From positions 155,261 to 219,260 of the forward strand of contig CASDYG010000001.1 of assembly GCA_949285555.1 (NCBI GenBank): DNA of 64,000 nt, read 5' to 3'. Origin of the DNA: an uncultured Eubacteriales bacterium. Its GTDB lineage: Bacteria; Bacillota; Clostridia; Peptostreptococcales; Anaerovoracaceae. The translations under genes were made by a program, and so were the position numbers. The notes beneath the pieces were generated by a model that saw only the letters and a list, made by a program, of their open reading frames with translations, was not told the DNA's origin and made no database searches. Below are positions 1 through 64,000 of this stretch, piece after piece (within the stretch, counting starts at the first letter, position 1; each line of letters starts with the position of its first letter).

Positions 1-3
1 ATA

Positions 4-1584
4 TTAGCCTCTATGTTTACTCATATCCTTATGAACTTCATTTAAGGTCTTATATAATGGTTTCATATGGTTAAATATCTTTCCATAAACTTTATTATAA
101 ATTTTATGATAGAAACGCGTCAGCTCTTTATTAGGATAGAAAATCCTTTCATCATGCACAATCGCTTCTACTGCTTCTTTATAATCTTTAAATCTACCTA
201 TGCTTACAAAGGCTACAATAGCTCCGCCGATTCCAGCAGCTTCATAATTTGATGTCCTTACAGTCGGAATCCCGTACATATCAGCAGTTATCTGACATAT
301 TTCATCACTTTGCGATCCACCACCACCTAGTGCAATAAATTTAAAGGGTTTGCCCAGCTTCTCCTTCATTACCTTAAGTCCATCCATAAGAGCATAGTTG
401 ATACCCTCTACTATAGCACGATAGATATGATGTCTTGTGTGAACATCTGAGAATCCAAAGATTCCCCCCCTGGCATTTGGCATAGTCATATTTGGTGTGA
501 AGTATGGCTGAAATATTAATCCTTCACAGCCTGGAGGAATCTGAGAAAGAGTCTCGTCTAAAATTTCTTCAACACTTATGCCTTTGGACTTTGCAATAAG
601 CTCTTCGTGCTTACCAAACTCCCTTTTAAACCACGATATTAGCCAGTATCCTCTGTATATCTCATATTCAGGATTATAGTATCCAGGCACCAAACTATCA
701 AAAGGAGGTATGAATCTTTGTATCTCCATATATTTTTTTGTAGTAAAGGAAAGCGTTGCCTGAGTACCCAGGCTTACTGCTGCTCTACTTTCATCTATAC
801 AGCCAAGGCCTAATAATTCACATGCCTTATCTGAACCGGTAGCAATAACAGGAAGTCCCTCTTTTATACCACTATCCTTACTCATTTTCTCGGTTATTTC
901 TCCCATAACCTCACCGGTTTCATACAGACTTGGAAGCTTATCCTTGCAAACCGGAAATACCGGATAAGTTAGTGCCCTGGATGATAGATATGTTCTTTTT
1001 TTATAATCAAACGGGAGCCTACCTACCATACTTGCCACTGCATCTACCATATTTCCAGTCATTTTAAATGTTAGATACCCACTTAAATACAAGCATTTAT
1101 AAGTTCTATCCCATATTTCAGGCTCATTTTCCATAATCCAATTACAGTGTGATTTCTTAAATTGAAGATCCATTTCCTTTTCCATGCCTACAGCTTTTAC
1201 TGCAATACGATTTACAGGATTGATCTTAGGAGCTCCTTTCGCCATTCGCTTATCAAGCCATAATATAGCTGGTCTTAAAGCTCTCCCCTTTCTATCGACA
1301 CACACTATAGTATCTCTGATGGTAGAAATAGAAATAGCACGTATATTTTGAAATACATCTGGTATGCGCTCTTTAAGAGCCATTGAGCATTCACATATTT
1401 TATAATAGTAAAAATCCGGATCCTGCTCAGCCCATTCTAATTCCTTTGAATAGTAAGGTTTTTCGTAGGATATCTTATGCTTACCTAACATATTTCCATT
1501 ATCATCTATAATCATACATCGTGCGCCTTGTGTACCTACATCAAATACAAGTACTACATCCTTATTATTTATATTTCTTTTCAT
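4..1584 (-). CDS. FGGY-family carbohydrate kinase
   Basis: Two-domain sugar kinase of the FGGY (xylulokinase/gluconokinase-like) family, expected to phosphorylate a sugar or polyol with ATP in the cytoplasm. The N-terminal phosphate-binding motif DVGTQG is near residue 17. An ATP-side motif GSDKACELLGLG is near residue 250 and an adenosine motif with GGGGSQSD near residue 420. Length (526 aa) is normal for the family. Two starts are possible (1593 or 1584); the ATG at 1584 has a weak GGA 8 nt upstream and is preferred. It is the last gene of the Re-citrate synthase operon, 17 nt after isocitrate dehydrogenase, with no obvious pathway link to it. It is not a clear glycerol kinase. The substrate cannot be told from sequence. 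Confidence 0.88.
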   Translation of the reverse strand: MKRNINNKDVVLVFDVGTQGARCMIIDDNGNMLGKHKISYEKPYYSKELEWAEQDPDFYYYKICECSMALKERIPDVFQNIRAISISTIRDTIVCVDRKGRALRPAILWLDKRMAKGAPKINPVNRIAVKAVGMEKEMDLQFKKSHCNWIMENEPEIWDRTYKCLYLSGYLTFKMTGNMVDAVASMVGRLPFDYKKRTYLSSRALTYPVFPVCKDKLPSLYETGEVMGEITEKMSKDSGIKEGLPVIATGSDKACELLGLGCIDESRAAVSLGTQATLSFTTKKYMEIQRFIPPFDSLVPGYYNPEYEIYRGYWLISWFKREFGKHEELIAKSKGISVEEILDETLSQIPPGCEGLIFQPYFTPNMTMPNARGGIFGFSDVHTRHHIYRAIVEGINYALMDGLKVMKEKLGKPFKFIALGGGGSQSDEICQITADMYGIPTVRTSNYEAAGIGGAIVAFVSIGRFKDYKEAVEAIVHDERIFYPNKELTRFYHKIYNKVYGKIFNHMKPLYKTLNEVHKDMSKHRG

Positions 1585-1601
1585 AACACGCATCCAATAT
1601 T

Positions 1602-2714
1602 TTATTTTAGTAGTTTTATAATTTCCTTGCTGTATTCCTCAGCAGCAACATCATTATATGCGTCTAATTTTTTAATATATAGTTCAAGGGCTTGCTCAAG
1701 TCTGCGAGCATGCTCTATAAGTCCCATATAATTTAATAGCATTATGGCTGCTCTGAGTATGCTAGTTGGATTGGCATATTTCTCCCTGCCCGCCTTTACC
1801 AGATCTAAGGCACTACCATGAATAGCTTCAAACATCGCATATTTTTTACCTACATTACCGCTTCCAGCAGTTCCCACTCCTCCTTGTAGCTGAGCCGCTA
1901 AATCCGTGATTATATCACCATAGAGATTCGGCAATAAAAACACTTCATATGAAGCTGCCTTTTTCGGATTGATTAAATTAGCTGCAAGGATATCCACATA
2001 TTCTTCATCAACGACAATATCTTTATATCTTTCAGAAGTTTCCCATGCAATTTGTGAAAATAGACCATCGGTCGCCTTCAAAATATTTGCTTTCGTAACT
2101 ATAGTTACTCTTTTTTTTCCATTTTTTCTGGCAAAATCAAAAGCTGCCTCTGCTATTCTTCTAGTTCCTTCTACCGTTGTAACTTTAAAGTCAATAGCCA
2201 TATCATCCAGCTTAATTCCCTTACTTCCTAAGGCATACTCACCTTCTGTATTTTCCCTAAAAAATGTCCAGTCAATATTTTTTTCGGGAATGGAAATAGG
2301 TCTTATATTGGAAAAAAGATCAAGCTCCTGTCTAAGTGTTACATTAGCACTTTTCATACTTCCGCCTTTAGGTGTAGTTGTAGGGCCTTTCAGAATATAC
2401 TGAGATTCCCTCAATTTTTGCAGGATTCCTTCAGGAACTGACTGTCCAGTTTTCTCTCTTTCTTCAAGAGTTAGACCATCTATTTTATCTAATACTATAT
2501 CACCATTTTTAATTTCATCAGCTAACAAAAAACTTAGTACATCATATGCTACAGATATGATTACAGGGCCTATTCCATCTCCTGCGACAACAGCTATTTT
2601 TTTAATATGTTTATTTTCTAAGGTATTCTTGCTATCCACTTTTATTTTAGCTACACGCTTTTGTTGCTCTATGATAAGATTATCAAAGTATTCTAAAACA
2701 TTAGCTTTTGCCAC
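1602..2714 (-). CDS. icd: Isocitrate dehydrogenase (NAD-type, IDH/IPMDH family)
   Basis: Oxidative decarboxylation of isocitrate to 2-oxoglutarate. The substrate loop near residue 121 reads SMKSANVTLRQELDL; its Ser and Asn are the pair that separates isocitrate from isopropylmalate enzymes. After HGSA (about residue 298) the residues are LDL rather than the PKY of NADP enzymes, which points to NAD. Length 370 aa is usual. The start is GTG, with AAAGGAG 4 nt upstream. It lies 27 nt downstream of aconitase in the same operon as Re-citrate synthase, so the substrate assignment is supported by both motif and context. A 3-isopropylmalate dehydrogenase role is unlikely because no leu genes are nearby. 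Confidence 0.9.
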   Translation of the reverse strand: MAKANVLEYFDNLIIEQQKRVAKIKVDSKNTLENKHIKKIAVVAGDGIGPVIISVAYDVLSFLLADEIKNGDIVLDKIDGLTLEEREKTGQSVPEGILQKLRESQYILKGPTTTPKGGSMKSANVTLRQELDLFSNIRPISIPEKNIDWTFFRENTEGEYALGSKGIKLDDMAIDFKVTTVEGTRRIAEAAFDFARKNGKKRVTIVTKANILKATDGLFSQIAWETSERYKDIVVDEEYVDILAANLINPKKAASYEVFLLPNLYGDIITDLAAQLQGGVGTAGSGNVGKKYAMFEAIHGSALDLVKAGREKYANPTSILRAAIMLLNYMGLIEHARRLEQALELYIKKLDAYNDVAAEEYSKEIIKLLK

Positions 2715-2741
2715 TGCTACTCCTTTCTGTTCATATCTTGT

Positions 2742-4670
2742 CTAATGATTCCCTATATAATTTAACAATCCACCAGCCTTTAGAATATCCCACTGCCTGT
2801 CGGTAAACTCATAAATCACCGGAATATGTTCACCATCAATTTTGACAATAATATTTCTCTCTGTTATTTCTATCTCCACAACACTATCATTTCTTACTTT
2901 TTCATAGTCCAAAGGATTTTCAAAACATAATGGAAGAATGCCAAAATTAATTAAATTGGCCTTATGAATCCTTGCAAAACTTTTTGTTATTACAGCTCTG
3001 ACCCCTAAATACATTGGTACTAGCGCAGCGTGCTCACGAGAAGATCCTTGACCGTAATTATCCCCTCCAATGATACAGGAGTTTCCCATTTCCTTTGCAC
3101 GCTTTGAAAAGGCATCATCTACTACCTGAAAGCAAAATTCTGATAGCTTAGGTATATTTGATCTAAATGGCAATATTTTACCACCAGCAGGCATAATATG
3201 ATCTGTAGTAATATTATCCTCTACTTTTAAGCTTACTTCTAATCGTAGCTTTTTACCAAGTTTTTCTGCTGTTGGAAGGCCTTTAATGTTAGGCCCCCTA
3301 AGTAACTCAATGCTTTTTCTTTTCTCTTCCGAATGGGGGGCTATGATAAATGCATCGTTTATCGTGAAATTTTCAGGTATAGCTCTACCAGCCCTTTCTA
3401 AATCATCTGAATACTTTTTTGGATTTGTTAGAACACCATTTATTGCAGAAGCAGCAGCAACTTCAGGAGATACCAGATACACCTTTGCATCTCTTGTACC
3501 ACTTCGCCCATAAAAATTACGATTAAAGGTTCTAAGGCTTACACCTCCTGAATTAGGCGACATTCCCATGCCTATACATGGCCCGCATGCACACTCTAAA
3601 ATTCTGCTTCCACTATTTAAGAGCTTAGATAATGTGCCATTTTGAGAAATCATTGTAAGTACTTGCTTGGAACCTGGTGAAATTGTCAGAGATACACCTG
3701 GACTTGCAACTCTTCCATCTAATATACTTGCAGCTCTTTCAAGATCAATTATGGACGAATTGGTGCACGAACCGATACAGACTTGATCTACTTTAATCTC
3801 ACCTATTTCATCAACAGATTTTACATTATCAGGACTATGAGGGCATGCTACCATTGGCTCAATTTCCGATAGATTTATCTTTATAATTCTGTCATAGGTG
3901 GCATTGTCATCAGCAGCAATAGATATATAGTCTTTTTCTCTGCCCTGAGCCTTAAGGAATTCCCGTGTTCTATCATCTGAAGGAAAGATTGAGCTGGTAG
4001 CTCCAAGCTCCGTTCCCATATTAGTAATCGTAGCACGTTCAGGTACAGATAAGGTTTTAATTCCTTCTCCACCCCATTCAATAATATATCCTACACCACC
4101 TTTCACACCAAGTATCTGAAGTAACTTCAGACTTACATCTTTTGCACTGGCATGAGCAGGAAGTACACCTGTTAGCTCCACCTTAATGATTTTTGGCATC
4201 GTAATATAGTAAGGCATTCCTGCCATAGCTGCTGCTACGTCAAGTCCTCCCGCACCAAAAGCAAGCATTCCAAGCCCACCTGCTGTAGGGGTATGACTAT
4301 CGGAGCCTACTAATGTTTTTCCAGGCACTCCAAAACGTTCTAGGTGTACCTGATGACAAATACCATTTCCTGGCCTCGAATAATATAAACCATATTTCTC
4401 AGCGGCGCTTTGAATAAAAAGATGATCATCAGCATTTTCAAAGCCATTTTGCAACGTATTATGGTCCACATATGCCACAGATAGCTCCGTTTTCACACTT
4501 GGAATATTCATTGCTTCAAATTCGAGGTACGCCATTGTTCCTGTGGCATCCTGAGTAAGGGTTTGATCTATGCGTATACCTATCTCTTTTTCATTTTCTA
4601 ACACTCCGTCAGTAAGATGAGTAGAAAGTATTTTTTCACATAGTGTAAGAGGCTTTTTATTATTAAGCAT
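2742..4670 (-). CDS. acnA: Aconitate hydratase
   Basis: Converts citrate to isocitrate through cis-aconitate using a 4Fe-4S cluster. The three cluster cysteines are visible: one in IGSCTNSS near residue 302 and two in CACGPCIGMG near residue 360. The C-terminal swivel domain (about 490-642) carries GGDNYGQGSSREHAA. At 642 aa it is the short type found in clostridia rather than the 850-900 aa AcnA/AcnB. The start ATG has GGAG 6 nt upstream. It sits 3 nt after the GntR gene and before isocitrate dehydrogenase. 3-Isopropylmalate dehydratase is normally two subunits, and homoaconitase is improbable in this context. Confidence 0.93.
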   Translation of the reverse strand: MLNNKKPLTLCEKILSTHLTDGVLENEKEIGIRIDQTLTQDATGTMAYLEFEAMNIPSVKTELSVAYVDHNTLQNGFENADDHLFIQSAAEKYGLYYSRPGNGICHQVHLERFGVPGKTLVGSDSHTPTAGGLGMLAFGAGGLDVAAAMAGMPYYITMPKIIKVELTGVLPAHASAKDVSLKLLQILGVKGGVGYIIEWGGEGIKTLSVPERATITNMGTELGATSSIFPSDDRTREFLKAQGREKDYISIAADDNATYDRIIKINLSEIEPMVACPHSPDNVKSVDEIGEIKVDQVCIGSCTNSSIIDLERAASILDGRVASPGVSLTISPGSKQVLTMISQNGTLSKLLNSGSRILECACGPCIGMGMSPNSGGVSLRTFNRNFYGRSGTRDAKVYLVSPEVAAASAINGVLTNPKKYSDDLERAGRAIPENFTINDAFIIAPHSEEKRKSIELLRGPNIKGLPTAEKLGKKLRLEVSLKVEDNITTDHIMPAGGKILPFRSNIPKLSEFCFQVVDDAFSKRAKEMGNSCIIGGDNYGQGSSREHAALVPMYLGVRAVITKSFARIHKANLINFGILPLCFENPLDYEKVRNDSVVEIEITERNIIVKIDGEHIPVIYEFTDRQWDILKAGGLLNYIGNH

Positions 4671-4673
4671 ATA

Positions 4674-5321
4674 TTACTCCTTAAATATTTTCTTCATATT
4701 ATTGTACGCATTTTCAGAGTGCTCTATTATTAATGATTTTACCTTTGCGCTATCGCCCTCCTCCATTGCTGCAATTAACTGCCTATGTTCTTCTACTGAT
4801 TCTTCCATTCTGGTTTCAACTTTTAATGAAGCCAATCTGAATTTCATTAACTTCTTATGAGTAGGCCCAAGGACTGTAGCTAAGACCGGTCTGTCTGAAA
4901 TTGAGTACATCAGATTATGAAAATCCGTATCAAGGCTAATCACCCTCTCTTCATTACCTTTTTTTGCAAAAAATTCCTGCTCATCAATGAGATTTTTTAG
5001 TTCCTTTAAAATTTCAGGAGTCATATTTTTCATGAGTCCGTCCGCAACATATGGCTCAAGTGTCATCTTTATAAGTAACAGATCCTCTAAATCAGTATTA
5101 GATACGCCTAAAACTTCAATACCTCTGGTAGTTTCACGAATAAGCTTTTCCTGCAAAAGTCTCTTCATTGCTTCTCTGATTGGAGTTCTGCTAACTCCTA
5201 AACTTTCTGCCAGCTTACTTTCACTGAAAATTTCTCCTTTTGCATAGGTACCCTTTAAAATATCATGTTCCAGTGTTTCATACACTTTTTGTGCCAGGGA
5301 AACTGGCTTATATTCTATCAT
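4674..5321 (-). CDS. GntR-family transcriptional regulator (FCD/FadR type)
   Basis: An N-terminal winged helix-turn-helix (about residues 1-70, with SKLAESLGVSRTPIREAMKRL) is followed by an all-helical FCD ligand-binding domain containing metal-binding-like acidic and His residues (DTDFHNLMYS). The ATG at 5321 is preferred over the ATG at 5333 because GAGGTG lies 6 nt before it. The gene is inside the citrate/2-oxoglutarate operon, between Re-citrate synthase (stop 22 nt upstream) and aconitase (3 nt downstream), so it probably controls this operon, perhaps autogenously through the inverted repeat over the -10 box at 6749-6760. FCD regulators often sense organic acids; citrate or 2-oxoglutarate would be a reasonable effector, but this is inference. 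Confidence 0.92.
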   Translation of the reverse strand: MIEYKPVSLAQKVYETLEHDILKGTYAKGEIFSESKLAESLGVSRTPIREAMKRLLQEKLIRETTRGIEVLGVSNTDLEDLLLIKMTLEPYVADGLMKNMTPEILKELKNLIDEQEFFAKKGNEERVISLDTDFHNLMYSISDRPVLATVLGPTHKKLMKFRLASLKVETRMEESVEEHRQLIAAMEEGDSAKVKSLIIEHSENAYNNMKKIFKE

Positions 5322-5343
5322 TTTACACCTCATTATCCGTTAT

Positions 5344-6711
5344 TTATTTTTCAACTTGCAATAGCCTATGATATTCCTGCATAACCTCCGGCGTGGAAAG
5401 ATTTGTACATCTTCCGTCAGAATACATTTTATCAATCCAATTCTTTAATTCAATTATTATTTCATCATTTTTAGTATATGCCTCATCTTCAGTTAAGTCC
5501 AACTTTTCATTAAGCCAGTAAGCAATACCAGCAAGACCTGAGGCTTTTCCCAAATTAACTCTCGGCTTCTTATTTAAAATTGCCTTGGTATCAAATATGT
5601 TATAAATTTCTTCATCCTTTAATAATCCATCTGCATGTATACCTGCTTTGGTTATATTAAAGTCGCGTCCGACAAATGGTGTCATTGGTGGGATTTCATA
5701 GCCTAATTCCTTTTCATAGTATTCAGCAAGCTCAGTTACAACCCACGGATTCATTCCATCAAGTGCTCCCCTTAATGAAGCATATTCAAACACCATTGCC
5801 TCCAAAGGAACATTTCCCGTTCTTTCTCCTATGCCTAAAATTGAGCAGTTAACAGAGCTAGCCCCATATAGCCACGCTGCAGAGGCATTAACTACCGCCT
5901 TATAAAAATCATTGTGTCCATGCCACTCAAGGCTACTGCTAGGTACACCCGAATAATGTTTTAGTCCATAAATTATGCCAGGGATACTACGAGGAAGTGC
6001 AACACCAGGAAAAGGTACACCATAGCCCATTGTATCGCATGCTCTAATCTTTATAGGTACATTAGCTTCTACAGAAAGTTCATTTATTGCGTTTACAAAT
6101 GGAACTACAAATCCATAAAAATCTGCCCTAGTAATATCTTCAAGATGACATCTTGGTATGACCCCTATGTCCAGTGCATCCTTTATAGTACCCAAATAGT
6201 AGTCCATAACCTGTGCCCTACTCATATTCATTTTCTTAAATATATGATAATCACTACAGCTTACTAATATTCCAGTTTCCTTAATACCTATCTTTTTAAC
6301 AAGATTGAAATCTTCCTTATTAGCTCTGATCCATGTAGTGATTTCTGGAAAAGGCAGGTCCTCTGCCATACACTTTTCAATTGCCTCCCTGTCCTTTTTT
6401 GTGTAGACAAAAAATTCAGACTGCTTAATGATCCCAAATGGACCTCCCAGCTTGCTAAGGAGCTTATAGATATGTACTATCTGCTCTACAGTATATGGCG
6501 TTCTGGCTTGTTGGCCATCTCTAAAAGTTGTATCAGTTATCCAAATATCCTTTGGCATGTCCATAGGTACCCTTCTGTGATTGAAGGCTATCTTTGGTAC
6601 TTCATCATAGCTAAACATATCCCTGTAAAGGTTAGGTTCTTTTACATCTTGCAGGGAGTATTTATAGCTTCTTTGTTCTAAAAGATTGCTTTTCTTTGAC
6701 GCCTCAAGCAT
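5344..6711 (-). CDS. Re-citrate synthase (homocitrate/isopropylmalate synthase superfamily)
   Basis: A DRE-TIM metallolyase that condenses an acyl-CoA with a 2-oxoacid. The signature TTFRDGQQARTPYTVEQ is near residue 60, metal-binding histidines occur in EWHGHNDF, and NCSILGIGERTGN follows. Sequence and length (455 aa) resemble the Clostridium kluyveri Re-citrate synthase more than LeuA. The operon aconitase-isocitrate dehydrogenase immediately downstream is the arrangement known for that enzyme, and no si-citrate synthase is seen here. Predicted product: citrate from acetyl-CoA and oxaloacetate with Re stereochemistry. The ATG has AGGAGG 6 nt upstream, and a strong promoter lies at 6755-6783. 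Homocitrate synthase is the main alternative. Confidence 0.87.
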   Translation of the reverse strand: MLEASKKSNLLEQRSYKYSLQDVKEPNLYRDMFSYDEVPKIAFNHRRVPMDMPKDIWITDTTFRDGQQARTPYTVEQIVHIYKLLSKLGGPFGIIKQSEFFVYTKKDREAIEKCMAEDLPFPEITTWIRANKEDFNLVKKIGIKETGILVSCSDYHIFKKMNMSRAQVMDYYLGTIKDALDIGVIPRCHLEDITRADFYGFVVPFVNAINELSVEANVPIKIRACDTMGYGVPFPGVALPRSIPGIIYGLKHYSGVPSSSLEWHGHNDFYKAVVNASAAWLYGASSVNCSILGIGERTGNVPLEAMVFEYASLRGALDGMNPWVVTELAEYYEKELGYEIPPMTPFVGRDFNITKAGIHADGLLKDEEIYNIFDTKAILNKKPRVNLGKASGLAGIAYWLNEKLDLTEDEAYTKNDEIIIELKNWIDKMYSDGRCTNLSTPEVMQEYHRLLQVEK

Positions 6712-6748
6712 AGTACACCTCCTATTTATCAGTTTTACAAAGTTCTAT

Positions 6749-6783
6749 TATACCAGTATACAGGAAAACAGTGGCTAAGTCAA
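6749..6783 (-). promoter_or_regulatory. Promoter of the Re-citrate synthase operon with candidate GntR operator
   Basis: On the minus strand TTGACT (6778-6783) is separated by 17 nt from TATACT (6755-6760), a near-ideal sigma-A promoter 44 nt upstream of the start codon. The -10 box lies in an inverted repeat, TATAC-TG-GTATA (6749-6760). This is the kind of short palindrome that FCD-type GntR proteins bind, and such a gene lies inside this operon. The promoter is read directly; the operator role is inference. Confidence 0.75.
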
Positions 6784-6825
6784 AATAAGTACTAAATATT
6801 TGCTTTTTAATATTATATATTTTTA

Positions 6826-6856
6826 ATAAAAAAGGAGGCATCTATTGATGACTCCT
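6826..6856 (-). terminator. Intrinsic terminator of the aro/rmuC/pdp gene run
   Basis: On the minus strand a 10-bp stem with one mismatch (AGGAGTCATC/GATGCCTCCT, loop AATA) is followed by a run of Ts. It lies 66 nt after the pyrimidine-nucleoside phosphorylase stop and before the Re-citrate synthase promoter, separating the two operons. Confidence 0.85.
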
Positions 6857-6921
6857 CTTCATTTCATATCTAAGTATTACATTTAATCAAGTTTAAAGTA
6901 CTGTAATGTCAGAAACAAGAA

Positions 6922-8226
6922 CTATAGACCTATGATCTCTTTTATAAGTTTTGGTATTTCTACTTTCTCATCAGAAATTTCAAATGCATCCTCAACCTGC
7001 TTTGCAGCTACCTCTATTTTCGATTTATCACCATAAATTGTTGCTAATAAATCTCCTTTTTTCACTGAATCACCCAGCTTTTTAGCAAGTTTTATACCTG
7101 CAGAAAGATCAAGAGCATCCTCCTTCTTCTCTCTTCCTGCACCGGTGCTCTGAGAAGCTAAACCTATACACTTGCAATGAATCTGGCTTATATATCCATC
7201 ATTTTTTGCAGTGACCTCAATACTAGCCTGTGGCTCAGGGAATAAACTATAATCATCTACTACATCAGGATTTCCTCCTTGAGCAGCTATAAATTCCTTA
7301 ACCTTTGCTAACGCCTTGCCTGATGTAATAGCTTCTGTTGCCATCATCCTGCCTTCTTCGACGGAGTCTACCATTTCACCCAGCTTAAGCATAATAGCAC
7401 TAAGACTGATAGCAAGCTCAGTAATATCTTTAGGCCCCTTGCCTTTAAGTACATCTATAGCTTCTATAATCTCAAGACTGTTACCAACATTATATCCAAG
7501 CGGTTGATTCATATCCGTAATCACTGCAACAGTATGCTTTCCTGCAGCTTCACCAATCTTACACATCATGGTTCCTAATGCTTTAGCACGCTCTTCATCC
7601 TCCATGAAGGCCCCATCACCACATTTTACATCCAGTACAATCTTGTCACTACCTGCGGCAAGCTTCTTACTCATAATGCTTCCAGATATTAAACTGAAAT
7701 TATCAACAGTAGCAGTTACATCACGTAGCGCATAGAGAATTTTATCTGCTGGAGCTATGTGCCCAGTTTGACCTATAACTGAAATACCAATTTCGTTAAC
7801 CTGATTTATAAATTCCTCTTTTTCAAGGCTGGTTCTAAAGCCTGGTATGGATTCCATTTTATCTACAGTGCCACCAGTAAAACCAAGACCACGACCACTC
7901 ATTTTTGCCACTGGTACTTTGCATGCTGCTACAATTGGAGCAATAATGAATGTTGTTTTGTCGCCAACTCCACCTGTAGAATGCTTATCTACCTTTATAC
8001 CTTTAATTGGTGATAGATCGATAACATCTCCTGAATCACGCATTGACATGGTCAGATTAGATGTTTCCTCCTCATTCATTCCTCTGATATAAATTGCCAT
8101 AAGAAGAGCAGAGGCTTGATAATCGGCAATTGAGCCACTAACAATACCATCTATGAAAAATTGAATTTCTTCTTTTGTAAGTACACCGCCATCTCTTTTT
8201 TTCATGATAATTTCACTTATTTTCAT
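6922..8226 (-). CDS. pdp: Pyrimidine-nucleoside phosphorylase
   Basis: Phosphorolysis of thymidine/uridine-type nucleosides to base and (deoxy)ribose-1-phosphate. The phosphate-binding signature KHSTGGVGDKTT is near residue 82, followed by MSGRGLGFTGGTVDKMES. The C-terminal alpha/beta domain (about 345-434) is complete. Length 434 aa matches the family (DeoA/Pdp, not the longer archaeal AMP phosphorylase). The enzyme acts upstream of deoxyribose-phosphate aldolase, which is at 59597 rather than here. It ends the gene run that begins with the aro genes and is 11 nt after the phosphoesterase. Confidence 0.93.
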   Translation of the reverse strand: MKISEIIMKKRDGGVLTKEEIQFFIDGIVSGSIADYQASALLMAIYIRGMNEEETSNLTMSMRDSGDVIDLSPIKGIKVDKHSTGGVGDKTTFIIAPIVAACKVPVAKMSGRGLGFTGGTVDKMESIPGFRTSLEKEEFINQVNEIGISVIGQTGHIAPADKILYALRDVTATVDNFSLISGSIMSKKLAAGSDKIVLDVKCGDGAFMEDEERAKALGTMMCKIGEAAGKHTVAVITDMNQPLGYNVGNSLEIIEAIDVLKGKGPKDITELAISLSAIMLKLGEMVDSVEEGRMMATEAITSGKALAKVKEFIAAQGGNPDVVDDYSLFPEPQASIEVTAKNDGYISQIHCKCIGLASQSTGAGREKKEDALDLSAGIKLAKKLGDSVKKGDLLATIYGDKSKIEVAAKQVEDAFEISDEKVEIPKLIKEIIGL

Positions 8227-8237
8227 ACATAACCTCT

Positions 8238-8975
8238 TTAAAATAATTTTTGTGGTTTACAAGCTATATAATCACACGATAAAAGCCTGTAGTTTACCTT
8301 ATTTAAACTTCCTTGAAATCCTTTTGGATATACATCCTCTCCATGCAAATGTCCATAGACGCACAAATCAACATTGTGTTCACTAAGTAAATCAGTAAAC
8401 CGGGAAGCTTGATGCTTATCATTTGTCGGTGGGTAATGTATACCGTACACCTTTTTTGCATTGGCAATAGCTTCATTGCCTCTTTCTAATTCTTTTCTAT
8501 AAAGCTCTTCCATTGCCATAAGTGACATTTCAAGCCTTAAAACTTCTCTGTCAAATATCTTTCTATCATGAGTATCAAATCCCGTAGTGCCAGGACAAAT
8601 CCATCCACGGCTTCCTCCTATGAGGATATTCTCCTCCCTGAGATAATAAGCCGTATTTTGCAGAAAAACAATATCTTCAAACAAAGTATTTAGCCTGGAT
8701 ACTCCCTGCCACCATAAATCATGATTACCTTTAATTATCAGCTTTTTTCCGGGCAAACTGTGAATGAATTCCAAATCTGCCATCGCCTCTTTTAGCCTAA
8801 GTCCCCATGAAATATCACCGAGCAAAAACACAGTATCTCTCTCGCCGATATTTTCTTTCCAATGTTTTTCTAAAGTCAGATGATGATTTTTCCATATCTG
8901 GCCGAAAATATCCATTGGTTTTTCTACAGATGGATCCAAAGAAAGATGTAAGTCTCCTATCGCATATAAACTCAT
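8238..8975 (-). CDS. Metallophosphoesterase (calcineurin-like)
   Basis: Predicted cytoplasmic phosphoesterase with a two-metal site. Motifs in order: IGDLHLS (D-x-H, residues 6-12), GDISWG near residue 53, GNHDLWW (GNHD) near residue 83, IHYPP near 175 and YGHLHG (GHxH) near 208. These are the complete calcineurin-like ligand set. Length 245 aa. It is close to the bacterial YkuE/serine-threonine phosphatase-like group, but the substrate is unknown. It lies between rmuC and pdp in one transcription unit with short gaps. Confidence 0.88.
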   Translation of the reverse strand: MSLYAIGDLHLSLDPSVEKPMDIFGQIWKNHHLTLEKHWKENIGERDTVFLLGDISWGLRLKEAMADLEFIHSLPGKKLIIKGNHDLWWQGVSRLNTLFEDIVFLQNTAYYLREENILIGGSRGWICPGTTGFDTHDRKIFDREVLRLEMSLMAMEELYRKELERGNEAIANAKKVYGIHYPPTNDKHQASRFTDLLSEHNVDLCVYGHLHGEDVYPKGFQGSLNKVNYRLLSCDYIACKPQKLF

Positions 8976-8996
8976 CGTCGTTTCCTTTCAGACTGA

Positions 8997-10349
8997 TTAT
9001 CCTTCTAATGAATCACTACTATTATTAGAAGATATAAGCTCTACATCTTCTTCGGAATAATCTAACACATCCACTTTATCAAGCTTTTTGCTTAATGCTC
9101 TGGTTCTCACGCCCACCAGCTTCTCTAGGTCCTCATGAGCTTTTTCTATTCTTCCCTGAGCCTGAGTAAGGGCTTCTCCAAATTTTCCAAACTCAGTCTT
9201 TATCTCTGAAAGAAGTGCCCACACCTCACTGCTTCGCTTTTGTATAGCAAGGGATTTAAAGCCCATATGAAGACTATTTAGGATTGCAACCATAGTCGTA
9301 GGTCCTGCAAGAGTAATGCGATACTCTTCATTGAGCAGTTCCAAAAGGCCCATTGATATTGCTTCCGAGTAAAGTCCTTCTGTAGGCAAGAACATAATAG
9401 CAAAATCTGTAGTATGCGGCGGATTTACATATTTGCCGCGAATATCTGCAGCTTCTTTTTTAATTGTACTTGCCAGTTTTTTTCGGCATGAATCAATTAA
9501 ATTTTTATCCTGGTTTTCATAAGCATCCATTAAGGCTGCATAGGTATCTCCTGGGTACTTTGAATCAATAGGAAGATATATAAAATTATCATCACCCGCT
9601 GGCATTTTTATTGCATAATCCACCCTAACTGTTGCACCTGGCCAAAGCTGTGCCTGTTCCTCAAATTGAGCATATGAAAGTATTTCTTTAAGAATATTTC
9701 CAAGCTGTATTTCACCAAATATTCCTCTATTTTTAACATGAGTAAGTACCTTTTTTAAATCACCTACGCCAGTCGCAAGATTTTGCATCTCACCAAGTCC
9801 ACGTTGCACCTGTTCAAGACTTTCATTAACAATACGAAAGGATTGACTTATTCTCTCCTCGAGGGTCTTTTGAAGCTTTTCATCTACCATGCTTCTAAGA
9901 TGATTTAGCTGCTGATCCATGGTCTGTCTTATGGTGTCCATTGCACGTGTATTTTCAGTGTACATTTTGCCAAGAGAGTTATTCATAGCATTATGTATAT
10001 CTCTCATTGAGTCCATGCTATTTTTGTTCATGGAAGAAAGCACTTCATTCATTGCAAAAAGTCTGTCGCCTTGAACGTCTGTCATCTGTTTGATGCCACT
10101 TTCAAAGCTTTTCATACTTTTATCTATCATGAAGCTAATGCTATTTACTCCCTCCTTGCTTATAAGATTAATTTCATTTTTAGCAGCATTAAGCTCTCCC
10201 TGCATATTTCTGATACCATCTTCAAAAATTCGTGATGTTTCACCATTTCTATCCTTATTTCTTCTTAATACATAGAAGGTTAAAAATAGATTTATACCAA
10301 CAAGAATTAGGATGACTATTAAAATAGGAAAAAGTATTTCTACCCTCAT
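8997..10349 (-). CDS. rmuC: DNA recombination protein RmuC
   Basis: RmuC-family protein thought to limit inversions and rearrangements at repeats. One N-terminal membrane helix (about residues 5-28, rich in Ile/Leu) is followed by a long coiled coil (about 35-190, with repeated RxxMDQQL-type heptads). The RmuC nuclease-like domain follows, with the conserved stretch GNILKEILSYAQFEEQAQLWPG and the segment PIDSKYPGDTY near residue 262. Length 450 aa is typical. Stop and start are 7 nt apart from the aro fusion upstream, so the gene is cotranscribed with aromatic biosynthesis; this is probably an operon of convenience. Confidence 0.92.
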   Translation of the reverse strand: MRVEILFPILIVILILVGINLFLTFYVLRRNKDRNGETSRIFEDGIRNMQGELNAAKNEINLISKEGVNSISFMIDKSMKSFESGIKQMTDVQGDRLFAMNEVLSSMNKNSMDSMRDIHNAMNNSLGKMYTENTRAMDTIRQTMDQQLNHLRSMVDEKLQKTLEERISQSFRIVNESLEQVQRGLGEMQNLATGVGDLKKVLTHVKNRGIFGEIQLGNILKEILSYAQFEEQAQLWPGATVRVDYAIKMPAGDDNFIYLPIDSKYPGDTYAALMDAYENQDKNLIDSCRKKLASTIKKEAADIRGKYVNPPHTTDFAIMFLPTEGLYSEAISMGLLELLNEEYRITLAGPTTMVAILNSLHMGFKSLAIQKRSSEVWALLSEIKTEFGKFGEALTQAQGRIEKAHEDLEKLVGVRTRALSKKLDKVDVLDYSEEDVELISSNNSSDSLEG

Positions 10350-10357
10350 ATTCCCCC

Positions 10358-12229
10358 TTATATATCTTTTATAAAATCTAATGCCTCAATGTATGCGTTA
10401 AACACAGAACCCTTTATAACTTTAGTCATATTATCAGCCATTATCGTCTTAGGTCCATACTCAGCTCTTGTTTCTGCCTGAGCAATATGCACCTCTACAG
10501 CTGGCAATCCGACTATAGAAATCGCATCGGCAATTGCAAGTGAACTGTGACCAAAGCCTGTAGGGTTCATAATTATTGCATCATATGCTCCCTTGGCCTG
10601 CTGTATAGCCTCTACAATTTCACCCTCGTGATTAGACTGCATGAAGCTGACATTTATGTTTCTGTTTCTGCCTTCCTCTGATACCTCTTTTACCATATCT
10701 TCATAAGTAAGCGTTCTATCGTCTTCAATGGATATTTCCATCAGATTCATGTTTGGACCACTTATTACTAACACATTTTTCTTTAGATCCATCTTATTTT
10801 CAAGCTGCATATTGGACCAGCTCTCATAAAGATTTTTTCTACGCTCATAAACGCCTTTAATACCATCTCTGACATAAATTGGTCTATCTGCTACCTGAAT
10901 TTTACCCAGATCACGCTTTACCCAAATTACAATTCCATTCTGACGCAGCAGCTGTCTATTCTTTTCTTCTTCTACTATTCCGCCTCCTGTTGATATGACC
11001 ATACCCATTTCCTTTGAAAGCTCTTTGAGAAGCAGATTCTCCATCACTCTGAATCTGGATTCACCATGCTCCCTGATAAATTCCTCAGGCGTCTTTCCCT
11101 GATCCAAAGTGAATATATAGTCAGTATCCATAAATGGCATCTTATGTTCACGGGCAATACGTCTTCCAAGAAAGCTTTTTCCAGCACCAGCCATGCCAAT
11201 TAGCACTCTGTTTAACAATACGGAGAGCACTTTATCAATAGTACGTTCTATATCATCTACTGAAATATGACCTTTGCACAATATGGATGCCGTTTTACCG
11301 CACTGTGCTATAAACATCTCTAATCCTGTAGCAGTTTTTATTCCCCGATCCTCTGCATCCATAATCAGTTTTGTTCGATATGGATTATATATAAGATCAC
11401 AGACTGCACTAAGCTTCTTAAATCGGCTTATATCAACCGGGGATTCACCGTTATTTGGATAAGCTCCAACAGGAGTAGTATTTACTAGTATTTCAGCATC
11501 CTCATGCCTTTCAATGTTTCCATAATTATTTTCACTGGTTCTAGAAATCTTATAGACATTGGCAGCACCCATATCAGTTACAACGGCACTTACCGTATCA
11601 GACATTGGTCCTGTTCCTAATATTACAACTTTTTTACCTGCAACATCAATTTTGAAATGCTCAAGCATATAATGAAATCCAAAATAATCTGTATTATAAC
11701 CTGTTAGTGTACCATCCACTTCACGCTTTAAAGTATTTACATTGCCAAGTGCATAGCACTCAGGTGCTAGCTGATCACACCAGTCGTATGCCAGTTTCTT
11801 ATATTTGCCTGAAACGTTAAATCCTTGATATACCAAGCTGTTCAAATACTCTTTAATCCTATCCTCAGATGCTTCAAGAATAGAATAATCATAGTCTCCC
11901 CAGTAGCTATGAACCCTAGTAGGCAAGTTATCAGTTTTTTTGTCAGTGAGGAGAGCAAATGAGCCTGTTCTTATTATCTGATCCTGCAATTCTTTAGATG
12001 AATCTATTATTGCTCTAAAAGTAGCAGCGTCATAGATGCTAACCTTTGAAAGTATATCCTCTTCTCTTTTTTGATTTTCTACTGGCAGTCCCTTGCTTTT
12101 CTTTAACTTGGCAATTTCTTTTATAACAGCTCTTCTCTGTTCCAAAAGATGCATGAGCTGATTATCAATTCTGTCAATATCTCTTCTTGCCTTATCTAAC
12201 GACGTTGGCTTATCAAACTTCTTTTCCAC
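10358..12229 (-). CDS. Tetrafunctional fusion: chorismate mutase / shikimate dehydrogenase / shikimate kinase / type II 3-dehydroquinase
   Basis: Four shikimate-pathway domains in one 623-aa chain. An AroQ-type chorismate mutase occupies about 10-90 (ARRDIDRIDNQLMHLLEQRR, then EEDIL). Shikimate dehydrogenase is about 100-325; the catalytic Lys is kept in GKYKK, followed by ALGNVNTL, GYNTDYFGF and the nucleotide loop LGTGP. Shikimate kinase is about 330-485 (Walker A GMAGAGKS, DTD, SRFRVME, STGGG, ADRP). A type II dehydroquinase-like domain is about 492-623 (ISGPNMNLM, QSNHEGEIVEAIQ, NPTGFGHSS, VEVHI). The first SDH substrate motif is altered (VHSYWG), and the dehydroquinase lid lacks its usual Arg and Tyr. 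The GTG start has GGAGG upstream and follows aroC by 1 nt. Confidence 0.9.
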   Translation of the reverse strand: MEKKFDKPTSLDKARRDIDRIDNQLMHLLEQRRAVIKEIAKLKKSKGLPVENQKREEDILSKVSIYDAATFRAIIDSSKELQDQIIRTGSFALLTDKKTDNLPTRVHSYWGDYDYSILEASEDRIKEYLNSLVYQGFNVSGKYKKLAYDWCDQLAPECYALGNVNTLKREVDGTLTGYNTDYFGFHYMLEHFKIDVAGKKVVILGTGPMSDTVSAVVTDMGAANVYKISRTSENNYGNIERHEDAEILVNTTPVGAYPNNGESPVDISRFKKLSAVCDLIYNPYRTKLIMDAEDRGIKTATGLEMFIAQCGKTASILCKGHISVDDIERTIDKVLSVLLNRVLIGMAGAGKSFLGRRIAREHKMPFMDTDYIFTLDQGKTPEEFIREHGESRFRVMENLLLKELSKEMGMVISTGGGIVEEEKNRQLLRQNGIVIWVKRDLGKIQVADRPIYVRDGIKGVYERRKNLYESWSNMQLENKMDLKKNVLVISGPNMNLMEISIEDDRTLTYEDMVKEVSEEGRNRNINVSFMQSNHEGEIVEAIQQAKGAYDAIIMNPTGFGHSSLAIADAISIVGLPAVEVHIAQAETRAEYGPKTIMADNMTKVIKGSVFNAYIEALDFIKDI

Positions 12230-12230
12230 C

Positions 12231-13295
12231 CTATTCCTCCATTAATAAATCCGTTATTACAAAAATGCTGGCTGCTCTTACAACCTCCGGCACTCTGAGT
12301 ACATATGCGACATCATGACGTCCTTTTATTGTTATATCTTCATTTTTCATATTACCTAAATTTATAGTTTTTTGTGTCTTTCCAATAGATGGTGTAGGCT
12401 TAAAATAACAATCGAAGAAAATATCCTGTCCGCTACTTCGTCCGCCTAAAATTCCTCCCTGCTTATTTGAAAGAAATGAGATAATTCCATTATCAGTTAT
12501 ATGCAATGAATCATTTGCATCGCTACCTAACATATCTGCCACTTCTATCCCTTCCCCGAAGCTAATTGCCTTCATACCTGGAATAGAAAACATCATATGA
12601 GAAAGCAATCCTTCAAGCGTATCCATCATTGGTTTTCCCATACCAAGTGGTGGATTCTTGATAAGGCATCTTACCACTCCTCCTACAGAATCTCCTGATG
12701 TCTTAACGTCTTTCAGCAGCTGCTGCCATTTTTCTTTATCTTCTTCACCACCAAGCCTTATAAGCTCTGCAAAAATTTCTATTTCATGCTCCTTTAAAGC
12801 CGCTTCACATATAGCTGCTGCTACCACTAAAGGTGCAGTAAGTCTTCCAGAATTATGTCCACCGCCCCTTCGCACTTCATCCATATCAATGCCTGCATAC
12901 AAAGCTTTATACATAAGTGGAAAATCTGCCGTACCAGGACGAGGCATCCCACTAAGACTATCATAATCATTGCTATTTTTGTGCGTATTTTTAATTATAA
13001 ATGCTAAAGGTGCACCATTGGTTTTTAACACTCGTTTACACCTATTAGCATCAGGACTATCAATAGTACAATCATCAGATTCTACTACACCCGATAAAAA
13101 TATCACCTTATCTTCCTCTATTCTTTTAGTGACGTATTGCTTTCCTCTTGGTGATCTTTTTTTCAGTCCATCATCTATCTTTTTTTCATCTATTAACATG
13201 CCCATTGGAAGGCCTTCAATTACGCCACCTATTGCCGGTCCATGGGATTCTCCAAAAATGGTCAGTTTAATATTTTTACCAAAGGTACTAGACAA
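12231..13295 (-). CDS. aroC: Chorismate synthase
   Basis: Makes chorismate from EPSP using reduced FMN. The N-terminal signature GESHGPAIGGVIEG (about residues 15-28), RRGGGHNSGRLTAPLV near 140 and GGRSSGQD near 294 are all visible. Length 354 aa is normal. The start is TTG at 13295, chosen because AAGGAGG lies 4 nt upstream and the next codons match the usual N-terminus. This start lies inside the 3' end of aroA, a 34-nt overlap that suggests translational coupling. It is followed by the four-domain aro fusion, so this operon holds shikimate-pathway steps 3 to 7 plus chorismate mutase. Confidence 0.95.
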   Translation of the reverse strand: MSSTFGKNIKLTIFGESHGPAIGGVIEGLPMGMLIDEKKIDDGLKKRSPRGKQYVTKRIEEDKVIFLSGVVESDDCTIDSPDANRCKRVLKTNGAPLAFIIKNTHKNSNDYDSLSGMPRPGTADFPLMYKALYAGIDMDEVRRGGGHNSGRLTAPLVVAAAICEAALKEHEIEIFAELIRLGGEEDKEKWQQLLKDVKTSGDSVGGVVRCLIKNPPLGMGKPMMDTLEGLLSHMMFSIPGMKAISFGEGIEVADMLGSDANDSLHITDNGIISFLSNKQGGILGGRSSGQDIFFDCYFKPTPSIGKTQKTINLGNMKNEDITIKGRHDVAYVLRVPEVVRAASIFVITDLLMEE

Positions 13296-14812
13296 AGCCC
13301 CTCCTTATTTCCAGTTTTTTTATATTCTACTTCAAATAATCCACATTCAAGGCATTGACTTAAAAGCTCAGAATAAGACTTATTAAGTCCCTCTGGATGA
13401 CACACTAATACACTCCTATGAAATAATATACCGCTTGCCATTGCCAGCATAATAATTCTATGATCCTCAGATACACATTCTATCATCTCATCTTGCTTAC
13501 CTTCAAAATCATATTCATATCTTCTAATAAGTAAGTTTTTCTTGTGTTCTTCAATACTTGCCACATCAGATAAGATGTTTCTTATTCCCTCTATTCGGTC
13601 AGACTCCTTATGATGTAATATGTCGATATTACATAAGTACAAATTAATATCTAAGTATATACCTAAAAGTGCAATAAGATGTACACTGTCTGGAAAACTA
13701 CTACAATCAATTTTCAAGCATTTATGAGAAAAGCTCCTATCACAACCAACATTAGAATCTTTTTTATTAATTTCATTATCATAAATAAATCTTTTTATAT
13801 ATTTTGATTCTTTATATTCACCATGATATTTACCTCGGGCTATTTTTGCCATATACTTAAAAAGTTCACAAGCATAAAAGTCACCTTGATATCCTATATC
13901 TGGCCTATTTTCTAATTTCGTATTAAATTCGATACCAATTCTTTCGCCTTTACTATTATAAAAGTCTTCACCATTATTTGCGGCCATTATAACCATCCAA
14001 AAAGCAGCGGATGAATAGTCAATAGGATGATTGAAATTTATATTGTTGTTAGTATTATCATTATCCTTTTCTCCACTACTAGTTGCAAGCAAACTAAAAG
14101 TGGTTATATCGCTGGATGAAACATCATAGTAAATTCCATAATTTTCTAAAAGTGCAAGTGTAAACCTTACATACGAATATGACGGAATATTCCCCGATAC
14201 AGCAATCTTTGTAGCTGTATCCCCCATACATCCCATTATCATAAGAAGCGCTGATAGCTCCTGTGAGGTTTTAATATCCTTAAGTAATATCACTTTATTT
14301 TGATGTGAATATGTAATTTCACAATTTTCTATTCCGTTAATAGGTCTATTATAAAGTCTTCCATTTACGGTAAATTCTGTTTTTATTCCGATGATATAAC
14401 ACAGGCACACAAAAAACCGAAGCGTTGTTCCACTTTCACCTACTGCCAGCTTTAGTGTATGACTTGAGAAATAGTCTCTAAAAAACTCTTCTCTACTTTG
14501 CTTCAAATGGTCGCCTTTACATGACGTTTTTCTATAGTCATCCCACTTGTAGGTAGCAGTTTTAAGATGTTCTAAAAAAGCCATGACACAACTAAGAGTA
14601 TGCCTGACATCATCACAGCTTTTTCTAGCAATATTTTCAATGTCAGTATCTATTGCTGATTCTGTAGCTTCGTATAGACCCATGAAGCTTCCATATTCGT
14701 CTATACAATACCTGTTGTAAAATATAATCAAATCTATAAAAAGTTTTCTATGAATATATGATTTTGATATAGGTAGTATGACAGTATAGGCTTTGCGTTT
14801 AGAAATCTTCAT
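13262..14812 (-). CDS. aroA: 3-phosphoshikimate 1-carboxyvinyltransferase (EPSP synthase), divergent and enlarged
   Basis: Transfers enolpyruvyl from PEP to shikimate-3-phosphate. Catalytic motifs survive: SKSYIHR (residues 16-22, for SKSxxxR), GESGTTLRFF near 124, GRLYNRPI near 149, FPDSVHLIA near 380, HKESDRI near 410 and EDHRIIMLAMA near 462. At 516 aa it is some 80-90 residues longer than usual. There is an extended segment before the GESGT motif, an Asn/Asp-rich insert (DNDNTNNNINFN) near 256 and a Lys-rich insert near 330-370. There is no Shine-Dalgarno before the ATG, and a promoter -10 box lies 7 nt upstream. The motifs argue for an active enzyme, although the body is very diverged. 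Confidence 0.85.
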   Translation of the reverse strand: MKISKRKAYTVILPISKSYIHRKLFIDLIIFYNRYCIDEYGSFMGLYEATESAIDTDIENIARKSCDDVRHTLSCVMAFLEHLKTATYKWDDYRKTSCKGDHLKQSREEFFRDYFSSHTLKLAVGESGTTLRFFVCLCYIIGIKTEFTVNGRLYNRPINGIENCEITYSHQNKVILLKDIKTSQELSALLMIMGCMGDTATKIAVSGNIPSYSYVRFTLALLENYGIYYDVSSSDITTFSLLATSSGEKDNDNTNNNINFNHPIDYSSAAFWMVIMAANNGEDFYNSKGERIGIEFNTKLENRPDIGYQGDFYACELFKYMAKIARGKYHGEYKESKYIKRFIYDNEINKKDSNVGCDRSFSHKCLKIDCSSFPDSVHLIALLGIYLDINLYLCNIDILHHKESDRIEGIRNILSDVASIEEHKKNLLIRRYEYDFEGKQDEMIECVSEDHRIIMLAMASGILFHRSVLVCHPEGLNKSYSELLSQCLECGLFEVEYKKTGNKEGLCLVPLVKILN

Positions 14813-14819
14813 AAGCTAT

Positions 14820-14848
14820 ATTTTACAACATTATCACCGTTTTGTGAA
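14820..14848 (-). promoter_or_regulatory. Candidate aroA promoter placing the start of transcription at the start codon
   Basis: On the minus strand TTCACA (14843-14848), 17 nt, TAAAAT (14820-14825). Transcription would begin near 14813, one base before the aroA ATG (14812), which also lacks any Shine-Dalgarno. Either the mRNA is leaderless or a second promoter further upstream is used. Confidence 0.45.
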
Positions 14849-15156
14849 CTACCCACCATCTAAAGAAGTATGAAGAGTAAAATATAAATTACAGCCATGA
14901 AAAGCATAGCATAAAATATAATCAGCTCCAAAAGCTAAAAATAAAAATCTAAGTTTTAAAACAGTAAATCAAAATTCCTACAGCAGTTTAACGAAAATTA
15001 ATTACTAATTGCTACAAATATATTATAATTTTTTATTTTAAATCAATTTCTTAAGTATGAGGCTTTTTACTTTGTTCAATAACTAATATTACCAATACAG
15101 TTGTCATTATAAGCTCTAATAAAAATACTTTTAATGTCTACTAACTCATTCATTTA
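14849..15156. other. Non-coding gap upstream of aroA
   Basis: This is the remainder of a 344-nt gap between aroA and the 15157 membrane protein; both genes are on the minus strand. It is very AT-rich. I see no open frame with a ribosome site, no T-box core motif and no strong T-tract hairpin. A small AGCT-CCAAA-AGCT stem near 14926-14938 is too weak to call. Confidence 0.6.
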
Positions 15157-15684
15157 TTAATTAAATTTATCTCGATAAATTTTATCAAACAGCCACTGTA
15201 AATTTATAAAAGGCTTTGGTTGCTCATCTATAAGTGGTTTTAATACTTTAATTATATTCTTTTTTAAAGTGGCATCATTTATTTTACTTATATCTATATC
15301 CTTATAATCATTATTGGCATCACTAGCATATATCAATATAAATTTACTATTAAAGCTATACATCAAATTATCATGATTAAATAAATACCCTTTTTCACCA
15401 TATAAATTTAATGTTGTAAAATACCCTGTCTGCTCATTGTTTTTATCAAATGTCAAAATTGCAGGTTTTCCGTCAAAATCATACTCTATCCCATCTATAT
15501 CAGGATTATATATCCAATCTAAATTATCAACCAACATCATAAGTACAGGCTCGGTACCTTTCTTATGTGGAGTATGTTTAGCATAATATACAGAATTTAC
15601 CTTTAAATTACAGTAAATATATCCATATATTAAAAACAATATAATTAATACCAAAGGAACAGTTATTAGTATTTTTTTCTTCAT
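15157..15684 (-). CDS. Membrane-anchored protein of unknown function
   Basis: I do not recognise this family. The start at 15684 is chosen because AGGAAG lies 6-7 nt before it; the longer ATG at 15717 has no ribosome site. The 175-aa product starts MKKKILITV and has one N-terminal hydrophobic helix (about residues 5-22). The rest is soluble, with many aromatic and charged residues (YYAKHTPHKKGTEP, IEYDFDGKPAILTFDKN). No cysteine lipobox is seen, so it is most likely an extracellular domain tethered by an uncleaved signal anchor. It is transcribed alone from the promoter at 15740-15769. It is strikingly Lys/Asn/Tyr-rich and AT-rich, even for this window. Confidence 0.7.
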   Translation of the reverse strand: MKKKILITVPLVLIILFLIYGYIYCNLKVNSVYYAKHTPHKKGTEPVLMMLVDNLDWIYNPDIDGIEYDFDGKPAILTFDKNNEQTGYFTTLNLYGEKGYLFNHDNLMYSFNSKFILIYASDANNDYKDIDISKINDATLKKNIIKVLKPLIDEQPKPFINLQWLFDKIYRDKFN

Positions 15685-15739
15685 TTTATACTTCCTATAT
15701 TTATATAATCTTTTCAAATATTTACCAATTGCCTTTGTT

Positions 15740-15769
15740 ATTTTATTTTTAGTGAAATATAAATGTCAA
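15740..15769 (-). promoter_or_regulatory. Promoter of the 15157-15684 membrane protein
   Basis: On the minus strand TTGACA (15764-15769), 18 nt, TAAAAT (15740-15745), about 55 nt upstream of the chosen ATG. Confidence 0.65.
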
Positions 15770-16007
15770 GACTTTTTGTAAAATATATTTTTAAATATTT
15801 TGTATAATCAATTTTATATGAAACAAGAATAGTCTGTAATTCTAAAAAAAGTAACGAATTTAGGTAGGTATTGGTTTGGAAAATACAATTATAGGTTCAC
15901 AAAATTGATTTAATACTTATATTTTAACAGAAGAAAAAGTAATTTTTTAAAAGAAAATTTCTGACAGTCAGTCCTTTTCAATACAAACAACTTAGCCTCT
16001 TATTTAC
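15770..16007. other. Non-coding gap
   Basis: With the flanking promoter and terminator this makes a 446-nt stretch without a gene (15685-16130). The interior is AT-rich. I see no supported open frame, RNA gene or repeat in it apart from the promoter at 15740-15769 and the terminator at 16008-16039. Confidence 0.6.
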
Positions 16008-16039
16008 AAAAAAACGTAGCAGACATTAAAACTGCTACG
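16008..16039 (-). terminator. Intrinsic terminator of the DUF1836 gene
   Basis: On the minus strand a perfect 8-bp stem CGTAGCAG/CTGCTACG (16015-16039) with a 9-nt loop is followed by seven Ts. It lies about 90 nt beyond the stop of the DUF1836 gene. Confidence 0.88.
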
Positions 16040-16130
16040 CAAAGGTCGAAATTTATAATAGTTTAATTATTGCTACTTTATGTTTAAAATATTTTCATAT
16101 AAATTTTTCTAATATTTCTACAACTATAAT

Positions 16131-16658
16131 CTATTCTTCCACATCTTCATCAGTTTCTATGGCAATAATCATGCTTTTTACGAAAAGCTGACTGGCAAAG
16201 CTTCTGCAAGCAGCATGGCAAAGCCTCCACATATCATCCTCACGCATTGATGTATACTCCTCATTAGCCCTCTTAGCCTCTTCAGAAGATGGATTAAATA
16301 CAAGTGCCAGCTCTCCCTGTAAAATTTTACAAAATTTTCCATAGCACTCCTGAACACGTCCATTATCTGTAGCCTTAGAAATAAGCTCAGATACTTGATT
16401 GATGGGAAGTACATTTTTTAGCAAAGCAATGACCATAAGTGCAGCAATCGATTCCTTATCATATTTTTTATTGATTGGAGCCTTAATATATGATTGCTTA
16501 ACATAGTTACTAACCATAGTTTTGGTTAGTTTATTTACTGATCCCTTATCATCATACATAATAAATACACCATTTACTAAATTTATTACCTGCTCCAGAT
16601 ATAATGGCATAGGTGGAAGCTCGTTCCAGCTTGGTAATCTAAATGTATAAAGCTCCAT
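16131..16658 (-). CDS. DUF1836 domain protein, possible DNA-binding regulator
   Basis: Member of the DUF1836 family: LPSWNELPPMPLYLEQVINLVN near the N-terminus, then TKTMVSNYVKQSYIKAP, a helix-turn-helix-like segment, and KKYDKESIAALMVI. Family members are small cytoplasmic proteins of unproven, probably regulatory, role. The start at 16658 is preferred over 16673 because AAGGAG lies 5 nt upstream. The acidic C-terminus ends DEDVEE. It is divergently transcribed from the acyl-CoA synthetase gene, with -35 boxes nearly touching, so it may regulate that neighbour (inference). Confidence 0.85.
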   Translation of the reverse strand: MELYTFRLPSWNELPPMPLYLEQVINLVNGVFIMYDDKGSVNKLTKTMVSNYVKQSYIKAPINKKYDKESIAALMVIALLKNVLPINQVSELISKATDNGRVQECYGKFCKILQGELALVFNPSSEEAKRANEEYTSMREDDMWRLCHAACRSFASQLFVKSMIIAIETDEDVEE

Positions 16659-16762
16659 AGGTACTCCTTCCATTAATAACTAAATCTACATCTTAAGCAA
16701 TTATTATTTATTACTTTAGCTTAAATGCAATTAGACTAATTTACATAAAATATATCCAATTT

Positions 16763-16791
16763 AGTATAACACTTGCTATAGTATTAGTCAA
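16763..16791 (-). promoter_or_regulatory. Promoter of the DUF1836 gene
   Basis: On the minus strand TTGACT (16786-16791), 17 nt, TATACT (16763-16768). Its -35 box lies 3 bp from the -35 box of the opposite promoter, and together they form the palindrome GTCAA-TAG-TTGAC. Confidence 0.8.
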
Positions 16792-16794
16792 TAG

Positions 16795-16823
16795 TTGACA
16801 TGTTATCTAATATTGTGTAATAT
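16795..16823 (+). promoter_or_regulatory. Promoter of the acyl-CoA synthetase gene
   Basis: TTGACA (16795-16800), 17 nt, TAATAT (16818-16823), about 60 nt upstream of the ATG at 16885; back-to-back with the DUF1836 promoter. Confidence 0.8.
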
Positions 16824-16884
16824 AGTTTTGGATAACCGATTGATTCTAATATAATATTTCGTATATAAGAAGCAGGAGATTTCT

Positions 16885-18597
16885 ATGAAAAACAGTAAGA
16901 ATTTACAGCAGATAAGTAACTTTCAATTTAAGGATACCTTTCGCTCATTTATAGATCATATAGGTGATATCTATTGTAATAGAAATGCTTTTATAATAAA
17001 AGAAAAAAAATCTTCGGAAGCTAGCTATAAGTACATAACATACAAGCAGTTTCAAGAAGATGTAAATGCGCTGGCTGCCTATCTTACCCAATCAGAGCTT
17101 ATATTAAAACCAATTGCCATAATGGGTTTAAATTCATACCCATGGTTTTTACTATATTGCTCTATTCTTTATGCAGGAGGTACCTGCGTTCCTTTAGATA
17201 AGGAGTTACATGAAATAGAATCTCTTTCATCAATAAAACGAAGCTATAGTGGTGCATTATTTTATCACGAGAAAACTTCTGTTGATAAATATGTTGACAG
17301 TGAAGAAATATTAAAAAATGTAAAATTATATACCTTTGATGATATACTTTATTTTACCACAGAAGGTAAAAAGCTTGTAAATGCTGGTTATAAGGCACAT
17401 CTTGAAAGAACTGCTGATCCTCATATTGCTTCTATTATATTATTTACTTCAGGCACAACCTCCAATTCTAAGGCTGTACTTCTTACACAGTATAACGTAT
17501 TATTTAATGCATGGGATGCAAATATCACGCAGGATGCTCATCCAGGAGATGTAACTATGGCATTTTTACCATATCATCATAGTTTTGGTGCTACAGGTCA
17601 AGTATTTGCCATGACAGCAGGCCTCACAACCACCTACTGTGACGGTCTAAAATATATCAAGAAAAACATTCAGGAATACAAAGTATCTATATTTTTTGGT
17701 GTACCAGCATTAAATGAAGGTATCTATAAAAAAATAATAGCCGAAGCAAAAAAGAAAGGCATGTATAAAAAGCTACAAACTGGACTAAAGCTTAGTGGCC
17801 TACTTCGAAGATTCGGCATTGATATAAGACGCAGGCTTTTTAGCTCTATACACAACGAGCTTGGTGGCTCTCTAAGACTTATAATAAATGGCGCTTCTGC
17901 AATTGATCCAAATGTACTTAAGGGGCTAAATGATCTTGGGATTGTCACTATACAAGGTTACGGTCTTACGGAAGCTGCACCTATGCTTACTGCAGAAAAT
18001 GCACATAATATGCGACTTGGTTCTGTTGGAAAGGCTATGCCTCACGTTGAATTAAAGCTTGTAGATAAAGACGAAAATGGTATAGGACAGCTAATAGCAA
18101 AAAGTCCTTGTATCATGCAAGGTTATTTCGAAAATACGGAAGAAACTCAAAAGGTTCTAAAAGATGGATGGCTGTACACAGGTGATTTAGCCACAATTGA
18201 TGATGATGGCTTTGTCTTTATAAAGGGACGTGCAAAAAATGTTATCGTCCTGAAAAATGGTAAAAATGTTTTTCCAGAGGAAATAGAATCTCTTATCACC
18301 TCCTCCCTTGATTATATTGATGAAATAATGATATTTGGTGATCAGAAAGGATCCGATGACGGAAATGTTTTAGTTGCTGCTAAAATTGTTTATAACGAAC
18401 ATTATATGACCTCTGAGCTAAAGCTTTCTACTAATGAGGATATACACCAGTACATTAAGAATGATATTGACAGGATAAATGAAACGATGCCGGTATACAA
18501 GCAAATCAAGCGCATCATAACAACAAATGAACCAATGATTAAAACTACTACTGGTAAAATCAAAAGGTTTAAGGAAGTAAATAACCTTCAACAATAG
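16885..18597 (+). CDS. AMP-dependent synthetase/ligase, long-chain acyl-CoA synthetase-like
   Basis: ANL-superfamily enzyme that activates a carboxylic acid as the adenylate, probably a fatty acid to its CoA thioester. The P-loop FTSGTTSNSKAV is near residue 187, the aromatic/adenine motif YGLTEAAPML near 360, YTGDLA near 432 and the catalytic Lys region KTTTGKIKRFKE at the C-terminus. All core motifs are present and length is 570 aa. GCAGGAG precedes the ATG. It stands alone between the DUF1836 gene and the manganese riboswitch. The substrate cannot be fixed; an acyl-ACP synthetase role is also possible. Confidence 0.88.
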   Translation: MKNSKNLQQISNFQFKDTFRSFIDHIGDIYCNRNAFIIKEKKSSEASYKYITYKQFQEDVNALAAYLTQSELILKPIAIMGLNSYPWFLLYCSILYAGGTCVPLDKELHEIESLSSIKRSYSGALFYHEKTSVDKYVDSEEILKNVKLYTFDDILYFTTEGKKLVNAGYKAHLERTADPHIASIILFTSGTTSNSKAVLLTQYNVLFNAWDANITQDAHPGDVTMAFLPYHHSFGATGQVFAMTAGLTTTYCDGLKYIKKNIQEYKVSIFFGVPALNEGIYKKIIAEAKKKGMYKKLQTGLKLSGLLRRFGIDIRRRLFSSIHNELGGSLRLIINGASAIDPNVLKGLNDLGIVTIQGYGLTEAAPMLTAENAHNMRLGSVGKAMPHVELKLVDKDENGIGQLIAKSPCIMQGYFENTEETQKVLKDGWLYTGDLATIDDDGFVFIKGRAKNVIVLKNGKNVFPEEIESLITSSLDYIDEIMIFGDQKGSDDGNVLVAAKIVYNEHYMTSELKLSTNEDIHQYIKNDIDRINETMPVYKQIKRIITTNEPMIKTTTGKIKRFKEVNNLQQ

Positions 18598-18608
18598 CCA
18601 TATTAAGC

Positions 18609-18637
18609 TTGAAAAGTATCCCTTTACATGGTAAAAT
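18609..18637 (+). promoter_or_regulatory. Promoter of the manganese riboswitch and ATPase
   Basis: TTGAAA (18609-18614), 17 nt, TAAAAT (18632-18637). Transcription would start near 18644, just before the riboswitch. Confidence 0.7.
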
Positions 18638-18654
18638 TATCTCATATATAATTA

Positions 18655-18783
18655 GTTAATTTAAGAGGGAGTAGCTACCACTTATGATTTATAGTGGAGT
18701 AAATGGCGTCATGACGGTTTATCCCGCCTTTACTTTAAAAAGCAAGACTTTTAGATATTATGTCTAAAAGTCTTTTTGTTTTT
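18655..18783 (+). ncRNA. yybP-ykoY manganese riboswitch with terminator platform
   Basis: The leader carries the conserved elements of the yybP-ykoY class in order: GGGAGTAGC (from 18667), a P2 hairpin (CCAC/GTGG), the P3 side with GTCATGACGG, CCCGCC, and the 3' element AGCAAGACTTT (from 18741). The 3' element overlaps an intrinsic terminator, AAGACTTTTAGA/TCTAAAAGTCTT (18744-18774), plus a T-run. Known members bind Mn2+ and switch on Mn2+ export genes by antitermination. Here ligand binding would hold the 3' strand in P1 and free the downstream P-type ATPase. Confidence 0.93.
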
Positions 18784-18817
18784 AACCTTGCTTAGATTCA
18801 AATATGCTGGAGGTAAA

Positions 18818-21382
18818 ATGAATTCTCAAAACGAAAATAAATACTACAATATGAATACTGAACAGGTCCTTCATCTTTTAAATAGCTCTAAAGATGGACT
18901 TGCTTCAGACAAAATTGAGTTACAAGCACAGCTATATGGCAAGAATAACCTTGGGGAAGAGAAAAAAGAAGGAATATTCAAAGTATTCTTATTACAATTT
19001 AAGGATTTATTAGTATTCATTCTGATTCTAGCTGCCATTCTTTCCATGGTAACAGGTAATACGGAAAGCTCACTTGTAATACTTGCTGTACTCATATTAA
19101 ATGCCTTGCTCGGTACGATCCAGTACTTAAAAGCTTCCAAATCTCTGGCTTCATTAAAGGCATTATCATCTCCAATGGCAAAAGTCATTCGAGATGGGCA
19201 CACCTTGGAGATAAAGTCTGATGAGGTAGTTGTAGGAGATATAATTTTATTAGAAGCAGGAGATATAGTACCAGCTGATGGTAGAATAATTGAATCATCC
19301 TCTTTACAGGTAAATGAAAGCCATTTGACAGGTGAATCAGTAGCAGTATCCAAAATTGCAGATGAATTAAACAATTCTTCCGATACCTCCCCTGCTCTTG
19401 GGGATCAGTTAAACATGGTATTTTCTGGCTCACTCGTAACATATGGAAAAGCATCTGCTGTAATAACTGCAGTAGGTATGGGAAGCGAGCTTGGTAAAAT
19501 AGCTGGACTGATGAAGAACACCAAAGAGAGAAAAACTCCTCTCCAAAAAAATATGGATTCCTTCAGTACTAAGCTAAGCATCGCCATCGTTATACTAAGT
19601 ATAATTGTATTTTTTGTAAACTATAAAAGAGGAATGGTTCTTACAGATGCCCTGCTCTTTGCCGTAGCACTGGCTGTAGCGGCTATACCTGAGGCTTTAG
19701 CGTCAATCATAACAATTTCATTATCCATAGGTACAGGGCGTATGGCAAAAGAAAAAGCCATTATAAAAAAGCTTTCTGCCGTTGAAGGACTAGGTTCCGT
19801 TTCCATAATTTGTTCCGATAAGACAGGTACACTTACTCAAAACAAGATGACTGTTACAGATGTATACAGCTTAGATAAGGACGATACATTGCTCCTCACC
19901 TGCTCTATACTATGTAATGATGCTATTTTAACTAAGGAAGGACTATTGGGTGATCCAACTGAAACTGCACTTATAGCCCACTACATGACTAAAAAAGATA
20001 ACTATGAGCATATCAAAAATGCTTATCCTGCCATAGATCAGGTACCATTTGACTCCGATAGAAAACTCATGTCATCATTACACGAAATTGATGGTGAGGA
20101 TTTAATTTTTACAAAAGGTGCTCCTGACGTACTGATTTCACGTTGCTCAGGCTTAAGTGAAAAACAGCGCGAGGAAATACTAAGACAAAATGATAGCTGG
20201 TCCTCACAAGGTCTTAGAGTACTTGCCTTCGCGTATAAAAAATTTAATGGTTATAATGATATAAACTTCGATGATGAATATGAACTAAGCTTTCTGGGTC
20301 TTATTGCAGAGATAGATCCACCTAGGGATGAATCTAAATATGCTGTACAGCAGGCTATAAAAGCAGGTATTACTCCAATTATGATAACTGGAGATCATAA
20401 GGTTACTGCAACTGCTATCGCAAAAAGTATTGGTATTTTCAGAGATGGTAATATTGCTATCACAGGCACACAGCTAGATGAAATGAGTGATGAAGAGCTT
20501 TATAATAGTCTTGAGAAAATTACTGTATATGCCAGGGTTTCACCTGAAAACAAAATCAGGATTGTAAAAGCATGGCAAAAGCTCGGTAAAATTGTTGCAA
20601 TGACGGGTGACGGTGTAAATGATGCCCCTGCACTAAAAAGAGCTGATGTTGGCATAGCTATGGGAATTACAGGAACGGAAGTTTCTAAAGATGCTTCGTC
20701 CATGATCCTTGCAGATGATAACTTTGCCACTATAATAAGTGCCGTTTTAAGTGGTAGAAACATATATGAAAATATTAAAAAATCCATCATCTTCCTGCTG
20801 TCAGGAAATATGGCAGGCATTCTGATGGTTTTATATGCTACAATACTTGGCCTTACTACACCATTTACGGCAGTACATCTGCTTTTTATAAATCTTGTAA
20901 CAGATAGTATGCCTGCTTTAGCCATAAGCATGGAGCCTGTTGATCCTACTCTGCTTAATAGGCCGCCAAGACCATCTAATGAGGGTATTCTCAATACCAG
21001 AAACAGCATAGGTATTCTAATTCAAGGAATTCTTATTTCCCTTGCTACCTTCTCATCCTTTTATTATGGACTCAGCTATAGTAATCAAGTAGCTATGACC
21101 ATGTCCTTTGCTACATTATGTCTTGCAAGACTGATACATGGATTTGATTTTAGAGGAAGCAACAGTATTTTTACTGGAGGTATACTAAAGAATATCTTCA
21201 TTATTCTAGCATTTATCGTTGGATTTACTTTACTAGCAGCAATACTATTCCTAAGGCCACTTTGGTCTGCATTTAATGTAGCCAAGCTGCCAGCCTTTGG
21301 ATATGCTTATATACTTATTATGGCACTTATCCCTGCCTTTATTATTCAGTGCTATAAGCTGATAAAAAGTAAAAAGGTATAA
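18818..21382 (+). CDS. P-type cation-transporting ATPase (P2A Ca2+-ATPase type, probable Mn2+ exporter)
   Basis: Integral membrane pump of 854 aa with the phosphorylation motif DKTGTLTQNKMTV near residue 333, the actuator motif LTGESV near residue 170, and the hinge GDGVNDAPALKRADVGIAMG near 600. Ten transmembrane helices can be seen (pairs near 50-90, 250-300 and six after 660). M4 carries PEAL (AAIPEALASII), the P2A-type cation site. The start at 18818 has GGAGG 4 nt upstream. P2A pumps of this sort carry Ca2+ or Mn2+; the manganese riboswitch in the leader favours Mn2+ efflux. It is transcribed alone. Confidence 0.92.
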   Translation: MNSQNENKYYNMNTEQVLHLLNSSKDGLASDKIELQAQLYGKNNLGEEKKEGIFKVFLLQFKDLLVFILILAAILSMVTGNTESSLVILAVLILNALLGTIQYLKASKSLASLKALSSPMAKVIRDGHTLEIKSDEVVVGDIILLEAGDIVPADGRIIESSSLQVNESHLTGESVAVSKIADELNNSSDTSPALGDQLNMVFSGSLVTYGKASAVITAVGMGSELGKIAGLMKNTKERKTPLQKNMDSFSTKLSIAIVILSIIVFFVNYKRGMVLTDALLFAVALAVAAIPEALASIITISLSIGTGRMAKEKAIIKKLSAVEGLGSVSIICSDKTGTLTQNKMTVTDVYSLDKDDTLLLTCSILCNDAILTKEGLLGDPTETALIAHYMTKKDNYEHIKNAYPAIDQVPFDSDRKLMSSLHEIDGEDLIFTKGAPDVLISRCSGLSEKQREEILRQNDSWSSQGLRVLAFAYKKFNGYNDINFDDEYELSFLGLIAEIDPPRDESKYAVQQAIKAGITPIMITGDHKVTATAIAKSIGIFRDGNIAITGTQLDEMSDEELYNSLEKITVYARVSPENKIRIVKAWQKLGKIVAMTGDGVNDAPALKRADVGIAMGITGTEVSKDASSMILADDNFATIISAVLSGRNIYENIKKSIIFLLSGNMAGILMVLYATILGLTTPFTAVHLLFINLVTDSMPALAISMEPVDPTLLNRPPRPSNEGILNTRNSIGILIQGILISLATFSSFYYGLSYSNQVAMTMSFATLCLARLIHGFDFRGSNSIFTGGILKNIFIILAFIVGFTLLAAILFLRPLWSAFNVAKLPAFGYAYILIMALIPAFIIQCYKLIKSKKV

Positions 21383-21511
21383 AAATTAAGGCATGTACAA
21401 AACTAATATATTTTAATGAAATAATGATAAATCTCTATTGCATCGCCATAAATCCATCATTATATAAGTTAAAATTATCTTAAAATTTTTATAACATTTG
21501 AAAATAACATT

Positions 21512-21591
21512 AAAAAACGGAGAAGAATTATTACCTGTTTTTAGAACATTACTGTTTCTATATTAAATGGTACAAATTCATCTCCGTTTTT
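21512..21591. terminator. Bidirectional hairpin between the ATPase and nrdG genes
   Basis: Inverted repeat with ACGGAGA (21517-21523) against TCTCCGT (21581-21587), extended by GAATT/AATTC after one mismatch. It is flanked by an A-run on the left and a T-run on the right, so it can terminate either of the two converging transcripts. The loop is unusually long (about 45 nt). Confidence 0.75.
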
Positions 21592-21602
21592 ATTATTCCA
21601 GA

Positions 21603-22118
21603 TTACATAAACTCACTTTGCAAAATTACCTTTTCTTTCTCCATGGACATTGGTAAATTTATGATTCTCTGATTACTACTACCTCTAAATTTAAGAGTGA
21701 GATCTCGATCTTCTTTCATATATGGGCCATCAATCAAAACATCAACATATTTAAGCAGCCTTCTTAAATCCTCCTCATTTTTTGAGCGTTCCATTAGCTG
21801 CTCAAATGTATATCCCGAATACATTAGGATATGAATGTTTCTTTTTTTCAGAGCAGCAGCAATGTTTGCAAAAGCTTCGCACTGACATGTAGGCTCTCCT
21901 CCGCTAAAAGTTACTTTGTCTACATTCGGATTTTCACTTATTGCCTCAATTATCTTTTCGATTTTACAATCATAGCCACCAGTAAAATCATGGGTTTCAG
22001 GATTATGACAATCGGTACATTTATGAGGGCATCCCTGTGAAAAAATTACAAATCGTATGCCTGGTCCATCTACTATAGATTCTCGAATTATACCCTGTAA
22101 ACGAATGGTATCCTTCAT
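21603..22118 (-). CDS. nrdG: Anaerobic ribonucleoside-triphosphate reductase activating protein
   Basis: Radical SAM enzyme that installs the glycyl radical on NrdD. The cluster motif CPHKCTDCHN (CxxxCxxC) is near residue 30, after GPGIRFVIFSQG. The SAM-binding segment SGGEPTCQ is near 71, and DVLIDGPYM near 127. Length 171 aa is typical. The ATG follows the nrdD stop by 3 nt, so the two are cotranscribed. The enzyme looks intact, which is odd next to an NrdD that seems to lack the glycine it should activate. Confidence 0.95.
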   Translation of the reverse strand: MKDTIRLQGIIRESIVDGPGIRFVIFSQGCPHKCTDCHNPETHDFTGGYDCKIEKIIEAISENPNVDKVTFSGGEPTCQCEAFANIAAALKKRNIHILMYSGYTFEQLMERSKNEEDLRRLLKYVDVLIDGPYMKEDRDLTLKFRGSSNQRIINLPMSMEKEKVILQSEFM

Positions 22119-22121
22119 ATT

Positions 22122-24374
22122 TTAATCCTCTAAGATTCTTTTAATCCTTTCGTGGCCCTCATTTCCATCATTTTCATATCTTCCACATTTTGGGCAGTAA
22201 TTATCAATTATTCCTGTATATCCACAGCAAGGATCTCTATCCACGGGATGATTTATCGAGCCATAACCTATGCCTACTTCTTTCATGTAGCGTACTATTT
22301 CCTCAAAAGCATCTAAATTCTTAAGTGGGTCACCATCAAGCTCTATATAGGAAATATGTCCTCCATTAGTGTATTTGTGATATGGAGCTTCAAGCCTTAA
22401 TTTTTCAAATGCACTGATAGGATAATATACAGGAATATGGAAGCTATTCGTATAATACTCCTTATCTGTAACTCCCTTTATCTCACCAAATCTTTTTTTA
22501 TCAATTCTTACAAATCTGCCTGATAACCCCTCAGCAGGAGTAGCGATAAGTGACCAATTAAGTCCGGTTCTTCTGGCCTCCTCATCCATCCTTTTTCTCA
22601 TGGTTGCCACTATTTCAAGTCCCAGCCTCTGGGCTTCTTCGCTTTCTCCATGATGCTTTCCTATTAAAGCAATAAGTGTCTCTGCAAGTCCGATAAATCC
22701 TATAGTAAGAGTTCCGTGTTTTATTACTTCTTCTACACTGTCCGTAGGCTTTAGATTCTTTGAATCAATCCATACTCCCTGCCCCATTAAAAATGGAAAA
22801 TTCATGGCTTTTTTTTGTGACTGAATACGTAGTCTTTCATTTAACTGACCGATACAAAGCTCCATCATACTTTCTAGGCTTCTAAAAAATATATCTATAT
22901 CACCTTTTGATTGAATGGCAAGCCTTGGCAGATTTATGGAGGTAAAAGATAAATTTCCTCTGCCATAAACTATCTCCCTGCTAGGATCATGTACATTTCC
23001 CATAACCCTGGTTCTACAGCCCATATATGCAATCTCTGTTTCAGGTTTACCTTCAACATAATACTGCTTGTTGAAAGGAGCATCGATAAATGAAAAGTTA
23101 GGAAAGAGCCTTTTTGCAGAAACCTTACAAGCAAGTTTAAACAGATCATAATTAGGATCTGCAGGATTAAAATTAACACCCTCCTTCACCTTGAAAATTT
23201 GAATTGGAAAAATTGGTGTTTCTCCATTGCCAAGTCCAGCATCGGTTGCCTTAAGCACACACTCCATAACAAGTCTTCCCTCAAGACTTGTATTCGTTCC
23301 ATAATTAAGCGAACTAAATGGCACCTGTGCTCCCGCTCTGGAATGCATTGTATTTAGATTATGTATAAGGGCTTCCATAGCCTGATAAGTCTTTCTCACA
23401 ATTTCCTTATCAGCATATGTCTTAGCCTTTTTCTGTGCGTCCACAACCTCTTTTTCAGGTGCCCACGTTTTCATAACATCCCACTCTTTAGCAAGATAGC
23501 TTTCCATATTTCCCATATGTGGCATTAAGTCGTGCTCAGCTTCAATTATTTCTCCTGCCTTTTTCACCTTATCTTCGCCATTATCAATAAATCCCTTTAT
23601 CTCTAATATCTTTCCCAGATTTGACCAATAAAGCTTCTTATAGGTCTTTCGTACCCCTGGTGCCATTGCATAGTCAAAATTAGGTACTGACTGACCACCA
23701 TGCTGATCATTTTGATTGGATTGAATTGCTATACAGGCAAGTGCTGCATAGCTTTCAATATCATTAGGCTCTCTTAAAAAACCATGTCCTGTTGAAAATC
23801 CACCCTTTAAAAGCCCGACCAAATCTATTTGGCAGCATGTCATAGTCAAGGTGTAGAAATCCATGTCATGAATATGTATATCTCCCTCATCGTGTGCCTT
23901 TGCATATCTTGGGTCAATGACATACATCTTGTAAAATTCCTTAGCTCCTTCTGAGCCATACTTAAGCATGGTACCCATTGCGGTATTACCATCAATATTA
24001 GCATTCTCTCGTTTTACATCATTATCCTTTGCATCAAGGAAGGTAAGATCCTCATAGAGCTTCATAAGCTTCATATTCATATCTCTAACTCTAGTACGTT
24101 CAGCTCTATATAATATATATTCCTTGGCAGTTCTGGCATGACCATTTTCTACAAGAGTCTTTTCTACTGCATCTTGTATTTCTTCCACAGTAGGACTCAA
24201 AGAATCCTTACCATCTACTAAACGCCTTTCTACCAGCTTTGCAAGATATTCTGCCATTTCTCTATCTTGTCCTCCGATAGAACTGGCGGCTTTAAATATT
24301 GCATCAGTAATCTTATCTAAGTCAAAATTTACCCTTCTGCCATCCCTCTTAATGATTTCTTTAATCTTTTCCAT
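22122..24374 (-). CDS. nrdD: Anaerobic ribonucleoside-triphosphate reductase, apparently lacking the glycyl-radical C-terminus
   Basis: Class III ribonucleotide reductase, making dNTPs without oxygen. An ATP cone occupies about residues 5-90 (IIKRDGRRVNFDLDKI). The catalytic barrel has TCCQIDL near 178, FSTGHGFLREP near 200 and MGCRTRVMGN near 465. The C-terminal zinc site CCGYTG...CPKCG is near 714-730. Family members continue with a RRITGYLV-type loop carrying the radical glycine; this protein stops at HERIKRILED, right before it. The ATG at 24374 has AAGGTGG 6 nt upstream. The promoter and NrdR-like boxes lie upstream. All else looks intact, so this is either a truncation or a split system. 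Confidence 0.9.
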   Translation of the reverse strand: MEKIKEIIKRDGRRVNFDLDKITDAIFKAASSIGGQDREMAEYLAKLVERRLVDGKDSLSPTVEEIQDAVEKTLVENGHARTAKEYILYRAERTRVRDMNMKLMKLYEDLTFLDAKDNDVKRENANIDGNTAMGTMLKYGSEGAKEFYKMYVIDPRYAKAHDEGDIHIHDMDFYTLTMTCCQIDLVGLLKGGFSTGHGFLREPNDIESYAALACIAIQSNQNDQHGGQSVPNFDYAMAPGVRKTYKKLYWSNLGKILEIKGFIDNGEDKVKKAGEIIEAEHDLMPHMGNMESYLAKEWDVMKTWAPEKEVVDAQKKAKTYADKEIVRKTYQAMEALIHNLNTMHSRAGAQVPFSSLNYGTNTSLEGRLVMECVLKATDAGLGNGETPIFPIQIFKVKEGVNFNPADPNYDLFKLACKVSAKRLFPNFSFIDAPFNKQYYVEGKPETEIAYMGCRTRVMGNVHDPSREIVYGRGNLSFTSINLPRLAIQSKGDIDIFFRSLESMMELCIGQLNERLRIQSQKKAMNFPFLMGQGVWIDSKNLKPTDSVEEVIKHGTLTIGFIGLAETLIALIGKHHGESEEAQRLGLEIVATMRKRMDEEARRTGLNWSLIATPAEGLSGRFVRIDKKRFGEIKGVTDKEYYTNSFHIPVYYPISAFEKLRLEAPYHKYTNGGHISYIELDGDPLKNLDAFEEIVRYMKEVGIGYGSINHPVDRDPCCGYTGIIDNYCPKCGRYENDGNEGHERIKRILED

Positions 24375-24400
24375 ATATACCACCTTGATGTTTTATTATA

Positions 24401-24465
24401 TAACTATATATAGTGTAAATACTTAATATGTAATAAATCATATACTACATAAAGAGGGATGTCAA
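24401..24465 (-). promoter_or_regulatory. nrdDG promoter with a pair of NrdR-like boxes
   Basis: On the minus strand TTGACA (24460-24465), 17 nt, TATGAT (24437-24442). A near-perfect NrdR box, ACACTATATATAGTTA on the minus strand, covers 24401-24416. A weaker second copy lies at 24433-24448, exactly 32 bp away and across the -10 box. Paired boxes about three helical turns apart are the known NrdR arrangement. The first box is convincing; the second is degenerate. Confidence 0.75.
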
Positions 24466-24522
24466 CGAAAAAATTTACTATATTTTAAAATTTTACAAAA
24501 AAATTTTTTAGGAGTATAATAA

Positions 24523-26013
24523 TTGAATATGAGTAAAAAATCAAATATAACTAAACGTTTTTTAAATGGTAAATCAAATACAAGACATATAGGCTTTTTT
24601 CAATATCGTAAGCTTTTTTTAACCATATGTATGATTCTGGTGTTTTCAATAACACTTTCATCGTGTAGCCCGATTGGTCAAAACGGGATAAAAAGCTCTA
24701 TTATTGAAAAATATTCATCTTACAAAGAGGATATGCTCGATTCCAGGCAATCTATAAAAACACAGGATGACTTTTATGATTTTCTCAAAGGCTGGATGAA
24801 AAATAAGAGCCTTATTTATGAAGAACAAAATAAAAATATTTTAGTCTACACAAGCAAGTGGAAGGAATATTTTGACAAGGATAATACGCTTGTAACTGAA
24901 GGCAATACTATTAAGCCCAGACTTCTAATATGTGGCTATGATAATAATAGCTTTGATAACTCTATCTCACCTATTGCTGCCTTTCTATCAATTATCAAGC
25001 TAATGGATGACGATATTCCTCTTGCATTAGTATTATTTAATAATGAAGATAATAGCTTCAAGGGACTAAAAGGATTTAAACTGCCTGTAAATAATAAGGA
25101 TATAGAAATATTCCATCTAAACAAAGGCAATAAGCTAATGTACAGTACTAAGGCAGGCTATACTAAACTATTTACCTTTACAAAAGTCTTAGAGCATTCT
25201 CCTGTAAGCTTGGATCAAATTTATCGAATAAAGATAAATGTACCTTATCAAGGAAATCTGGATACGAGAATATCCAAGCAGCCTAATCCTATAAAGGAAC
25301 TTTCAAAGCTCCTTTCCAAACTAAAATCATCTATCTATTATCAGCTCATTTCATTTGATGGTGGTCCTTACGTAGTTGATAATCCACTTGATGCCCAGGC
25401 GCTTATTGCCGTAGACAGCGATAATATGGATAAGCTTAATCAGGCAGTAGTAGATGCTCAGGATTCATTTAGCGAATCATATTCAGATGATTTTCCAAAT
25501 TGCACCTATACAATAGAGCAAGTTGAAAATGGAGAATATAGTACGGCTCTTTCAGATGAAACAAGAGGAGATATATTAAGTCTTATCTATACTCTTCCCA
25601 ATGGCACAATTACTACTAATTCCAATGATGAGGCATCCACAATCGGTAATCTTACAAGCCTTGCCATGAATGATAATGATGTCACATTAACTACAGTGTT
25701 ATCTGCAATTTCTAAAGGCGAGGTAAAAGATCAGCTTAGTACTGCAAGTACACTGGCAGAATTATCCGGCTTTGCTTTCAATGAGTCTACTCTTCACAAG
25801 GGCTGGAAGGGGGCAAAGGATGATGAAGAATTCTTTCAACATATTAGAGAAGTCTATGAAAACAGCGTACATCGAAGCTTTGAGATGATTCCTTCTATCC
25901 CATCTTCACCAGCCTATCTTTTAAATGATTACCCAAACCAAGTCAATATTACAATGACTGATGAAAAGGAGGAAGAGGTAATTAAATTTATCATAACCGC
26001 AGTACGACTATAG
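24523..26013 (+). CDS. Lipoprotein resembling PepD (M20 dipeptidase) without metal ligands
   Basis: Exported lipoprotein: a long basic N-region, one hydrophobic segment and lipobox LSSC with Cys48. The start is TTG at 24523, 8 nt after GGAG; the ATG at 24529 is the alternative. The body follows the aminoacyl-histidine dipeptidase (PepD) layout. The ISFDGGPYVVDNPLDAQALI segment matches the PepD FNGGTLRNAIP region, and YTLPNGTITTNSN matches NATPNGVIRNSD. A later GWKGAKDDEEFFQHIREVYE matches the C-terminal part. The M20 metal-site motifs (HxD, ADNG, EE, NTD, final His) are replaced (GYDNN, FDNS, NNEDN, HLNKG). It is therefore probably a binding or structural protein, not a peptidase. It is divergent from nrdD. 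Confidence 0.75.
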   Translation: MNMSKKSNITKRFLNGKSNTRHIGFFQYRKLFLTICMILVFSITLSSCSPIGQNGIKSSIIEKYSSYKEDMLDSRQSIKTQDDFYDFLKGWMKNKSLIYEEQNKNILVYTSKWKEYFDKDNTLVTEGNTIKPRLLICGYDNNSFDNSISPIAAFLSIIKLMDDDIPLALVLFNNEDNSFKGLKGFKLPVNNKDIEIFHLNKGNKLMYSTKAGYTKLFTFTKVLEHSPVSLDQIYRIKINVPYQGNLDTRISKQPNPIKELSKLLSKLKSSIYYQLISFDGGPYVVDNPLDAQALIAVDSDNMDKLNQAVVDAQDSFSESYSDDFPNCTYTIEQVENGEYSTALSDETRGDILSLIYTLPNGTITTNSNDEASTIGNLTSLAMNDNDVTLTTVLSAISKGEVKDQLSTASTLAELSGFAFNESTLHKGWKGAKDDEEFFQHIREVYENSVHRSFEMIPSIPSSPAYLLNDYPNQVNITMTDEKEEEVIKFIITAVRL

Positions 26014-26042
26014 AGCGATTATCTAAATTAGAAATTGTCATG

Positions 26043-26132
26043 AAAATACCCTATATGCTATTTGAACCGACCTCCCATCTGTTAGATTTTAGGTCTAACT
26101 TTGGGGCACCTCAATTACATATAGGGTATTTT
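26043..26132. repeat. Nested inverted repeat / bidirectional terminator with a palindromic insert
   Basis: A perfect 15-bp inverted repeat (26043-26057 against 26118-26132), with A- and T-rich ends that suit bidirectional termination, encloses 60 nt. The enclosed DNA is itself an imperfect palindrome running from TTGAACC to CACCTCAA, with a perfect core GTTAGA-TTTTAGG-TCTAAC. It separates the lipoprotein gene from the converging ABC transporter genes. The inner palindrome looks like a small inserted element. Confidence 0.7.
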
Positions 26133-26139
26133 AAATATT

Positions 26140-26829
26140 TTAATTCATTGAGGCTAAAAAAGCCTTCAATCTATCACTTCTAGGAGATGCGAAAATATCA
26201 TTTGGACTTCCCTCTTCTAATATTTTACCTTCATCCATAAACACAACTCTTGTAGATACATCCCTGGCAAATTTCATCTCATGAGTAACAATAATCATGG
26301 TTATATGCTGCATTGCAAGCTTACGCATAACATCAAGTACACTACCTGTAATTTCAGGATCCAGTGCTGATGTAGGCTCATCAAATAAAATTATATCTGG
26401 TTTTGTCGCAAGGCTTCTTGCAATGGCAATTCTTTGCTTTTGACCTCCTGAAATATGAGCAGGATATGTATCAGCCTTATCTGAAAGACCTACGAGCTCT
26501 AAGAGTTTTCTAGCTTCTTCTAGCACTTCTGTTTTCGGTCTTCTCTGAACCTTAATTGGAGCGTATGTAATATTTTCTAAACATGTCATGTGAGGAAAAA
26601 GATTAAAATGCTGAAATACCATGGATGTATCACCTTTTAACTCAATGCTACCTGAAGTCGGCACAGACAAGCCATTAATACTTCTGAGAAATGTACTTTT
26701 ACCAGAACCGGAAGGTCCGATTACTGAAACTATTTCTCCTTTTTCCATCTGAAAATCTATTCCCTTTAATGCATGGCACCCTACGTATTCCTTGTGCAAA
26801 TCATTGATTTTAAGTATTATATCTTTCAT
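26140..26829 (-). CDS. Amino acid ABC transporter, ATP-binding protein
   Basis: ATPase of a polar amino acid importer (PAAT family, GlnQ-like), 229 aa. Walker [10 protein letters not shown] is near residue 37, the Q-loop is in [14 protein letters not shown] near 69, signature [16 protein letters not shown] is near 127, Walker [15 protein letters not shown] near 150, and the switch His is in VTHEMKFA near 187. All ATPase motifs are complete. The ATG overlaps the permease stop by one base. It is the third gene of a binding protein-permease-ATPase operon. Confidence 0.95.
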
Positions 26830-27491
26830 TATGCTTCTCCTTTTGCATCATATCGCTTAAAATGTGTTTCCAGCTTTCCTGCGATTATAGTCAGTATGAG
26901 ATTAAGCATAAGGTAGATAATGGCAGTTACAAGGAAAACCAGAGTGGCTGAAGTCCTATTTACGATACCATAGGTTACCTTCATAAGTTCAAGCATACCA
27001 ATTGCCTGCACAAGTGCTGTATCTTTAACTAAAGTAATGGTTTCATTAAATACCGACGGAAGAATAGCCTTCATTGTCTGTGGCAGTACAATATCTAATA
27101 GAGTCTGCTTCTTAGACAGGTGAAGTGAATGAGCTGCCTCAAACTGCCCTATATCAATACTATTAAATCCACCTCTATATATTTCAGCAAAATATGCGGC
27201 ATAATTTAACACAAAGGTAACAGCAGCGGTGGCAAAGGCATCAAGAGCTATCCCCATATTTATAGGTAGAAAAAAATAGAAGAAGAACAGCTGTAATAGC
27301 AAAGGAGTTCCTCTAAAAATCCATACATATGTACTGCATATTAACTTTATTGGTAAAAATTTACTGTTTACTCCCAAAGCAATAGGAAGCCCAAGTGGCA
27401 ATGACAGTACAAGTGTAATTGCAAATAGCTTTACAGTTTCCAGCGTCCCCTCTGCTAGTGCTGGCAAATATGACATAATTTCATTTATCAA
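26829..27491 (-). CDS. Amino acid ABC transporter, permease protein
   Basis: Inner-membrane channel subunit of the same importer, HisM/GlnP-like, with about five hydrophobic helices. The cytoplasmic EAA loop reads [21 protein letters not shown] near residue 130. Start: TTG at 27491 has AAGGAG 6 nt upstream, while the longer GTG at 27518 lies inside a stem-loop and has no ribosome site. The 220-aa length then fits the family. A single permease implies a homodimer. Confidence 0.92.
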
Positions 27492-27509
27492 TTGCTTCTC
27501 CTTCATTAA

Positions 27510-27539
27510 TAGAAGCACTCAGGAATGTGAGTGCTTCTA
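27510..27539 (-). promoter_or_regulatory. Stem-loop between binding-protein and permease genes
   Basis: Perfect inverted repeat AGAAGCACTCA/TGAGTGCTTCT (27511-27521, 27528-27538; 6-nt loop) immediately after the binding-protein stop. There is no T-run after it on the minus strand, so it is more likely an mRNA-stabilising or partial-termination element that keeps binding protein in excess over permease. Confidence 0.75.
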
Positions 27540-27543
27540 ATTT

Positions 27544-28365
27544 TTAATTATCTAAAAATACTACAATATTTTCGCCGAACCATTTTTCACTTATTTCCTT
27601 AGCCTTTCCATTGGCTAAAAGTGCCTTTATAGCACCATTCACCTGGTTCCTAAGCTTTTCATCTTCTTTTCTGAAGCCTATGACATAGTAGTCATCACCC
27701 AATGTATAATCTAAGGCTCTCAGGGAATCATCTTTAGCATTGGATTTCATATAAAGTCCAAGTACCTGATCTATAACCATAACATCCACCCTACCTGCCT
27801 TAAGGTCTAATAGTGCTTCATCATATGTCTTATATTCTGTTATATTGTCTTTAAAGCTATCATATGCTTCATTTGCTTTTAGCATCTCAAGAGCAGAAGA
27901 ATCAGCCTGTGTTCCTAGCTTGTATTTGCTTAAATCTGATGCGGTATTTACAGTAACATCATCCTTATTGGACATGAGAATAATTTCATTTTCAAGATAT
28001 CTCTTGGATAGAGACATTGCCTTTTCACGTTCTGGCGTCTGTGACATACCATTCCAGATACAATCTATCTTCTTAGATTTAAGTTCCAGATCCTTTGCAT
28101 CCCAGTTTATAGGCTTAAATTTAATCTTATAACCAAGCTCTTCTCCTACAGCATTGGCTAAATCTATATCAAAACCCACAAGCTTATTTGACTCATCTCT
28201 AAATCCCATAGGAGCAAAGGTATCATCAAGACCTACGATTAATGTATTATCATCCTTTTTATCAGCCTGCTTATCTTCCTTTTTATCATTACTACATGCT
28301 GTAATAAATACTACAGTGACAATTAGCATAAGTGCTAAAAAAATATTCTTAAAGCCTCTATTCAT
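27544..28365 (-). CDS. Amino acid ABC transporter, substrate-binding lipoprotein
   Basis: Solute-binding protein of the SBP_bac_3 family, anchored by a lipobox ending at Cys24 (VFITAC). After a charged linker (KKEDKQADKKDD) the first lobe begins LIVGLDDTFAPMGFRDE, followed by GFDIDLANAVGEELG and WNGMSQTPEREKAM, the usual amino-acid binding pattern. The family includes cystine, arginine, glutamine and histidine binders. Residues here do not fix the ligand. AGGAGG precedes the ATG. First gene of the operon. Confidence 0.93.
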   Translation of the reverse strand: MNRGFKNIFLALMLIVTVVFITACSNDKKEDKQADKKDDNTLIVGLDDTFAPMGFRDESNKLVGFDIDLANAVGEELGYKIKFKPINWDAKDLELKSKKIDCIWNGMSQTPEREKAMSLSKRYLENEIILMSNKDDVTVNTASDLSKYKLGTQADSSALEMLKANEAYDSFKDNITEYKTYDEALLDLKAGRVDVMVIDQVLGLYMKSNAKDDSLRALDYTLGDDYYVIGFRKEDEKLRNQVNGAIKALLANGKAKEISEKWFGENIVVFLDN

Positions 28366-28413
28366 CTCATCCTCCTATATTACTAGCTTTATTCATTAAC
28401 TTAACTATTTGCT

Positions 28414-28475
28414 ATTGTAACATAGAAATTTTCACAAGTCAACGCTTTAATTAGATAAATTGATAAAGTTATCAA
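28414..28475 (-). promoter_or_regulatory. ABC importer promoter with upstream palindrome
   Basis: On the minus strand TTGACT (28437-28442), 17 nt, TACAAT (28414-28419). Eighteen bp upstream of the -35 is the inverted repeat TTGATAA-AG-TTATCAA (28460-28475, plus-strand reading), a plausible binding site for a regulator I cannot identify. Confidence 0.7.
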
Positions 28476-28546
28476 AATTTATTTTTACTCGCAACAATAT
28501 CCCAATATCTAAAATTATAAAAGCTTAGTCGTCCTTTATATGTCTC

Positions 28547-31500
28547 TTAGAAAAAGCTTATCTGATCTGTTGCTCCAAGCTTATGAAATACTCCTAGCTT
28601 GTTTAAATTCTCAAGACCAGCCTTAGTAATCCTTCCTCTTGCGACAGCATCTTCCACACTTATAAAAGGCTTTTTTTCATATTCATCATGTAGCATCTTT
28701 GAAGCCGTTTCCCCAAAGCCATCTATTGCTATATATGGTATTAGTACCTTCCCCTCATGAATATTGAATTTTAAAGGGTCTGAAACTCCTAATAGTGGCT
28801 TTTCAAATTCGTATCCTCTTGCAAGCATTTCCAGTACTATTTCATAAACCAAAAGCTTATTTTTATCCTTCGCAGTTGGTTTTTCTTGCCTGTGAATTTC
28901 AGCCATTTTCTTCTTTATTGCTACCTTACCTTCAAGAACAGTATTTAAGTCAAAATCCTCTACTACACTAGAAAGATGGGCAGCATAAAATGCTAATGGA
29001 TAATACACCTTGTACCATGCCATTCTAACAGCCATCATAACATACGCCACGGCATGTGCTCTTGGAAACATGTATTTAATCTTTATACAAGAATCAATAT
29101 ACCAATCAGGAACTCCATGCTCTTTCATAAGTGCTAGCTGATCATCGCTTATAGGCTTATTCTTTCTGACTATCTCCATTATTGTGAATGCATCCTTGTT
29201 TTTCAGCCCCTTTAATAAGAGATAGTTCATTATGTCGTCTCTTGTGGAAATAACCTCATTCATTGTTGCAATGCCCTGCTTAATATAATATTGTGCATTA
29301 TTAAGCCATACATCTGTACCGTGGGAAAAGCCTGAAATTCTTACTAAATCAGAAAAAGTAGAAGGAGAGGTATCATCGAGCATTTTACGAACAAAGTCCG
29401 TACCAAATTCCGGTATTCCATAACTACCATGCACCTGATTGTAATCCTCATCCTTAATATTTAGTGCCTCTACTCCCCTAAATATGGACAAAACATTTGG
29501 ATCTGTCAGCTCTATTGTAAGTGGATCTATTCCCGTCATATCCTCAAGGTGCCTGATCATAGATGGTACCGTATGTCCTAAAATATCCAATTTTAACAAA
29601 TTTTGATCTATTTTATGATAATCAAAATGCGTGGTAATTATTCCCTTATCCTTATCATCTGCTGGATGCTGCACTGGACAAAATTCATATATTTCATGAT
29701 CATCTGGAACTATGATTATACCACCTGGATGCTGACCTGTAGTTCTCTTTACACCTGTGCATCCCTGTACTAATCTTTCCACTTCATAGCTTCTTGTCTG
29801 CTGAGCAGTTTCATCATGAAATTTTCTTACGTATCCATATGCGGTTTTCTCTGCCACAGTACTTACTGTGCCGGCCTTATATACATTTTTTTCACCAAAA
29901 ATCTCTCCCACATACTTGTGAGCTGTAGCCTGATACTCTCCAGCAAAATTCAAATCTATATCTGGTTCCTTATCCCCCTCAAATCCTAAAAAGGTTGCAA
30001 ACGGAATTGTAAAGCCATCTCGTTTAAGCTCGGTACCACATACAGGGCACTTCTTTACCGGCATATCTATCCCGCAGTTATATTTTGACAAATCACCCCA
30101 TTCAAGATATTTACAGTCAGGGCAAATGTAATGCGGCTCAAGTGGATTCACCTCTGTAATACCAGCCATAGTTGCAGCAAAGGATGAACCAACTGATCCT
30201 CTGGATCCTACCAAATAACCATCCTTTAAAGATTTTTCCACCAGCATTTGAGCAGATACATACATGACTGCATAACCGTTTTTTATTATGGAAGAAAGCT
30301 CTTTTTCCAATCTTTCTCCGATTTCTTTTGGCAACGGGTTGCCGTATATGCTATGTGCCTTTTCCATACAGCTCTCATAAAGCTTTTGGTCCGCCCCTTC
30401 TATCTTAGGAGGAAATTTACCTGATGGAACCGGCCTCATTTTTTCAATCATATCGGATATCTTGTTGGAGTTTTCTACTACTACCTCATATGCCTTTTCT
30501 TCACCAAGATATGAGAATTCATTCAGCATCTCTTCAGTAGTTCTCATATATAGTCCCTGCCCCTGCTCAGCATCCTTATAGCCCATGCCTGCCATAAGAA
30601 TATTCCTATATATTGCGGAAGTAGGCTCATCATAGTGAGCATCAGTAGTAGCAACTACGGGCTTACCCATCCTGCTACCTAGCTCAACTATTCTTTTATT
30701 AAGTGCCTTTAGGTCTTCATTTCCTGAAACGATACCATTTTCAATCATAAATCGATTATTTATAAGAGGCTGAATCTCCAGATAATCATAAAATTCTGCA
30801 ATTTTTTCCAGCTCCTCTACGCTTTTACCATTTTTTACAGCCTGATATACCTCGCCTGCTTCACAGGCAGAACCGATGATAATTCCATCCCTATGTGCCG
30901 TAATTACAGATTTAGGAAGTCTTGGCTTCTTATAAAAATAGTCCAGGTGAGAAATAGACACCATTTTATATAAATTCTTTAGGCCCTCTAAGTTTTTTGC
31001 AAGTAAAATTATATGATTAGTTCTCTTTGATTTATAATCAATGCTGCCATCTTCATTTTTGCAATCCGAGTCATCAAAAAAGTAACCCTCAAGCCCGTAA
31101 ATGATTTTAATATCTACGCCTTTCTTCTGCCACTTATCAGCCTCGCTTGCTGCATCAGGAAAGCTTTGGACAACTCCATGATCTGTAATTGCAACTGCCG
31201 TATGCCCCCATCTTGCTGAATTACCTACTAATGTAGCAACATCATTTAATCCGTCCATTGAACTCATCTTAGTATGAGCATGTAGTTCGACTCTTTTCTT
31301 GCCAGGATAGTTATCCTCTCTGTACTTTTTTTCATCTGGACATATTGACCTAGCAACAATTATTAAATCATTAGAATATGGATCATTTTTAGCTGTTCCT
31401 AAAACCTTTATATAATTTCCAACCTTTATCTCTTCCTTTGCAAGCTTCCATTCTTCATCATTTGCGAAAAGCTTTACGCCCATACTTGCAGTATCATCCG

Positions 31501-32299
31501 TAATATATATAGTTACTACTTCCTTATTGCTTTTGGCAGAATGAAATGTATCCACGTAAAAGATCTGGCCCTCAACACTCACTGTATCCTTCCAGTCCTG
31601 TGATATCTTTACCTCACTATATGGTACAGTTTTTCCAATTTTACGCTTTCCGTAAATAAAACCCTTACCTTTTCCCCCTGCTTTTCGCCCGTCTGATGCG
31701 TTGTTGTATGATGTAGCCTTTTCATGGAGATCACCAGCTTTTTTTCCATTATAGCAGTTATCCTTAATAGCTTCCTCAGGCTTCATTTCCTCTGCCAGGC
31801 TATTATGCATGCTTTCATCAAAGATAAACTTCACATGAGCCTCAAAGCCCAATGCCTCGCTTATAAGTCCTTCTATAGTCGATACATATTTACTGTTTAG
31901 CTCCCTCGTTTTATTAGCATCTACTGTAAATAAATACCAGCATTTCGATTGCCCATCATATTTGGCTGCGTGCACAAAATTTTTCATCTTTATAGGAAGT
32001 AAATCCCCCCTGTAAAGATGTCCCATATATAATTTTAATGCTTCATCATTATCCTGAATAAGCCCTTTATAGGCAAATTTAAGTTTTACGTCTTTTACGG
32101 TTTTCGGCAGCTCCTCCATAAGCTTAAATCTCATTTTTTCACAATCAAAAAACGTAGGGACAAAATTAGCTTCAAGTAACAGCTGCAAGCACATATCCTC
32201 GTCTATATTTGCCCCCTTGGTAACTATTACACCTTCTTTAGTTACTCTTTCACCATATTCTTTGAAACTTATTAAATTCAGCAATTTATCTTTTTGCAA
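28547..32299 (-). CDS. polC: DNA polymerase III PolC-type alpha subunit lacking the 3'-5' exonuclease insert
   Basis: Replicative polymerase of low-GC Gram-positives. Order: N-terminal domain, OB fold (about 230-330), PHP domain from ELHAHTKMSSMDG (about 338), and polymerase core with SRGSVGSSFAATM, EPDIDLNFAGEYQ and LLKLDILGH. The C-terminal clamp-binding peptide is QISFF. PolC normally has a DEDD exonuclease of about 170 aa inserted in the PHP domain. Here the flanking PHP segments are joined by a short linker (near residues 405-425), and the protein is 1250 aa rather than about 1440. All PHP metal ligands remain visible. The start is TTG with AGAGG upstream. Last gene of the pyrH-polC run. 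Confidence 0.95.
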   Translation of the reverse strand: MQKDKLLNLISFKEYGERVTKEGVIVTKGANIDEDMCLQLLLEANFVPTFFDCEKMRFKLMEELPKTVKDVKLKFAYKGLIQDNDEALKLYMGHLYRGDLLPIKMKNFVHAAKYDGQSKCWYLFTVDANKTRELNSKYVSTIEGLISEALGFEAHVKFIFDESMHNSLAEEMKPEEAIKDNCYNGKKAGDLHEKATSYNNASDGRKAGGKGKGFIYGKRKIGKTVPYSEVKISQDWKDTVSVEGQIFYVDTFHSAKSNKEVVTIYITDDTASMGVKLFANDEEWKLAKEEIKVGNYIKVLGTAKNDPYSNDLIIVARSICPDEKKYREDNYPGKKRVELHAHTKMSSMDGLNDVATLVGNSARWGHTAVAITDHGVVQSFPDAASEADKWQKKGVDIKIIYGLEGYFFDDSDCKNEDGSIDYKSKRTNHIILLAKNLEGLKNLYKMVSISHLDYFYKKPRLPKSVITAHRDGIIIGSACEAGEVYQAVKNGKSVEELEKIAEFYDYLEIQPLINNRFMIENGIVSGNEDLKALNKRIVELGSRMGKPVVATTDAHYDEPTSAIYRNILMAGMGYKDAEQGQGLYMRTTEEMLNEFSYLGEEKAYEVVVENSNKISDMIEKMRPVPSGKFPPKIEGADQKLYESCMEKAHSIYGNPLPKEIGERLEKELSSIIKNGYAVMYVSAQMLVEKSLKDGYLVGSRGSVGSSFAATMAGITEVNPLEPHYICPDCKYLEWGDLSKYNCGIDMPVKKCPVCGTELKRDGFTIPFATFLGFEGDKEPDIDLNFAGEYQATAHKYVGEIFGEKNVYKAGTVSTVAEKTAYGYVRKFHDETAQQTRSYEVERLVQGCTGVKRTTGQHPGGIIIVPDDHEIYEFCPVQHPADDKDKGIITTHFDYHKIDQNLLKLDILGHTVPSMIRHLEDMTGIDPLTIELTDPNVLSIFRGVEALNIKDEDYNQVHGSYGIPEFGTDFVRKMLDDTSPSTFSDLVRISGFSHGTDVWLNNAQYYIKQGIATMNEVISTRDDIMNYLLLKGLKNKDAFTIMEIVRKNKPISDDQLALMKEHGVPDWYIDSCIKIKYMFPRAHAVAYVMMAVRMAWYKVYYPLAFYAAHLSSVVEDFDLNTVLEGKVAIKKKMAEIHRQEKPTAKDKNKLLVYEIVLEMLARGYEFEKPLLGVSDPLKFNIHEGKVLIPYIAIDGFGETASKMLHDEYEKKPFISVEDAVARGRITKAGLENLNKLGVFHKLGATDQISFF

Positions 32300-32311
32300 A
32301 ATATTAAACCT

Positions 32312-33379
32312 CTATTTTTTCTCAAAATATTCATCAATAAGTTTGAAAAGTTCATCTTTTAGCTTATTTTCTTCTACTTTTTTAATTATTTCACCTTTTG
32401 AAAAAATCAGGCCCACTCCCTTTCCTCCAGCTATGCCAAAATCAGCTTCTTTGGCCTCACCAGGACCGTTTACAGCACATCCCATAACAGCCACAGTAAT
32501 CTCCTTGTCTGCATATTTGCTATGTATAATCTCCTCAACCTCTTTAGCTATGCTGAAAAGGTCAATAGCCGTTCTTCCGCATGTAGGACAACTAATTAAA
32601 TTAGGGCCTTCCTTGATAAGTCCACATGCCTTCAAAATATCCTTTGCCGCATAGATTTCCTGCACAGGATCAGCAGTTAAAGATACTCTCATTGTATTAC
32701 CGATTCCTCTTAGCAATAAGCCACCTAGTCCTACCGCTGATTTTAAAATACCACTCTTGATGGTACCTGCTTCTGTAACACCAATATGAAGAGGGATATC
32801 AGTTTTCTCACTTGCAAGAAGATATGCACTATATGTATCAGCAACATTAGAAGATTTAAGTGAAAGAACTAAATTGCCATATCCCATATCTTCTATCAAA
32901 GCACAGTTTTTCAGGCCACTTTCACATATACCCTCTGGACTTACGCCATATTTTCTTATTATATCCTGCTCTAATGACCCCGAGTTTACACCCACACGAA
33001 TTGGTACATTTCTTTCGCTTGCAGCATCGACAACTGCTCTTATTTTTTCTTTTGAGCCAATATTTCCAGGATTAATTCTTATCTTGCTTGCACCTGCCTC
33101 TATAGCACCAATGGCAAGCCGATAGTCAAAATGTATATCTGCAACAACTGGCATATCGGATGTTTCACAGACTCTCTTAAATACTTTCAAAGACTCCTCA
33201 TCTGGTACTGCAAGCCTTACTATCTGACATCCAGCTGTATGAAGTGCCTTTATCTGATCCATTAGTGCCTCATAGTTTCTTGCTGAAACATTTGTCATAG
33301 ACTGAATGGATACTGGAGCATCACCTCCTATAGCCACATTTCCACAATATACCTTTCTAGTCTTATTTCTTGAAAACAT
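32312..33379 (-). CDS. ispG: 4-hydroxy-3-methylbut-2-en-1-yl diphosphate synthase
   Basis: Penultimate step of the DXP isoprenoid pathway: 4Fe-4S enzyme converting MEcPP to HMBPP. The TIM-barrel start is VAIGGDAPVSIQSMTN. Cluster cysteines are in SCPTCGRTAIDLF near residue 262 and MGCAVNGPGEAKEADFG near 300. The 355-aa bacterial form lacks the long plant insert. GGAG precedes the ATG. It is placed with dxr and rseP, the usual clostridial order, 12 nt before polC. Confidence 0.96.
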   Translation of the reverse strand: MFSRNKTRKVYCGNVAIGGDAPVSIQSMTNVSARNYEALMDQIKALHTAGCQIVRLAVPDEESLKVFKRVCETSDMPVVADIHFDYRLAIGAIEAGASKIRINPGNIGSKEKIRAVVDAASERNVPIRVGVNSGSLEQDIIRKYGVSPEGICESGLKNCALIEDMGYGNLVLSLKSSNVADTYSAYLLASEKTDIPLHIGVTEAGTIKSGILKSAVGLGGLLLRGIGNTMRVSLTADPVQEIYAAKDILKACGLIKEGPNLISCPTCGRTAIDLFSIAKEVEEIIHSKYADKEITVAVMGCAVNGPGEAKEADFGIAGGKGVGLIFSKGEIIKKVEENKLKDELFKLIDEYFEKK

Positions 33380-33393
33380 GCTCCTTCTCCTAA

Positions 33394-34386
33394 CTATTTA
33401 AATAGCATATAAACATCTTTGAAGGTAACTAGTATAATTAATCCAATTAGCAGTATAGTTCCGCCAATATTAATATATCCTTCTGCCTTTTCGGTAAGTC
33501 TTCCTCCAGTCAGCCATTTTATGATTAAAATGACTATTCTTCCTCCGTCAAGTCCTGGTATTGGAAGCAAATTTAATATAGCTAAATTTATACTGATTAG
33601 CGCAATCAAAAGAGCCACGTATGTAAATCCCATCTTGCTGCTACTATCTACCATACCTATCATGGCAACCGGACCACCTACATTTGACAAACTAACCTTT
33701 CCGCTCACCAGCATATAAAAGCCGTGGCCAATGGATTTAGTCATATTCCATGTAGTTTTAATACCTTCTGTAAATGTCTTACCAGGCGATCTTTCAAGTG
33801 CAGAAGTAATTCCCAGCTTTGGTCCCTCGCCGCTAGTTGATACATGAGCTGTGACATTAATTTCCTTACCATCACGCTGTAGCTTTAGCTTCATTTCCTC
33901 GCCAGATTTTTCTATGGATTTTAGAACCTCATCCCATCCTGATGTCTTTGTATTATTTATTTCTACTATTCGGTCACCTTTTTGAATACCGGCCCTCATA
34001 GCAGCACTATCAGAGGTTACATCTGCTACAATATTAGATCTTACGCCACTTATTCCAACTACTAATAAGATAATTACAAAGGCCGTTACAATATTCATAG
34101 CAGAGCCTGCAAGCAGTACTAGAATTCTTGCCCATATGGGCCTATTATTAAAGGCACCAGGATCTTTACTGCCTGTATCTTCTCCTTCAAACGCACAAAA
34201 TCCTCCAAGTGGCAATGCTCTTAGTGAATATAGGGTCTTTTTTCCCTGCTTGGAGCATAGCCTGGGCCCCATTCCCACTGCAAATTCATTTACTTTAAAG
34301 CCCAAGAGTTTTCCAACCACCATGTGGCCAAGCTCATGAGGTGTTATCATAAGTAAAAATAATAATATTACGTATATTATGGTCAT
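33394..34386 (-). CDS. rseP: Site-2 intramembrane metalloprotease RseP
   Basis: M50 zinc protease that cuts membrane proteins, such as anti-sigma factors, within the bilayer. The zinc motif HELGH is at residues 17-21 in the first helix. There is one PDZ domain (about 115-190, AMRAGIQKGDRIVEINN). The third motif, NLLPIPGLDGGRI, supplies the Asp ligand near residue 278, followed by a final C-terminal helix. Length 330 aa fits the Gram-positive form with one PDZ. The start abuts the dxr stop. Confidence 0.95.
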   Translation of the reverse strand: MTIIYVILLFLLMITPHELGHMVVGKLLGFKVNEFAVGMGPRLCSKQGKKTLYSLRALPLGGFCAFEGEDTGSKDPGAFNNRPIWARILVLLAGSAMNIVTAFVIILLVVGISGVRSNIVADVTSDSAAMRAGIQKGDRIVEINNTKTSGWDEVLKSIEKSGEEMKLKLQRDGKEINVTAHVSTSGEGPKLGITSALERSPGKTFTEGIKTTWNMTKSIGHGFYMLVSGKVSLSNVGGPVAMIGMVDSSSKMGFTYVALLIALISINLAILNLLPIPGLDGGRIVILIIKWLTGGRLTEKAEGYINIGGTILLIGLIILVTFKDVYMLFK

Positions 34387-35625
34387 CTAACAAACTCCTT
34401 TTATAAATTCTCTGCTATGAGAAATTGCTTCTTCAATGACAGCTTCTGCATCGTCTATTTGATTAAAATCATAATCTTCATGCCTCTCTAAAAGATGTTC
34501 GAGTCCTTGAAAAATATTGATAAATCTAATTTTCTCCTGCAAGAAGGCTTCTACCAGACACTCATTTACCATATTCATGTAGCATGCATAGCTATCTTTT
34601 CTTTTAAGAGCATCAAATGCAAATTCTATGGATGGAAATACTCTGGTATCAGGCTTCTCAAAGGTAAGCCCCTGCTTCAAATCAAAGAAATTTAAATATT
34701 TACCCCCAAACGATCTCTTTTTGTTACCCATAAGAGCATATTGGATCGGCTGCCTCATATCAGGCATGCCCATCTGACCTATGATGCTTCCATCTTTAAA
34801 TTCCACAGCAGAATGAAGAATACTTTGTGGATGAACAAGAACTTTAATATTCTCACCTGCGATAGAAAAGAGCCTGCTGGCCTCTATAATTTCCAGCGCC
34901 TTATTCATAAGAGTTGCAGAATCAATGGTTATCTTACGACCCATTGTCCAATTAGGGTGCTTTAATGCATCGCTAAGCTTTACCTTTTCTAGTTGCTCTA
35001 ATGTATATCCTCTAAAAGGTCCTCCTGAAGCAGTCAAAATCAGATTATTAATATAATATGGTGAAACATTTCTGACTCCTCTTTCTCCACATTCATTTAA
35101 GCTTTGCACTTCTCTGAGCTTTCTTATAACATCCTCTCCTCTTGACATGGTCATTAGTGACTGCCAAATGGCGCTATGCTCACTGTCTATGGGAACCAGT
35201 TCACCTGTAGAAGCTTCCAGTGCTTCCATAACAAGCCTTCCTGCCGATACTAGACTTTCCTTATTGGCTAAAGCTACCTTTTTATTGCTTTTAATACCTT
35301 CCAGCGTAATCCTCGTCCCTACGGCTCCTACAAGGGCATTAACTACAATTTCCCCCTCTTCCAAGGCTGCCAGTTGAAATAGTTCAGCCTGATCACTATA
35401 TACCTTTAAAGCATTATATTTTGCCTTAAGACGTTCCTTTTCTCCTTGATCAGCCACCCATATATATTTAGGATTAAACTCTGCTATCTGTTCTTCAAGA
35501 AGCTTCGTATTTCTTCCACATGTTAACAGTATAACTTCAAGCTTATCCCTATTTGCTCTTATAATATCCAGAGTCTGAGTTCCAATAGATCCAGTACTTC
35601 CAAACAATAGTATTTTTTCTTTCAT
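34387..35625 (-). CDS. dxr: 1-deoxy-D-xylulose 5-phosphate reductoisomerase
   Basis: Converts DXP to MEP with NADPH, the first committed step of isoprenoid synthesis here. The Rossmann motif is FGSTGSIGTQTLD (residues 7-19), ANKESLVSAG is near 122, VPIDSEHSAIWQSL near 147, the flexible loop TASGGPF near 200 and HPNWTMGRKITIDSATLMNK near 225. About 15 residues around LREVQSLNECGERGVRNVS lengthen the pre-loop region. GAGG precedes the ATG. It sits between cdsA and rseP. Confidence 0.96.
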   Translation of the reverse strand: MKEKILLFGSTGSIGTQTLDIIRANRDKLEVILLTCGRNTKLLEEQIAEFNPKYIWVADQGEKERLKAKYNALKVYSDQAELFQLAALEEGEIVVNALVGAVGTRITLEGIKSNKKVALANKESLVSAGRLVMEALEASTGELVPIDSEHSAIWQSLMTMSRGEDVIRKLREVQSLNECGERGVRNVSPYYINNLILTASGGPFRGYTLEQLEKVKLSDALKHPNWTMGRKITIDSATLMNKALEIIEASRLFSIAGENIKVLVHPQSILHSAVEFKDGSIIGQMGMPDMRQPIQYALMGNKKRSFGGKYLNFFDLKQGLTFEKPDTRVFPSIEFAFDALKRKDSYACYMNMVNECLVEAFLQEKIRFINIFQGLEHLLERHEDYDFNQIDDAEAVIEEAISHSREFIKGVC

Positions 35626-35647
35626 TGCTTCCTCACATAGCAGATAT

Positions 35648-36451
35648 CTATTTTATAATTACACCTTCACCAAATATTAAAACTATATAATAGAAAATAG
35701 CTGGAGCAGTAAATAATATACTATCTATCCTGTCCATAATTCCACCATGACCTGGAATAAGGTTGCCATAGTCCTTAACCTCTAGCTTTCTCTTAAATGC
35801 TGATGCAGTTAAATCACCCAGCTGGGCAAGTATACTACAAAAAAAGCCAAGTATTAAGCAATCTTTTAGCAGATGAGGCACTATAAGAAATCCAAATAGA
35901 CCGGATAATATAAGTGTTCCCACTACTCCACCTATGGCTCCTTCTATGGTCTTCTTAGGACTTAGATTTGGTACCAGCTTATGTCTTCCAAAGAAGAAGC
36001 CTGTAAAATACGCAAATATGTCCGTACCAAAGGCAGTGATAAAGATAAGCCATTTTAGCATTCTGTATTCATCTATAGTATCAATAAGATATACATGTAC
36101 AATAAAAAAGAAAACATATATTAGTCCGAAAAAGCCTACAAGAGTATCTTCTATCCGTCTTTTTTTAATATGGAATAAATGTAAGCAAAATCCAGTCATG
36201 GAAATGATTATCCAAAGCATGAAAAGCTCCAGCTTAAAAGGCCAGCGTGCTGCTATGATAACCAAAAAAAGTGCCATGGAAAAACCAAATTCCCTCCATA
36301 TTTTCGCAGTATGAGCTTCAAAAGCATTGTAGAATTCATTTAGAGCTAAAATACCAACTAATGTTACTGCTCCTAAAAGCCAGTAGCCACCCAGATATAC
36401 AAATAGAGCCAGGGGAATCATAAAAATTCCAGATATTATTCTAGTCTTCAT
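35648..36451 (-). CDS. cdsA: Phosphatidate cytidylyltransferase
   Basis: Integral membrane enzyme making CDP-diacylglycerol for phospholipid synthesis. It has about seven to eight hydrophobic helices. The CDS signature near the C-terminus reads KRKLEVKDYGNLIPGHGGIMDRIDS, preceded by SPKKTIEGAIGG. The start at 36451 has GGAGG 5-6 nt upstream and overlaps the uppS end by 11 nt; the longer frame to 36490 has no ribosome site. Confidence 0.95.
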   Translation of the reverse strand: MKTRIISGIFMIPLALFVYLGGYWLLGAVTLVGILALNEFYNAFEAHTAKIWREFGFSMALFLVIIAARWPFKLELFMLWIIISMTGFCLHLFHIKKRRIEDTLVGFFGLIYVFFFIVHVYLIDTIDEYRMLKWLIFITAFGTDIFAYFTGFFFGRHKLVPNLSPKKTIEGAIGGVVGTLILSGLFGFLIVPHLLKDCLILGFFCSILAQLGDLTASAFKRKLEVKDYGNLIPGHGGIMDRIDSILFTAPAIFYYIVLIFGEGVIIK

Positions 36452-37142
36452 TTCTGCCTCCAAACCTCCTATCTCTATTAGCAAAATCATTTATAATTGT
36501 TTCAAATTCTTCCGGTGTGAAATCCGGCCATAGTGTATTTGTAAATGCCAGCTCACTATATGCTATCTGCCATAGTAAAAAATTTGAAATACGCTGTTCC
36601 CCACTAGTTCTTATTACAAGGTCTGGATCAGGGACATTTCCATTTTCGATGCCAGAATATAGATATTTGCTCATCTCCGCTTCAGTAGCTTCAGTTATAT
36701 GCTCTCTTAGCATATGATTTACAGCTCTAACTATATCCTGCCTGCCTCCATAGTTTAGGCAAATATTAAACTGCATTCCTGTATTATTTAATGTATCTGC
36801 CACTGTCCTTTCAATACTCTCTAATGAAGCCTTTGGTATTCCATCTAATTCACCAAAAATACGCACCTTAACATTGTTTTTGACTAGACGCCTTAACTCT
36901 TTTTCCACATACTTCACCACTAATGAAAAGATACCGCCTATTTCTTCCTTACTTCTTTTCCAATTCTCTGTGGAAAAAGCATATACAGTAAGGTGCTTAA
37001 TCCCCATATCAGACGCCTTCTGTACAATATTCGTCATGGATTTCATTCCTGCGTTGTGGCCTGATATTCTGGGTAATCCTTTACTTTTAGCCCAACGACC
37101 ATTACCATCCATAATTATAGCTACATGCTCTGGTATTCTCAT
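36441..37142 (-). CDS. uppS: Isoprenyl transferase (undecaprenyl diphosphate synthase)
   Basis: Cis-prenyltransferase adding isopentenyl units to make the cell-wall carrier lipid. The catalytic motif HVAIIMDGNGRWA is at residues 5-17, HNAGMKS near 38, FSTENWKRS near 68, and the C-terminal LVIRTSGEQRISNFLLWQ and DRRFGGR are complete. The ATG at 37142 is preferred over 37154 because GGGAGA lies 6 nt before it. Downstream of frr, upstream of cdsA. Confidence 0.96.
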   Translation of the reverse strand: MRIPEHVAIIMDGNGRWAKSKGLPRISGHNAGMKSMTNIVQKASDMGIKHLTVYAFSTENWKRSKEEIGGIFSLVVKYVEKELRRLVKNNVKVRIFGELDGIPKASLESIERTVADTLNNTGMQFNICLNYGGRQDIVRAVNHMLREHITEATEAEMSKYLYSGIENGNVPDPDLVIRTSGEQRISNFLLWQIAYSELAFTNTLWPDFTPEEFETIINDFANRDRRFGGRNED

Positions 37143-37171
37143 GGCTTCTCCCATTTACACACATAAATAAA

Positions 37172-37187
37172 GGCTGCTACAGCAGCC
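37172..37187 (-). promoter_or_regulatory. Stem-loop between frr and uppS
   Basis: Perfect GGCTGC-TACA-GCAGCC hairpin (16 nt), followed on the minus strand by an interrupted T-rich run. It may act as a partial terminator that lowers expression of the downstream lipid genes relative to frr. Confidence 0.5.
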
Positions 37188-37199
37188 ATTATTTGAATT

Positions 37200-37754
37200 T
37201 TAAACTTCCATTATTTCCTTTTCTTTGGCTGAAATTATATCATCGATGTCCTTAATAGCTTTATCAATGACTTTCTGTACCTTATCTAAATCGCCCTTTA
37301 GCTGGTCCTCAGAAATTTCTCCATTCTTTTCCTGTTTTTTCAGATTATCATTAGCTTCTCGTCTAAGATTTCTAATGGCAACCTTGGCATCCTCTCCCAT
37401 TTTTTTCGCAGTCTTTGTGAGTTCCTTTCTTCTCTCCTCAGTTAGCTGCGGGATAGCAAGTCTAATCACCTTGCCATCATTTGTGGGATTTATACCTATA
37501 TCAGCTACATTTATTGCCTTTTCTATATCACCTATAGTCTTTGGATCAAATGGTGTAATCATTAAAGTCCTTGGATCTGGAACAGAAATATTAGACAGAC
37601 TCTTTAATGGAGTTGGACTTCCGTAGTAGTCAACGGTAATTTTGTCCAAAATGGCAGGGTTCGCCCTTCCAGCTCTAACAGTTGCCAGATCTTCTTTCAG
37701 TACACTTATACTGCTACTTATCCTGTCTTCAAATGACTTATGTGAATGACTCAT
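37200..37754 (-). CDS. frr: Ribosome recycling factor
   Basis: Releases mRNA and splits post-termination ribosomes together with EF-G. Recognised from VRAGRANPAILDKITVDYYG (about 26-45), LMITPFDP near 72 and the long C-terminal helices with LTEERRKEL and ISEDQLKGDLDKVQ. Length 184 aa is normal. TAGGAGG precedes the ATG. It follows pyrH by 19 nt. Confidence 0.97.
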   Translation of the reverse strand: MSHSHKSFEDRISSSISVLKEDLATVRAGRANPAILDKITVDYYGSPTPLKSLSNISVPDPRTLMITPFDPKTIGDIEKAINVADIGINPTNDGKVIRLAIPQLTEERRKELTKTAKKMGEDAKVAIRNLRREANDNLKKQEKNGEISEDQLKGDLDKVQKVIDKAIKDIDDIISAKEKEIMEV

Positions 37755-37773
37755 AATTCCTCCTACATTACAC

Positions 37774-38478
37774 TTATTCTATTACGGTTCCTATTTTTTC
37801 ACCTGTTATAGCTCTTTTTAGATTTTGTGGATCATTTATTGAAAACACATGAATGGTGATTCCATTATCTCGACAAAGCGTAGCTGCTGTAAGGTCCATA
37901 ACCTTTAGATCCATATCTACCACATCCTTATGGGTAAGATGACTAAAAGCTTTGGCATTAGGATCTACATCAGGATCTGCCGAGTATACTGCATCTACAT
38001 TTTTGGCGAGTAAAATAACATCTGCATTGATTTCAGCAGCCCTCAATGCTGCCGCCGTATCGGTAGAGAAAAATGGATTACCTGTTCCAGCTCCAAATAT
38101 TACAACATCCTTATGTTCAAGGTGGCTAAGTGCCCTTCTTCTGGCATATGGCTCACCTATTTCCTTCATCTCAATTGCCGTTTGTACCTTGGCGCTTACT
38201 CCCTGTGCCAGTAGAGAATTCTGTAATGCAAGTGCATTCATGACTGTAGCCAGCATTCCCATATAATCTGCTGTAGCTCTGTCCATCTCTCCACCTGTTC
38301 TACCTCGCCAGAAATTTCCTCCACCAACAACTATCCCCAGCTCTACGCCCATGTCATGTATGGATTTTATTTCCTTAGCAATATTATTTACCGTAGCAAA
38401 GTCAATAGAAAATTTATTTTCTCCTGCCAATGCTTCCCCACTAATCTTTAGCAAAACTCTCTTGTACTTAGATTGCAT
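37774..38478 (-). CDS. pyrH: UMP kinase
   Basis: Phosphorylates UMP to UDP (amino acid kinase fold). Motifs: [14 protein letters not shown] at the N-terminus, [16 protein letters not shown] near 50, [19 protein letters not shown] near 132 and [12 protein letters not shown] near 160. The ATG at 38478 is preferred over 38490 because GAGG lies 7 nt before it and the protein then begins like its relatives. First gene of the pyrH-frr-uppS-cdsA-dxr-rseP-ispG-polC run. The usual rpsB-tsf pair is not upstream. Confidence 0.96.
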
Positions 38479-38511
38479 ATCAAGCCTCATTTTGTAATAA
38501 ATCTATCTAGT

Positions 38512-38540
38512 ATTTTAACAGAAAATATATTTTTTTTCAA
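38512..38540 (-). promoter_or_regulatory. Promoter of the pyrH operon
   Basis: On the minus strand TTGAAA (38535-38540), 17 nt, TAAAAT (38512-38517), directly downstream of the terminator that ends the Tad-like locus. Confidence 0.65.
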
Positions 38541-38541
38541 T

Positions 38542-38566
38542 AAAAAAGGGGGTTAAAGCACGCCCC
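38542..38566 (-). terminator. Terminator of the Tad-like locus
   Basis: On the minus strand a short GGGG/CCCC stem with a 10-nt loop is followed by CTTTTTT. The stem is short, but the position, between the last small gene and the pyrH promoter, fits. Confidence 0.55.
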
Positions 38567-38573
38567 TATTTAC

Positions 38574-38744
38574 TTATGGATATATTACTTCTTCATTAAA
38601 GGTTTCTTTTTTTTGCAGTCTTTCTATATTTGCATTATGTGCTTCTTTCATATGTATTAGTATTATTTTTTCTGCCTCAATAATATGTAGCATTCCACCT
38701 AAAATAAATATAGCTAAAGCCGATGTAACAATCATATTCTTCAT
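38574..38744 (-). CDS. Small single-helix protein, last gene of the Tad-like locus
   Basis: A 56-aa product read from the minus strand: MKNMIVTSALAIFILGGMLH, then a charged amphipathic tail (KEAHNANIERLQKKE). It begins with the same MK-x-hydrophobic pattern as three small proteins upstream and follows the 38766 gene by 21 nt. GGAG lies about 12 nt before the ATG, a little far. Probably a minor pilin-like or accessory subunit; no family is recognised. Confidence 0.6.
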   Translation of the reverse strand: MKNMIVTSALAIFILGGMLHIIEAEKIILIHMKEAHNANIERLQKKETFNEEVIYP

Positions 38745-38765
38745 GATATGTAATTACTCCTTTGC

Positions 38766-39140
38766 TTAACCCTTCTTAACATTAATTGTCCTATAGATAT
38801 GATATTTCATGCTAGGCTTTCTATTTCCCCATAATCCACTCACCTTAAATGGATTATCGAAATTAACGGTTGCCTTATATTTAATTTTCACCATATCATC
38901 AGCCTCTTCAATAAAAGCATTCACATGTATTTTTTTAAGTTCTTTTTCCTTTTTTATAATCTCAATAACGGACTTTTCATCAATAATCATCTCACTATTT
39001 TCAATAAGATTATAATCTGCAATTTGAAAGGCTTTTTCAGTTCTTATTATTTCTATATAAGTATTTTGTACACTTATATATACTAGAAAAATCGACATGA
39101 GAATTATAAATGAGCCAAGCAAGGTAATTAAATTTTTCAT
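38766..39140 (-). CDS. Pilin-like/TadE-like small membrane protein
   Basis: A 124-aa protein with an N-terminal helix (MKNLITLLGSFIILMSIFLV) and an extracellular domain of alternating strands (IHVNAFIEEADDMVKIKYKATVNFDNPF). The shape fits minor pseudopilins or TadE-type proteins, but there is no clear family motif. The start ATGA overlaps the stop of the upstream small gene, so the two are translationally coupled. It lies in the Tad-like locus after the platform proteins. Confidence 0.7.
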   Translation of the reverse strand: MKNLITLLGSFIILMSIFLVYISVQNTYIEIIRTEKAFQIADYNLIENSEMIIDEKSVIEIIKKEKELKKIHVNAFIEEADDMVKIKYKATVNFDNPFKVSGLWGNRKPSMKYHIYRTINVKKG

Positions 39141-39283
39141 AGCCTAAAATTATCCTCTTGCCCAATGAGCCTATCATCAATATATTTTTTATTCTTATCT
39201 GCAATGCCATCGTTATCAAGCAAAATAGTAAATATAAATACGCCTACTAAAATACTTCCCACAATCACTATCAATTCCTTCAA
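39137..39283 (-). CDS. Tiny pilin-like membrane peptide, TTG start
   Basis: 48 aa: MKELIVIVGSILVGVFIF followed by a charged tail (DKNKKYIDDRLIGQEDNF). The TTG start has GGAGGTGA 6-9 nt upstream and overlaps the stop of the preceding small gene. Its own stop overlaps the ATG of the next. It is too short for most gene finders. It shares the pattern MK[DE]LI-x-I-x-G-x-ILxGV with its upstream neighbour and is probably a duplicate of it. Confidence 0.7.
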   Translation of the reverse strand: MKELIVIVGSILVGVFIFTILLDNDGIADKNKKYIDDRLIGQEDNFRL

Positions 39284-39441
39284 CTATCTTCACCTCCCAG
39301 CCTTTCAATAGACATGCTGCCTCTATCCATGACTTTTTCTGCCGCTCCTTTAAGACTGGATTCACTGTCACCTAAAATCATAGAGTTTACAATGACAACT
39401 CCAAGTAGTATTGTTCCTATTATAATTATTAAATCCTTCAT
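39280..39441 (-). CDS. Tiny pilin-like membrane peptide
   Basis: 53 aa: an N-terminal helix MKDLIIIIGTILLGVVIV, then a polar helix ESSLKGAAEKVMDRGSMS. GGGGGTGAT lies just before the ATG, and the ATG overlaps the upstream stop (ATGA). In size, single helix and position after the TadB/TadC-type genes it resembles the small Flp-type subunits of Tad systems, but it lacks the Flp leader-peptidase motif. Confidence 0.72.
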   Translation of the reverse strand: MKDLIIIIGTILLGVVIVNSMILGDSESSLKGAAEKVMDRGSMSIERLGGEDS

Positions 39442-39911
39442 ATCATCACCCCCATTTTATCCATACTACCCAAAAAGACAAACACGACAGCAAAGTTTAA
39501 CAGTACTGTAAAAAAGGCCGCAGTTGATGTTATTGTGCTCAGAGAACTGTAAAGCCTTGCTTTATCCATGGACTGAGTTAGAATCTCTGCTCCTACCATT
39601 CCTTCCAGAGCATTTAAATGACTTATAATTAAGTCCTTATCCATAAATTCTAAATTCCTTAAAATATTCTCCCAGCTTATTCCTTTTTCGTTTTTTAACT
39701 CTTCACTAATTAGAGAGAATGCCTTAGCTCCCTTCCTATCCAGCATTTCTACAACCTGAGCATGAACATATGCAAAGCAGTCACCTGTTATAAGCTCATC
39801 TAAAACACTTCTAACACTTATATTGCACATCTCCTCATTTAATAGGATTGTCTTTAAAATCAAAATTCCCTTCAAAAATTCTTTATTTTCCCTAAGCCTA
39901 CTTTTAAACAT
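39438..39911 (-). CDS. TadC-like platform protein, short
   Basis: 157 aa with a cytoplasmic-like helical body and one or two hydrophobic helices at the C-terminus (STAAFFTVLLNFAVVFVFLG). It follows the TadB-like gene with an 8-nt overlap, the position of TadC. However, it is about half the usual TadC length and has only the last membrane part. Helical content (NEKGISWENILRNLEF) is compatible with a T2SS-F cytoplasmic lobe. Call made mostly from context. Confidence 0.55.
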   Translation of the reverse strand: MFKSRLRENKEFLKGILILKTILLNEEMCNISVRSVLDELITGDCFAYVHAQVVEMLDRKGAKAFSLISEELKNEKGISWENILRNLEFMDKDLIISHLNALEGMVGAEILTQSMDKARLYSSLSTITSTAAFFTVLLNFAVVFVFLGSMDKMGVMI

Positions 39912-40863
39912 CTATCTTTTCTTCCTTTAAAAATTCGTCCGCCAATATTCCCATAGTAAGTGCTATTATACATAATGCAAACCATCTGATTCCTAAGTCT
40001 GTATGAAATTGCAGGTGAAAAAGTGATTTAAAATCCATATCCAGATAATATTTCCCAGCAGCAAGTGTAATAATATATGCAATGGGTGTAATATATCTTA
40101 TAATTACCTTACTTTGAAAGCCCTCTCTTTTAGAAAATTCAATCATTTGTGTCTGATTTACCACATAATCCCAAAGATTTTTTAACGAGGGATAAATATT
40201 CTTTTTTTTCACCAATGATATTCTTATTAAAAGAGCAAGAAGATTCGCCCATGAAGTACCTATGGCTTTATGTAATAGTCTTGTTCGTTTTTCAATTTGT
40301 ATGTCATTACTGGCCTGCCTGAGCTCTCCTGCCAGTGTAATAAGCACATTCCTGAGCTGATGAGAAATAGATTTATTCAAGGATGTTTTTTCCATTGCCG
40401 ATATTATATCTCCTGAACAGATTAAATACTGATTCATAATTTCTCCAATAAGCAGCTTTCCTTCCTTAGATAACTTCACTCTCATATGCTTTACTCTCAC
40501 AGCTAGATGTAACCATGGTATGCTTCCTGCCAAAATACCTAATATAATTGAAAAGACTACCCCCTGGCTGTAAAGCATAATAAAGATACAAGCCATTGCT
40601 AATACTATGGAAAAATATATTAATGTATTTGGAGTAGGATATATATTTTCACTTCCCGTTAAACGAATTAAATGAAATAATTCCCTCCTCACTCCTCTGT
40701 ATTGATACATGTCCCTATCAAGCCATATTGCAGACAGCTTTTTGCGTATTTTCTGAACCTTGTAAATCCTTACATATAAAAATCTTAAGGTATCCCTTTG
40801 CAAATACAGTACAGATAGGAATAAAACTACCGAAAGTATATATTCAATTACACTATCATTCAT
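39904..40863 (-). CDS. TadB-like type II/IV secretion platform protein
   Basis: 319-aa membrane protein. One helix lies at about 8-22, a pair near 85-125, then a long cytoplasmic helical region (about 130-245), and a final pair near 250-310. This layout fits TadB/T2SS-F platform proteins. The motif around the cytoplasmic lobe (EIMNQYLICSGDIISAMEKTS) corresponds to the conserved stretch that introduces the F domain. It is 3 nt after the CpaF-like ATPase gene and before the TadC-like gene. Confidence 0.72.
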   Translation of the reverse strand: MNDSVIEYILSVVLFLSVLYLQRDTLRFLYVRIYKVQKIRKKLSAIWLDRDMYQYRGVRRELFHLIRLTGSENIYPTPNTLIYFSIVLAMACIFIMLYSQGVVFSIILGILAGSIPWLHLAVRVKHMRVKLSKEGKLLIGEIMNQYLICSGDIISAMEKTSLNKSISHQLRNVLITLAGELRQASNDIQIEKRTRLLHKAIGTSWANLLALLIRISLVKKKNIYPSLKNLWDYVVNQTQMIEFSKREGFQSKVIIRYITPIAYIITLAAGKYYLDMDFKSLFHLQFHTDLGIRWFALCIIALTMGILADEFLKEEKIDV

Positions 40864-40866
40864 AAA

Positions 40867-42168
40867 TCAACCTCTATAATACTGTGGCAAAATAATCTGT
40901 GGGGGATTTATAAAGTGCATAGATTCAATAATCATTCGTTGATATTCTGTTAATAATGGAGAATCATAAAATATATGAGCATTATTAGTGTTTTCATAAA
41001 GCACATGTAGCTCTGCTTCATCATTAATACTATCATAGTTTAGAAGGTGAATGGAATCCATTACCTTTTTATCATTCTCCCCCTGTCTCTGACTTAGATG
41101 TATTACAACATCAAAGCCTTCGAAAACCTTTACTAATAGATTTTTAATTTCACCACCATAGCTTTCCCTAACTTTACTTGCAATTTTATATGGTAAACTA
41201 ATAGTATTGCCATGATGAATGGTTACTTTACTCCTTTTAGTTCCTATTTCCAATAATTCCAGGCATATCTTATATGCAAGTGCATCTCTCATCTCCTCCA
41301 TGAGCACATAATCATTATCACCTCGAAGTATTGATTTTGTAATATTCTCTAACCTCTCACCGTCTGCTACTAGCTGCATAATTGGAAATCCTTTGCATAT
41401 TTCATGCCATGGTGTTTCTGGATCCGTAGAAAGTGCCAACCCTTCTAAAACTGGACTTTCATAAGATTGCCAGCACCGTAGAAAGGTGGTCTTTCCGCTT
41501 CTAACCGCACCTGAAAATATAACATTTTTACCCTCTTTTATAAAGCTTTTAAATAGATCTACACAAACCTGCGGAATAGTTCCAAGTTCCACCATTTCTT
41601 CAAGCGATGGGCATGGATAGAGGTATTTCCTTAATACGATGATTTCCTCATTCTCCTTAGTTCTTTCACCAGAAAATATTGTAATTCTAATACCGTTTTT
41701 CATATATATTTCATGAAAACCTGATGTCTGATTTTCATTTGGTGCAGCAAGAAGCAGTGCTCTTTTAAGCTTTTCCCTCCGTTCTTGTGGTATCTCATAT
41801 GGCATAAGCTCTGCCTTACCTTCAATCAGACAAAATATTTTACTGCCAATTAGCTTGGCAGAGGAAGAATTTTCAAGTTTTTTATCCCATCCATTTATCC
41901 ACGGTGTTAAAAAAGAAAAACCATATATTTCTGAAAACAAAGATTCTTTAAGATTGGGATAGCAGTCCGGAAATGAAATATTTTCCATACCCATACTTTT
42001 AATTGCTAGCTCAATTTGTGATTTAAAGTAATTTACTCCGCCCCTAATGCCTAGTATTGCTTGTTTTTGTAGCTCCAAGTATCGTCTTTTTTCAATTTCA
42101 CCAGCATATAGCCAGCTTTTATTAATTTCTTCTTCAACCAGTTCACAGGCACGTTTAAAATCCTCCAA
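40867..42168 (-). CDS. CpaF/TadA-like secretion ATPase
   Basis: Hexameric ATPase that powers Tad/Flp pilus assembly. Walker A GAVRSGKTT is near residue 219, an Asp-box/Walker B region DNDYVLMEEMRDALAY near 280 and a His-box TIHHGNTISLP near 320. These are the three T2SS-E landmarks. The TTG start has AAGGAG 7 nt upstream and lies 118 nt inside the preceding gene, a long overlap. 433 aa is typical. The family and its neighbours support a role in pilus assembly; what is assembled is unknown. Confidence 0.85.
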   Translation of the reverse strand: MEDFKRACELVEEEINKSWLYAGEIEKRRYLELQKQAILGIRGGVNYFKSQIELAIKSMGMENISFPDCYPNLKESLFSEIYGFSFLTPWINGWDKKLENSSSAKLIGSKIFCLIEGKAELMPYEIPQERREKLKRALLLAAPNENQTSGFHEIYMKNGIRITIFSGERTKENEEIIVLRKYLYPCPSLEEMVELGTIPQVCVDLFKSFIKEGKNVIFSGAVRSGKTTFLRCWQSYESPVLEGLALSTDPETPWHEICKGFPIMQLVADGERLENITKSILRGDNDYVLMEEMRDALAYKICLELLEIGTKRSKVTIHHGNTISLPYKIASKVRESYGGEIKNLLVKVFEGFDVVIHLSQRQGENDKKVMDSIHLLNYDSINDEAELHVLYENTNNAHIFYDSPLLTEYQRMIIESMHFINPPQIILPQYYRG

Positions 42169-42917
42169 TAGCTTCTCCTTTTCCTGTTAGCAACTTTGTA
42201 ATCTATATCAATAATTGATTTTAGACTGATAATATATCTATTTCTCCTAAACCACTTTTCATTAAATTTATCCGATATAGGTCTATAATCATATGGTAAA
42301 TTAATTACTTCCTTTTCAGGAAATAATTTTTCAAACTCTTCATCCATAGCTCCTTTAGAATCCCCATCGCAAACAATTAGTTTATCTATAGAGGCAATAT
42401 TGTGGGTTATATATCTTCTTTGCATAAGTCTGGTTAGTACCTTTTCAGTAGCCAAAGTCACCAAAAAAATGCTTTCATCTTTAGCCATTTTCTCGAAAAT
42501 GCATACTGTACCCATATCTACTACCAATATGTCAATTATCTCTTCTAAGAGCATCATAATTCTTTTAAATTTAAGCTTTAACAAATCATCTATATTCTCT
42601 ATTTGATCTCCACCAAGAAGTACCGGTGTTTTATTTCTAAAACATGTATGCCAACGCTCAATGTGGCTTTCCATATTAACATCCTGCTTCAGACTGAGAT
42701 ATTGTTTGCCAGTTTTTAAATAACCTTCATCTGTTACTATCATATCTAATTCTTTGAGCATGAGATCGTACTTACTACGCTTTAAAATATCTCCTTTGCC
42801 TGATGCAAGAAGCACTGCAACTCTTTTATTTTCTGTCGATAAAATCCTTCCTATATCCATGGTCGTAGTAGTGGTACCAACATTTGAATCGGATCCAAAT
42901 ACCTTAATTATTCTCAT
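42051..42917 (-). CDS. CpaE/TadZ-like MinD-fold protein without Walker A lysine
   Basis: 288 aa. The N-terminus RIIKVFGSDSNVGTTTTTMDIGR has the outline of the deviant Walker A (KGGVGKTT), but Thr stands where the catalytic Lys should be. DILVVDMGT near residue 148 matches the Walker B strand. In Tad systems TadZ/CpaE localises the machine, and degenerate ATP sites are known there. The basic C-terminal tail (NRKRRSYWRILN) is encoded in the 118-nt overlap with the next gene. The ATG overlaps the stop of the SAF-domain gene by 4 nt. Confidence 0.72.
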   Translation of the reverse strand: MRIIKVFGSDSNVGTTTTTMDIGRILSTENKRVAVLLASGKGDILKRSKYDLMLKELDMIVTDEGYLKTGKQYLSLKQDVNMESHIERWHTCFRNKTPVLLGGDQIENIDDLLKLKFKRIMMLLEEIIDILVVDMGTVCIFEKMAKDESIFLVTLATEKVLTRLMQRRYITHNIASIDKLIVCDGDSKGAMDEEFEKLFPEKEVINLPYDYRPISDKFNEKWFRRNRYIISLKSIIDIDYKVANRKRRSYWRILNVPVNWLKKKLIKAGYMLVKLKKDDTWSYKNKQY

Positions 42918-43444
42918 GTAAGCATCCTTCCAAGGGTTATTCCTCCCGTCTTTATATAGCTGCTTATATTAGGTACATCATCTTCATGCATCATAAGTAC
43001 AATAGTGCTATTGTCACAGCTTGTTACCTGCCCCTTTCCAAGCAAATTACCACTATAATATAGCTTTATAAAGTCACCTTTTGCGATATTATTATGCCAG
43101 TTTGCACAGTACTGTTTTGGAATGGTAATAATTTCCATGTCCGTCTTTTTCCTAGAGATAAAATATTCTTTATATAGTGGTTCAGCCTTGGCTATCCATT
43201 GTATGGATGTCTTACCAACAACTAGCTTCTCATCCCCTTTTTTATAAATGTGCTTATTTGATTTATCTGTTCTTTTATAATCTATATCCTCATTGGTAAT
43301 AGTCACTCCACTGGGTATATTCTTATTTAAAATTATAATTTCCTCACTTAGAAAAAATTCCTTTCCATACATATGCCATAGTGCAATAAGTACAACACTT
43401 AATGTAATAAAAATAATCCCTAATCCTGCTTTCCTCTTTTTCAT
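42914..43444 (-). CDS. SAF-domain protein, CpaB/RcpC-like
   Basis: 176 aa: an N-terminal helix (about 7-25, GLGIIFITLSVVLIALW) and a SAF domain (EEIIILNKNIPSGVTITNEDIDY, then PLYKEYFISRKK). A second beta part ends KTGGITLGRML. CpaB-type proteins are the extracytoplasmic periplasmic or wall-side component of Tad systems. First gene of the locus; the next gene starts within its stop codon region. No clear -10/-35 pair was found upstream. Confidence 0.8.
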   Translation of the reverse strand: MKKRKAGLGIIFITLSVVLIALWHMYGKEFFLSEEIIILNKNIPSGVTITNEDIDYKRTDKSNKHIYKKGDEKLVVGKTSIQWIAKAEPLYKEYFISRKKTDMEIITIPKQYCANWHNNIAKGDFIKLYYSGNLLGKGQVTSCDNSTIVLMMHEDDVPNISSYIKTGGITLGRMLT

Positions 43445-43552
43445 TTTCCATCTCCTGCTTATAGTCTAATCAAGAATAGAAAATATTCAATATTTGCCAA
43501 GGCTTCTTGCAAAAAAAGAGATTTTAGTTGTCAGATTTTAACATTTAAATGT

Positions 43553-43587
43553 AAAAACCCACACCAGATAAAATTTCTGGTGTGGGT
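43553..43587 (-). terminator. Terminator of the surface protein gene
   Basis: Perfect 12-bp stem (ACCCACACCAGA/TCTGGTGTGGGT) with a 7-nt loop, followed on the minus strand by five Ts; 14 nt beyond the stop codon. Confidence 0.92.
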
Positions 43588-43600
43588 AAAAGCTCTTCAA

Positions 43601-46183
43601 TTATTGATTTGTTTTTCTATTTAATCTTATTGCTCCAATAATAGCCAGTCCTGAAAGAATTCCATATATTACAAAGTCCTGATCATCACCTGTTTTCGGT
43701 GCTTTATCTTCTCTTTTAGGTTTTTCCGGTTTATTCGGCTCCGGATGTTCCGGCTTATCTGGATCTGGGCTCTCAGGCTTTTCAGGCTGCTCCGGGTCTG
43801 GTGTCTCCGGTTTTTCAGGCTTATCCGGATCTGGAGTCTCAGGCTTTTCAGGCTGCTCTGGATCTGGGCTCTCTGGCTTTTCAGGCTGCTCCGGATCTGG
43901 TGTCTCTGGCTTTTCAGGCTTATCTGGATCTGGAGTCTCCGGCTTTTCAGGCTGCTCTGGATCTGGAGTCTCCGGCTTTTCAGGCTGCTCTGGATCTGGT
44001 GTTTTAGGCTTCACATCATTAGTTATTGTGGTAATTATCTCATCTTTAGCATTTACACCTTCCGTAGTAAATGATGCATTATCATATGTAGTGACATATT
44101 CATCACCTACTTCCTCAACAAGATAAGCAATTTTTTCATTTCCTGCCTCAAGTGGAAGCTTCCTAAAGCTATGAGTCCATCCATTAGCTTCATTTAATAA
44201 GCCAGAATCAATCAAAAACTTCTTTTCATTTTTTACAACATAAAGATTTACTTTGATTTCATTCTTACTTTCTACATTATCGCTCCACTTTTTATTTACC
44301 TTTAAATCAAATTCTTTGTCAGGGTCACCAAATATAATGGTTCCATTGCTACCAATGGCACCACCGCGCCTTGATGTATTATTTAGGAAGAGAACCTTTG
44401 CGTTCTCCTTTGCCAATGCCTTGGCGTCTTCTGCTGATACATCAAAAATTCCCTTTAGTGCTAGCTGCGCAGTACTTGCATCAATTGTTCCTAATGGCGT
44501 ATCTCCATCTTTGTATCTGTTATCCTTAGCATCATTATACCATTTGATTGAAGCGCCACCTAGCTGCCTATCTGCCAGCTTTACACTAAATGCGTCCGGC
44601 TTTCCATCTACTGTTTCTTTCTTCACGGATGTGAAATCATCACCTTCATTATCTGCCCTATTGTCTATTATTACTATACCATTAGAGGAATTAAATTCTC
44701 CAGCACCTACTGGACAGAACCAAATACCTCCACCGCTTCCAGCAGTAGTAACATAAGGTGCAAACTTACTTTGCAGTCCATTTAATGTAAGTGTTGCGTT
44801 TTCATCAGCTCTGTTATCAGAGATTAATGCATTATTTATCTTAAGAACATAAGGATTTGTGCTAAGATATAATCCTCCACCGAATCTTGTTGCCAAGTTT
44901 TCTTCTATAGTTCCTCCATTGATTTCGGTATCATCACTGGAAATATATATAGCTCCCCCTGCAACAGCCTGATTACCTTTAAAGTGTCCATCATTTATTA
45001 TAAGCTTTGTTCCAAAGCCATATCTATTCTTCCATAGGTCGTGATCCTTTATGCCATATTGGTTATATACACCGTGTATGCCTTCACCTGTAGTTGTGCC
45101 TTCAGGATTGTAATTGATAAATCTATCAAATGTAGCAACAGCACCTCCAAAAGCAGCACTGTTAGCCAGATAGCTTCCTCCATTTAAAGTAATTTTACTT
45201 CCCCAATCCCCAAAGATGGCTCCTCCACCACCTTGAGCATAGTTACCTGAAAGCTCACCATCATTTATCTCAAGTTCTCCTTTTATGCCAACATAGATAG
45301 CACCACCGCTATAATTTGTTTTATTTTTAAAGCCACCGACAGTATTACCAGCCAGCTTACCTCCATTGATGACAACTTTTCCACTATCTACTTTCCTACC
45401 TGTAACCTTTCCTGTAATAGCAATAGCCGCACCATTATTAAAAAGGCTGTGGTTATTATAAAACTCTCCACCATTCATAATAAATAGTCCGCTTCTAATT
45501 GCCACACCTGCTGACTTTGCATATCCTGAATTAGGATCCTTGTCCTCAGTCATTTTTACATTGGCAATAGTTTCCTGATGAGATAATACATTATTTCGTA
45601 TAATTCCATCATTTAATGTTAATTTTCCACCATCTACAAAAATTGGAGCAGTTTGCATACCCCCATTACCGGAATTTTCAAATGTTCCTTTGTTTATCTC
45701 TGCCACTCCATTTTTACCAATGGTTAAAAATACACCCTTATCCGATGTATTAGTGTTTACCTCTGGCTTCAGGCTTTCATAATTAATATCGTTACCCTCC
45801 GGCATTTCCAGAGGCTTTGTATTCCCATCAAATACAAAATTTTCATTTTTATCAGCATCTATTACCAGTGATCCAGAGGCGACATTTATCATCGTATCAC
45901 CTAGCTTGTCAGAGCTGTCATTTTGCAGTCCAAACTTAAACACAACTTTTTTATCAGCTTCATTTTTTAGAACTAAATCCTTGGTAATATTGACTGTACT
46001 GGTGAAGTTATACTCACCCTCTGGCACTACAATCTCACCATCTCGATCTTCTGCTTCTATGGCATTTTTTAAACTTTCAAAATCACCTGCCTTGATTTCT
46101 CCTGCATACATAGGTGCAAACATGCCAAGCCATATGGTAATTCCCATGGCTATAATAAAAGCCTTATTCATAAACCTTTTCAT
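43601..46183 (-). CDS. Large cell-wall-anchored surface protein: beta-helix, Cna-B domain, Pro-rich stalk, LPXTG-like anchor
   Basis: 860 aa. Signal peptide residues 1-27. A right-handed beta-helix of repeated inverted GGA-type turns fills about 30-640 (SGGAIYVGIKGELEINDGEL, GGGAIFGDWGSK, GGALYLSTN-like turns). A Cna-B-type domain follows (about 640-735, VNKKWSDNVESKNEIKVNLY). Then comes a stalk of 11-residue PDPEQPEKPET-type units and the sorting signal APKTGDD, hydrophobic helix, RLNRKTNQ. The sorting motif has Ala in place of Leu. A polymorphic adhesin role is likely. It is alone between two terminators and close to the Tad-like locus. Confidence 0.88.
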   Translation of the reverse strand: MKRFMNKAFIIAMGITIWLGMFAPMYAGEIKAGDFESLKNAIEAEDRDGEIVVPEGEYNFTSTVNITKDLVLKNEADKKVVFKFGLQNDSSDKLGDTMINVASGSLVIDADKNENFVFDGNTKPLEMPEGNDINYESLKPEVNTNTSDKGVFLTIGKNGVAEINKGTFENSGNGGMQTAPIFVDGGKLTLNDGIIRNNVLSHQETIANVKMTEDKDPNSGYAKSAGVAIRSGLFIMNGGEFYNNHSLFNNGAAIAITGKVTGRKVDSGKVVINGGKLAGNTVGGFKNKTNYSGGAIYVGIKGELEINDGELSGNYAQGGGGAIFGDWGSKITLNGGSYLANSAAFGGAVATFDRFINYNPEGTTTGEGIHGVYNQYGIKDHDLWKNRYGFGTKLIINDGHFKGNQAVAGGAIYISSDDTEINGGTIEENLATRFGGGLYLSTNPYVLKINNALISDNRADENATLTLNGLQSKFAPYVTTAGSGGGIWFCPVGAGEFNSSNGIVIIDNRADNEGDDFTSVKKETVDGKPDAFSVKLADRQLGGASIKWYNDAKDNRYKDGDTPLGTIDASTAQLALKGIFDVSAEDAKALAKENAKVLFLNNTSRRGGAIGSNGTIIFGDPDKEFDLKVNKKWSDNVESKNEIKVNLYVVKNEKKFLIDSGLLNEANGWTHSFRKLPLEAGNEKIAYLVEEVGDEYVTTYDNASFTTEGVNAKDEIITTITNDVKPKTPDPEQPEKPETPDPEQPEKPETPDPDKPEKPETPDPEQPEKPESPDPEQPEKPETPDPDKPEKPETPDPEQPEKPESPDPDKPEHPEPNKPEKPKREDKAPKTGDDQDFVIYGILSGLAIIGAIRLNRKTNQ
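43735..44005 (-). repeat. 33-bp tandem repeat with a 99-bp higher-order unit
   Basis: It encodes 11-residue units of the form PDP[EQ/DK]PEKPE[T/S] in the stalk of the surface protein. Reading along the protein, the variant order is EQ-T, EQ-T, DK-T, EQ-S, EQ-T, DK-T, EQ-S, then a partial DK unit. Units 2-4 and 5-7 are therefore the same triplet, a 99-bp duplication. Such arrays change length by slippage or recombination. Confidence 0.85.
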
Positions 46184-46215
46184 GCTACTACTCCTGTATC
46201 ATTAAATTACTTAAA

Positions 46216-46243
46216 GAAAAAGCCACGGCATTAAGTCGTAGCT
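46216..46243 (-). terminator. Terminator of the tig-to-EamA gene run
   Basis: On the minus strand AGCTACG/CGTGGCT (one G-U pair, 9-nt loop) is followed by TTTTTC; 14 nt beyond the EamA transporter stop. Confidence 0.8.
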
Positions 46244-46256
46244 ATATTTATAGTTA

Positions 46257-47207
46257 TTATATATTTTGATTTACATTACTGTCAAGACCTTCATGCAGTG
46301 CCGCTTCCTTCTTCCTTGCTCTGGTAGTTAAGCAAATACCCGTAATTGTACATGCCAACCCAACTGCGGTATACCAGCCAAAATTATCTCCAGCAAATAT
46401 TATACCTGCTAAAACACCTACAACATTAGTAGAATTGGAAACCATATTGGATGCCTTTGCTGGTACCATCTTGCTCACAGCATAATTAAAAATTATATAG
46501 CAGCCTGCTGAACAGCCTATACCAAGAACAATGCTATATCCAAACAGTTTAAAATTGGAAAACATAGCACTATATAGTTCAAAGCTGCCTCTCGTAGCTA
46601 GATTAAGTATATTGAAAAAAGCCGCTGCCAGAGCTGTCATGGCAAAGGTAGATTCCATTGGAGTAAATTTCTCCGCACACTTTCCACTACTATGTGAAAA
46701 GAAAGCTGCGAGAAGTACTGCCGTAAAAAGCATTCCATATCCCCTAATCTTTCCACCAATAGAAAAATCAGGCAAAAATATGACGCATGTAACTACTCCC
46801 ACCAAAGCTAGGAAAATGGCAAATACCGTAAGAATATCCGTAGATTTCTTGAATACTACTATTCCTGTAATAAGTACAAATAATGGTATAGTAGCAATAA
46901 TAATGGATGATTCCGATGCAGTCGTCAGCTTTATTCCCGCAGCTTCAAAGATTGAATAAAGACATGGCTGAAGCATTCCGGTAATAAGAAGCAGTAGTAT
47001 CGGCTTATTTTTAAAATCCAGTTTAATGATTCTAGTTGCCCATAGAATCAGAAAGAAAACCAAGGCAATGGTCCATCTAACAGCTAAAAGTTCAAAAATT
47101 TCTATACCTTCCTTAAAAAGAAAGCTGGTAAATAGAAATGATACACCCCAAAATATGGCGCAAAGCCCTATGAGTGCATATAAAAAAATATTTTCCTTTT
47201 TTTCCAT
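46257..47207 (-). CDS. EamA/DMT-family transporter
   Basis: Ten-helix drug/metabolite transporter, two EamA repeats (about 8-145 and 158-295). It opens with LIGLCAIFWGVSFLFTSFLF, the usual WGxxF start, and has a repeat 2 equivalent near GMLFTAVLLAAFF. Substrate unknown; family members export amino acids, nucleosides or sugars. The tail after the last helix (KKEAALHEGLDSNVNQNI) is polar. Last gene of the long run from tig, 7 nt after the MBL nuclease gene. Confidence 0.9.
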   Translation of the reverse strand: MEKKENIFLYALIGLCAIFWGVSFLFTSFLFKEGIEIFELLAVRWTIALVFFLILWATRIIKLDFKNKPILLLLITGMLQPCLYSIFEAAGIKLTTASESSIIIATIPLFVLITGIVVFKKSTDILTVFAIFLALVGVVTCVIFLPDFSIGGKIRGYGMLFTAVLLAAFFSHSSGKCAEKFTPMESTFAMTALAAAFFNILNLATRGSFELYSAMFSNFKLFGYSIVLGIGCSAGCYIIFNYAVSKMVPAKASNMVSNSTNVVGVLAGIIFAGDNFGWYTAVGLACTITGICLTTRARKKEAALHEGLDSNVNQNI

Positions 47208-47214
47208 TAGCTAC

Positions 47215-48873
47215 TTATGCATCCTCTCTATCAAGCTGAGATACAGCTCCACCAAGATTGATAGTTACCTTCTTCAGCTCCTGAATCATATTGTGAATTT
47301 GAACACGCTTTTCCTCAGACATGTTGCTTTCTGTAGCAAGATTAGCATTATACAAAATTTGCTCCAGATCATCATGAACCGTAGAAATATCCTGTCTTAT
47401 CACATCTAACTCTTCATTAGCTCTGGCCTGCTTCTCTGCAACATCCTTATTTAGCATGGTAACCTGGTCAAGTTCAAATTGAGAAACTCCCTCTACAACC
47501 TCAACTTCTATACCTTCACGCTCTTCAATCAAACTACCCAAGGTGTGCTTTGCTTCACTCTCTCCATGTACTAAAAATATCTTTTTAGGCTTATTTTGAA
47601 AACCATCTACCCAGTTTAAAAGGCAGCGTTGATCCGCATGGCCAGAAAAACCTTCTAAATTATGAATTTGTGCATTGACTTTAATGATTTCTCCAAAAAG
47701 AGACACTTCAGTGGCACCTTCAATAATTTTTCTACCCAAGGTACCCTCTGCCTGATACCCTACAAATACTATGCTATTTCTTGAGTCCCAAAGATTATGC
47801 TTTAAGTGATGCCTTATCCTGCCAGCTTCACACATTCCACTTGCAGAAATAATAACCTTAGGTTTTTTATCATTATTTAATGCCTGTGACTCCGCAGTAG
47901 ATCTGGTAAATTTTAAATTAATAAAGTCTAAAGGATCATCGCCTTTTAATATGTATGCCTTCGTTTCTTCATCAAATACCTCTGCATTCTTTCGGAAGAC
48001 CTCCGTTGCATTGGTTGCCATAGGACTATCAATATACACCATTATATCCTTTAGCCTATCTTTTACTTCAGCATGTTCTTCATAAAATTTATTAAATTCA
48101 TATATCAGCTCCTGAGTCCTGCCTACAGCAAATGACGGGATTATAACATTTCCGCCTCTTGCAGTTGTTTCAAGAACTATATCAAGTAGTTTGGAAATAC
48201 TGGTAGAATTTTCGGGATGATTTCTGCTACCATATGTAGCCTCCATTATTACATAGTCTGCGCTTTTAATAATGGTAGGATCCCTCAGGATAGGTCTATC
48301 TGTCATACCCAGATCTCCAGAGAATACCAGCTTTATCTCGCCTTCCCCCTCCTTTATCCACAGCTCGGTTATTGCAGAGCCTAGAATATGTCCAGCATCA
48401 TTGAAAACGATCTTAAGCTCATCATTTATCTGAATTTGCTGATTGTATAAGATAGGATTTAGCTGCTTTAGTGCTGCCTCTGCATCCTCTTGTGTATATA
48501 GCGGTTCAACGAGCTTTCCACCATTTCTCTGCGCTTTCTTATTCTTCCATTCTGCTTCCTTTTCATGAATATAGGCTGCATCTCGTAACATAATCTGCAC
48601 AAGATCTGCAGTAGCACTAGTACAATAAATTGGACCATCAAAACCTCTTTTCACTAAAAGAGGAAGTCTTCCACAATGGTCAATGTGGGCATGGCTAAGC
48701 ACCACGGCCTCTATCTCATGTGGGTTAAACTGAAATGGCTCAAAATTCATTGCATCTTGCGCCTTTCCTCCCTGAAATTGACCGCAATCCAGCAGCACCT
48801 TATGCCTGTTTGTATCTAAAAGATGACACGACCCTGTTACTCCACTTGCTGCACCACAGAATTTAATTTTCAT
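47215..48873 (-). CDS. MBL-fold beta-CASP RNase-like protein with C-terminal coiled coil
   Basis: 552 aa. The metallo-beta-lactamase zinc motif SHAHIDHCGRLP is near residue 58, the later ligands are in GDLGMTDRP near 192, and beta-CASP motifs A-C are present (EATYGSR, SGMCEAGRIRHH, HGESEAKH). This architecture is the RNA-processing type related to CPSF73/YhfA-like MBL RNases. After residue 465 a helical, charged extension of about 85 aa (ANEELDVIRQDIS... MIQELKK) looks like a coiled coil for oligomerisation and is not part of the core. It lies in the tig operon. Confidence 0.88.
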   Translation of the reverse strand: MKIKFCGAASGVTGSCHLLDTNRHKVLLDCGQFQGGKAQDAMNFEPFQFNPHEIEAVVLSHAHIDHCGRLPLLVKRGFDGPIYCTSATADLVQIMLRDAAYIHEKEAEWKNKKAQRNGGKLVEPLYTQEDAEAALKQLNPILYNQQIQINDELKIVFNDAGHILGSAITELWIKEGEGEIKLVFSGDLGMTDRPILRDPTIIKSADYVIMEATYGSRNHPENSTSISKLLDIVLETTARGGNVIIPSFAVGRTQELIYEFNKFYEEHAEVKDRLKDIMVYIDSPMATNATEVFRKNAEVFDEETKAYILKGDDPLDFINLKFTRSTAESQALNNDKKPKVIISASGMCEAGRIRHHLKHNLWDSRNSIVFVGYQAEGTLGRKIIEGATEVSLFGEIIKVNAQIHNLEGFSGHADQRCLLNWVDGFQNKPKKIFLVHGESEAKHTLGSLIEEREGIEVEVVEGVSQFELDQVTMLNKDVAEKQARANEELDVIRQDISTVHDDLEQILYNANLATESNMSEEKRVQIHNMIQELKKVTINLGGAVSQLDREDA

Positions 48874-48880
48874 ATTCCAC

Positions 48881-49453
48881 CTACCTTTTTATATCTAGCG
48901 ACCATAGTTTTGATTCGCCTGTAGATACAACATTAGCACCTGACTTTAAAGCTTCAACGACCTCTTCTTCTGTCTCAATAATGCCTCCAGCTATTATTGG
49001 TACATCTGTTATCTGAGAAAATTCCCTTATTTTTTTTGTAACTATGCCAGGCATAATCTCTACCATATCAGGCTTTGACTGTTTAAAGGAATCTAATGAT
49101 GTACCAATGGAATGAGAATCTACTATGAAGAAACGTTGAACTGCAATTAAACCTAAATCCTTTGCCGCCTTCACTATATTAGTCCTCGTGGTTAGAATAC
49201 CATCTACATTTTTTTGTGCCAAAAATTGTAGACCATACCTATCCTTACCAATTCCCTCGGCAAAATCCACATGTACAAACACCTTCTTACCTGCGCTATG
49301 TACTTCCTTTATGCATCTATCTATAGTTAGAATATTCACATGAAGAAGGAAAACCATATTTACCTGAGATCGTAAAGCTGCACTGAAATCCTCATCAGTT
49401 CTAATAGCAGCAGATATAGGATGTTCAATATATTCTAATAAGTTTTTATCCAT
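48881..49453 (-). CDS. glpP: Glycerol-3-phosphate-responsive antiterminator
   Basis: RNA-binding antiterminator of the GlpP family, which in Bacillus binds glycerol-3-phosphate and lets transcription pass the leader of glycerol genes. Recognised from MVFLLHVNILTIDRCIKEVHS, VFVHVDFAEGIGKD near 70, VDGILTTRTNIVKAAKDLG and PDMVEIMPGIV near 128. Length 190 aa is normal. No glp target gene is in this window; the sugar kinase at 4-1584 is not a clear glycerol kinase. Its presence inside the proteostasis run is unexplained. Confidence 0.9.
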   Translation of the reverse strand: MDKNLLEYIEHPISAAIRTDEDFSAALRSQVNMVFLLHVNILTIDRCIKEVHSAGKKVFVHVDFAEGIGKDRYGLQFLAQKNVDGILTTRTNIVKAAKDLGLIAVQRFFIVDSHSIGTSLDSFKQSKPDMVEIMPGIVTKKIREFSQITDVPIIAGGIIETEEEVVEALKSGANVVSTGESKLWSLDIKR

Positions 49454-49465
49454 ATTCTCCTCACA

Positions 49466-50383
49466 TTATGAATGTCTATCACTACCCTCCGTCATGTGCA
49501 GGTGGTATTTTTCTGCCAGTTTTATTAGCTGCATACTATCCTCTGCAGTTGCGGATGGATGAAACACCTCTAGTCCATTTAAACCAAAACCTTTTAGTTC
49601 CCTTAAAATGCTATCCAGAATCTGAAATCTATTTTCTACCATATTGTCCTTAAAAAGCTCCATCGGATGCGCAAGAACTGGTGAACCTCCTGATTGCTTA
49701 ATTATATCAATGGCACCTTCTGCTGGCAATAGCTCTCTATCCATAGAAGTCTTTAGATTCTTCCTATTTAAATATTCATTAAACGCATGATTTATATCCT
49801 TTGCAATTCCATTATCTATCATTATTTTAGCAAAGTCAGGTCTACCTATAAATATTCTATCCAGCTTGTTTATTTTATTGGCAATAAGCTCATACAATTC
49901 TTTCTGCTTGTTCTCATCTCCTAAGTCTATAATACTTTTTACGCTTTCTAAAGCAGATAACATCTTATCCTTCTTAACTTCAATTATTTCATCTACAGTT
50001 ATTTCCATGCCTTGCACTCTTAATGCAGCAGCCATTTGCTCAGCTCGTTTAATGCGATCTTCTAACATACTATTGCAATATCTATTTAATGCTTCACTTT
50101 CAAGGCTAAAACCATAACCCAGTATGTGCAGCTCATCAGTATTTATACCATTAGACTGCATTTCTTTATGAAAGTAACGACTAGAAATTTCAATACCAGT
50201 TTTGTACTGTATACCTAGCCTTCTTGCTGCAAAATCCGCCTCATCTTGTCCAGTAATATTATCATGGTCTGTTATGGAAATCTGGTCTAAACCTTTCTGT
50301 TTACATTCCCATACCAGCTCTACAGGCAATTTCTCTCCGTCGGAATATATGGAGTGCATGTGAAAATCTACCTTGTATATCAT
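49466..50383 (-). CDS. PHP-domain phosphoesterase
   Basis: PHP-family metal-dependent hydrolase, TrpH/YciV-like, 305 aa. Metal ligands: VDFHMHSIYSDG (HxH, residues 5-16), SITDHDNITG near 36, GIEISSRY near 62 and the final HLMTEGSDRH (DxH). The insert between strands (about 110-210) is helical. Family members hydrolyse nucleoside 3',5'-bisphosphates or act as RNA 5' nucleases, and the neighbouring MBL RNase gene makes an RNA/nucleotide role plausible. The ATG overlaps the upstream stop by one base. Confidence 0.88.
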   Translation of the reverse strand: MIYKVDFHMHSIYSDGEKLPVELVWECKQKGLDQISITDHDNITGQDEADFAARRLGIQYKTGIEISSRYFHKEMQSNGINTDELHILGYGFSLESEALNRYCNSMLEDRIKRAEQMAAALRVQGMEITVDEIIEVKKDKMLSALESVKSIIDLGDENKQKELYELIANKINKLDRIFIGRPDFAKIMIDNGIAKDINHAFNEYLNRKNLKTSMDRELLPAEGAIDIIKQSGGSPVLAHPMELFKDNMVENRFQILDSILRELKGFGLNGLEVFHPSATAEDSMQLIKLAEKYHLHMTEGSDRHS

Positions 50384-51087
50384 TATGAAAACAGCCTTTC
50401 TTCTTTATTCAGGCTATGGTTTATATAGGCGCCAATAGCCCAAATTGCAATACAAATAATAAAAACAAATATAAGATATGTCTTTTGAAATGGACTTTCT
50501 AAAAGGATTCTAAGAGTATCATCTTTTTTTAGAGATATACCAATAAGCATTTTATATAAAAACCCTCTGGCTGGTTTAAGGCAAAGGACTGCTGTTAACA
50601 GGCTCAGATTTACAAGAAGATTTATACCACTTAGCTTATATGAAAAGCGTAGTACATCCTTTCGCCCCTTTTTAAACTGCCTTCTATAGGTTAATGCAGA
50701 TGTAACTATGAACAAAATATCAGCCGCTATAAGATAAAAGACGAATGTTCTTGCTTTTAGCATTACAGCCTGCTCACGCTTTCTAAACACGGGGTCATCA
50801 AAGGGACCGTTTTTCTCTACAAGTTGAAATTCTCCACGGCTCCACGGTCTAAAATAGCCTGCAATTCCTCCCGAAATAGTATTATCATCAACATTATATA
50901 CTATCCCTTGAGTAGCCTGGCTATCGTTAAAATGAAATTGGTATGTACTTTTTATTTGAAGTGTAAAAAAAGAAGCAAAGATGATAATGGCCATAGAAAG
51001 ACAGAGGCTAAGAAGTACAGCCCTCAAATAGTCTATCCTCTCCATTGGCTTATTTAGCCTTTTATACATCTTTATGCTTCTTTTCAA
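50383..51087 (-). CDS. Membrane protein, probable DUF1461 (TIGR01906) family
   Basis: 234 aa with four hydrophobic segments (about 22-45, 118-138, 152-172, 205-225) and an extracytoplasmic loop (about 46-115) ending KREQAVMLKARTF. That loop ending resembles the FxxREKxHMxDVK stretch that marks the DUF1461 family, but the match is loose. The TTG start has GGAG 7 nt upstream. The family has no known function. It lies between the PHP and hpt genes. Confidence 0.65.
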   Translation of the reverse strand: MKRSIKMYKRLNKPMERIDYLRAVLLSLCLSMAIIIFASFFTLQIKSTYQFHFNDSQATQGIVYNVDDNTISGGIAGYFRPWSRGEFQLVEKNGPFDDPVFRKREQAVMLKARTFVFYLIAADILFIVTSALTYRRQFKKGRKDVLRFSYKLSGINLLVNLSLLTAVLCLKPARGFLYKMLIGISLKKDDTLRILLESPFQKTYLIFVFIICIAIWAIGAYINHSLNKEERLFS

Positions 51088-51116
51088 ACGTATACTCCTA
51101 CATGATTAGAATTAAA

Positions 51117-51644
51117 TCATCCCTCCAGATAGCTGATATATGGTAGATTTCTATATCTCTGATCATAATCAAGTCCGTAGCCTATTACAAATAGATCATC
51201 AATCGTAAATCCAATGTAATCTCCCTGAACATCAGCGATTCTGCGTGCTGGCTTATCTAGCAGGGAACAGATCTTTACTGATTTTGGATTTCTTTCTTTC
51301 AGATAGTCCTGTAAATACTTTAATGTAGTACCAGTATCTATAATATCCTCAATTATAAGCACGTGCTTGTTAAATAGATCCATATCTACATCCTTGGTAA
51401 TCTTCACAATTCCGGATGTAGATGTACCTGAACCATAGCTACTTGCACACACGAAATCAATTTGAGTATCCAAATCGATATTTTTCATGATATCGCCCAT
51501 CCAAAGAATTGCGCCTTTTAATGTGCAAAGTAAGACTACCTCTTCACCCTTATAATCCTCTGTAATCTGTTTGCCTATTTCCTTTGCCTTCTCCCAGATT
51601 TGATCTTGGGTAAAAAGAATCTTTTGAGTAGATAAGTCAGCCAT
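51117..51644 (-). CDS. hpt: Hypoxanthine phosphoribosyltransferase
   Basis: Purine salvage: IMP/GMP from hypoxanthine/guanine and PRPP. The PRPP motif VLIIEDIIDTGTT is near residue 92, preceded by VLLCTLKGAILWMGDI and followed by CSLLDKPARR and DDLFVIGYGLDYDQ, all typical. The start at 51644 has GGGAGG 6 nt upstream, giving a normal 175-aa protein; the longer frame to 51704 lies in the DUF1232 gene. It overlaps that gene by 8 nt. Confidence 0.95.
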   Translation of the reverse strand: MADLSTQKILFTQDQIWEKAKEIGKQITEDYKGEEVVLLCTLKGAILWMGDIMKNIDLDTQIDFVCASSYGSGTSTSGIVKITKDVDMDLFNKHVLIIEDIIDTGTTLKYLQDYLKERNPKSVKICSLLDKPARRIADVQGDYIGFTIDDLFVIGYGLDYDQRYRNLPYISYLEG

Positions 51645-51987
51645 TATATCCTCCCTTTTTGTCACACCTTTCTTCCTGCTGTACTTCAAATTTGACATCA
51701 TCAATTATTTCACGGTCTTTAAATTCATCCCTTGTAGGTTCTGTATTTATCTTTTCCTCATATTCCTTTATAGTATCCTTCAAATACCATAATACAGTGG
51801 CCATTATAACAGCATCATCCATCACCCCTATTGGAAAAAAGAAAATAGGAATTGCATCAATTGGCATTAAAAGATATGCGATTGCTGCAAGCATAATAAG
51901 CTTCTTGAGCTTAGATGCACTTTTATCCTTCAAAAAAGCTTTAATCGCCTTTAGCTTACGAATTACAAACCACCATTTATTCACTTT
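51637..51987 (-). CDS. DUF1232 (YkvA-like) small membrane protein
   Basis: 116 aa. Core motif LMLAAIAYLLMPIDAIP-type (here KKLIMLAAIAYLLMPIDAIP) and GVMDDAVIMATVLWYLK are the DUF1232 hallmark, with one or two membrane helices and an acidic C-terminus. Start taken at GTG 51987, 4-5 nt after AAGGTG; it overlaps the ysxC stop. The function is unknown in the family. Confidence 0.85.
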   Translation of the reverse strand, partial: KVNKWWFVIRKLKAIKAFLKDKSASKLKKLIMLAAIAYLLMPIDAIPIFFFPIGVMDDAVIMATVLWYLKDTIKEYEEKINTEPTRDEFKDREIIDDVKFEVQQEERCDKKGGYNG

Positions 51988-52576
51988 TACACCTTCCAGC
52001 CAAATCTTCAAGGAAAGAAATAAACTCATCAACCCCTGTTTTTTTCAAGGCGGATATGGGAAATATCTCCCCTTCATTCATTTCAAGTCTATCTTTTATA
52101 ATTTTCTTGGCCTTAAAAACTTCATTTACAGATATCTTATCTCTTTTGGTAGCCACTACTACACCATCTAAGCCATAGTGCTTTAAAAATTCGTACATCT
52201 GAATATCTTGCTTTGTAGGTGCATGACGAATATCTACAAGCTGTACTACTTTTACTAGATTCTCACGATTTATAAGATATTCTTCAATCATTTCACCCCA
52301 GCCTGCACTCATGCTCTTAGAAACTTTTGCATAGCCATATCCAGGCAAATCGACTATACGAAGACTATCTGAAATATCATAAAAATTTATTGTTCTGGTC
52401 TTTCCAGGGCTAGAACTTATTTTTGCTAATTTTTTTCTATTTGTGATAAGATTGAGCAGCGATGACTTTCCTACATTAGAGCGTCCTGCAAAGGCAATCT
52501 CAATCCTATCCATTGGAGGATATTGGCTTTTTCGTACGGCAACTGCTGCCAGCCTAGCATCATTATACCTACTCAT
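51977..52576 (-). CDS. ysxC: Ribosome biogenesis GTP-binding protein YsxC/EngB
   Basis: GTPase for large-subunit assembly. G1 AGRSNVGKSSLLN (about 29-41), G2 in SSSPGKTRTINF, G3 VDLPGYGYAKV near 76, G4 ATKRDK near 128 and G5 ISALKKTG near 160 are all intact; 199 aa. The start overlaps the lon stop by one base (TAATG). The lon-ysxC pairing is standard in Firmicutes. Confidence 0.96.
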   Translation of the reverse strand: MSRYNDARLAAVAVRKSQYPPMDRIEIAFAGRSNVGKSSLLNLITNRKKLAKISSSPGKTRTINFYDISDSLRIVDLPGYGYAKVSKSMSAGWGEMIEEYLINRENLVKVVQLVDIRHAPTKQDIQMYEFLKHYGLDGVVVATKRDKISVNEVFKAKKIIKDRLEMNEGEIFPISALKKTGVDEFISFLEDLAGRCKSE

Positions 52577-54900
52577 TATTTTACAAATGCCTCATTAAAT
52601 GCCTGTGCAGCATCTTCCATGAAAACAAACTCCATATTTTTCTTCACATTTTCTGGAATTTCATCCATATCTCTTTCATTTTCCATTGGAAGCAGCACCT
52701 TTTTTATACCTGCCCTATTAGCAGCCAGAACCTTTTCCTTTATTCCTCCCACAGGAAGTATTTTGCCTCTAAGTGTTATTTCCCCCGTCATGGATACATC
52801 CTTTCTGACAGGTATATCGGTTAGAGCAGATGCCATAGCTGTAGCAATAGTTACTCCCGCAGATGGTCCATCCTTTGGTACTGCACCTTCAGGAACATGC
52901 AAATGTATATCCTTATTCTTATAAAAATCTTCATCTATTTTTAATTTTTTACTATTGGCTCTGATATAACTTAATGCTGCCTTTGCGCTTTCCTGCATTA
53001 CATCTCCAAGATTTCCCGTAAGCGATAGTTTACCACTACCTGGCACTACTGCAATTTCTACAGATAGCGTATCTCCACCTACAGCAGTCCACGCCATACC
53101 AGTAGCAGTGCCTACTTGATTTTTATTGCTAATCTTATCAAACAGGAATTTTCGCTTTCCTAATATTTCACCTATAAGCTGAGGCGTAATAATCCATTCT
53201 TCCTTCTTGTTTATCACCACTTCCTTGGCAATGTATCTGCAAATTGATGCTATATTCCTTTCTAGACCTCTGACACCTGATTCCCTCGTATAATATGATA
53301 TTATTTCTCTTATAGCCGCTACTCTAAATTTTATCTTCTTTGGATCAAGTCCATGTGACTTAATCTGTTTTGGCACTATATAGGTTTGAGCTATCTTTAT
53401 TTTTTCTTCATCAGTATAGCCTGAAAGTTCAATTACTTCCATTCTGTCTAAAAGAGGTCTTGGAATAGTATCAGTTGAATTTGCAGTAGTAATAAATAAA
53501 ACCTTTGACAGATCAAATGGGACCTCAAGATACCTGTCTGTAAACGTCTTATTCTGCTCTGGATCAAGTGCTTCTAAAAGTGCAGAGGCAGGATCTCCTT
53601 TGAAGTCAGATCCCAGCTTATCAATTTCATCAAGCAAAAATACAGGATTGTTGGTTTTTGCCTCATCCTTTAATGCATTTATTATTCTTCCTGGAATAGC
53701 ACCGATATAGGTTCTTCTATGACCTCTAATCTCCGATTCATCTGTTACGCCACCAAGGGCCATTCTTACAAACTCCCTGCCTGTAGCTGTGGCGATAGAC
53801 TTTGCCACAGATGTCTTTCCTACACCCGGAGGGCCTACAAGGCAAAGTATTGGACCTTTGATTTCATTGACCAAATACGTAACAGCTAAATACTCTACTA
53901 TTCGCTTCTTAACCTTTTCCATTCCATAATGGTCCTTATCCAATATGGAGGAGGCCTTTTTCAAATCTTGATTTAGCTTGCTTGAGTTGTTCCAAGGAAG
54001 CTCCAAAATTGTTTCCACGTAGCTTCTGGCTACCTGGGCATCAGCAGAATGTACTCCACCCTTTTGAATTCGATTTATTTCCTTTGATATTTTCTCCTTG
54101 ATTGATTCTGATATATCAAGAGCCTCTAGTTTCTTACGGTATTCCTCTATCTCCCCTTCAATATCCTCATCATAGCCCAGTTCACTATTTATAGTCTTAA
54201 TTTTTTCACGAAGATAATATTCCCTTTGGCTCTCATCAATATTTTTTTTCAGTTTTGCATCAATTTCTCTTTCAAGCCTAATAACTTGAATTTCATTATT
54301 TATAAAGCTAAATAGTTCCTTTTGTACATCTATTAAAAAGTCGTTTTCCAGAATTTGCTGCTGCTTTTCGTATGGAATTGGTATGTAGGTTGTCACATAC
54401 CCTATCATCTGTAACGGCTTGTTAATGCAATCTTTAAGTGCTGCTAAAAGCTCCTGATTCGTATTTCCACTACTTTGGAAATATTGTTTTACGCTTTCTG
54501 CCAAAAGCTTTGTAATGGCATTGTGAGTCAGATCCTCTTCATCTATCAGCCAAGGTCTTTCAATAACATCAGCCAAAAGATATTCATCATTTTCTAAATA
54601 TTCGTCTATACTGGCTCTAGCCATTCCTTTTAACACTACCCGATATGTGTCAGGAGTGATTTTCATCATAGTTTCGATTCTGCATATACAGCCTATATCA
54701 TACATGCTGTTAAATGAAACTTCATCTTCATTTATATCACTTTGTGCGGCTGCATATACTAATTTATCTCCATCTATAGCTGCTTTCATGGCCGCTACAG
54801 ACTTTTCTCTTCCAACATTTATACTGATAATTCCTTCAGGAATAGGCACTTCACCCTTTAGGGCAATGCACGGTATATTTTGATGTATCTTATATCCCAT
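52576..54900 (-). CDS. lon: ATP-dependent protease La (LonA)
   Basis: Cytoplasmic AAA+ serine protease for misfolded and regulatory proteins. N-terminal substrate domain about 1-190, coiled coil 190-250. Walker [10 protein letters not shown] near 355, Walker [12 protein letters not shown] near 420. The protease domain has catalytic Ser in [14 protein letters not shown] near 680 and Lys in [15 protein letters not shown] near 722. 774 aa is standard. It follows clpX by 39 nt, and no separate promoter was seen. Confidence 0.97.
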
Positions 54901-54939
54901 ATATAATCCTTTCCTGAATATCCAAGCTAAGCCCGAGCT

Positions 54940-56163
54940 TTACGTCAGCTTAGGATCTTCATTCTTTAACACTGTATTTTCCGTAATTTTACATGTACTG
55001 ATGCCATCCTGAGATGGAATATCAAACATGACATTTTTCATAATATTCTCAAATATACTTCTAAGACCTCTGGCACCTGTTTTTCTTTCCAGAGCTTTTC
55101 TTGCAATGGCTTTAATAGCTTTCTTATCAATATCAAGCTTAACATCATCCATTTTAAGAAGTAGTTCGTATTGTCTGACCAAAGAATTCTTTGGTTCGGT
55201 AATAATATGAACTAGGTCATCCTCCGTAAGCTCATTTAGCGATACAATTACAGGAAGTCTTCCGATAAATTCAGGTATTAGTCCATATTTCAGCAGATCT
55301 TCAGGCTCTATTGCATTACTAACTGCTTCTTTTTTTTCTTCATTTTTAGCAAAGCCAATTACTTTCTTCTCTAAACGTCTCTTTATTATTTTATCCATTC
55401 CGTCAAAGGCTCCACCACAAATAAAGAGGACATTACTTGTATCAAAAGGTATATACTCCTGCTGTGGATGCTTTCTGCCACCCTGAGGTGGTACATTAGC
55501 AACAGTTCCTTCCAAAATTTTTAGCAGAGCCTGCTGCACCCCTTCTCCACTGACATCTCTCGTAATGGATGTGTTTTCACCTTTTCGTGTAATCTTATCA
55601 ATTTCATCTACATATACTATACCCTTTTGAGCACGCTCAATATCCCAGTCTGCTGCCTGAAGGAGTCTGAGAAGTATATTTTCTACATCTTCTCCTACGT
55701 AACCAGCCTCTGTAAGTGCTGTTGCATCAGCAATTGCAAATGGAATATTTAAGAATTCTGCCAATGTCTGCGCCAATAGAGTCTTTCCTGAACCTGTTGG
55801 TCCTATCAAAATCATATTACTTTTTTGTAGCTTAACAGGCTCCTCACTCATAGCCTTCGCTTCTTGATAGAGGATGCGTTTATAGTGATTGTACACTGCG
55901 ACAGCCATTGATTTTTTAGCTTCTTCTTGACCTATCACATAATCATTTAGATAGTCATAGATTTCCTTTGGCTTTGAAAGAGTAGTGTCAAGCTTACAAA
56001 AGCTCTCTACATTTTCAAATTCCTTTGCAAGCATATTGTGTAATGTTGAAATGCAATTATTACAAATGGCAACATCATTATCTGCCACCACAATCATCTC
56101 CATTACATCATCACTTTTAGCTCCACAAAAGCTACATCTTTTACCAACCTTTTCTTTTTCCAT
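54940..56163 (-). CDS. clpX: ClpXP protease ATP-binding subunit ClpX
   Basis: AAA+ unfoldase that feeds ClpP. An N-terminal C4 zinc finger (RCSFCGAKS...ICNNCIS) is followed by Walker [11 protein letters not shown] near 117, Walker [12 protein letters not shown] near 180, the GGAFDG pore region, and a C-terminal AAA small domain ending [12 protein letters not shown]. The ClpP-contacting loop shows as VIGFAKNEE. 407 aa. It is 3 nt after clpP. Confidence 0.97.
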
Positions 56164-56166
56164 ATA

Positions 56167-56739
56167 TTATAAAACCTTATCTACTATTCCATATTCAACC
56201 GCCTCTTGAGCAGTCATAAAGTTGTCGCGATCCGTATCCTTTGCAATGGTACTAATCTTCTTACCTGTATGCTTTGCAAGAATACGATTAAGCTTATCCC
56301 TGGTCTTTAATATCCAGTCCGCATGAATCTTTATATCCTGTGCCTGTCCCCTTGCACCACCCAAAGGCTGATGTATCATCACTTCAGCATTTGGCAGTGC
56401 CATTCTCTTGCCTTTTGTACCTGCCGCCAATAGTACAGCTCCCATGGAAGCAGCCATACCAACGCAGATAGTATGTACATCTGGCTTTATATGCTGAATG
56501 GTATCATAAATGGCCAGACCAGCTGTGACAGAGCCTCCTGGACTATTTATATACAGGTATATATCCTTTTCCTTATCTTCTGCCTCCAGGTGCAGCAGCT
56601 GCATAACTATGGAATTTGCAATATGATCATCTATTGTATCTCCCAAAAAGATAATACGGTCCTTTAAAAGTCTGGAATAAATATCATATGACCTCTCACC
56701 CTGTGAGGTCTGTTCAATTACATATGGTATAAGTGGCAT
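56167..56739 (-). CDS. clpP: ATP-dependent Clp protease proteolytic subunit
   Basis: Self-compartmentalised serine protease. N-terminus [21 protein letters not shown], catalytic Ser in [11 protein letters not shown] near 98, His in MIHQPLGG near 123 and Asp in DTDRDNF near 172: a complete triad. 190 aa. It is preceded by a strong hairpin at 56757-56780 after tig. Confidence 0.97.
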
Positions 56740-56756
56740 ATTCCCCTCTAAACTAA

Positions 56757-56780
56757 GGGTGAACTATCACTAGTTCACCC
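56757..56780 (-). promoter_or_regulatory. Perfect hairpin between tig and clpP
   Basis: 10-bp perfect stem GGGTGAACTA-4 nt-TAGTTCACCC with only a weak T-rich tail (TTAGTTT) on the minus strand. It may be a partial terminator or RNA processing site separating tig from clpP levels. No separate clpP promoter is evident. Confidence 0.6.
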
Positions 56781-56791
56781 AAGATTATATT

Positions 56792-58186
56792 TTACTTTTC
56801 TTCCTTTTCGTCTTCTGCTTTATTTTCTTGAGCCTTTTCAGATGCTGCGGCCTTTGCCTTTTCCATCTCTTCTCTCATTTCCTTTTCTTCCTGGGTCTCT
56901 TCAACCATGGATACCTTCGCATTATCATACAGGAAGTCGATAGCTTTCTTCATTGCCAAATCCTTCTTGAAATATGGCAGATTTTCCTCTCCGAGCATAT
57001 CAAGTACTTCCTCTGGTTTCTTCCTGTATACCTCTGCAAGCTTAGCCAGCTCTGCATCTATATCATCTTGGGATACAGTAATTCCTTCCTTTTCTATGAT
57101 TGAGCCCAGCACTATCCTGCTCTTAACCTGAGCTTCAGCCTGCTGTCTAAGCTCATCTCTCATATCCTGCATGGTCTTGCCCATAAACTGTAAATATTGC
57201 TCTACACCTAGTCCCTGGTATGCAAGCTGCTGATTTATTTCCATAATTGATCTATCAATATCATCTTCTACCATTGAATCAGGAGCATCCACCTCATTAG
57301 CTTCTGTAACCTTCTTGATTACTGAGGCCTTTGCCATTTCTCTAGCCTGCTCTTCCATTTGCTTTAGTAAGGTAGCCTCTGTATCTTTTCTCAGTTCATC
57401 AAGAGTGTCAAACTCGCTCACTTCCATAGCAAAATCATCATCTAGCTCAGGAAGCTGCTCTTCCTTTACTTCATGTACCAAGCAATGGAATACTGCATCC
57501 TTTCCTGCAAGAGGTGGATGATAGTTTTCAGGAAAAGTCACATTTACATCCTTCTTTTCTCCAGCCTTCACGCCAACTAGTTGCTCTTCGAATCCTGGAA
57601 TAAAGGTTCCACTTCCAAGCTTTAGCTCCTGGCTTTCGGCAGTACCACCTTCAAACTGTTCATCACCAACAAATCCGCTATAGTCTAATATAACTGTGTC
57701 ACCATTTTGTGCGGCTCTGTCAACGGATACAATACGAGCGTTTCTCTTTCTCATACCTTCCAGCTGACTATCCACTGTTTCCTTATCAACCTTTGAAATT
57801 TTCTCCTCTACCTCTACACCCTTGTAGTCCTTAGGCTCGATAGTTGGGACTAGATCAACATTAGCTGTGATTTTTAAATCCTTTCCCTTTCCCATAGGAG
57901 AAAACTCTAGAGCAGGTCTTGCAATAACATCTAATTCCAACTCTCTAAGGGCAGCTGGATATGCAGCCTCTAGCAGATTATTGATAGCATCTTCATAAAA
58001 AATTCCTTCGCCATAATGCTTTTCAATAATACTCCTAGGTGCCTTTCCCTTCCTGAAGCCGTCGATAGTGAATTTATCCTTGTTTTGCTTATATACATCT
58101 ATAACAGCCTGTTCAAATTCATCGGCTGTGAATTCCATTGTAAAAATTGCCTTATTATTTTCCTTTGAAACGATTGTATTTTTCAT
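56792..58186 (-). CDS. tig: Trigger factor
   Basis: Ribosome-associated chaperone and prolyl isomerase. N-terminal ribosome-binding segment FRKGKAPRSIIEKHYG near 45, FKBP-type PPIase domain about 150-240 (GDTVILDYSGFVGDEQFEGG, GSGTFIPGFEEQLVG), then the C-terminal substrate cradle (about 250-430). The tail is strongly charged Glu/Lys (QEEKEMREEMEKAKAAA), 30 or so residues longer than in most. The ATG at 58186 has AGGAGG 6-7 nt upstream. First gene of the run. Confidence 0.96.
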   Translation of the reverse strand: MKNTIVSKENNKAIFTMEFTADEFEQAVIDVYKQNKDKFTIDGFRKGKAPRSIIEKHYGEGIFYEDAINNLLEAAYPAALRELELDVIARPALEFSPMGKGKDLKITANVDLVPTIEPKDYKGVEVEEKISKVDKETVDSQLEGMRKRNARIVSVDRAAQNGDTVILDYSGFVGDEQFEGGTAESQELKLGSGTFIPGFEEQLVGVKAGEKKDVNVTFPENYHPPLAGKDAVFHCLVHEVKEEQLPELDDDFAMEVSEFDTLDELRKDTEATLLKQMEEQAREMAKASVIKKVTEANEVDAPDSMVEDDIDRSIMEINQQLAYQGLGVEQYLQFMGKTMQDMRDELRQQAEAQVKSRIVLGSIIEKEGITVSQDDIDAELAKLAEVYRKKPEEVLDMLGEENLPYFKKDLAMKKAIDFLYDNAKVSMVEETQEEKEMREEMEKAKAAASEKAQENKAEDEKEEK

Positions 58187-58223
58187 CATTTCCCTCCTAA
58201 ACTCAATACATAGAATGACAAAT

Positions 58224-58252
58224 ATTATACTATATTTCCTTAAAAAAGTAAA
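58224..58252 (-). promoter_or_regulatory. Promoter of the tig operon
   Basis: On the minus strand TTTACT (58247-58252), 17 nt, TATAAT (58224-58229). The -35 box lies inside the last codons of the CYTH gene. Confidence 0.8.
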
Positions 58253-58995
58253 TGTTGCCCAAGACCTCTTGCAAGCTTACTGCTATGCTCTGGTTCAAGC
58301 TGCAAACACTGCATTAATTGATCTACAAGCTCGTCCATTACATTTTCATTACCCAGCTTATATTCTATCTCCATTTCATAAATAGGCACATAATCTTGAT
58401 AACAGTTTACAGACTGACCAATATCAAGAGCAATCTCAACAACTACTCGTTTATTTGTTGCTTCATTCCAAACATCCAGTAGCCATATATGTCTTTTAAA
58501 CTCCATTTTCACAACACAGCCCAGACTTAAATTTGAGCATGCTCTAAATGCTTCATCTATTTTCTCAAATCCCTGCCCCGTAAGCTCTTGTGTTTTTTCA
58601 GCTCTTTCATGTAAAAAACAAACAAACTCATCTTTATTGAGTTTAAAATCACCTACTTCATTTGTCAGGAGAAAAAAATCTTTTAGCCTTGAATCTTTTG
58701 AATTGCTGGTTTTTACAAAGTCTACTTCATGTCGCTTAAAAAGACCATTTTCTTCACTTCCGCCAAACTTACCTGTAAGAACCAGTTCATTTCCTTCCTG
58801 TCTAATTCTAAAAACGTTTTTTTCCTTAATTAAATTAAGCTGCTTATCATCTAAATACGAGGATTTCATAGTCAAATCCTTCTCTTCCAGCAGCTTATAC
58901 TTTAGCTTCTTTAGACCTTTGGCAAGAGCATCATCTACCCTTTTTTTCGATAGTTCATAAATACCTTTTGGCCTAAGCTTATATTCAATCTCCAT
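58240..58995 (-). CDS. CYTH-domain protein (triphosphate tunnel metalloenzyme)
   Basis: 251 aa. The CYTH start motif ExExK is seen as MEIEYKLRP at the N-terminus, RIRQEGNELVLTGKFGG near 83, a strand VVVEIALDIGQS near 188 and the second half of the tunnel YEMEIEYKLGNEN near 215. Family members hydrolyse inorganic triphosphate or nucleoside triphosphates; adenylate cyclase is possible but rarer. The start ATG (58995) is chosen because AAAGGTG lies upstream. It overlaps nothing and follows the membrane protein by 8 nt, so the two are probably a pair. Confidence 0.85.
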   Translation of the reverse strand: MEIEYKLRPKGIYELSKKRVDDALAKGLKKLKYKLLEEKDLTMKSSYLDDKQLNLIKEKNVFRIRQEGNELVLTGKFGGSEENGLFKRHEVDFVKTSNSKDSRLKDFFLLTNEVGDFKLNKDEFVCFLHERAEKTQELTGQGFEKIDEAFRACSNLSLGCVVKMEFKRHIWLLDVWNEATNKRVVVEIALDIGQSVNCYQDYVPIYEMEIEYKLGNENVMDELVDQLMQCLQLEPEHSSKLARGLGQHLLF

Positions 58996-59003
58996 AATCA
59001 CCT

Positions 59004-59492
59004 TTAAATACTTATACCGAATTTTTTCCTGGCCTTATTTATGTCTGTAACATTCACAATAATACTTCCCGAGAATTCAGAGCTTTCAAACGCATCATGC
59101 TGCCTCATTCTGTTCACCAATGCCCTGCATTCCTGTTTAAAAGCATCCTTTGCCCTTTGAATGCTACCCTGATCTTGCGTAGCGTAACCGAAGCTTTTTA
59201 AAATATCATCCTCATCTCTTACAAGTAAATGAATATTTATATTTTTAGGACCAGCCAAAATCAAACAGCTACATCTAAGTCCCTCTGCCCATCTGAGAAT
59301 TTCGGGCCTAATGGCATCCACCAGACCTTCCATATATCCCATCTGCAATATACTACTTAGTCTATATGCTGCTATCACTGCTAAAAAAGCGGCTATTGTA
59401 GGTCCAAATCCTCTGAAAGTAAGCATATATAAGATGACTCCAATGACTGGAGAAATCCACTTAATTTTCTTCAGTAAAACGAAGCTTTTCAT
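59004..59492 (-). CDS. Membrane protein of unknown function
   Basis: 162 aa; not recognised. An N-terminal basic stretch, two short hydrophobic helices (about 14-26 and 29-42, joined by FRGFGP), then a soluble alpha/beta domain with AEGLRCSCLILAGPKNINIHLLVRDEDD and SGSIIVNVTDINKARKKFG. The hairpin of two helices followed by a cytoplasmic domain suggests a small membrane-tethered sensor or adaptor. It is paired with the CYTH gene and divergent from deoC. Confidence 0.7.
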   Translation of the reverse strand: MKSFVLLKKIKWISPVIGVILYMLTFRGFGPTIAAFLAVIAAYRLSSILQMGYMEGLVDAIRPEILRWAEGLRCSCLILAGPKNINIHLLVRDEDDILKSFGYATQDQGSIQRAKDAFKQECRALVNRMRQHDAFESSEFSGSIIVNVTDINKARKKFGISI

Positions 59493-59596
59493 CTAATACC
59501 TCCTTTTACATAATACCACAAAAACACTTAATTTTACCATCTTCACATTACATTCAGGAGTTTTTATGATATAATTTATAAAAAACAGGAGGAAAT

Positions 59597-60259
59597 ATGG
59601 ATAGACCCCTTAATAAATATTTTGACCACACACTTCTAAAGCCAGAAGCTACCAAAGACCAGATACGGGCACTTTGTGAAGAAGCTAAGAAGTATGATTT
59701 CTACAGTGTATGTGTAAATGGCTGCTATGTTAGCTATGCAAAGGATTTGCTAAAAGACACCGATGTGAGGGTTGCAGCTGTAGTAGGCTTTCCGCTTGGA
59801 GCAATGAGCAGTGCTGCCAAGCAATTTGAAACAGAAGATGCTATAAAAAATGGCGCTTCGGAAATTGATATGGTAATAAATGTCGGTTTTCTTAAATCCG
59901 GTGACTATGATGCAGTTAGAGATGATATAAAAGGCTTGGCTGAGATTTGTCATAAAAACGGTGCCATTCTCAAGGTAATTATTGAGACTTGCCTGCTTAC
60001 TGACGAAGAAAAAATAAAGGTATGCCAGCTTTCTGCGCAGGCAGATGCCGACTTCGTAAAAACATCAACAGGCTTTAGTACCGGAGGTGCTACTTGTGAG
60101 GATGTAAAGCTTATGAAGGCAAATATTCCTGATACTATGGAGGTTAAGGCATCCGGAGGTATTAGAGACTACGATACAACCATATCCATGATAAAAGCAG
60201 GTGCAACCAGAATTGGTGCCAGCGCCGGTGCTACAATTATGGATAATATGGAAAAATAG
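59597..60259 (+). CDS. deoC: Deoxyribose-phosphate aldolase
   Basis: Cleaves 2-deoxyribose-5-phosphate to glyceraldehyde-3-phosphate and acetaldehyde. Motifs: [13 protein letters not shown] (about 8-20), [15 protein letters not shown] near 60, EIDMVINVG near 92, the Schiff-base Lys in [15 protein letters not shown] near 150, and [12 protein letters not shown] near 181. 220 aa. AGGAGG precedes the ATG. An extended -10 TGATATAAT lies at 59566-59574. It completes nucleoside catabolism with the phosphorylase at 6922, though unlinked. Confidence 0.96.
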
Positions 60260-60306
60260 TTTTTACAAGATTATAAATAGCATATAAAATTACATATGGA
60301 TATTTC

Positions 60307-60340
60307 AACGAGATGCCTAACATAGTGCATCTCGTTTTTT
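60307..60340 (+). terminator. deoC terminator
   Basis: AACGAGATGC/GCATCTCGTT perfect 10-bp stem, 10-nt loop, then TTTTTT; 48 nt past the stop. Confidence 0.92.
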
Positions 60341-60384
60341 ACTGCTTTTAATACAGTTACAGCATTATATAGCCATGTTTTTTA

Positions 60385-60409
60385 AAATAAAAACTCCCCT
60401 TAGGGAGCT
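60385..60409 (-). terminator. tRNA-Leu terminator
   Basis: On the minus strand CTCCC-TAAG-GGGAG is followed by TTTTTATTTT, 40 nt beyond the tRNA 3' end. Confidence 0.8.
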
Positions 60410-60447
60410 TTTATATAAGTAATGAATATTTTCTAAATAAAATATGA

Positions 60448-60532
60448 TGGTGCGGACAAAGGGATTCGAACCCCCACAAGTCTCCTTACACGGACCTGAA
60501 CCGTGCGCGTCTGCCAATTCCGCCATGTCCGC
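60448..60532 (-). tRNA. tRNA-Leu (anticodon CAG)
   Basis: 85-nt tRNA on the minus strand with encoded CCA. Acceptor GCGGACA pairs with TGTCCGC; D-arm ATTGGCAGACGC; anticodon stem CACGG/CCGTG with loop TTCAGGT, anticodon CAG; a long variable arm AAGGAGACTT, as expected for class II Leu; T-arm GTGGGGGTTCGAATCCC. Read codon CUG. Promoter at 60549-60577, terminator downstream. Confidence 0.95.
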
Positions 60533-60548
60533 TCGCTTATGCTTAACT

Positions 60549-60577
60549 ATTATAACACCTCTTTTGATTAACTTCAA
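60549..60577 (-). promoter_or_regulatory. tRNA-Leu promoter
   Basis: On the minus strand TTGAAG (60572-60577), 17 nt, TATAAT (60549-60554), ending 16 nt before the tRNA 5' end. Confidence 0.8.
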
Positions 60578-60684
60578 CTGTTATAGTATAGCATAAGTAA
60601 AATAACCGCTATGCAATATCAAAGTATTGGTGTTAATACTTAATTGAATATTCAGATTAAAATTGATAAATCAAAGTTAACATA

Positions 60685-60719
60685 CTATCAGCCGCAATTT
60701 TCTTAGTCACGGCTGATAG
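60685..60719. terminator. Stem-loop downstream of the CPBP protease gene
   Basis: CTATCAGCCG/CGGCTGATAG perfect 10-bp stem, 15-nt loop, about 60 nt after the minus-strand stop at 60780. There is no proper T-run on either side, so termination is uncertain. The rest of 60578-60779 shows nothing else. Confidence 0.45.
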
Positions 60720-60779
60720 CTATTATCTGGATTTAAACGTCAGCAATGTATAATTGCAATAAGTATATGATCTTATTTG

Positions 60780-61676
60780 CTACAGTCTGCTTATGGACTC
60801 CCATATTAACATTCCGATATCACAAATTGTAATAAGCCAAAGTATCGGTACAAATAGAAAAATCCTTGAGCTTGGCTGTTCCTCAGTTAGATAAACATTT
60901 CCTGCTTCATCAAATTTTGCATTTTCCGCCTTTTTAGCGATTGACTTCACGAATGCTACTATCACTAAAATTACACTTATAACACCACATACTGCTACGG
61001 CAACTCCCAATGCTTTACTTACTACGCCTGGTAATCCCTTGTATATAAGAAGAGTTACAAAGCAATTATTTATAACATGTAAAATAATAGAATAAATGAT
61101 TGAATGCTTATCTGCCACATAAGCCAATACTAGTCCCACACCAAAAACTCCTATGGACTGCATGAAATCATGATGCATTATTGAGAAAATAAATGCAGAT
61201 ACAAAAATTCTGCCCTTTATATTTGCCTTTCTCATTGCCCCCTGAAGTGCACCTCTATATACTAGTTCCTCAATGATTGGTCCTACAAGACATGAGTAAA
61301 CTAAAGCTATAATAGCAAAGCTTTCATCATCAGAAGAACTGGTCATGGCTGTAAAACCAATCGTAGTAAGTGCTTTATTTCCAGCAACTGATACCAGCTT
61401 AAACACAAATCCCATACCTATCATGGTAACGATATAGCCTATGAATTTTCCGATTCCCATAGGATGCTTAATACTGGTAGGATTTAATCTATCCTTAAAG
61501 AAAAAAACTATAGCTGGTATTGCAGAAATAACTGCAATGGCTAAAAGTCTGTAATCATCATATACAGCTGGTACAAATCTATTTGTTATTTTAAATGCAA
61601 CACTAAAAAATATAGAGTAAAATAAAACTGCAATTCCTACCATCAAAAGTTCTCTCCTGCTAATTATTTCTGTCAT
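60780..61676 (-). CDS. CPBP-family intramembrane glutamic/metallo protease
   Basis: 298-aa membrane protein, about eight hydrophobic segments. Active-site motif EELVYRGALQGAMRK near residue 137 (EExxxR) and SIMHHDFMQSIGVFGVGLVLAYV near 165 (FxxxH type) place it in the CPBP (CAAX/Abi) family. Substrates of such proteases vary; immunity to bacteriocins has been suggested for some. The ATG lies inside the 3' end of the 61660 gene (17-nt overlap), so the two are coupled. Confidence 0.88.
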   Translation of the reverse strand: MTEIISRRELLMVGIAVLFYSIFFSVAFKITNRFVPAVYDDYRLLAIAVISAIPAIVFFFKDRLNPTSIKHPMGIGKFIGYIVTMIGMGFVFKLVSVAGNKALTTIGFTAMTSSSDDESFAIIALVYSCLVGPIIEELVYRGALQGAMRKANIKGRIFVSAFIFSIMHHDFMQSIGVFGVGLVLAYVADKHSIIYSIILHVINNCFVTLLIYKGLPGVVSKALGVAVAVCGVISVILVIVAFVKSIAKKAENAKFDEAGNVYLTEEQPSSRIFLFVPILWLITICDIGMLIWESISRL

Positions 61677-62688
61677 TCTTTTCCTTATTCCTCTCTAAAA
61701 ATTTCACATACCCAATACTTTTGAAAATTCCACCTCTGGATTCTATCTCTTCTTTTATTTGAAGCATTTCATCCTTACTAAGTGCCCTTACAAGCATTTT
61801 TTTAACACCGGCATTAAACTGAGCATCTATGGAGTAATCCTCCAACACCTTTCTGCTTATGAAATATTCACTTTCAAATAGAACCTCACCTTTTCCCGCA
61901 TCATTTTCATATATCCATGCTAGTCTAAAGTCATCCATACTAGGATGATCCTGCCTGCTATCACTAATGGAAAATACGCTCATCACACCAGATATAATTT
62001 CACCATATACTGTCTGTGCTTCTTCCTTAGGATCAAGCTTTAGTATGACCTCATGAGCATCCTCCCAAGAATATTCGATGGATATTGCATTTATGCCAAG
62101 AGCTACGCACCATCCAAAATAACGCTCATAGTCCTTTTCATTACAAAGGAAAAGTAAGTATCTGCCATTTCCCAGGAATATGCCACCTAATATATGCTCT
62201 TTACCTATAGCTCTAAAATTACGATTGATGGCATCAATTTCCTTTTCAATATCCTTTACATTGTCGAAGAAAAATGGAGAATCATCCATTAAATCAAGAA
62301 CCACTTTTTTCCTTATAAAATTATTTTTTTTATTCTTAGGATTTCGATTTTGTTCCGCTAAAATTCCATAGCCAAATTTTTCAATGAGCTGAGCCCATAT
62401 TTTTAGAATATCCTCTTTGCTTGATTTACCGTCAAGAGGCGGAAGATATATTTGGCGCTGAAATTCATTGTAAAAGCTTTCCTCTTCTTCCATATATTTC
62501 TTCCATGCAAGGGAGAAATCCTTATCTCGGCTCGTGAGGTAATAGCCCAGGGTGTACAGTCCTTCCTTAAATGTAGGCATATTATCTATCATTTGACAGA
62601 TTTCCGGATTTTCCCCATATTCCACTGAGCACGCTACCTTATCTAGTCCTTTATTTTTCAGTAATTTGTTTCTGATTTTCCTCAGCAT
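61660..62688 (-). CDS. Uncharacterised cytoplasmic protein
   Basis: 342 aa; family not recognised. No signal peptide or membrane segment. The N-terminal third is basic and helical (LRKIRNKLLKNKGLD, then SRDKDFSLAWKKYMEEEESF). The middle has GGIFLGNGRYLLFLCNEKDYERYFGW, and the C-terminal part has RKVLEDYSIDAQFNAGVKKMLVRAL. It is translationally coupled to the CPBP protease gene downstream, so it may be its partner (inference). There is no sign of truncation. Confidence 0.75.
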   Translation of the reverse strand: MLRKIRNKLLKNKGLDKVACSVEYGENPEICQMIDNMPTFKEGLYTLGYYLTSRDKDFSLAWKKYMEEEESFYNEFQRQIYLPPLDGKSSKEDILKIWAQLIEKFGYGILAEQNRNPKNKKNNFIRKKVVLDLMDDSPFFFDNVKDIEKEIDAINRNFRAIGKEHILGGIFLGNGRYLLFLCNEKDYERYFGWCVALGINAISIEYSWEDAHEVILKLDPKEEAQTVYGEIISGVMSVFSISDSRQDHPSMDDFRLAWIYENDAGKGEVLFESEYFISRKVLEDYSIDAQFNAGVKKMLVRALSKDEMLQIKEEIESRGGIFKSIGYVKFLERNKEKNDRNN

Positions 62689-62785
62689 TTTACACCTACT
62701 TTCAAAAATGACTAAAAATACTTTGTTTTTGTATCTTATTTAGTATAAAATATATTTAGAAAAAAAGCAAAGGAGATTTAATCAT

Positions 62786-63148
62786 ATGAATATACTTTTA
62801 GGCTACAAAAAATGTACTACCTGTAAAAATGTAGAAAAACTTTTACGTGATGCTGGCATAGAATATACTTATAGGGAGTTAGATAAGGATACTCCAACCA
62901 TCAATGAGTTAAAGGATTTACACATCAAAAGTGGAGTAGATATTGGAAAGCTCTTTAATACAAGTGGAATTAAATATCGTGAGCTTGGACTTGCCGCTAA
63001 GAGGGAGTCCATGACAGATGAAGAATGCTATGAGCTTTTATCAAGCGACGGCATGCTCATAAAACGACCTATTTTAGTTCTGGAAGATGGCAATATATAC
63101 ATTGGAAATAAAGTAAAAGCTTATCTGAACGAAAGGCTTGGTAAATAA
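62786..63148 (+). CDS. ArsC/Spx-family thioredoxin-fold protein
   Basis: 120 aa. Thioredoxin-fold start ILLGYKKCTTCKNVEKLL with a CxxC pair at residues 10-13, and C-terminal LIKRPILVLEDGNIYIGN, whose RPI matches the conserved RP(I/L) of ArsC/YffB-type proteins. Spx regulators have the same CxxC, so arsenate reductase, YffB-like and Spx-like roles cannot be separated here. AAAGGAG precedes the ATG. The gene is followed at once by maf. Confidence 0.85.
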   Translation: MNILLGYKKCTTCKNVEKLLRDAGIEYTYRELDKDTPTINELKDLHIKSGVDIGKLFNTSGIKYRELGLAAKRESMTDEECYELLSSDGMLIKRPILVLEDGNIYIGNKVKAYLNERLGK

Positions 63149-63149
63149 C

Positions 63150-63755
63150 TTGAAAATCATTCTTGCAAGCGGTTCTCCCAGAAGACATGAGCTATTAAAA
63201 AATATTTTTGATGAGTTTATTATCATAATTCCAGAAATAGAAGAAAGCTTAGATTCACATCTTACATTGGAAAAGGCAATAGAGCATATTTCATTGCAAA
63301 AGGCCCTTGCTACAGCCGAAAAAGCGAGGAGATGTATTCATAATGAGAAATTTCTAATAATTGCCGCAGATACAATGGTAGTTTTAGATGATACCCCTCT
63401 TGGAAAGCCTGCCTCTCCTGATGATGCTCAAAAAATGCTGCATGCCTTACAAGGACGCAGTCATGAAGTAATTACCGGATATTGCATCCTATCTTCAGAT
63501 GAAAGATGCTATGTTGGAAGCGAATCCAGCTTAGTGAGCTTTTCATCAATGTCTGACGAAGAAATAGCCGGATATATTAAAACAAAAGAGCCTATGGATA
63601 AGGCTGGTGCTTATGGCATACAGGGATATGGCTCACAATTTGTAAAATCAATCAGAGGTGATTTTTTTAATATCATGGGACTGCCTATAAATAAGCTAAG
63701 AGAAACTCTGATACAAAACTTTTACGATGATATAAAAGGTATGCTTATCATCTAA
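63150..63755 (+). CDS. maf: Maf-like nucleotide pyrophosphatase
   Basis: Hydrolyses non-canonical or modified nucleoside triphosphates (dTTP/UTP-type pyrophosphatase). The N-terminal signature LKIILASGSPRRHELL, AADTMVVLDD near 74, LGKPASPDDAQKML near 83 and DKAGAYGIQGYGS near 155 are all typical. Start at TTG 63150 gives the conserved MKIILASGSPRR N-terminus; an upstream TTG at 63138 overlaps the previous gene. 201 aa. Confidence 0.93.
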   Translation: MKIILASGSPRRHELLKNIFDEFIIIIPEIEESLDSHLTLEKAIEHISLQKALATAEKARRCIHNEKFLIIAADTMVVLDDTPLGKPASPDDAQKMLHALQGRSHEVITGYCILSSDERCYVGSESSLVSFSSMSDEEIAGYIKTKEPMDKAGAYGIQGYGSQFVKSIRGDFFNIMGLPINKLRETLIQNFYDDIKGMLII

Positions 63756-63779
63756 GCTTTTGATTTTGAAAATAAGGCT

Positions 63780-64000
63780 ACCGCAATCCCACTGGCTTAA
63801 GACGGTGGGTTAATGTAGCCAAAAGCTGAGAATTATTGTATGCTAATGATATCGGAACATGGAAACCTAAAAACAGACACAAATATTTATTACAATACCA
63901 CATTATTTTCGTCTGCAAATATAGGAAGAAATTACTGGTTTTGCAACAGGTATCAGATGATATAAAGCAGTTTTCATATGAGATATGTCAAAAGCACAAA
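63780..64000 (+). mobile_element. tnpA: IS200/IS605-family element, left end and start of TnpA (cut by window edge)
   Basis: A hairpin with CCCAC/GTGGG arms (63787-63810), of the kind found at IS200/IS605 left ends, precedes a reading frame starting at TTG 63836 and open to the window end. It encodes WKPKNRHKYLLQYHIIFVCK (residues 9-28) then YRKKLLVLQQ. The stretch YLLQYHIIFVCKYRKK is characteristic of Y1 (HUH) transposases of this family. The catalytic HUH and Tyr lie beyond the window. Whether the element is intact, and whether it carries tnpB, cannot be told. Confidence 0.85.

Follow-up and report, generated by a model that had tools for sequence, protein, structure and literature searches.

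GrcA/YfiD and Y06I of phage T4 are spare parts of pyruvate formate-lyase (PFL), and the N-terminal part of YfiD has been proposed to act in docking and recognition on PFL. According to the accessible portion of Andorfer et al. (2021; PMC8683613), YfiD and Y06I are the only validated spare parts, and others may exist for other glycyl radical enzymes. In the class III ribonucleotide reductase (RNR) of Prevotella copri (PcNrdD), the catalytic cysteines are Cys171 and Cys416 and the radical glycine is Gly711, in the numbering of the accessible portion of PMC11226230. Neither an NrdD divided from a stand-alone loop nor an NrdD-type spare part was found described in the portions seen of the open-access literature, a body of text that leaves subscription papers mostly uncovered.

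Here, we analysed a class III RNR locus in a stretch of 64,000 nucleotides (the window) from a gut bacterium. Its features, in window coordinates, are:

22122..24383, minus strand: nrdD, catalytic chain of a class III RNR, lacking the glycyl-radical loop (PF13597, ATP-cone, PRK07111)
22122..22245, minus strand: C-terminal end of NrdD, with DRDPCCGY...CPKCGR (three zinc-type cysteines), GHERIKRILED and the stop (sequence, alignment)
21603..22118, minus strand: nrdG, radical-SAM activase, starting 3 nt downstream of nrdD (TIGR02491)
24401..24416, no strand assigned: NrdR-type box upstream of nrdD, 14/16, ACACTATATATAGTTA on the minus strand (consensus score)

The window NrdD has 753 aa from a GTG codon, or 750 aa from the likely ATG start at 24374, and scores above the cut-offs for PF13597 and TIGR02487/PRK07111. 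It matches the ATP-cone profile at positions 2-87 of 88 and PRK07111 with 1112.8 bits, reaching 718 of 746. The PF13597 match covers 1-539 of 562, and the chain stops before the radical glycine; the C-terminal residues are CPKCGRYENDGNEGHERIKRILED, followed by the stop, whereas at the place of the final GHERIKRILED full-length relatives in the same family read GFERIRRITGYLVGT, continuing with RRITGYLVGT... These results confirm a sequence-only reading of this DNA, which had placed the end of NrdD before the radical loop, and a radical-glycine loop in the same chain, by which a class III RNR is recognised, is absent. Since the rest of the profile match is colinear, no radical glycine is apparent elsewhere in the chain. 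The predicted structure is fair (pLDDT 77.5, pTM 0.73), with a pLDDT below 50 for the final 14 residues. As the same reading had stated, nrdG (145.5 bits with TIGR02491, cut-off 126.1) starts 3 nt past nrdD with no frameshifted remainder between them: GYL is absent from all six frames of 21001-22200, in which GY[LIVMA] occurs only as AFGYAYIL and QLGYIKCR, neither of them the loop. A frameshifted remainder of NrdD was likewise not found in the six-frame search of the genome.

The catalytic residues are retained. In our reading of the alignment, Cys180 and Cys453 of the window NrdD are the equivalents of PcNrdD Cys171 and Cys416, and both are invariant in 30/30 aligned NrdDs, 17 of which are loop-less; the NAN motif aligns with that of PcNrdD, where it would map to the NxN flap. 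The zinc cysteines had been described as kept, which holds for three of the four canonical positions; the first is Asp, as it is in full-length relatives. In the 30 aligned NrdDs, split and full-length alike, DRDP[CVI]CG[YF] replaces the first zinc cysteine across this clade (window 22170-22240).

The sequence-only reading had proposed that a separate small glycyl-radical protein restores the function and that the genome be searched for it and for another RNR. A six-frame PF13597 search of the 1.45 Mb assembly (16 contigs, 90.3% complete) gave two matches, the window NrdD and an ORF on contig C5, which is the only other site in the genome where the missing segment 533-562 occurs:

G000:C5:38112-38390 (= L002:1351-1629), outside the window: small loop protein, 92 aa (PF13597 533-562)

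The sequence of this candidate is MIQVTGNAPEREQKRYISYLENKYNRKLESLDIQVDGEYVDLNYRFAPVPFERIRRITGYLVGTMDNWNDAKSMEENDRVKHSLASSQKEIL, its radical-loop stretch is FERIRRITGYLVGT, and the putative radical glycine is Gly59 in RRITG59YLVG. A profile of the protein and 42 relatives aligns with residues 704-739 of P. copri NrdD (E 3.1e-10), a segment that includes Gly711 (PMC11226230, accessible portion), and 20 columns, the loop glycine among them, are invariant in the 43 sequences. Pfam, NCBIfam and PHROGs recognise just an NrdD tail in it, and the GrcA models TIGR04365, NF008341 and NF038360 did not match at E<=0.001; only NrdD models did. Like GrcA, it would be a small stand-alone glycyl radical domain. 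The AlphaFold model is weak (pTM 0.41; pLDDT 71.5 overall and 50-68 in the loop and helix blocks). It predicts a strand-helix-strand-strand fold and, poorly, a loop and a helix after it, and a PDB fold search with it gave no match at E<=0.001. In the window genome the small gene adjoins neither nrdD nor nrdG. Class I NrdAB was the sole class I or II RNR found in this genome. Class I RNR requires O2, and therefore anaerobic growth should need the window NrdD, which should be the working anaerobic RNR of this anaerobe.

We then compared gene content among related genomes. In the genus, 5/5 genomes have an NrdD matching 1-539 together with the small protein, the four others ending NrdD at the same profile position as the window NrdD. 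With all five in agreement, a sequencing error that hides the loop is very unlikely; sequencing error, assembly error and a lone binning error were ruled out by the congeners together with the named genomes below. A second NrdD, reaching 562, lies beside the split one in congener G345. No second complete nrdD was found in the window genome (90.3% complete), nor in congeners G083, G310 and G136 (99% complete).

From the window family, 148 genomes were drawn, 137 of them with PF13597. The long-type small protein, counted as a match of at least 95 bits in an ORF of its own, is present in 43; the small-protein profile matches 78 genomes at E<=0.01, those beyond the 43 only via NrdD C-termini or short loop ORFs. 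The 43 comprise 5 genomes with a loop-less NrdD, 33 with an NrdD match reaching 562 (two of these NrdDs are cut at the N-terminal end, and that of G102 is of another subtype), 4 with no other PF13597 match and 1 with only an NrdD fragment at a contig edge. The small protein stands without another PF13597 match in G053, G017, G041 (92% complete) and G145; genomes with the small protein and no intact NrdD are probably incomplete assemblies.

A stand-alone loop gene accompanies 9/9 loop-less NrdDs in the 148 genomes that are uninterrupted by a contig end or Ns. Five genomes (G000, G083, G136, G005 and G077) have the long-type small gene elsewhere, and four (G082, G135, G049 and G119) have a loop ORF of 61-73 aa within about 200 nt downstream of the loop-less NrdD. 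This count leaves out G118 (runs of N inside NrdD), G122 and G070 (cut by contig ends), and G100, G001, G033, G114, G120, G067 and G105 (match beginning less than 50 bases from the contig start). The NrdD of G077 also ends at profile position 539, and G005 carries an additional NrdD reaching 562. G345, G005 and G518 each have a loop-bearing NrdD in addition, which could make the split enzyme redundant in these genomes. An extra short loop ORF occurs besides another loop gene in G082 (57 aa) and G064 (40 aa) (L074, L075). By contig sequence, the split NrdD and the small protein are also found in the named genomes Peptostreptococcaceae bacterium pGA-8, a record not labelled as a MAG, whose contig is the small-gene contig of one congener, and Gallibacter intestinalis DSM 108706, whose contig is that of G077; a full NrdD with the small protein is found in Anaerovorax odorimutans and Clostridium aminobutyricum.

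The split form is more frequent in f50, a distant family of the same phylum that was picked after its members turned up in the search, the draw of genomes within it being automatic. Among 61 f50 genomes, 58 have PF13597; NrdD is loop-less in 54/58, and all 54 have a separate match near 532-562, whereas such a match occurs in 0/3 genomes having one-chain NrdD only. The loop-less ends were read directly in 28/54 and otherwise taken from profile end positions (529-541). G786 was dropped from the count (contig end at base 5072, NrdD match at 5070), and G789 was counted as loop-less because its ORF ends in FVVDRMK, although the profile match reads through one TGA. The single-contig genomes G622, G784 and G573 have the split form only. 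Cysteine-bearing tails (NCCSATSI, MQCCN, ASCCD, PCDCTR, FCGCE) end 18 of the 24 f50 loop-less NrdDs read (L278-L297, L069-L072) and may be redox-active or replace a zinc ligand. In 20 further genomes, a set biased by having been chosen for holding a stand-alone loop, 9 have a loop-less NrdD (in one case in pieces on two contigs; G689 with a second NrdD to 560) and 11 have one reaching 562. In a draw of 398 genomes from the phylum, 33, the window genome included, have an NrdD-type loop in an open frame of less than 400 aa; they fall in 13 family codes, and two of the matches contain an internal stop.

In f50 an nrdG-like ORF immediately follows the small gene in 15/15 genomes examined (nrdG called by motif), and the small gene therefore accompanies the activase expected to generate its radical; the order is nrdD - small gene - nrdG in 8 of these, and in the other 7 the pair lies away from nrdD. 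An nrdG-like ORF does not adjoin the small gene in G441 and G710, which belong to other families, and a motif search of 43 window-family loci found no nrdG-like neighbour.

We also examined the upstream regions for NrdR-type boxes, scored against ACACWATATATWGTGT, which we take to be the NrdR-box consensus. The sequence-only reading had described a box pair upstream of nrdD; one clear box (14/16) stands, and a search of 250 nt gave no second of at least 12/16. At 30/46 loci a box of at least 12/16 lies no more than 150 nt from the small gene, compared to 10/170 control upstreams, which were intergenic and belonged to other genes at the same window-family loci (Fisher p 7e-17, for genomes that are related and so not independent). 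The 46 come from 58 loci after dropping 11 without an ATG-started small ORF and L152 (short or repeated upstream); they overlap the 43 of an earlier count in part, and a few share a genome or are near-copies. That first count gave 30/43 at this threshold, against a background of 5.6% in shuffles and 1.3% in 1221 windows taken regardless of coding, so that the intergenic control is the fairer one. Boxes of at least 12 are missing upstream of 13/43 small genes; the small gene of congener G083 has none either. In the window genome the small gene has the box CTACTATATATAGTGG at -73 (13/16), which may be an upstream terminator because it sits within a palindrome followed by a T run.

Purifying selection acts on the loop-less nrdD. 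In the genus, silent sites are saturated in 9 pairs, which have a pN/pS of 0.05-0.20, and the one remaining pair has a dN/dS of 0.012; full-length relatives have dN/dS values of 0.028-0.041 (three pairs) and a pN/pS of 0.12 (one saturated pair). Constraint is weaker on the small gene than on nrdD, with pN/pS of 0.11-0.37 in 8 saturated pairs and dN/dS of 0.053 and 0.079 in two others. On a quick, midpoint-rooted tree of 78 non-randomly chosen NrdD cores (41 split, 37 full), the split or full state changes at least 7 times, 6 of them forced by starred branches, and full-length NrdDs nest within the split f50 clade, which suggests repeated splitting or re-fusion. Three one-chain f50 NrdDs nest in this way, in genomes without the small gene (L316/G793, L275-L277), and may be re-fusions of both genes. 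The small protein beside a loop-bearing NrdD in 33/148 family genomes suggests a spare part of the GrcA/YfiD kind that was made obligatory several times; in the simplest course, the spare part would have stood beside a full NrdD first and the built-in loop would have been lost afterwards.

Relatives of the small protein are also carried by viruses. A search of viral contigs confirmed 329 relatives. In the best 80 of the 329 (L195-L274), each locus has a loop ORF, 57-161 aa long and in some cases truncated at a contig end, and a long ORF bearing the loop is absent from all 80. A loop-less NrdD lies within the flank (<=3 kb) in 4 of these best 80 (L225, L246, L254 and L255), with an NrdG-like ORF downstream in 3 of the 4; L246, whose NrdG was confirmed by PHROGs, encodes the loop-less NrdD, the small protein and NrdG together. 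In the other 76 of the best 80, no NrdD was found by motif in a flank of at most 3 kb, which resembles T4 Y06I for PFL, and small proteins without an adjacent NrdD possibly rescue the host RNR. Neighbouring genes in four scanned loci, encoding an endolysin and a holin (L195), a tail protein (L208), an exonuclease (L246) and an HNH endonuclease (L247), fit phage DNA. In phage records, at least 80% of a small protein was covered in 3/13 records with a match. The accessible text of a preprint on Jug phages describes an nrdD in four fragments, with splicing not seen between the 230-AA and 91-AA pieces (PMC12363816); a stand-alone loop protein could explain the unspliced pieces.

Three other explanations were weighed. 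That nrdD is dead or dying, with the small protein unrelated debris or serving something else, would fit the loss of the loop from the chain and the presence of class I NrdAB. We consider it very unlikely, and decay of the gene was ruled out on selection and conservation: instead of relaxed selection or stops scattered within the genus, we observed strong purifying selection and an identical end point in 5/5 congeners, the split form predominates in distant f50 (54/58 NrdD-bearing genomes), and the small gene is conserved (20 invariant columns in 43 sequences). The earlier remark that a dead gene would be odd beside a kept nrdG and promoter box, both of which are indeed retained, is borne out by these results. 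The small protein could instead serve a different glycyl radical enzyme as its spare part, for example the PFL of this genome, which has its own loop and an activase; GrcA/YfiD do so for PFL. This is hardly probable, since the loop scores with NrdD models only, whereas the C-terminus of the genome's PFL does score with GrcA models (below cut-offs), and since the small gene accompanies nrdG in f50 and NrdR-type boxes in the window family.

Another complete NrdD might also lie in sequence missing from the assembly, do the work and leave the split copy auxiliary. The completeness of 90.3% leaves room for it, and G345 and G005 possess such a copy; we regard it as improbable, given that congeners G083, G310 and G136 (99% complete) have none and that the single-contig f50 genomes have the split form alone. 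Taken together, these results argue for a functional class III RNR in the window, with an NrdD whose glycyl-radical domain has probably been relocated to a separate gene, so that two chains would reduce nucleotides jointly, to which we assign a probability of about 0.87 on sequence grounds. The proposal of a separate small protein gains support from the candidate in the same genome and from its tracking of loop-less NrdD across genomes, with NrdR-type boxes here and a place before nrdG in f50.

From the observed gene content, co-occurrence, f50 nrdG linkage, promoter boxes, selection and residue conservation, we infer the following course. NrdG would place the radical on Gly59 of the small protein, which would dock at the open end of the NrdD barrel with its loop beside the initiator cysteine (the PcNrdD Cys416 equivalent), and the complex of both chains would carry out the reduction; the N-terminal ~50 residues of the small protein are probably the docking and recognition module. 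The small protein probably first served as a replacement part when full-length NrdD was cleaved by oxygen, and with the loss of the built-in loop in several lineages it would have turned into an obligatory subunit. We also lean, with some reserve, towards a broad, previously undescribed family to which autonomous glycyl radical proteins of the NrdD type would belong in Bacillota and phages, acting as interchangeable radical subunits. In many species that have a full-length NrdD they would be spare parts, they would be obligatory where the NrdD loop was lost, several independent times, and phage-borne parts would sustain host or phage DNA-precursor synthesis after oxygen damage. If the main reading is true, an RNR of two chains, one of them a detachable radical subunit, would be an architecture new to class III, in an essential enzyme, and the radical domain could be swapped or labelled in trans. 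The genomes supply concrete candidates, isolates included, for spare parts beyond YfiD and Y06I, and they suggest an evolutionary route from repair part to obligatory subunit; many phages would gain a plausible metabolic gene.

Compared to known systems, the window locus shares with the class III NrdDs of P. copri and phage T4 the ATP-cone, the barrel, both catalytic cysteines, the NAN motif, three zinc-type cysteines, the adjoining nrdG and the NrdR-type box, and differs in that the radical glycine would lie on another polypeptide, encoded elsewhere. The split class II RNR NrdJa/NrdJb likewise divides an RNR catalytic chain between two genes, but it is a class II enzyme without a glycyl radical. 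With GrcA/YfiD and T4 Y06I, the system shares a small protein that duplicates the radical-loop end of a glycyl radical enzyme, carriage by phages, and coexistence with the full-length enzyme in other genomes; as with YfiD, a short stretch is present in both chains, as FERIRRI in the small protein and still as HERIKRI in the shortened NrdD. In contrast to GrcA/YfiD, it has an NrdD-type loop and another N-terminal module, and, the window NrdD having lost its own loop, the small protein should be obligatory.
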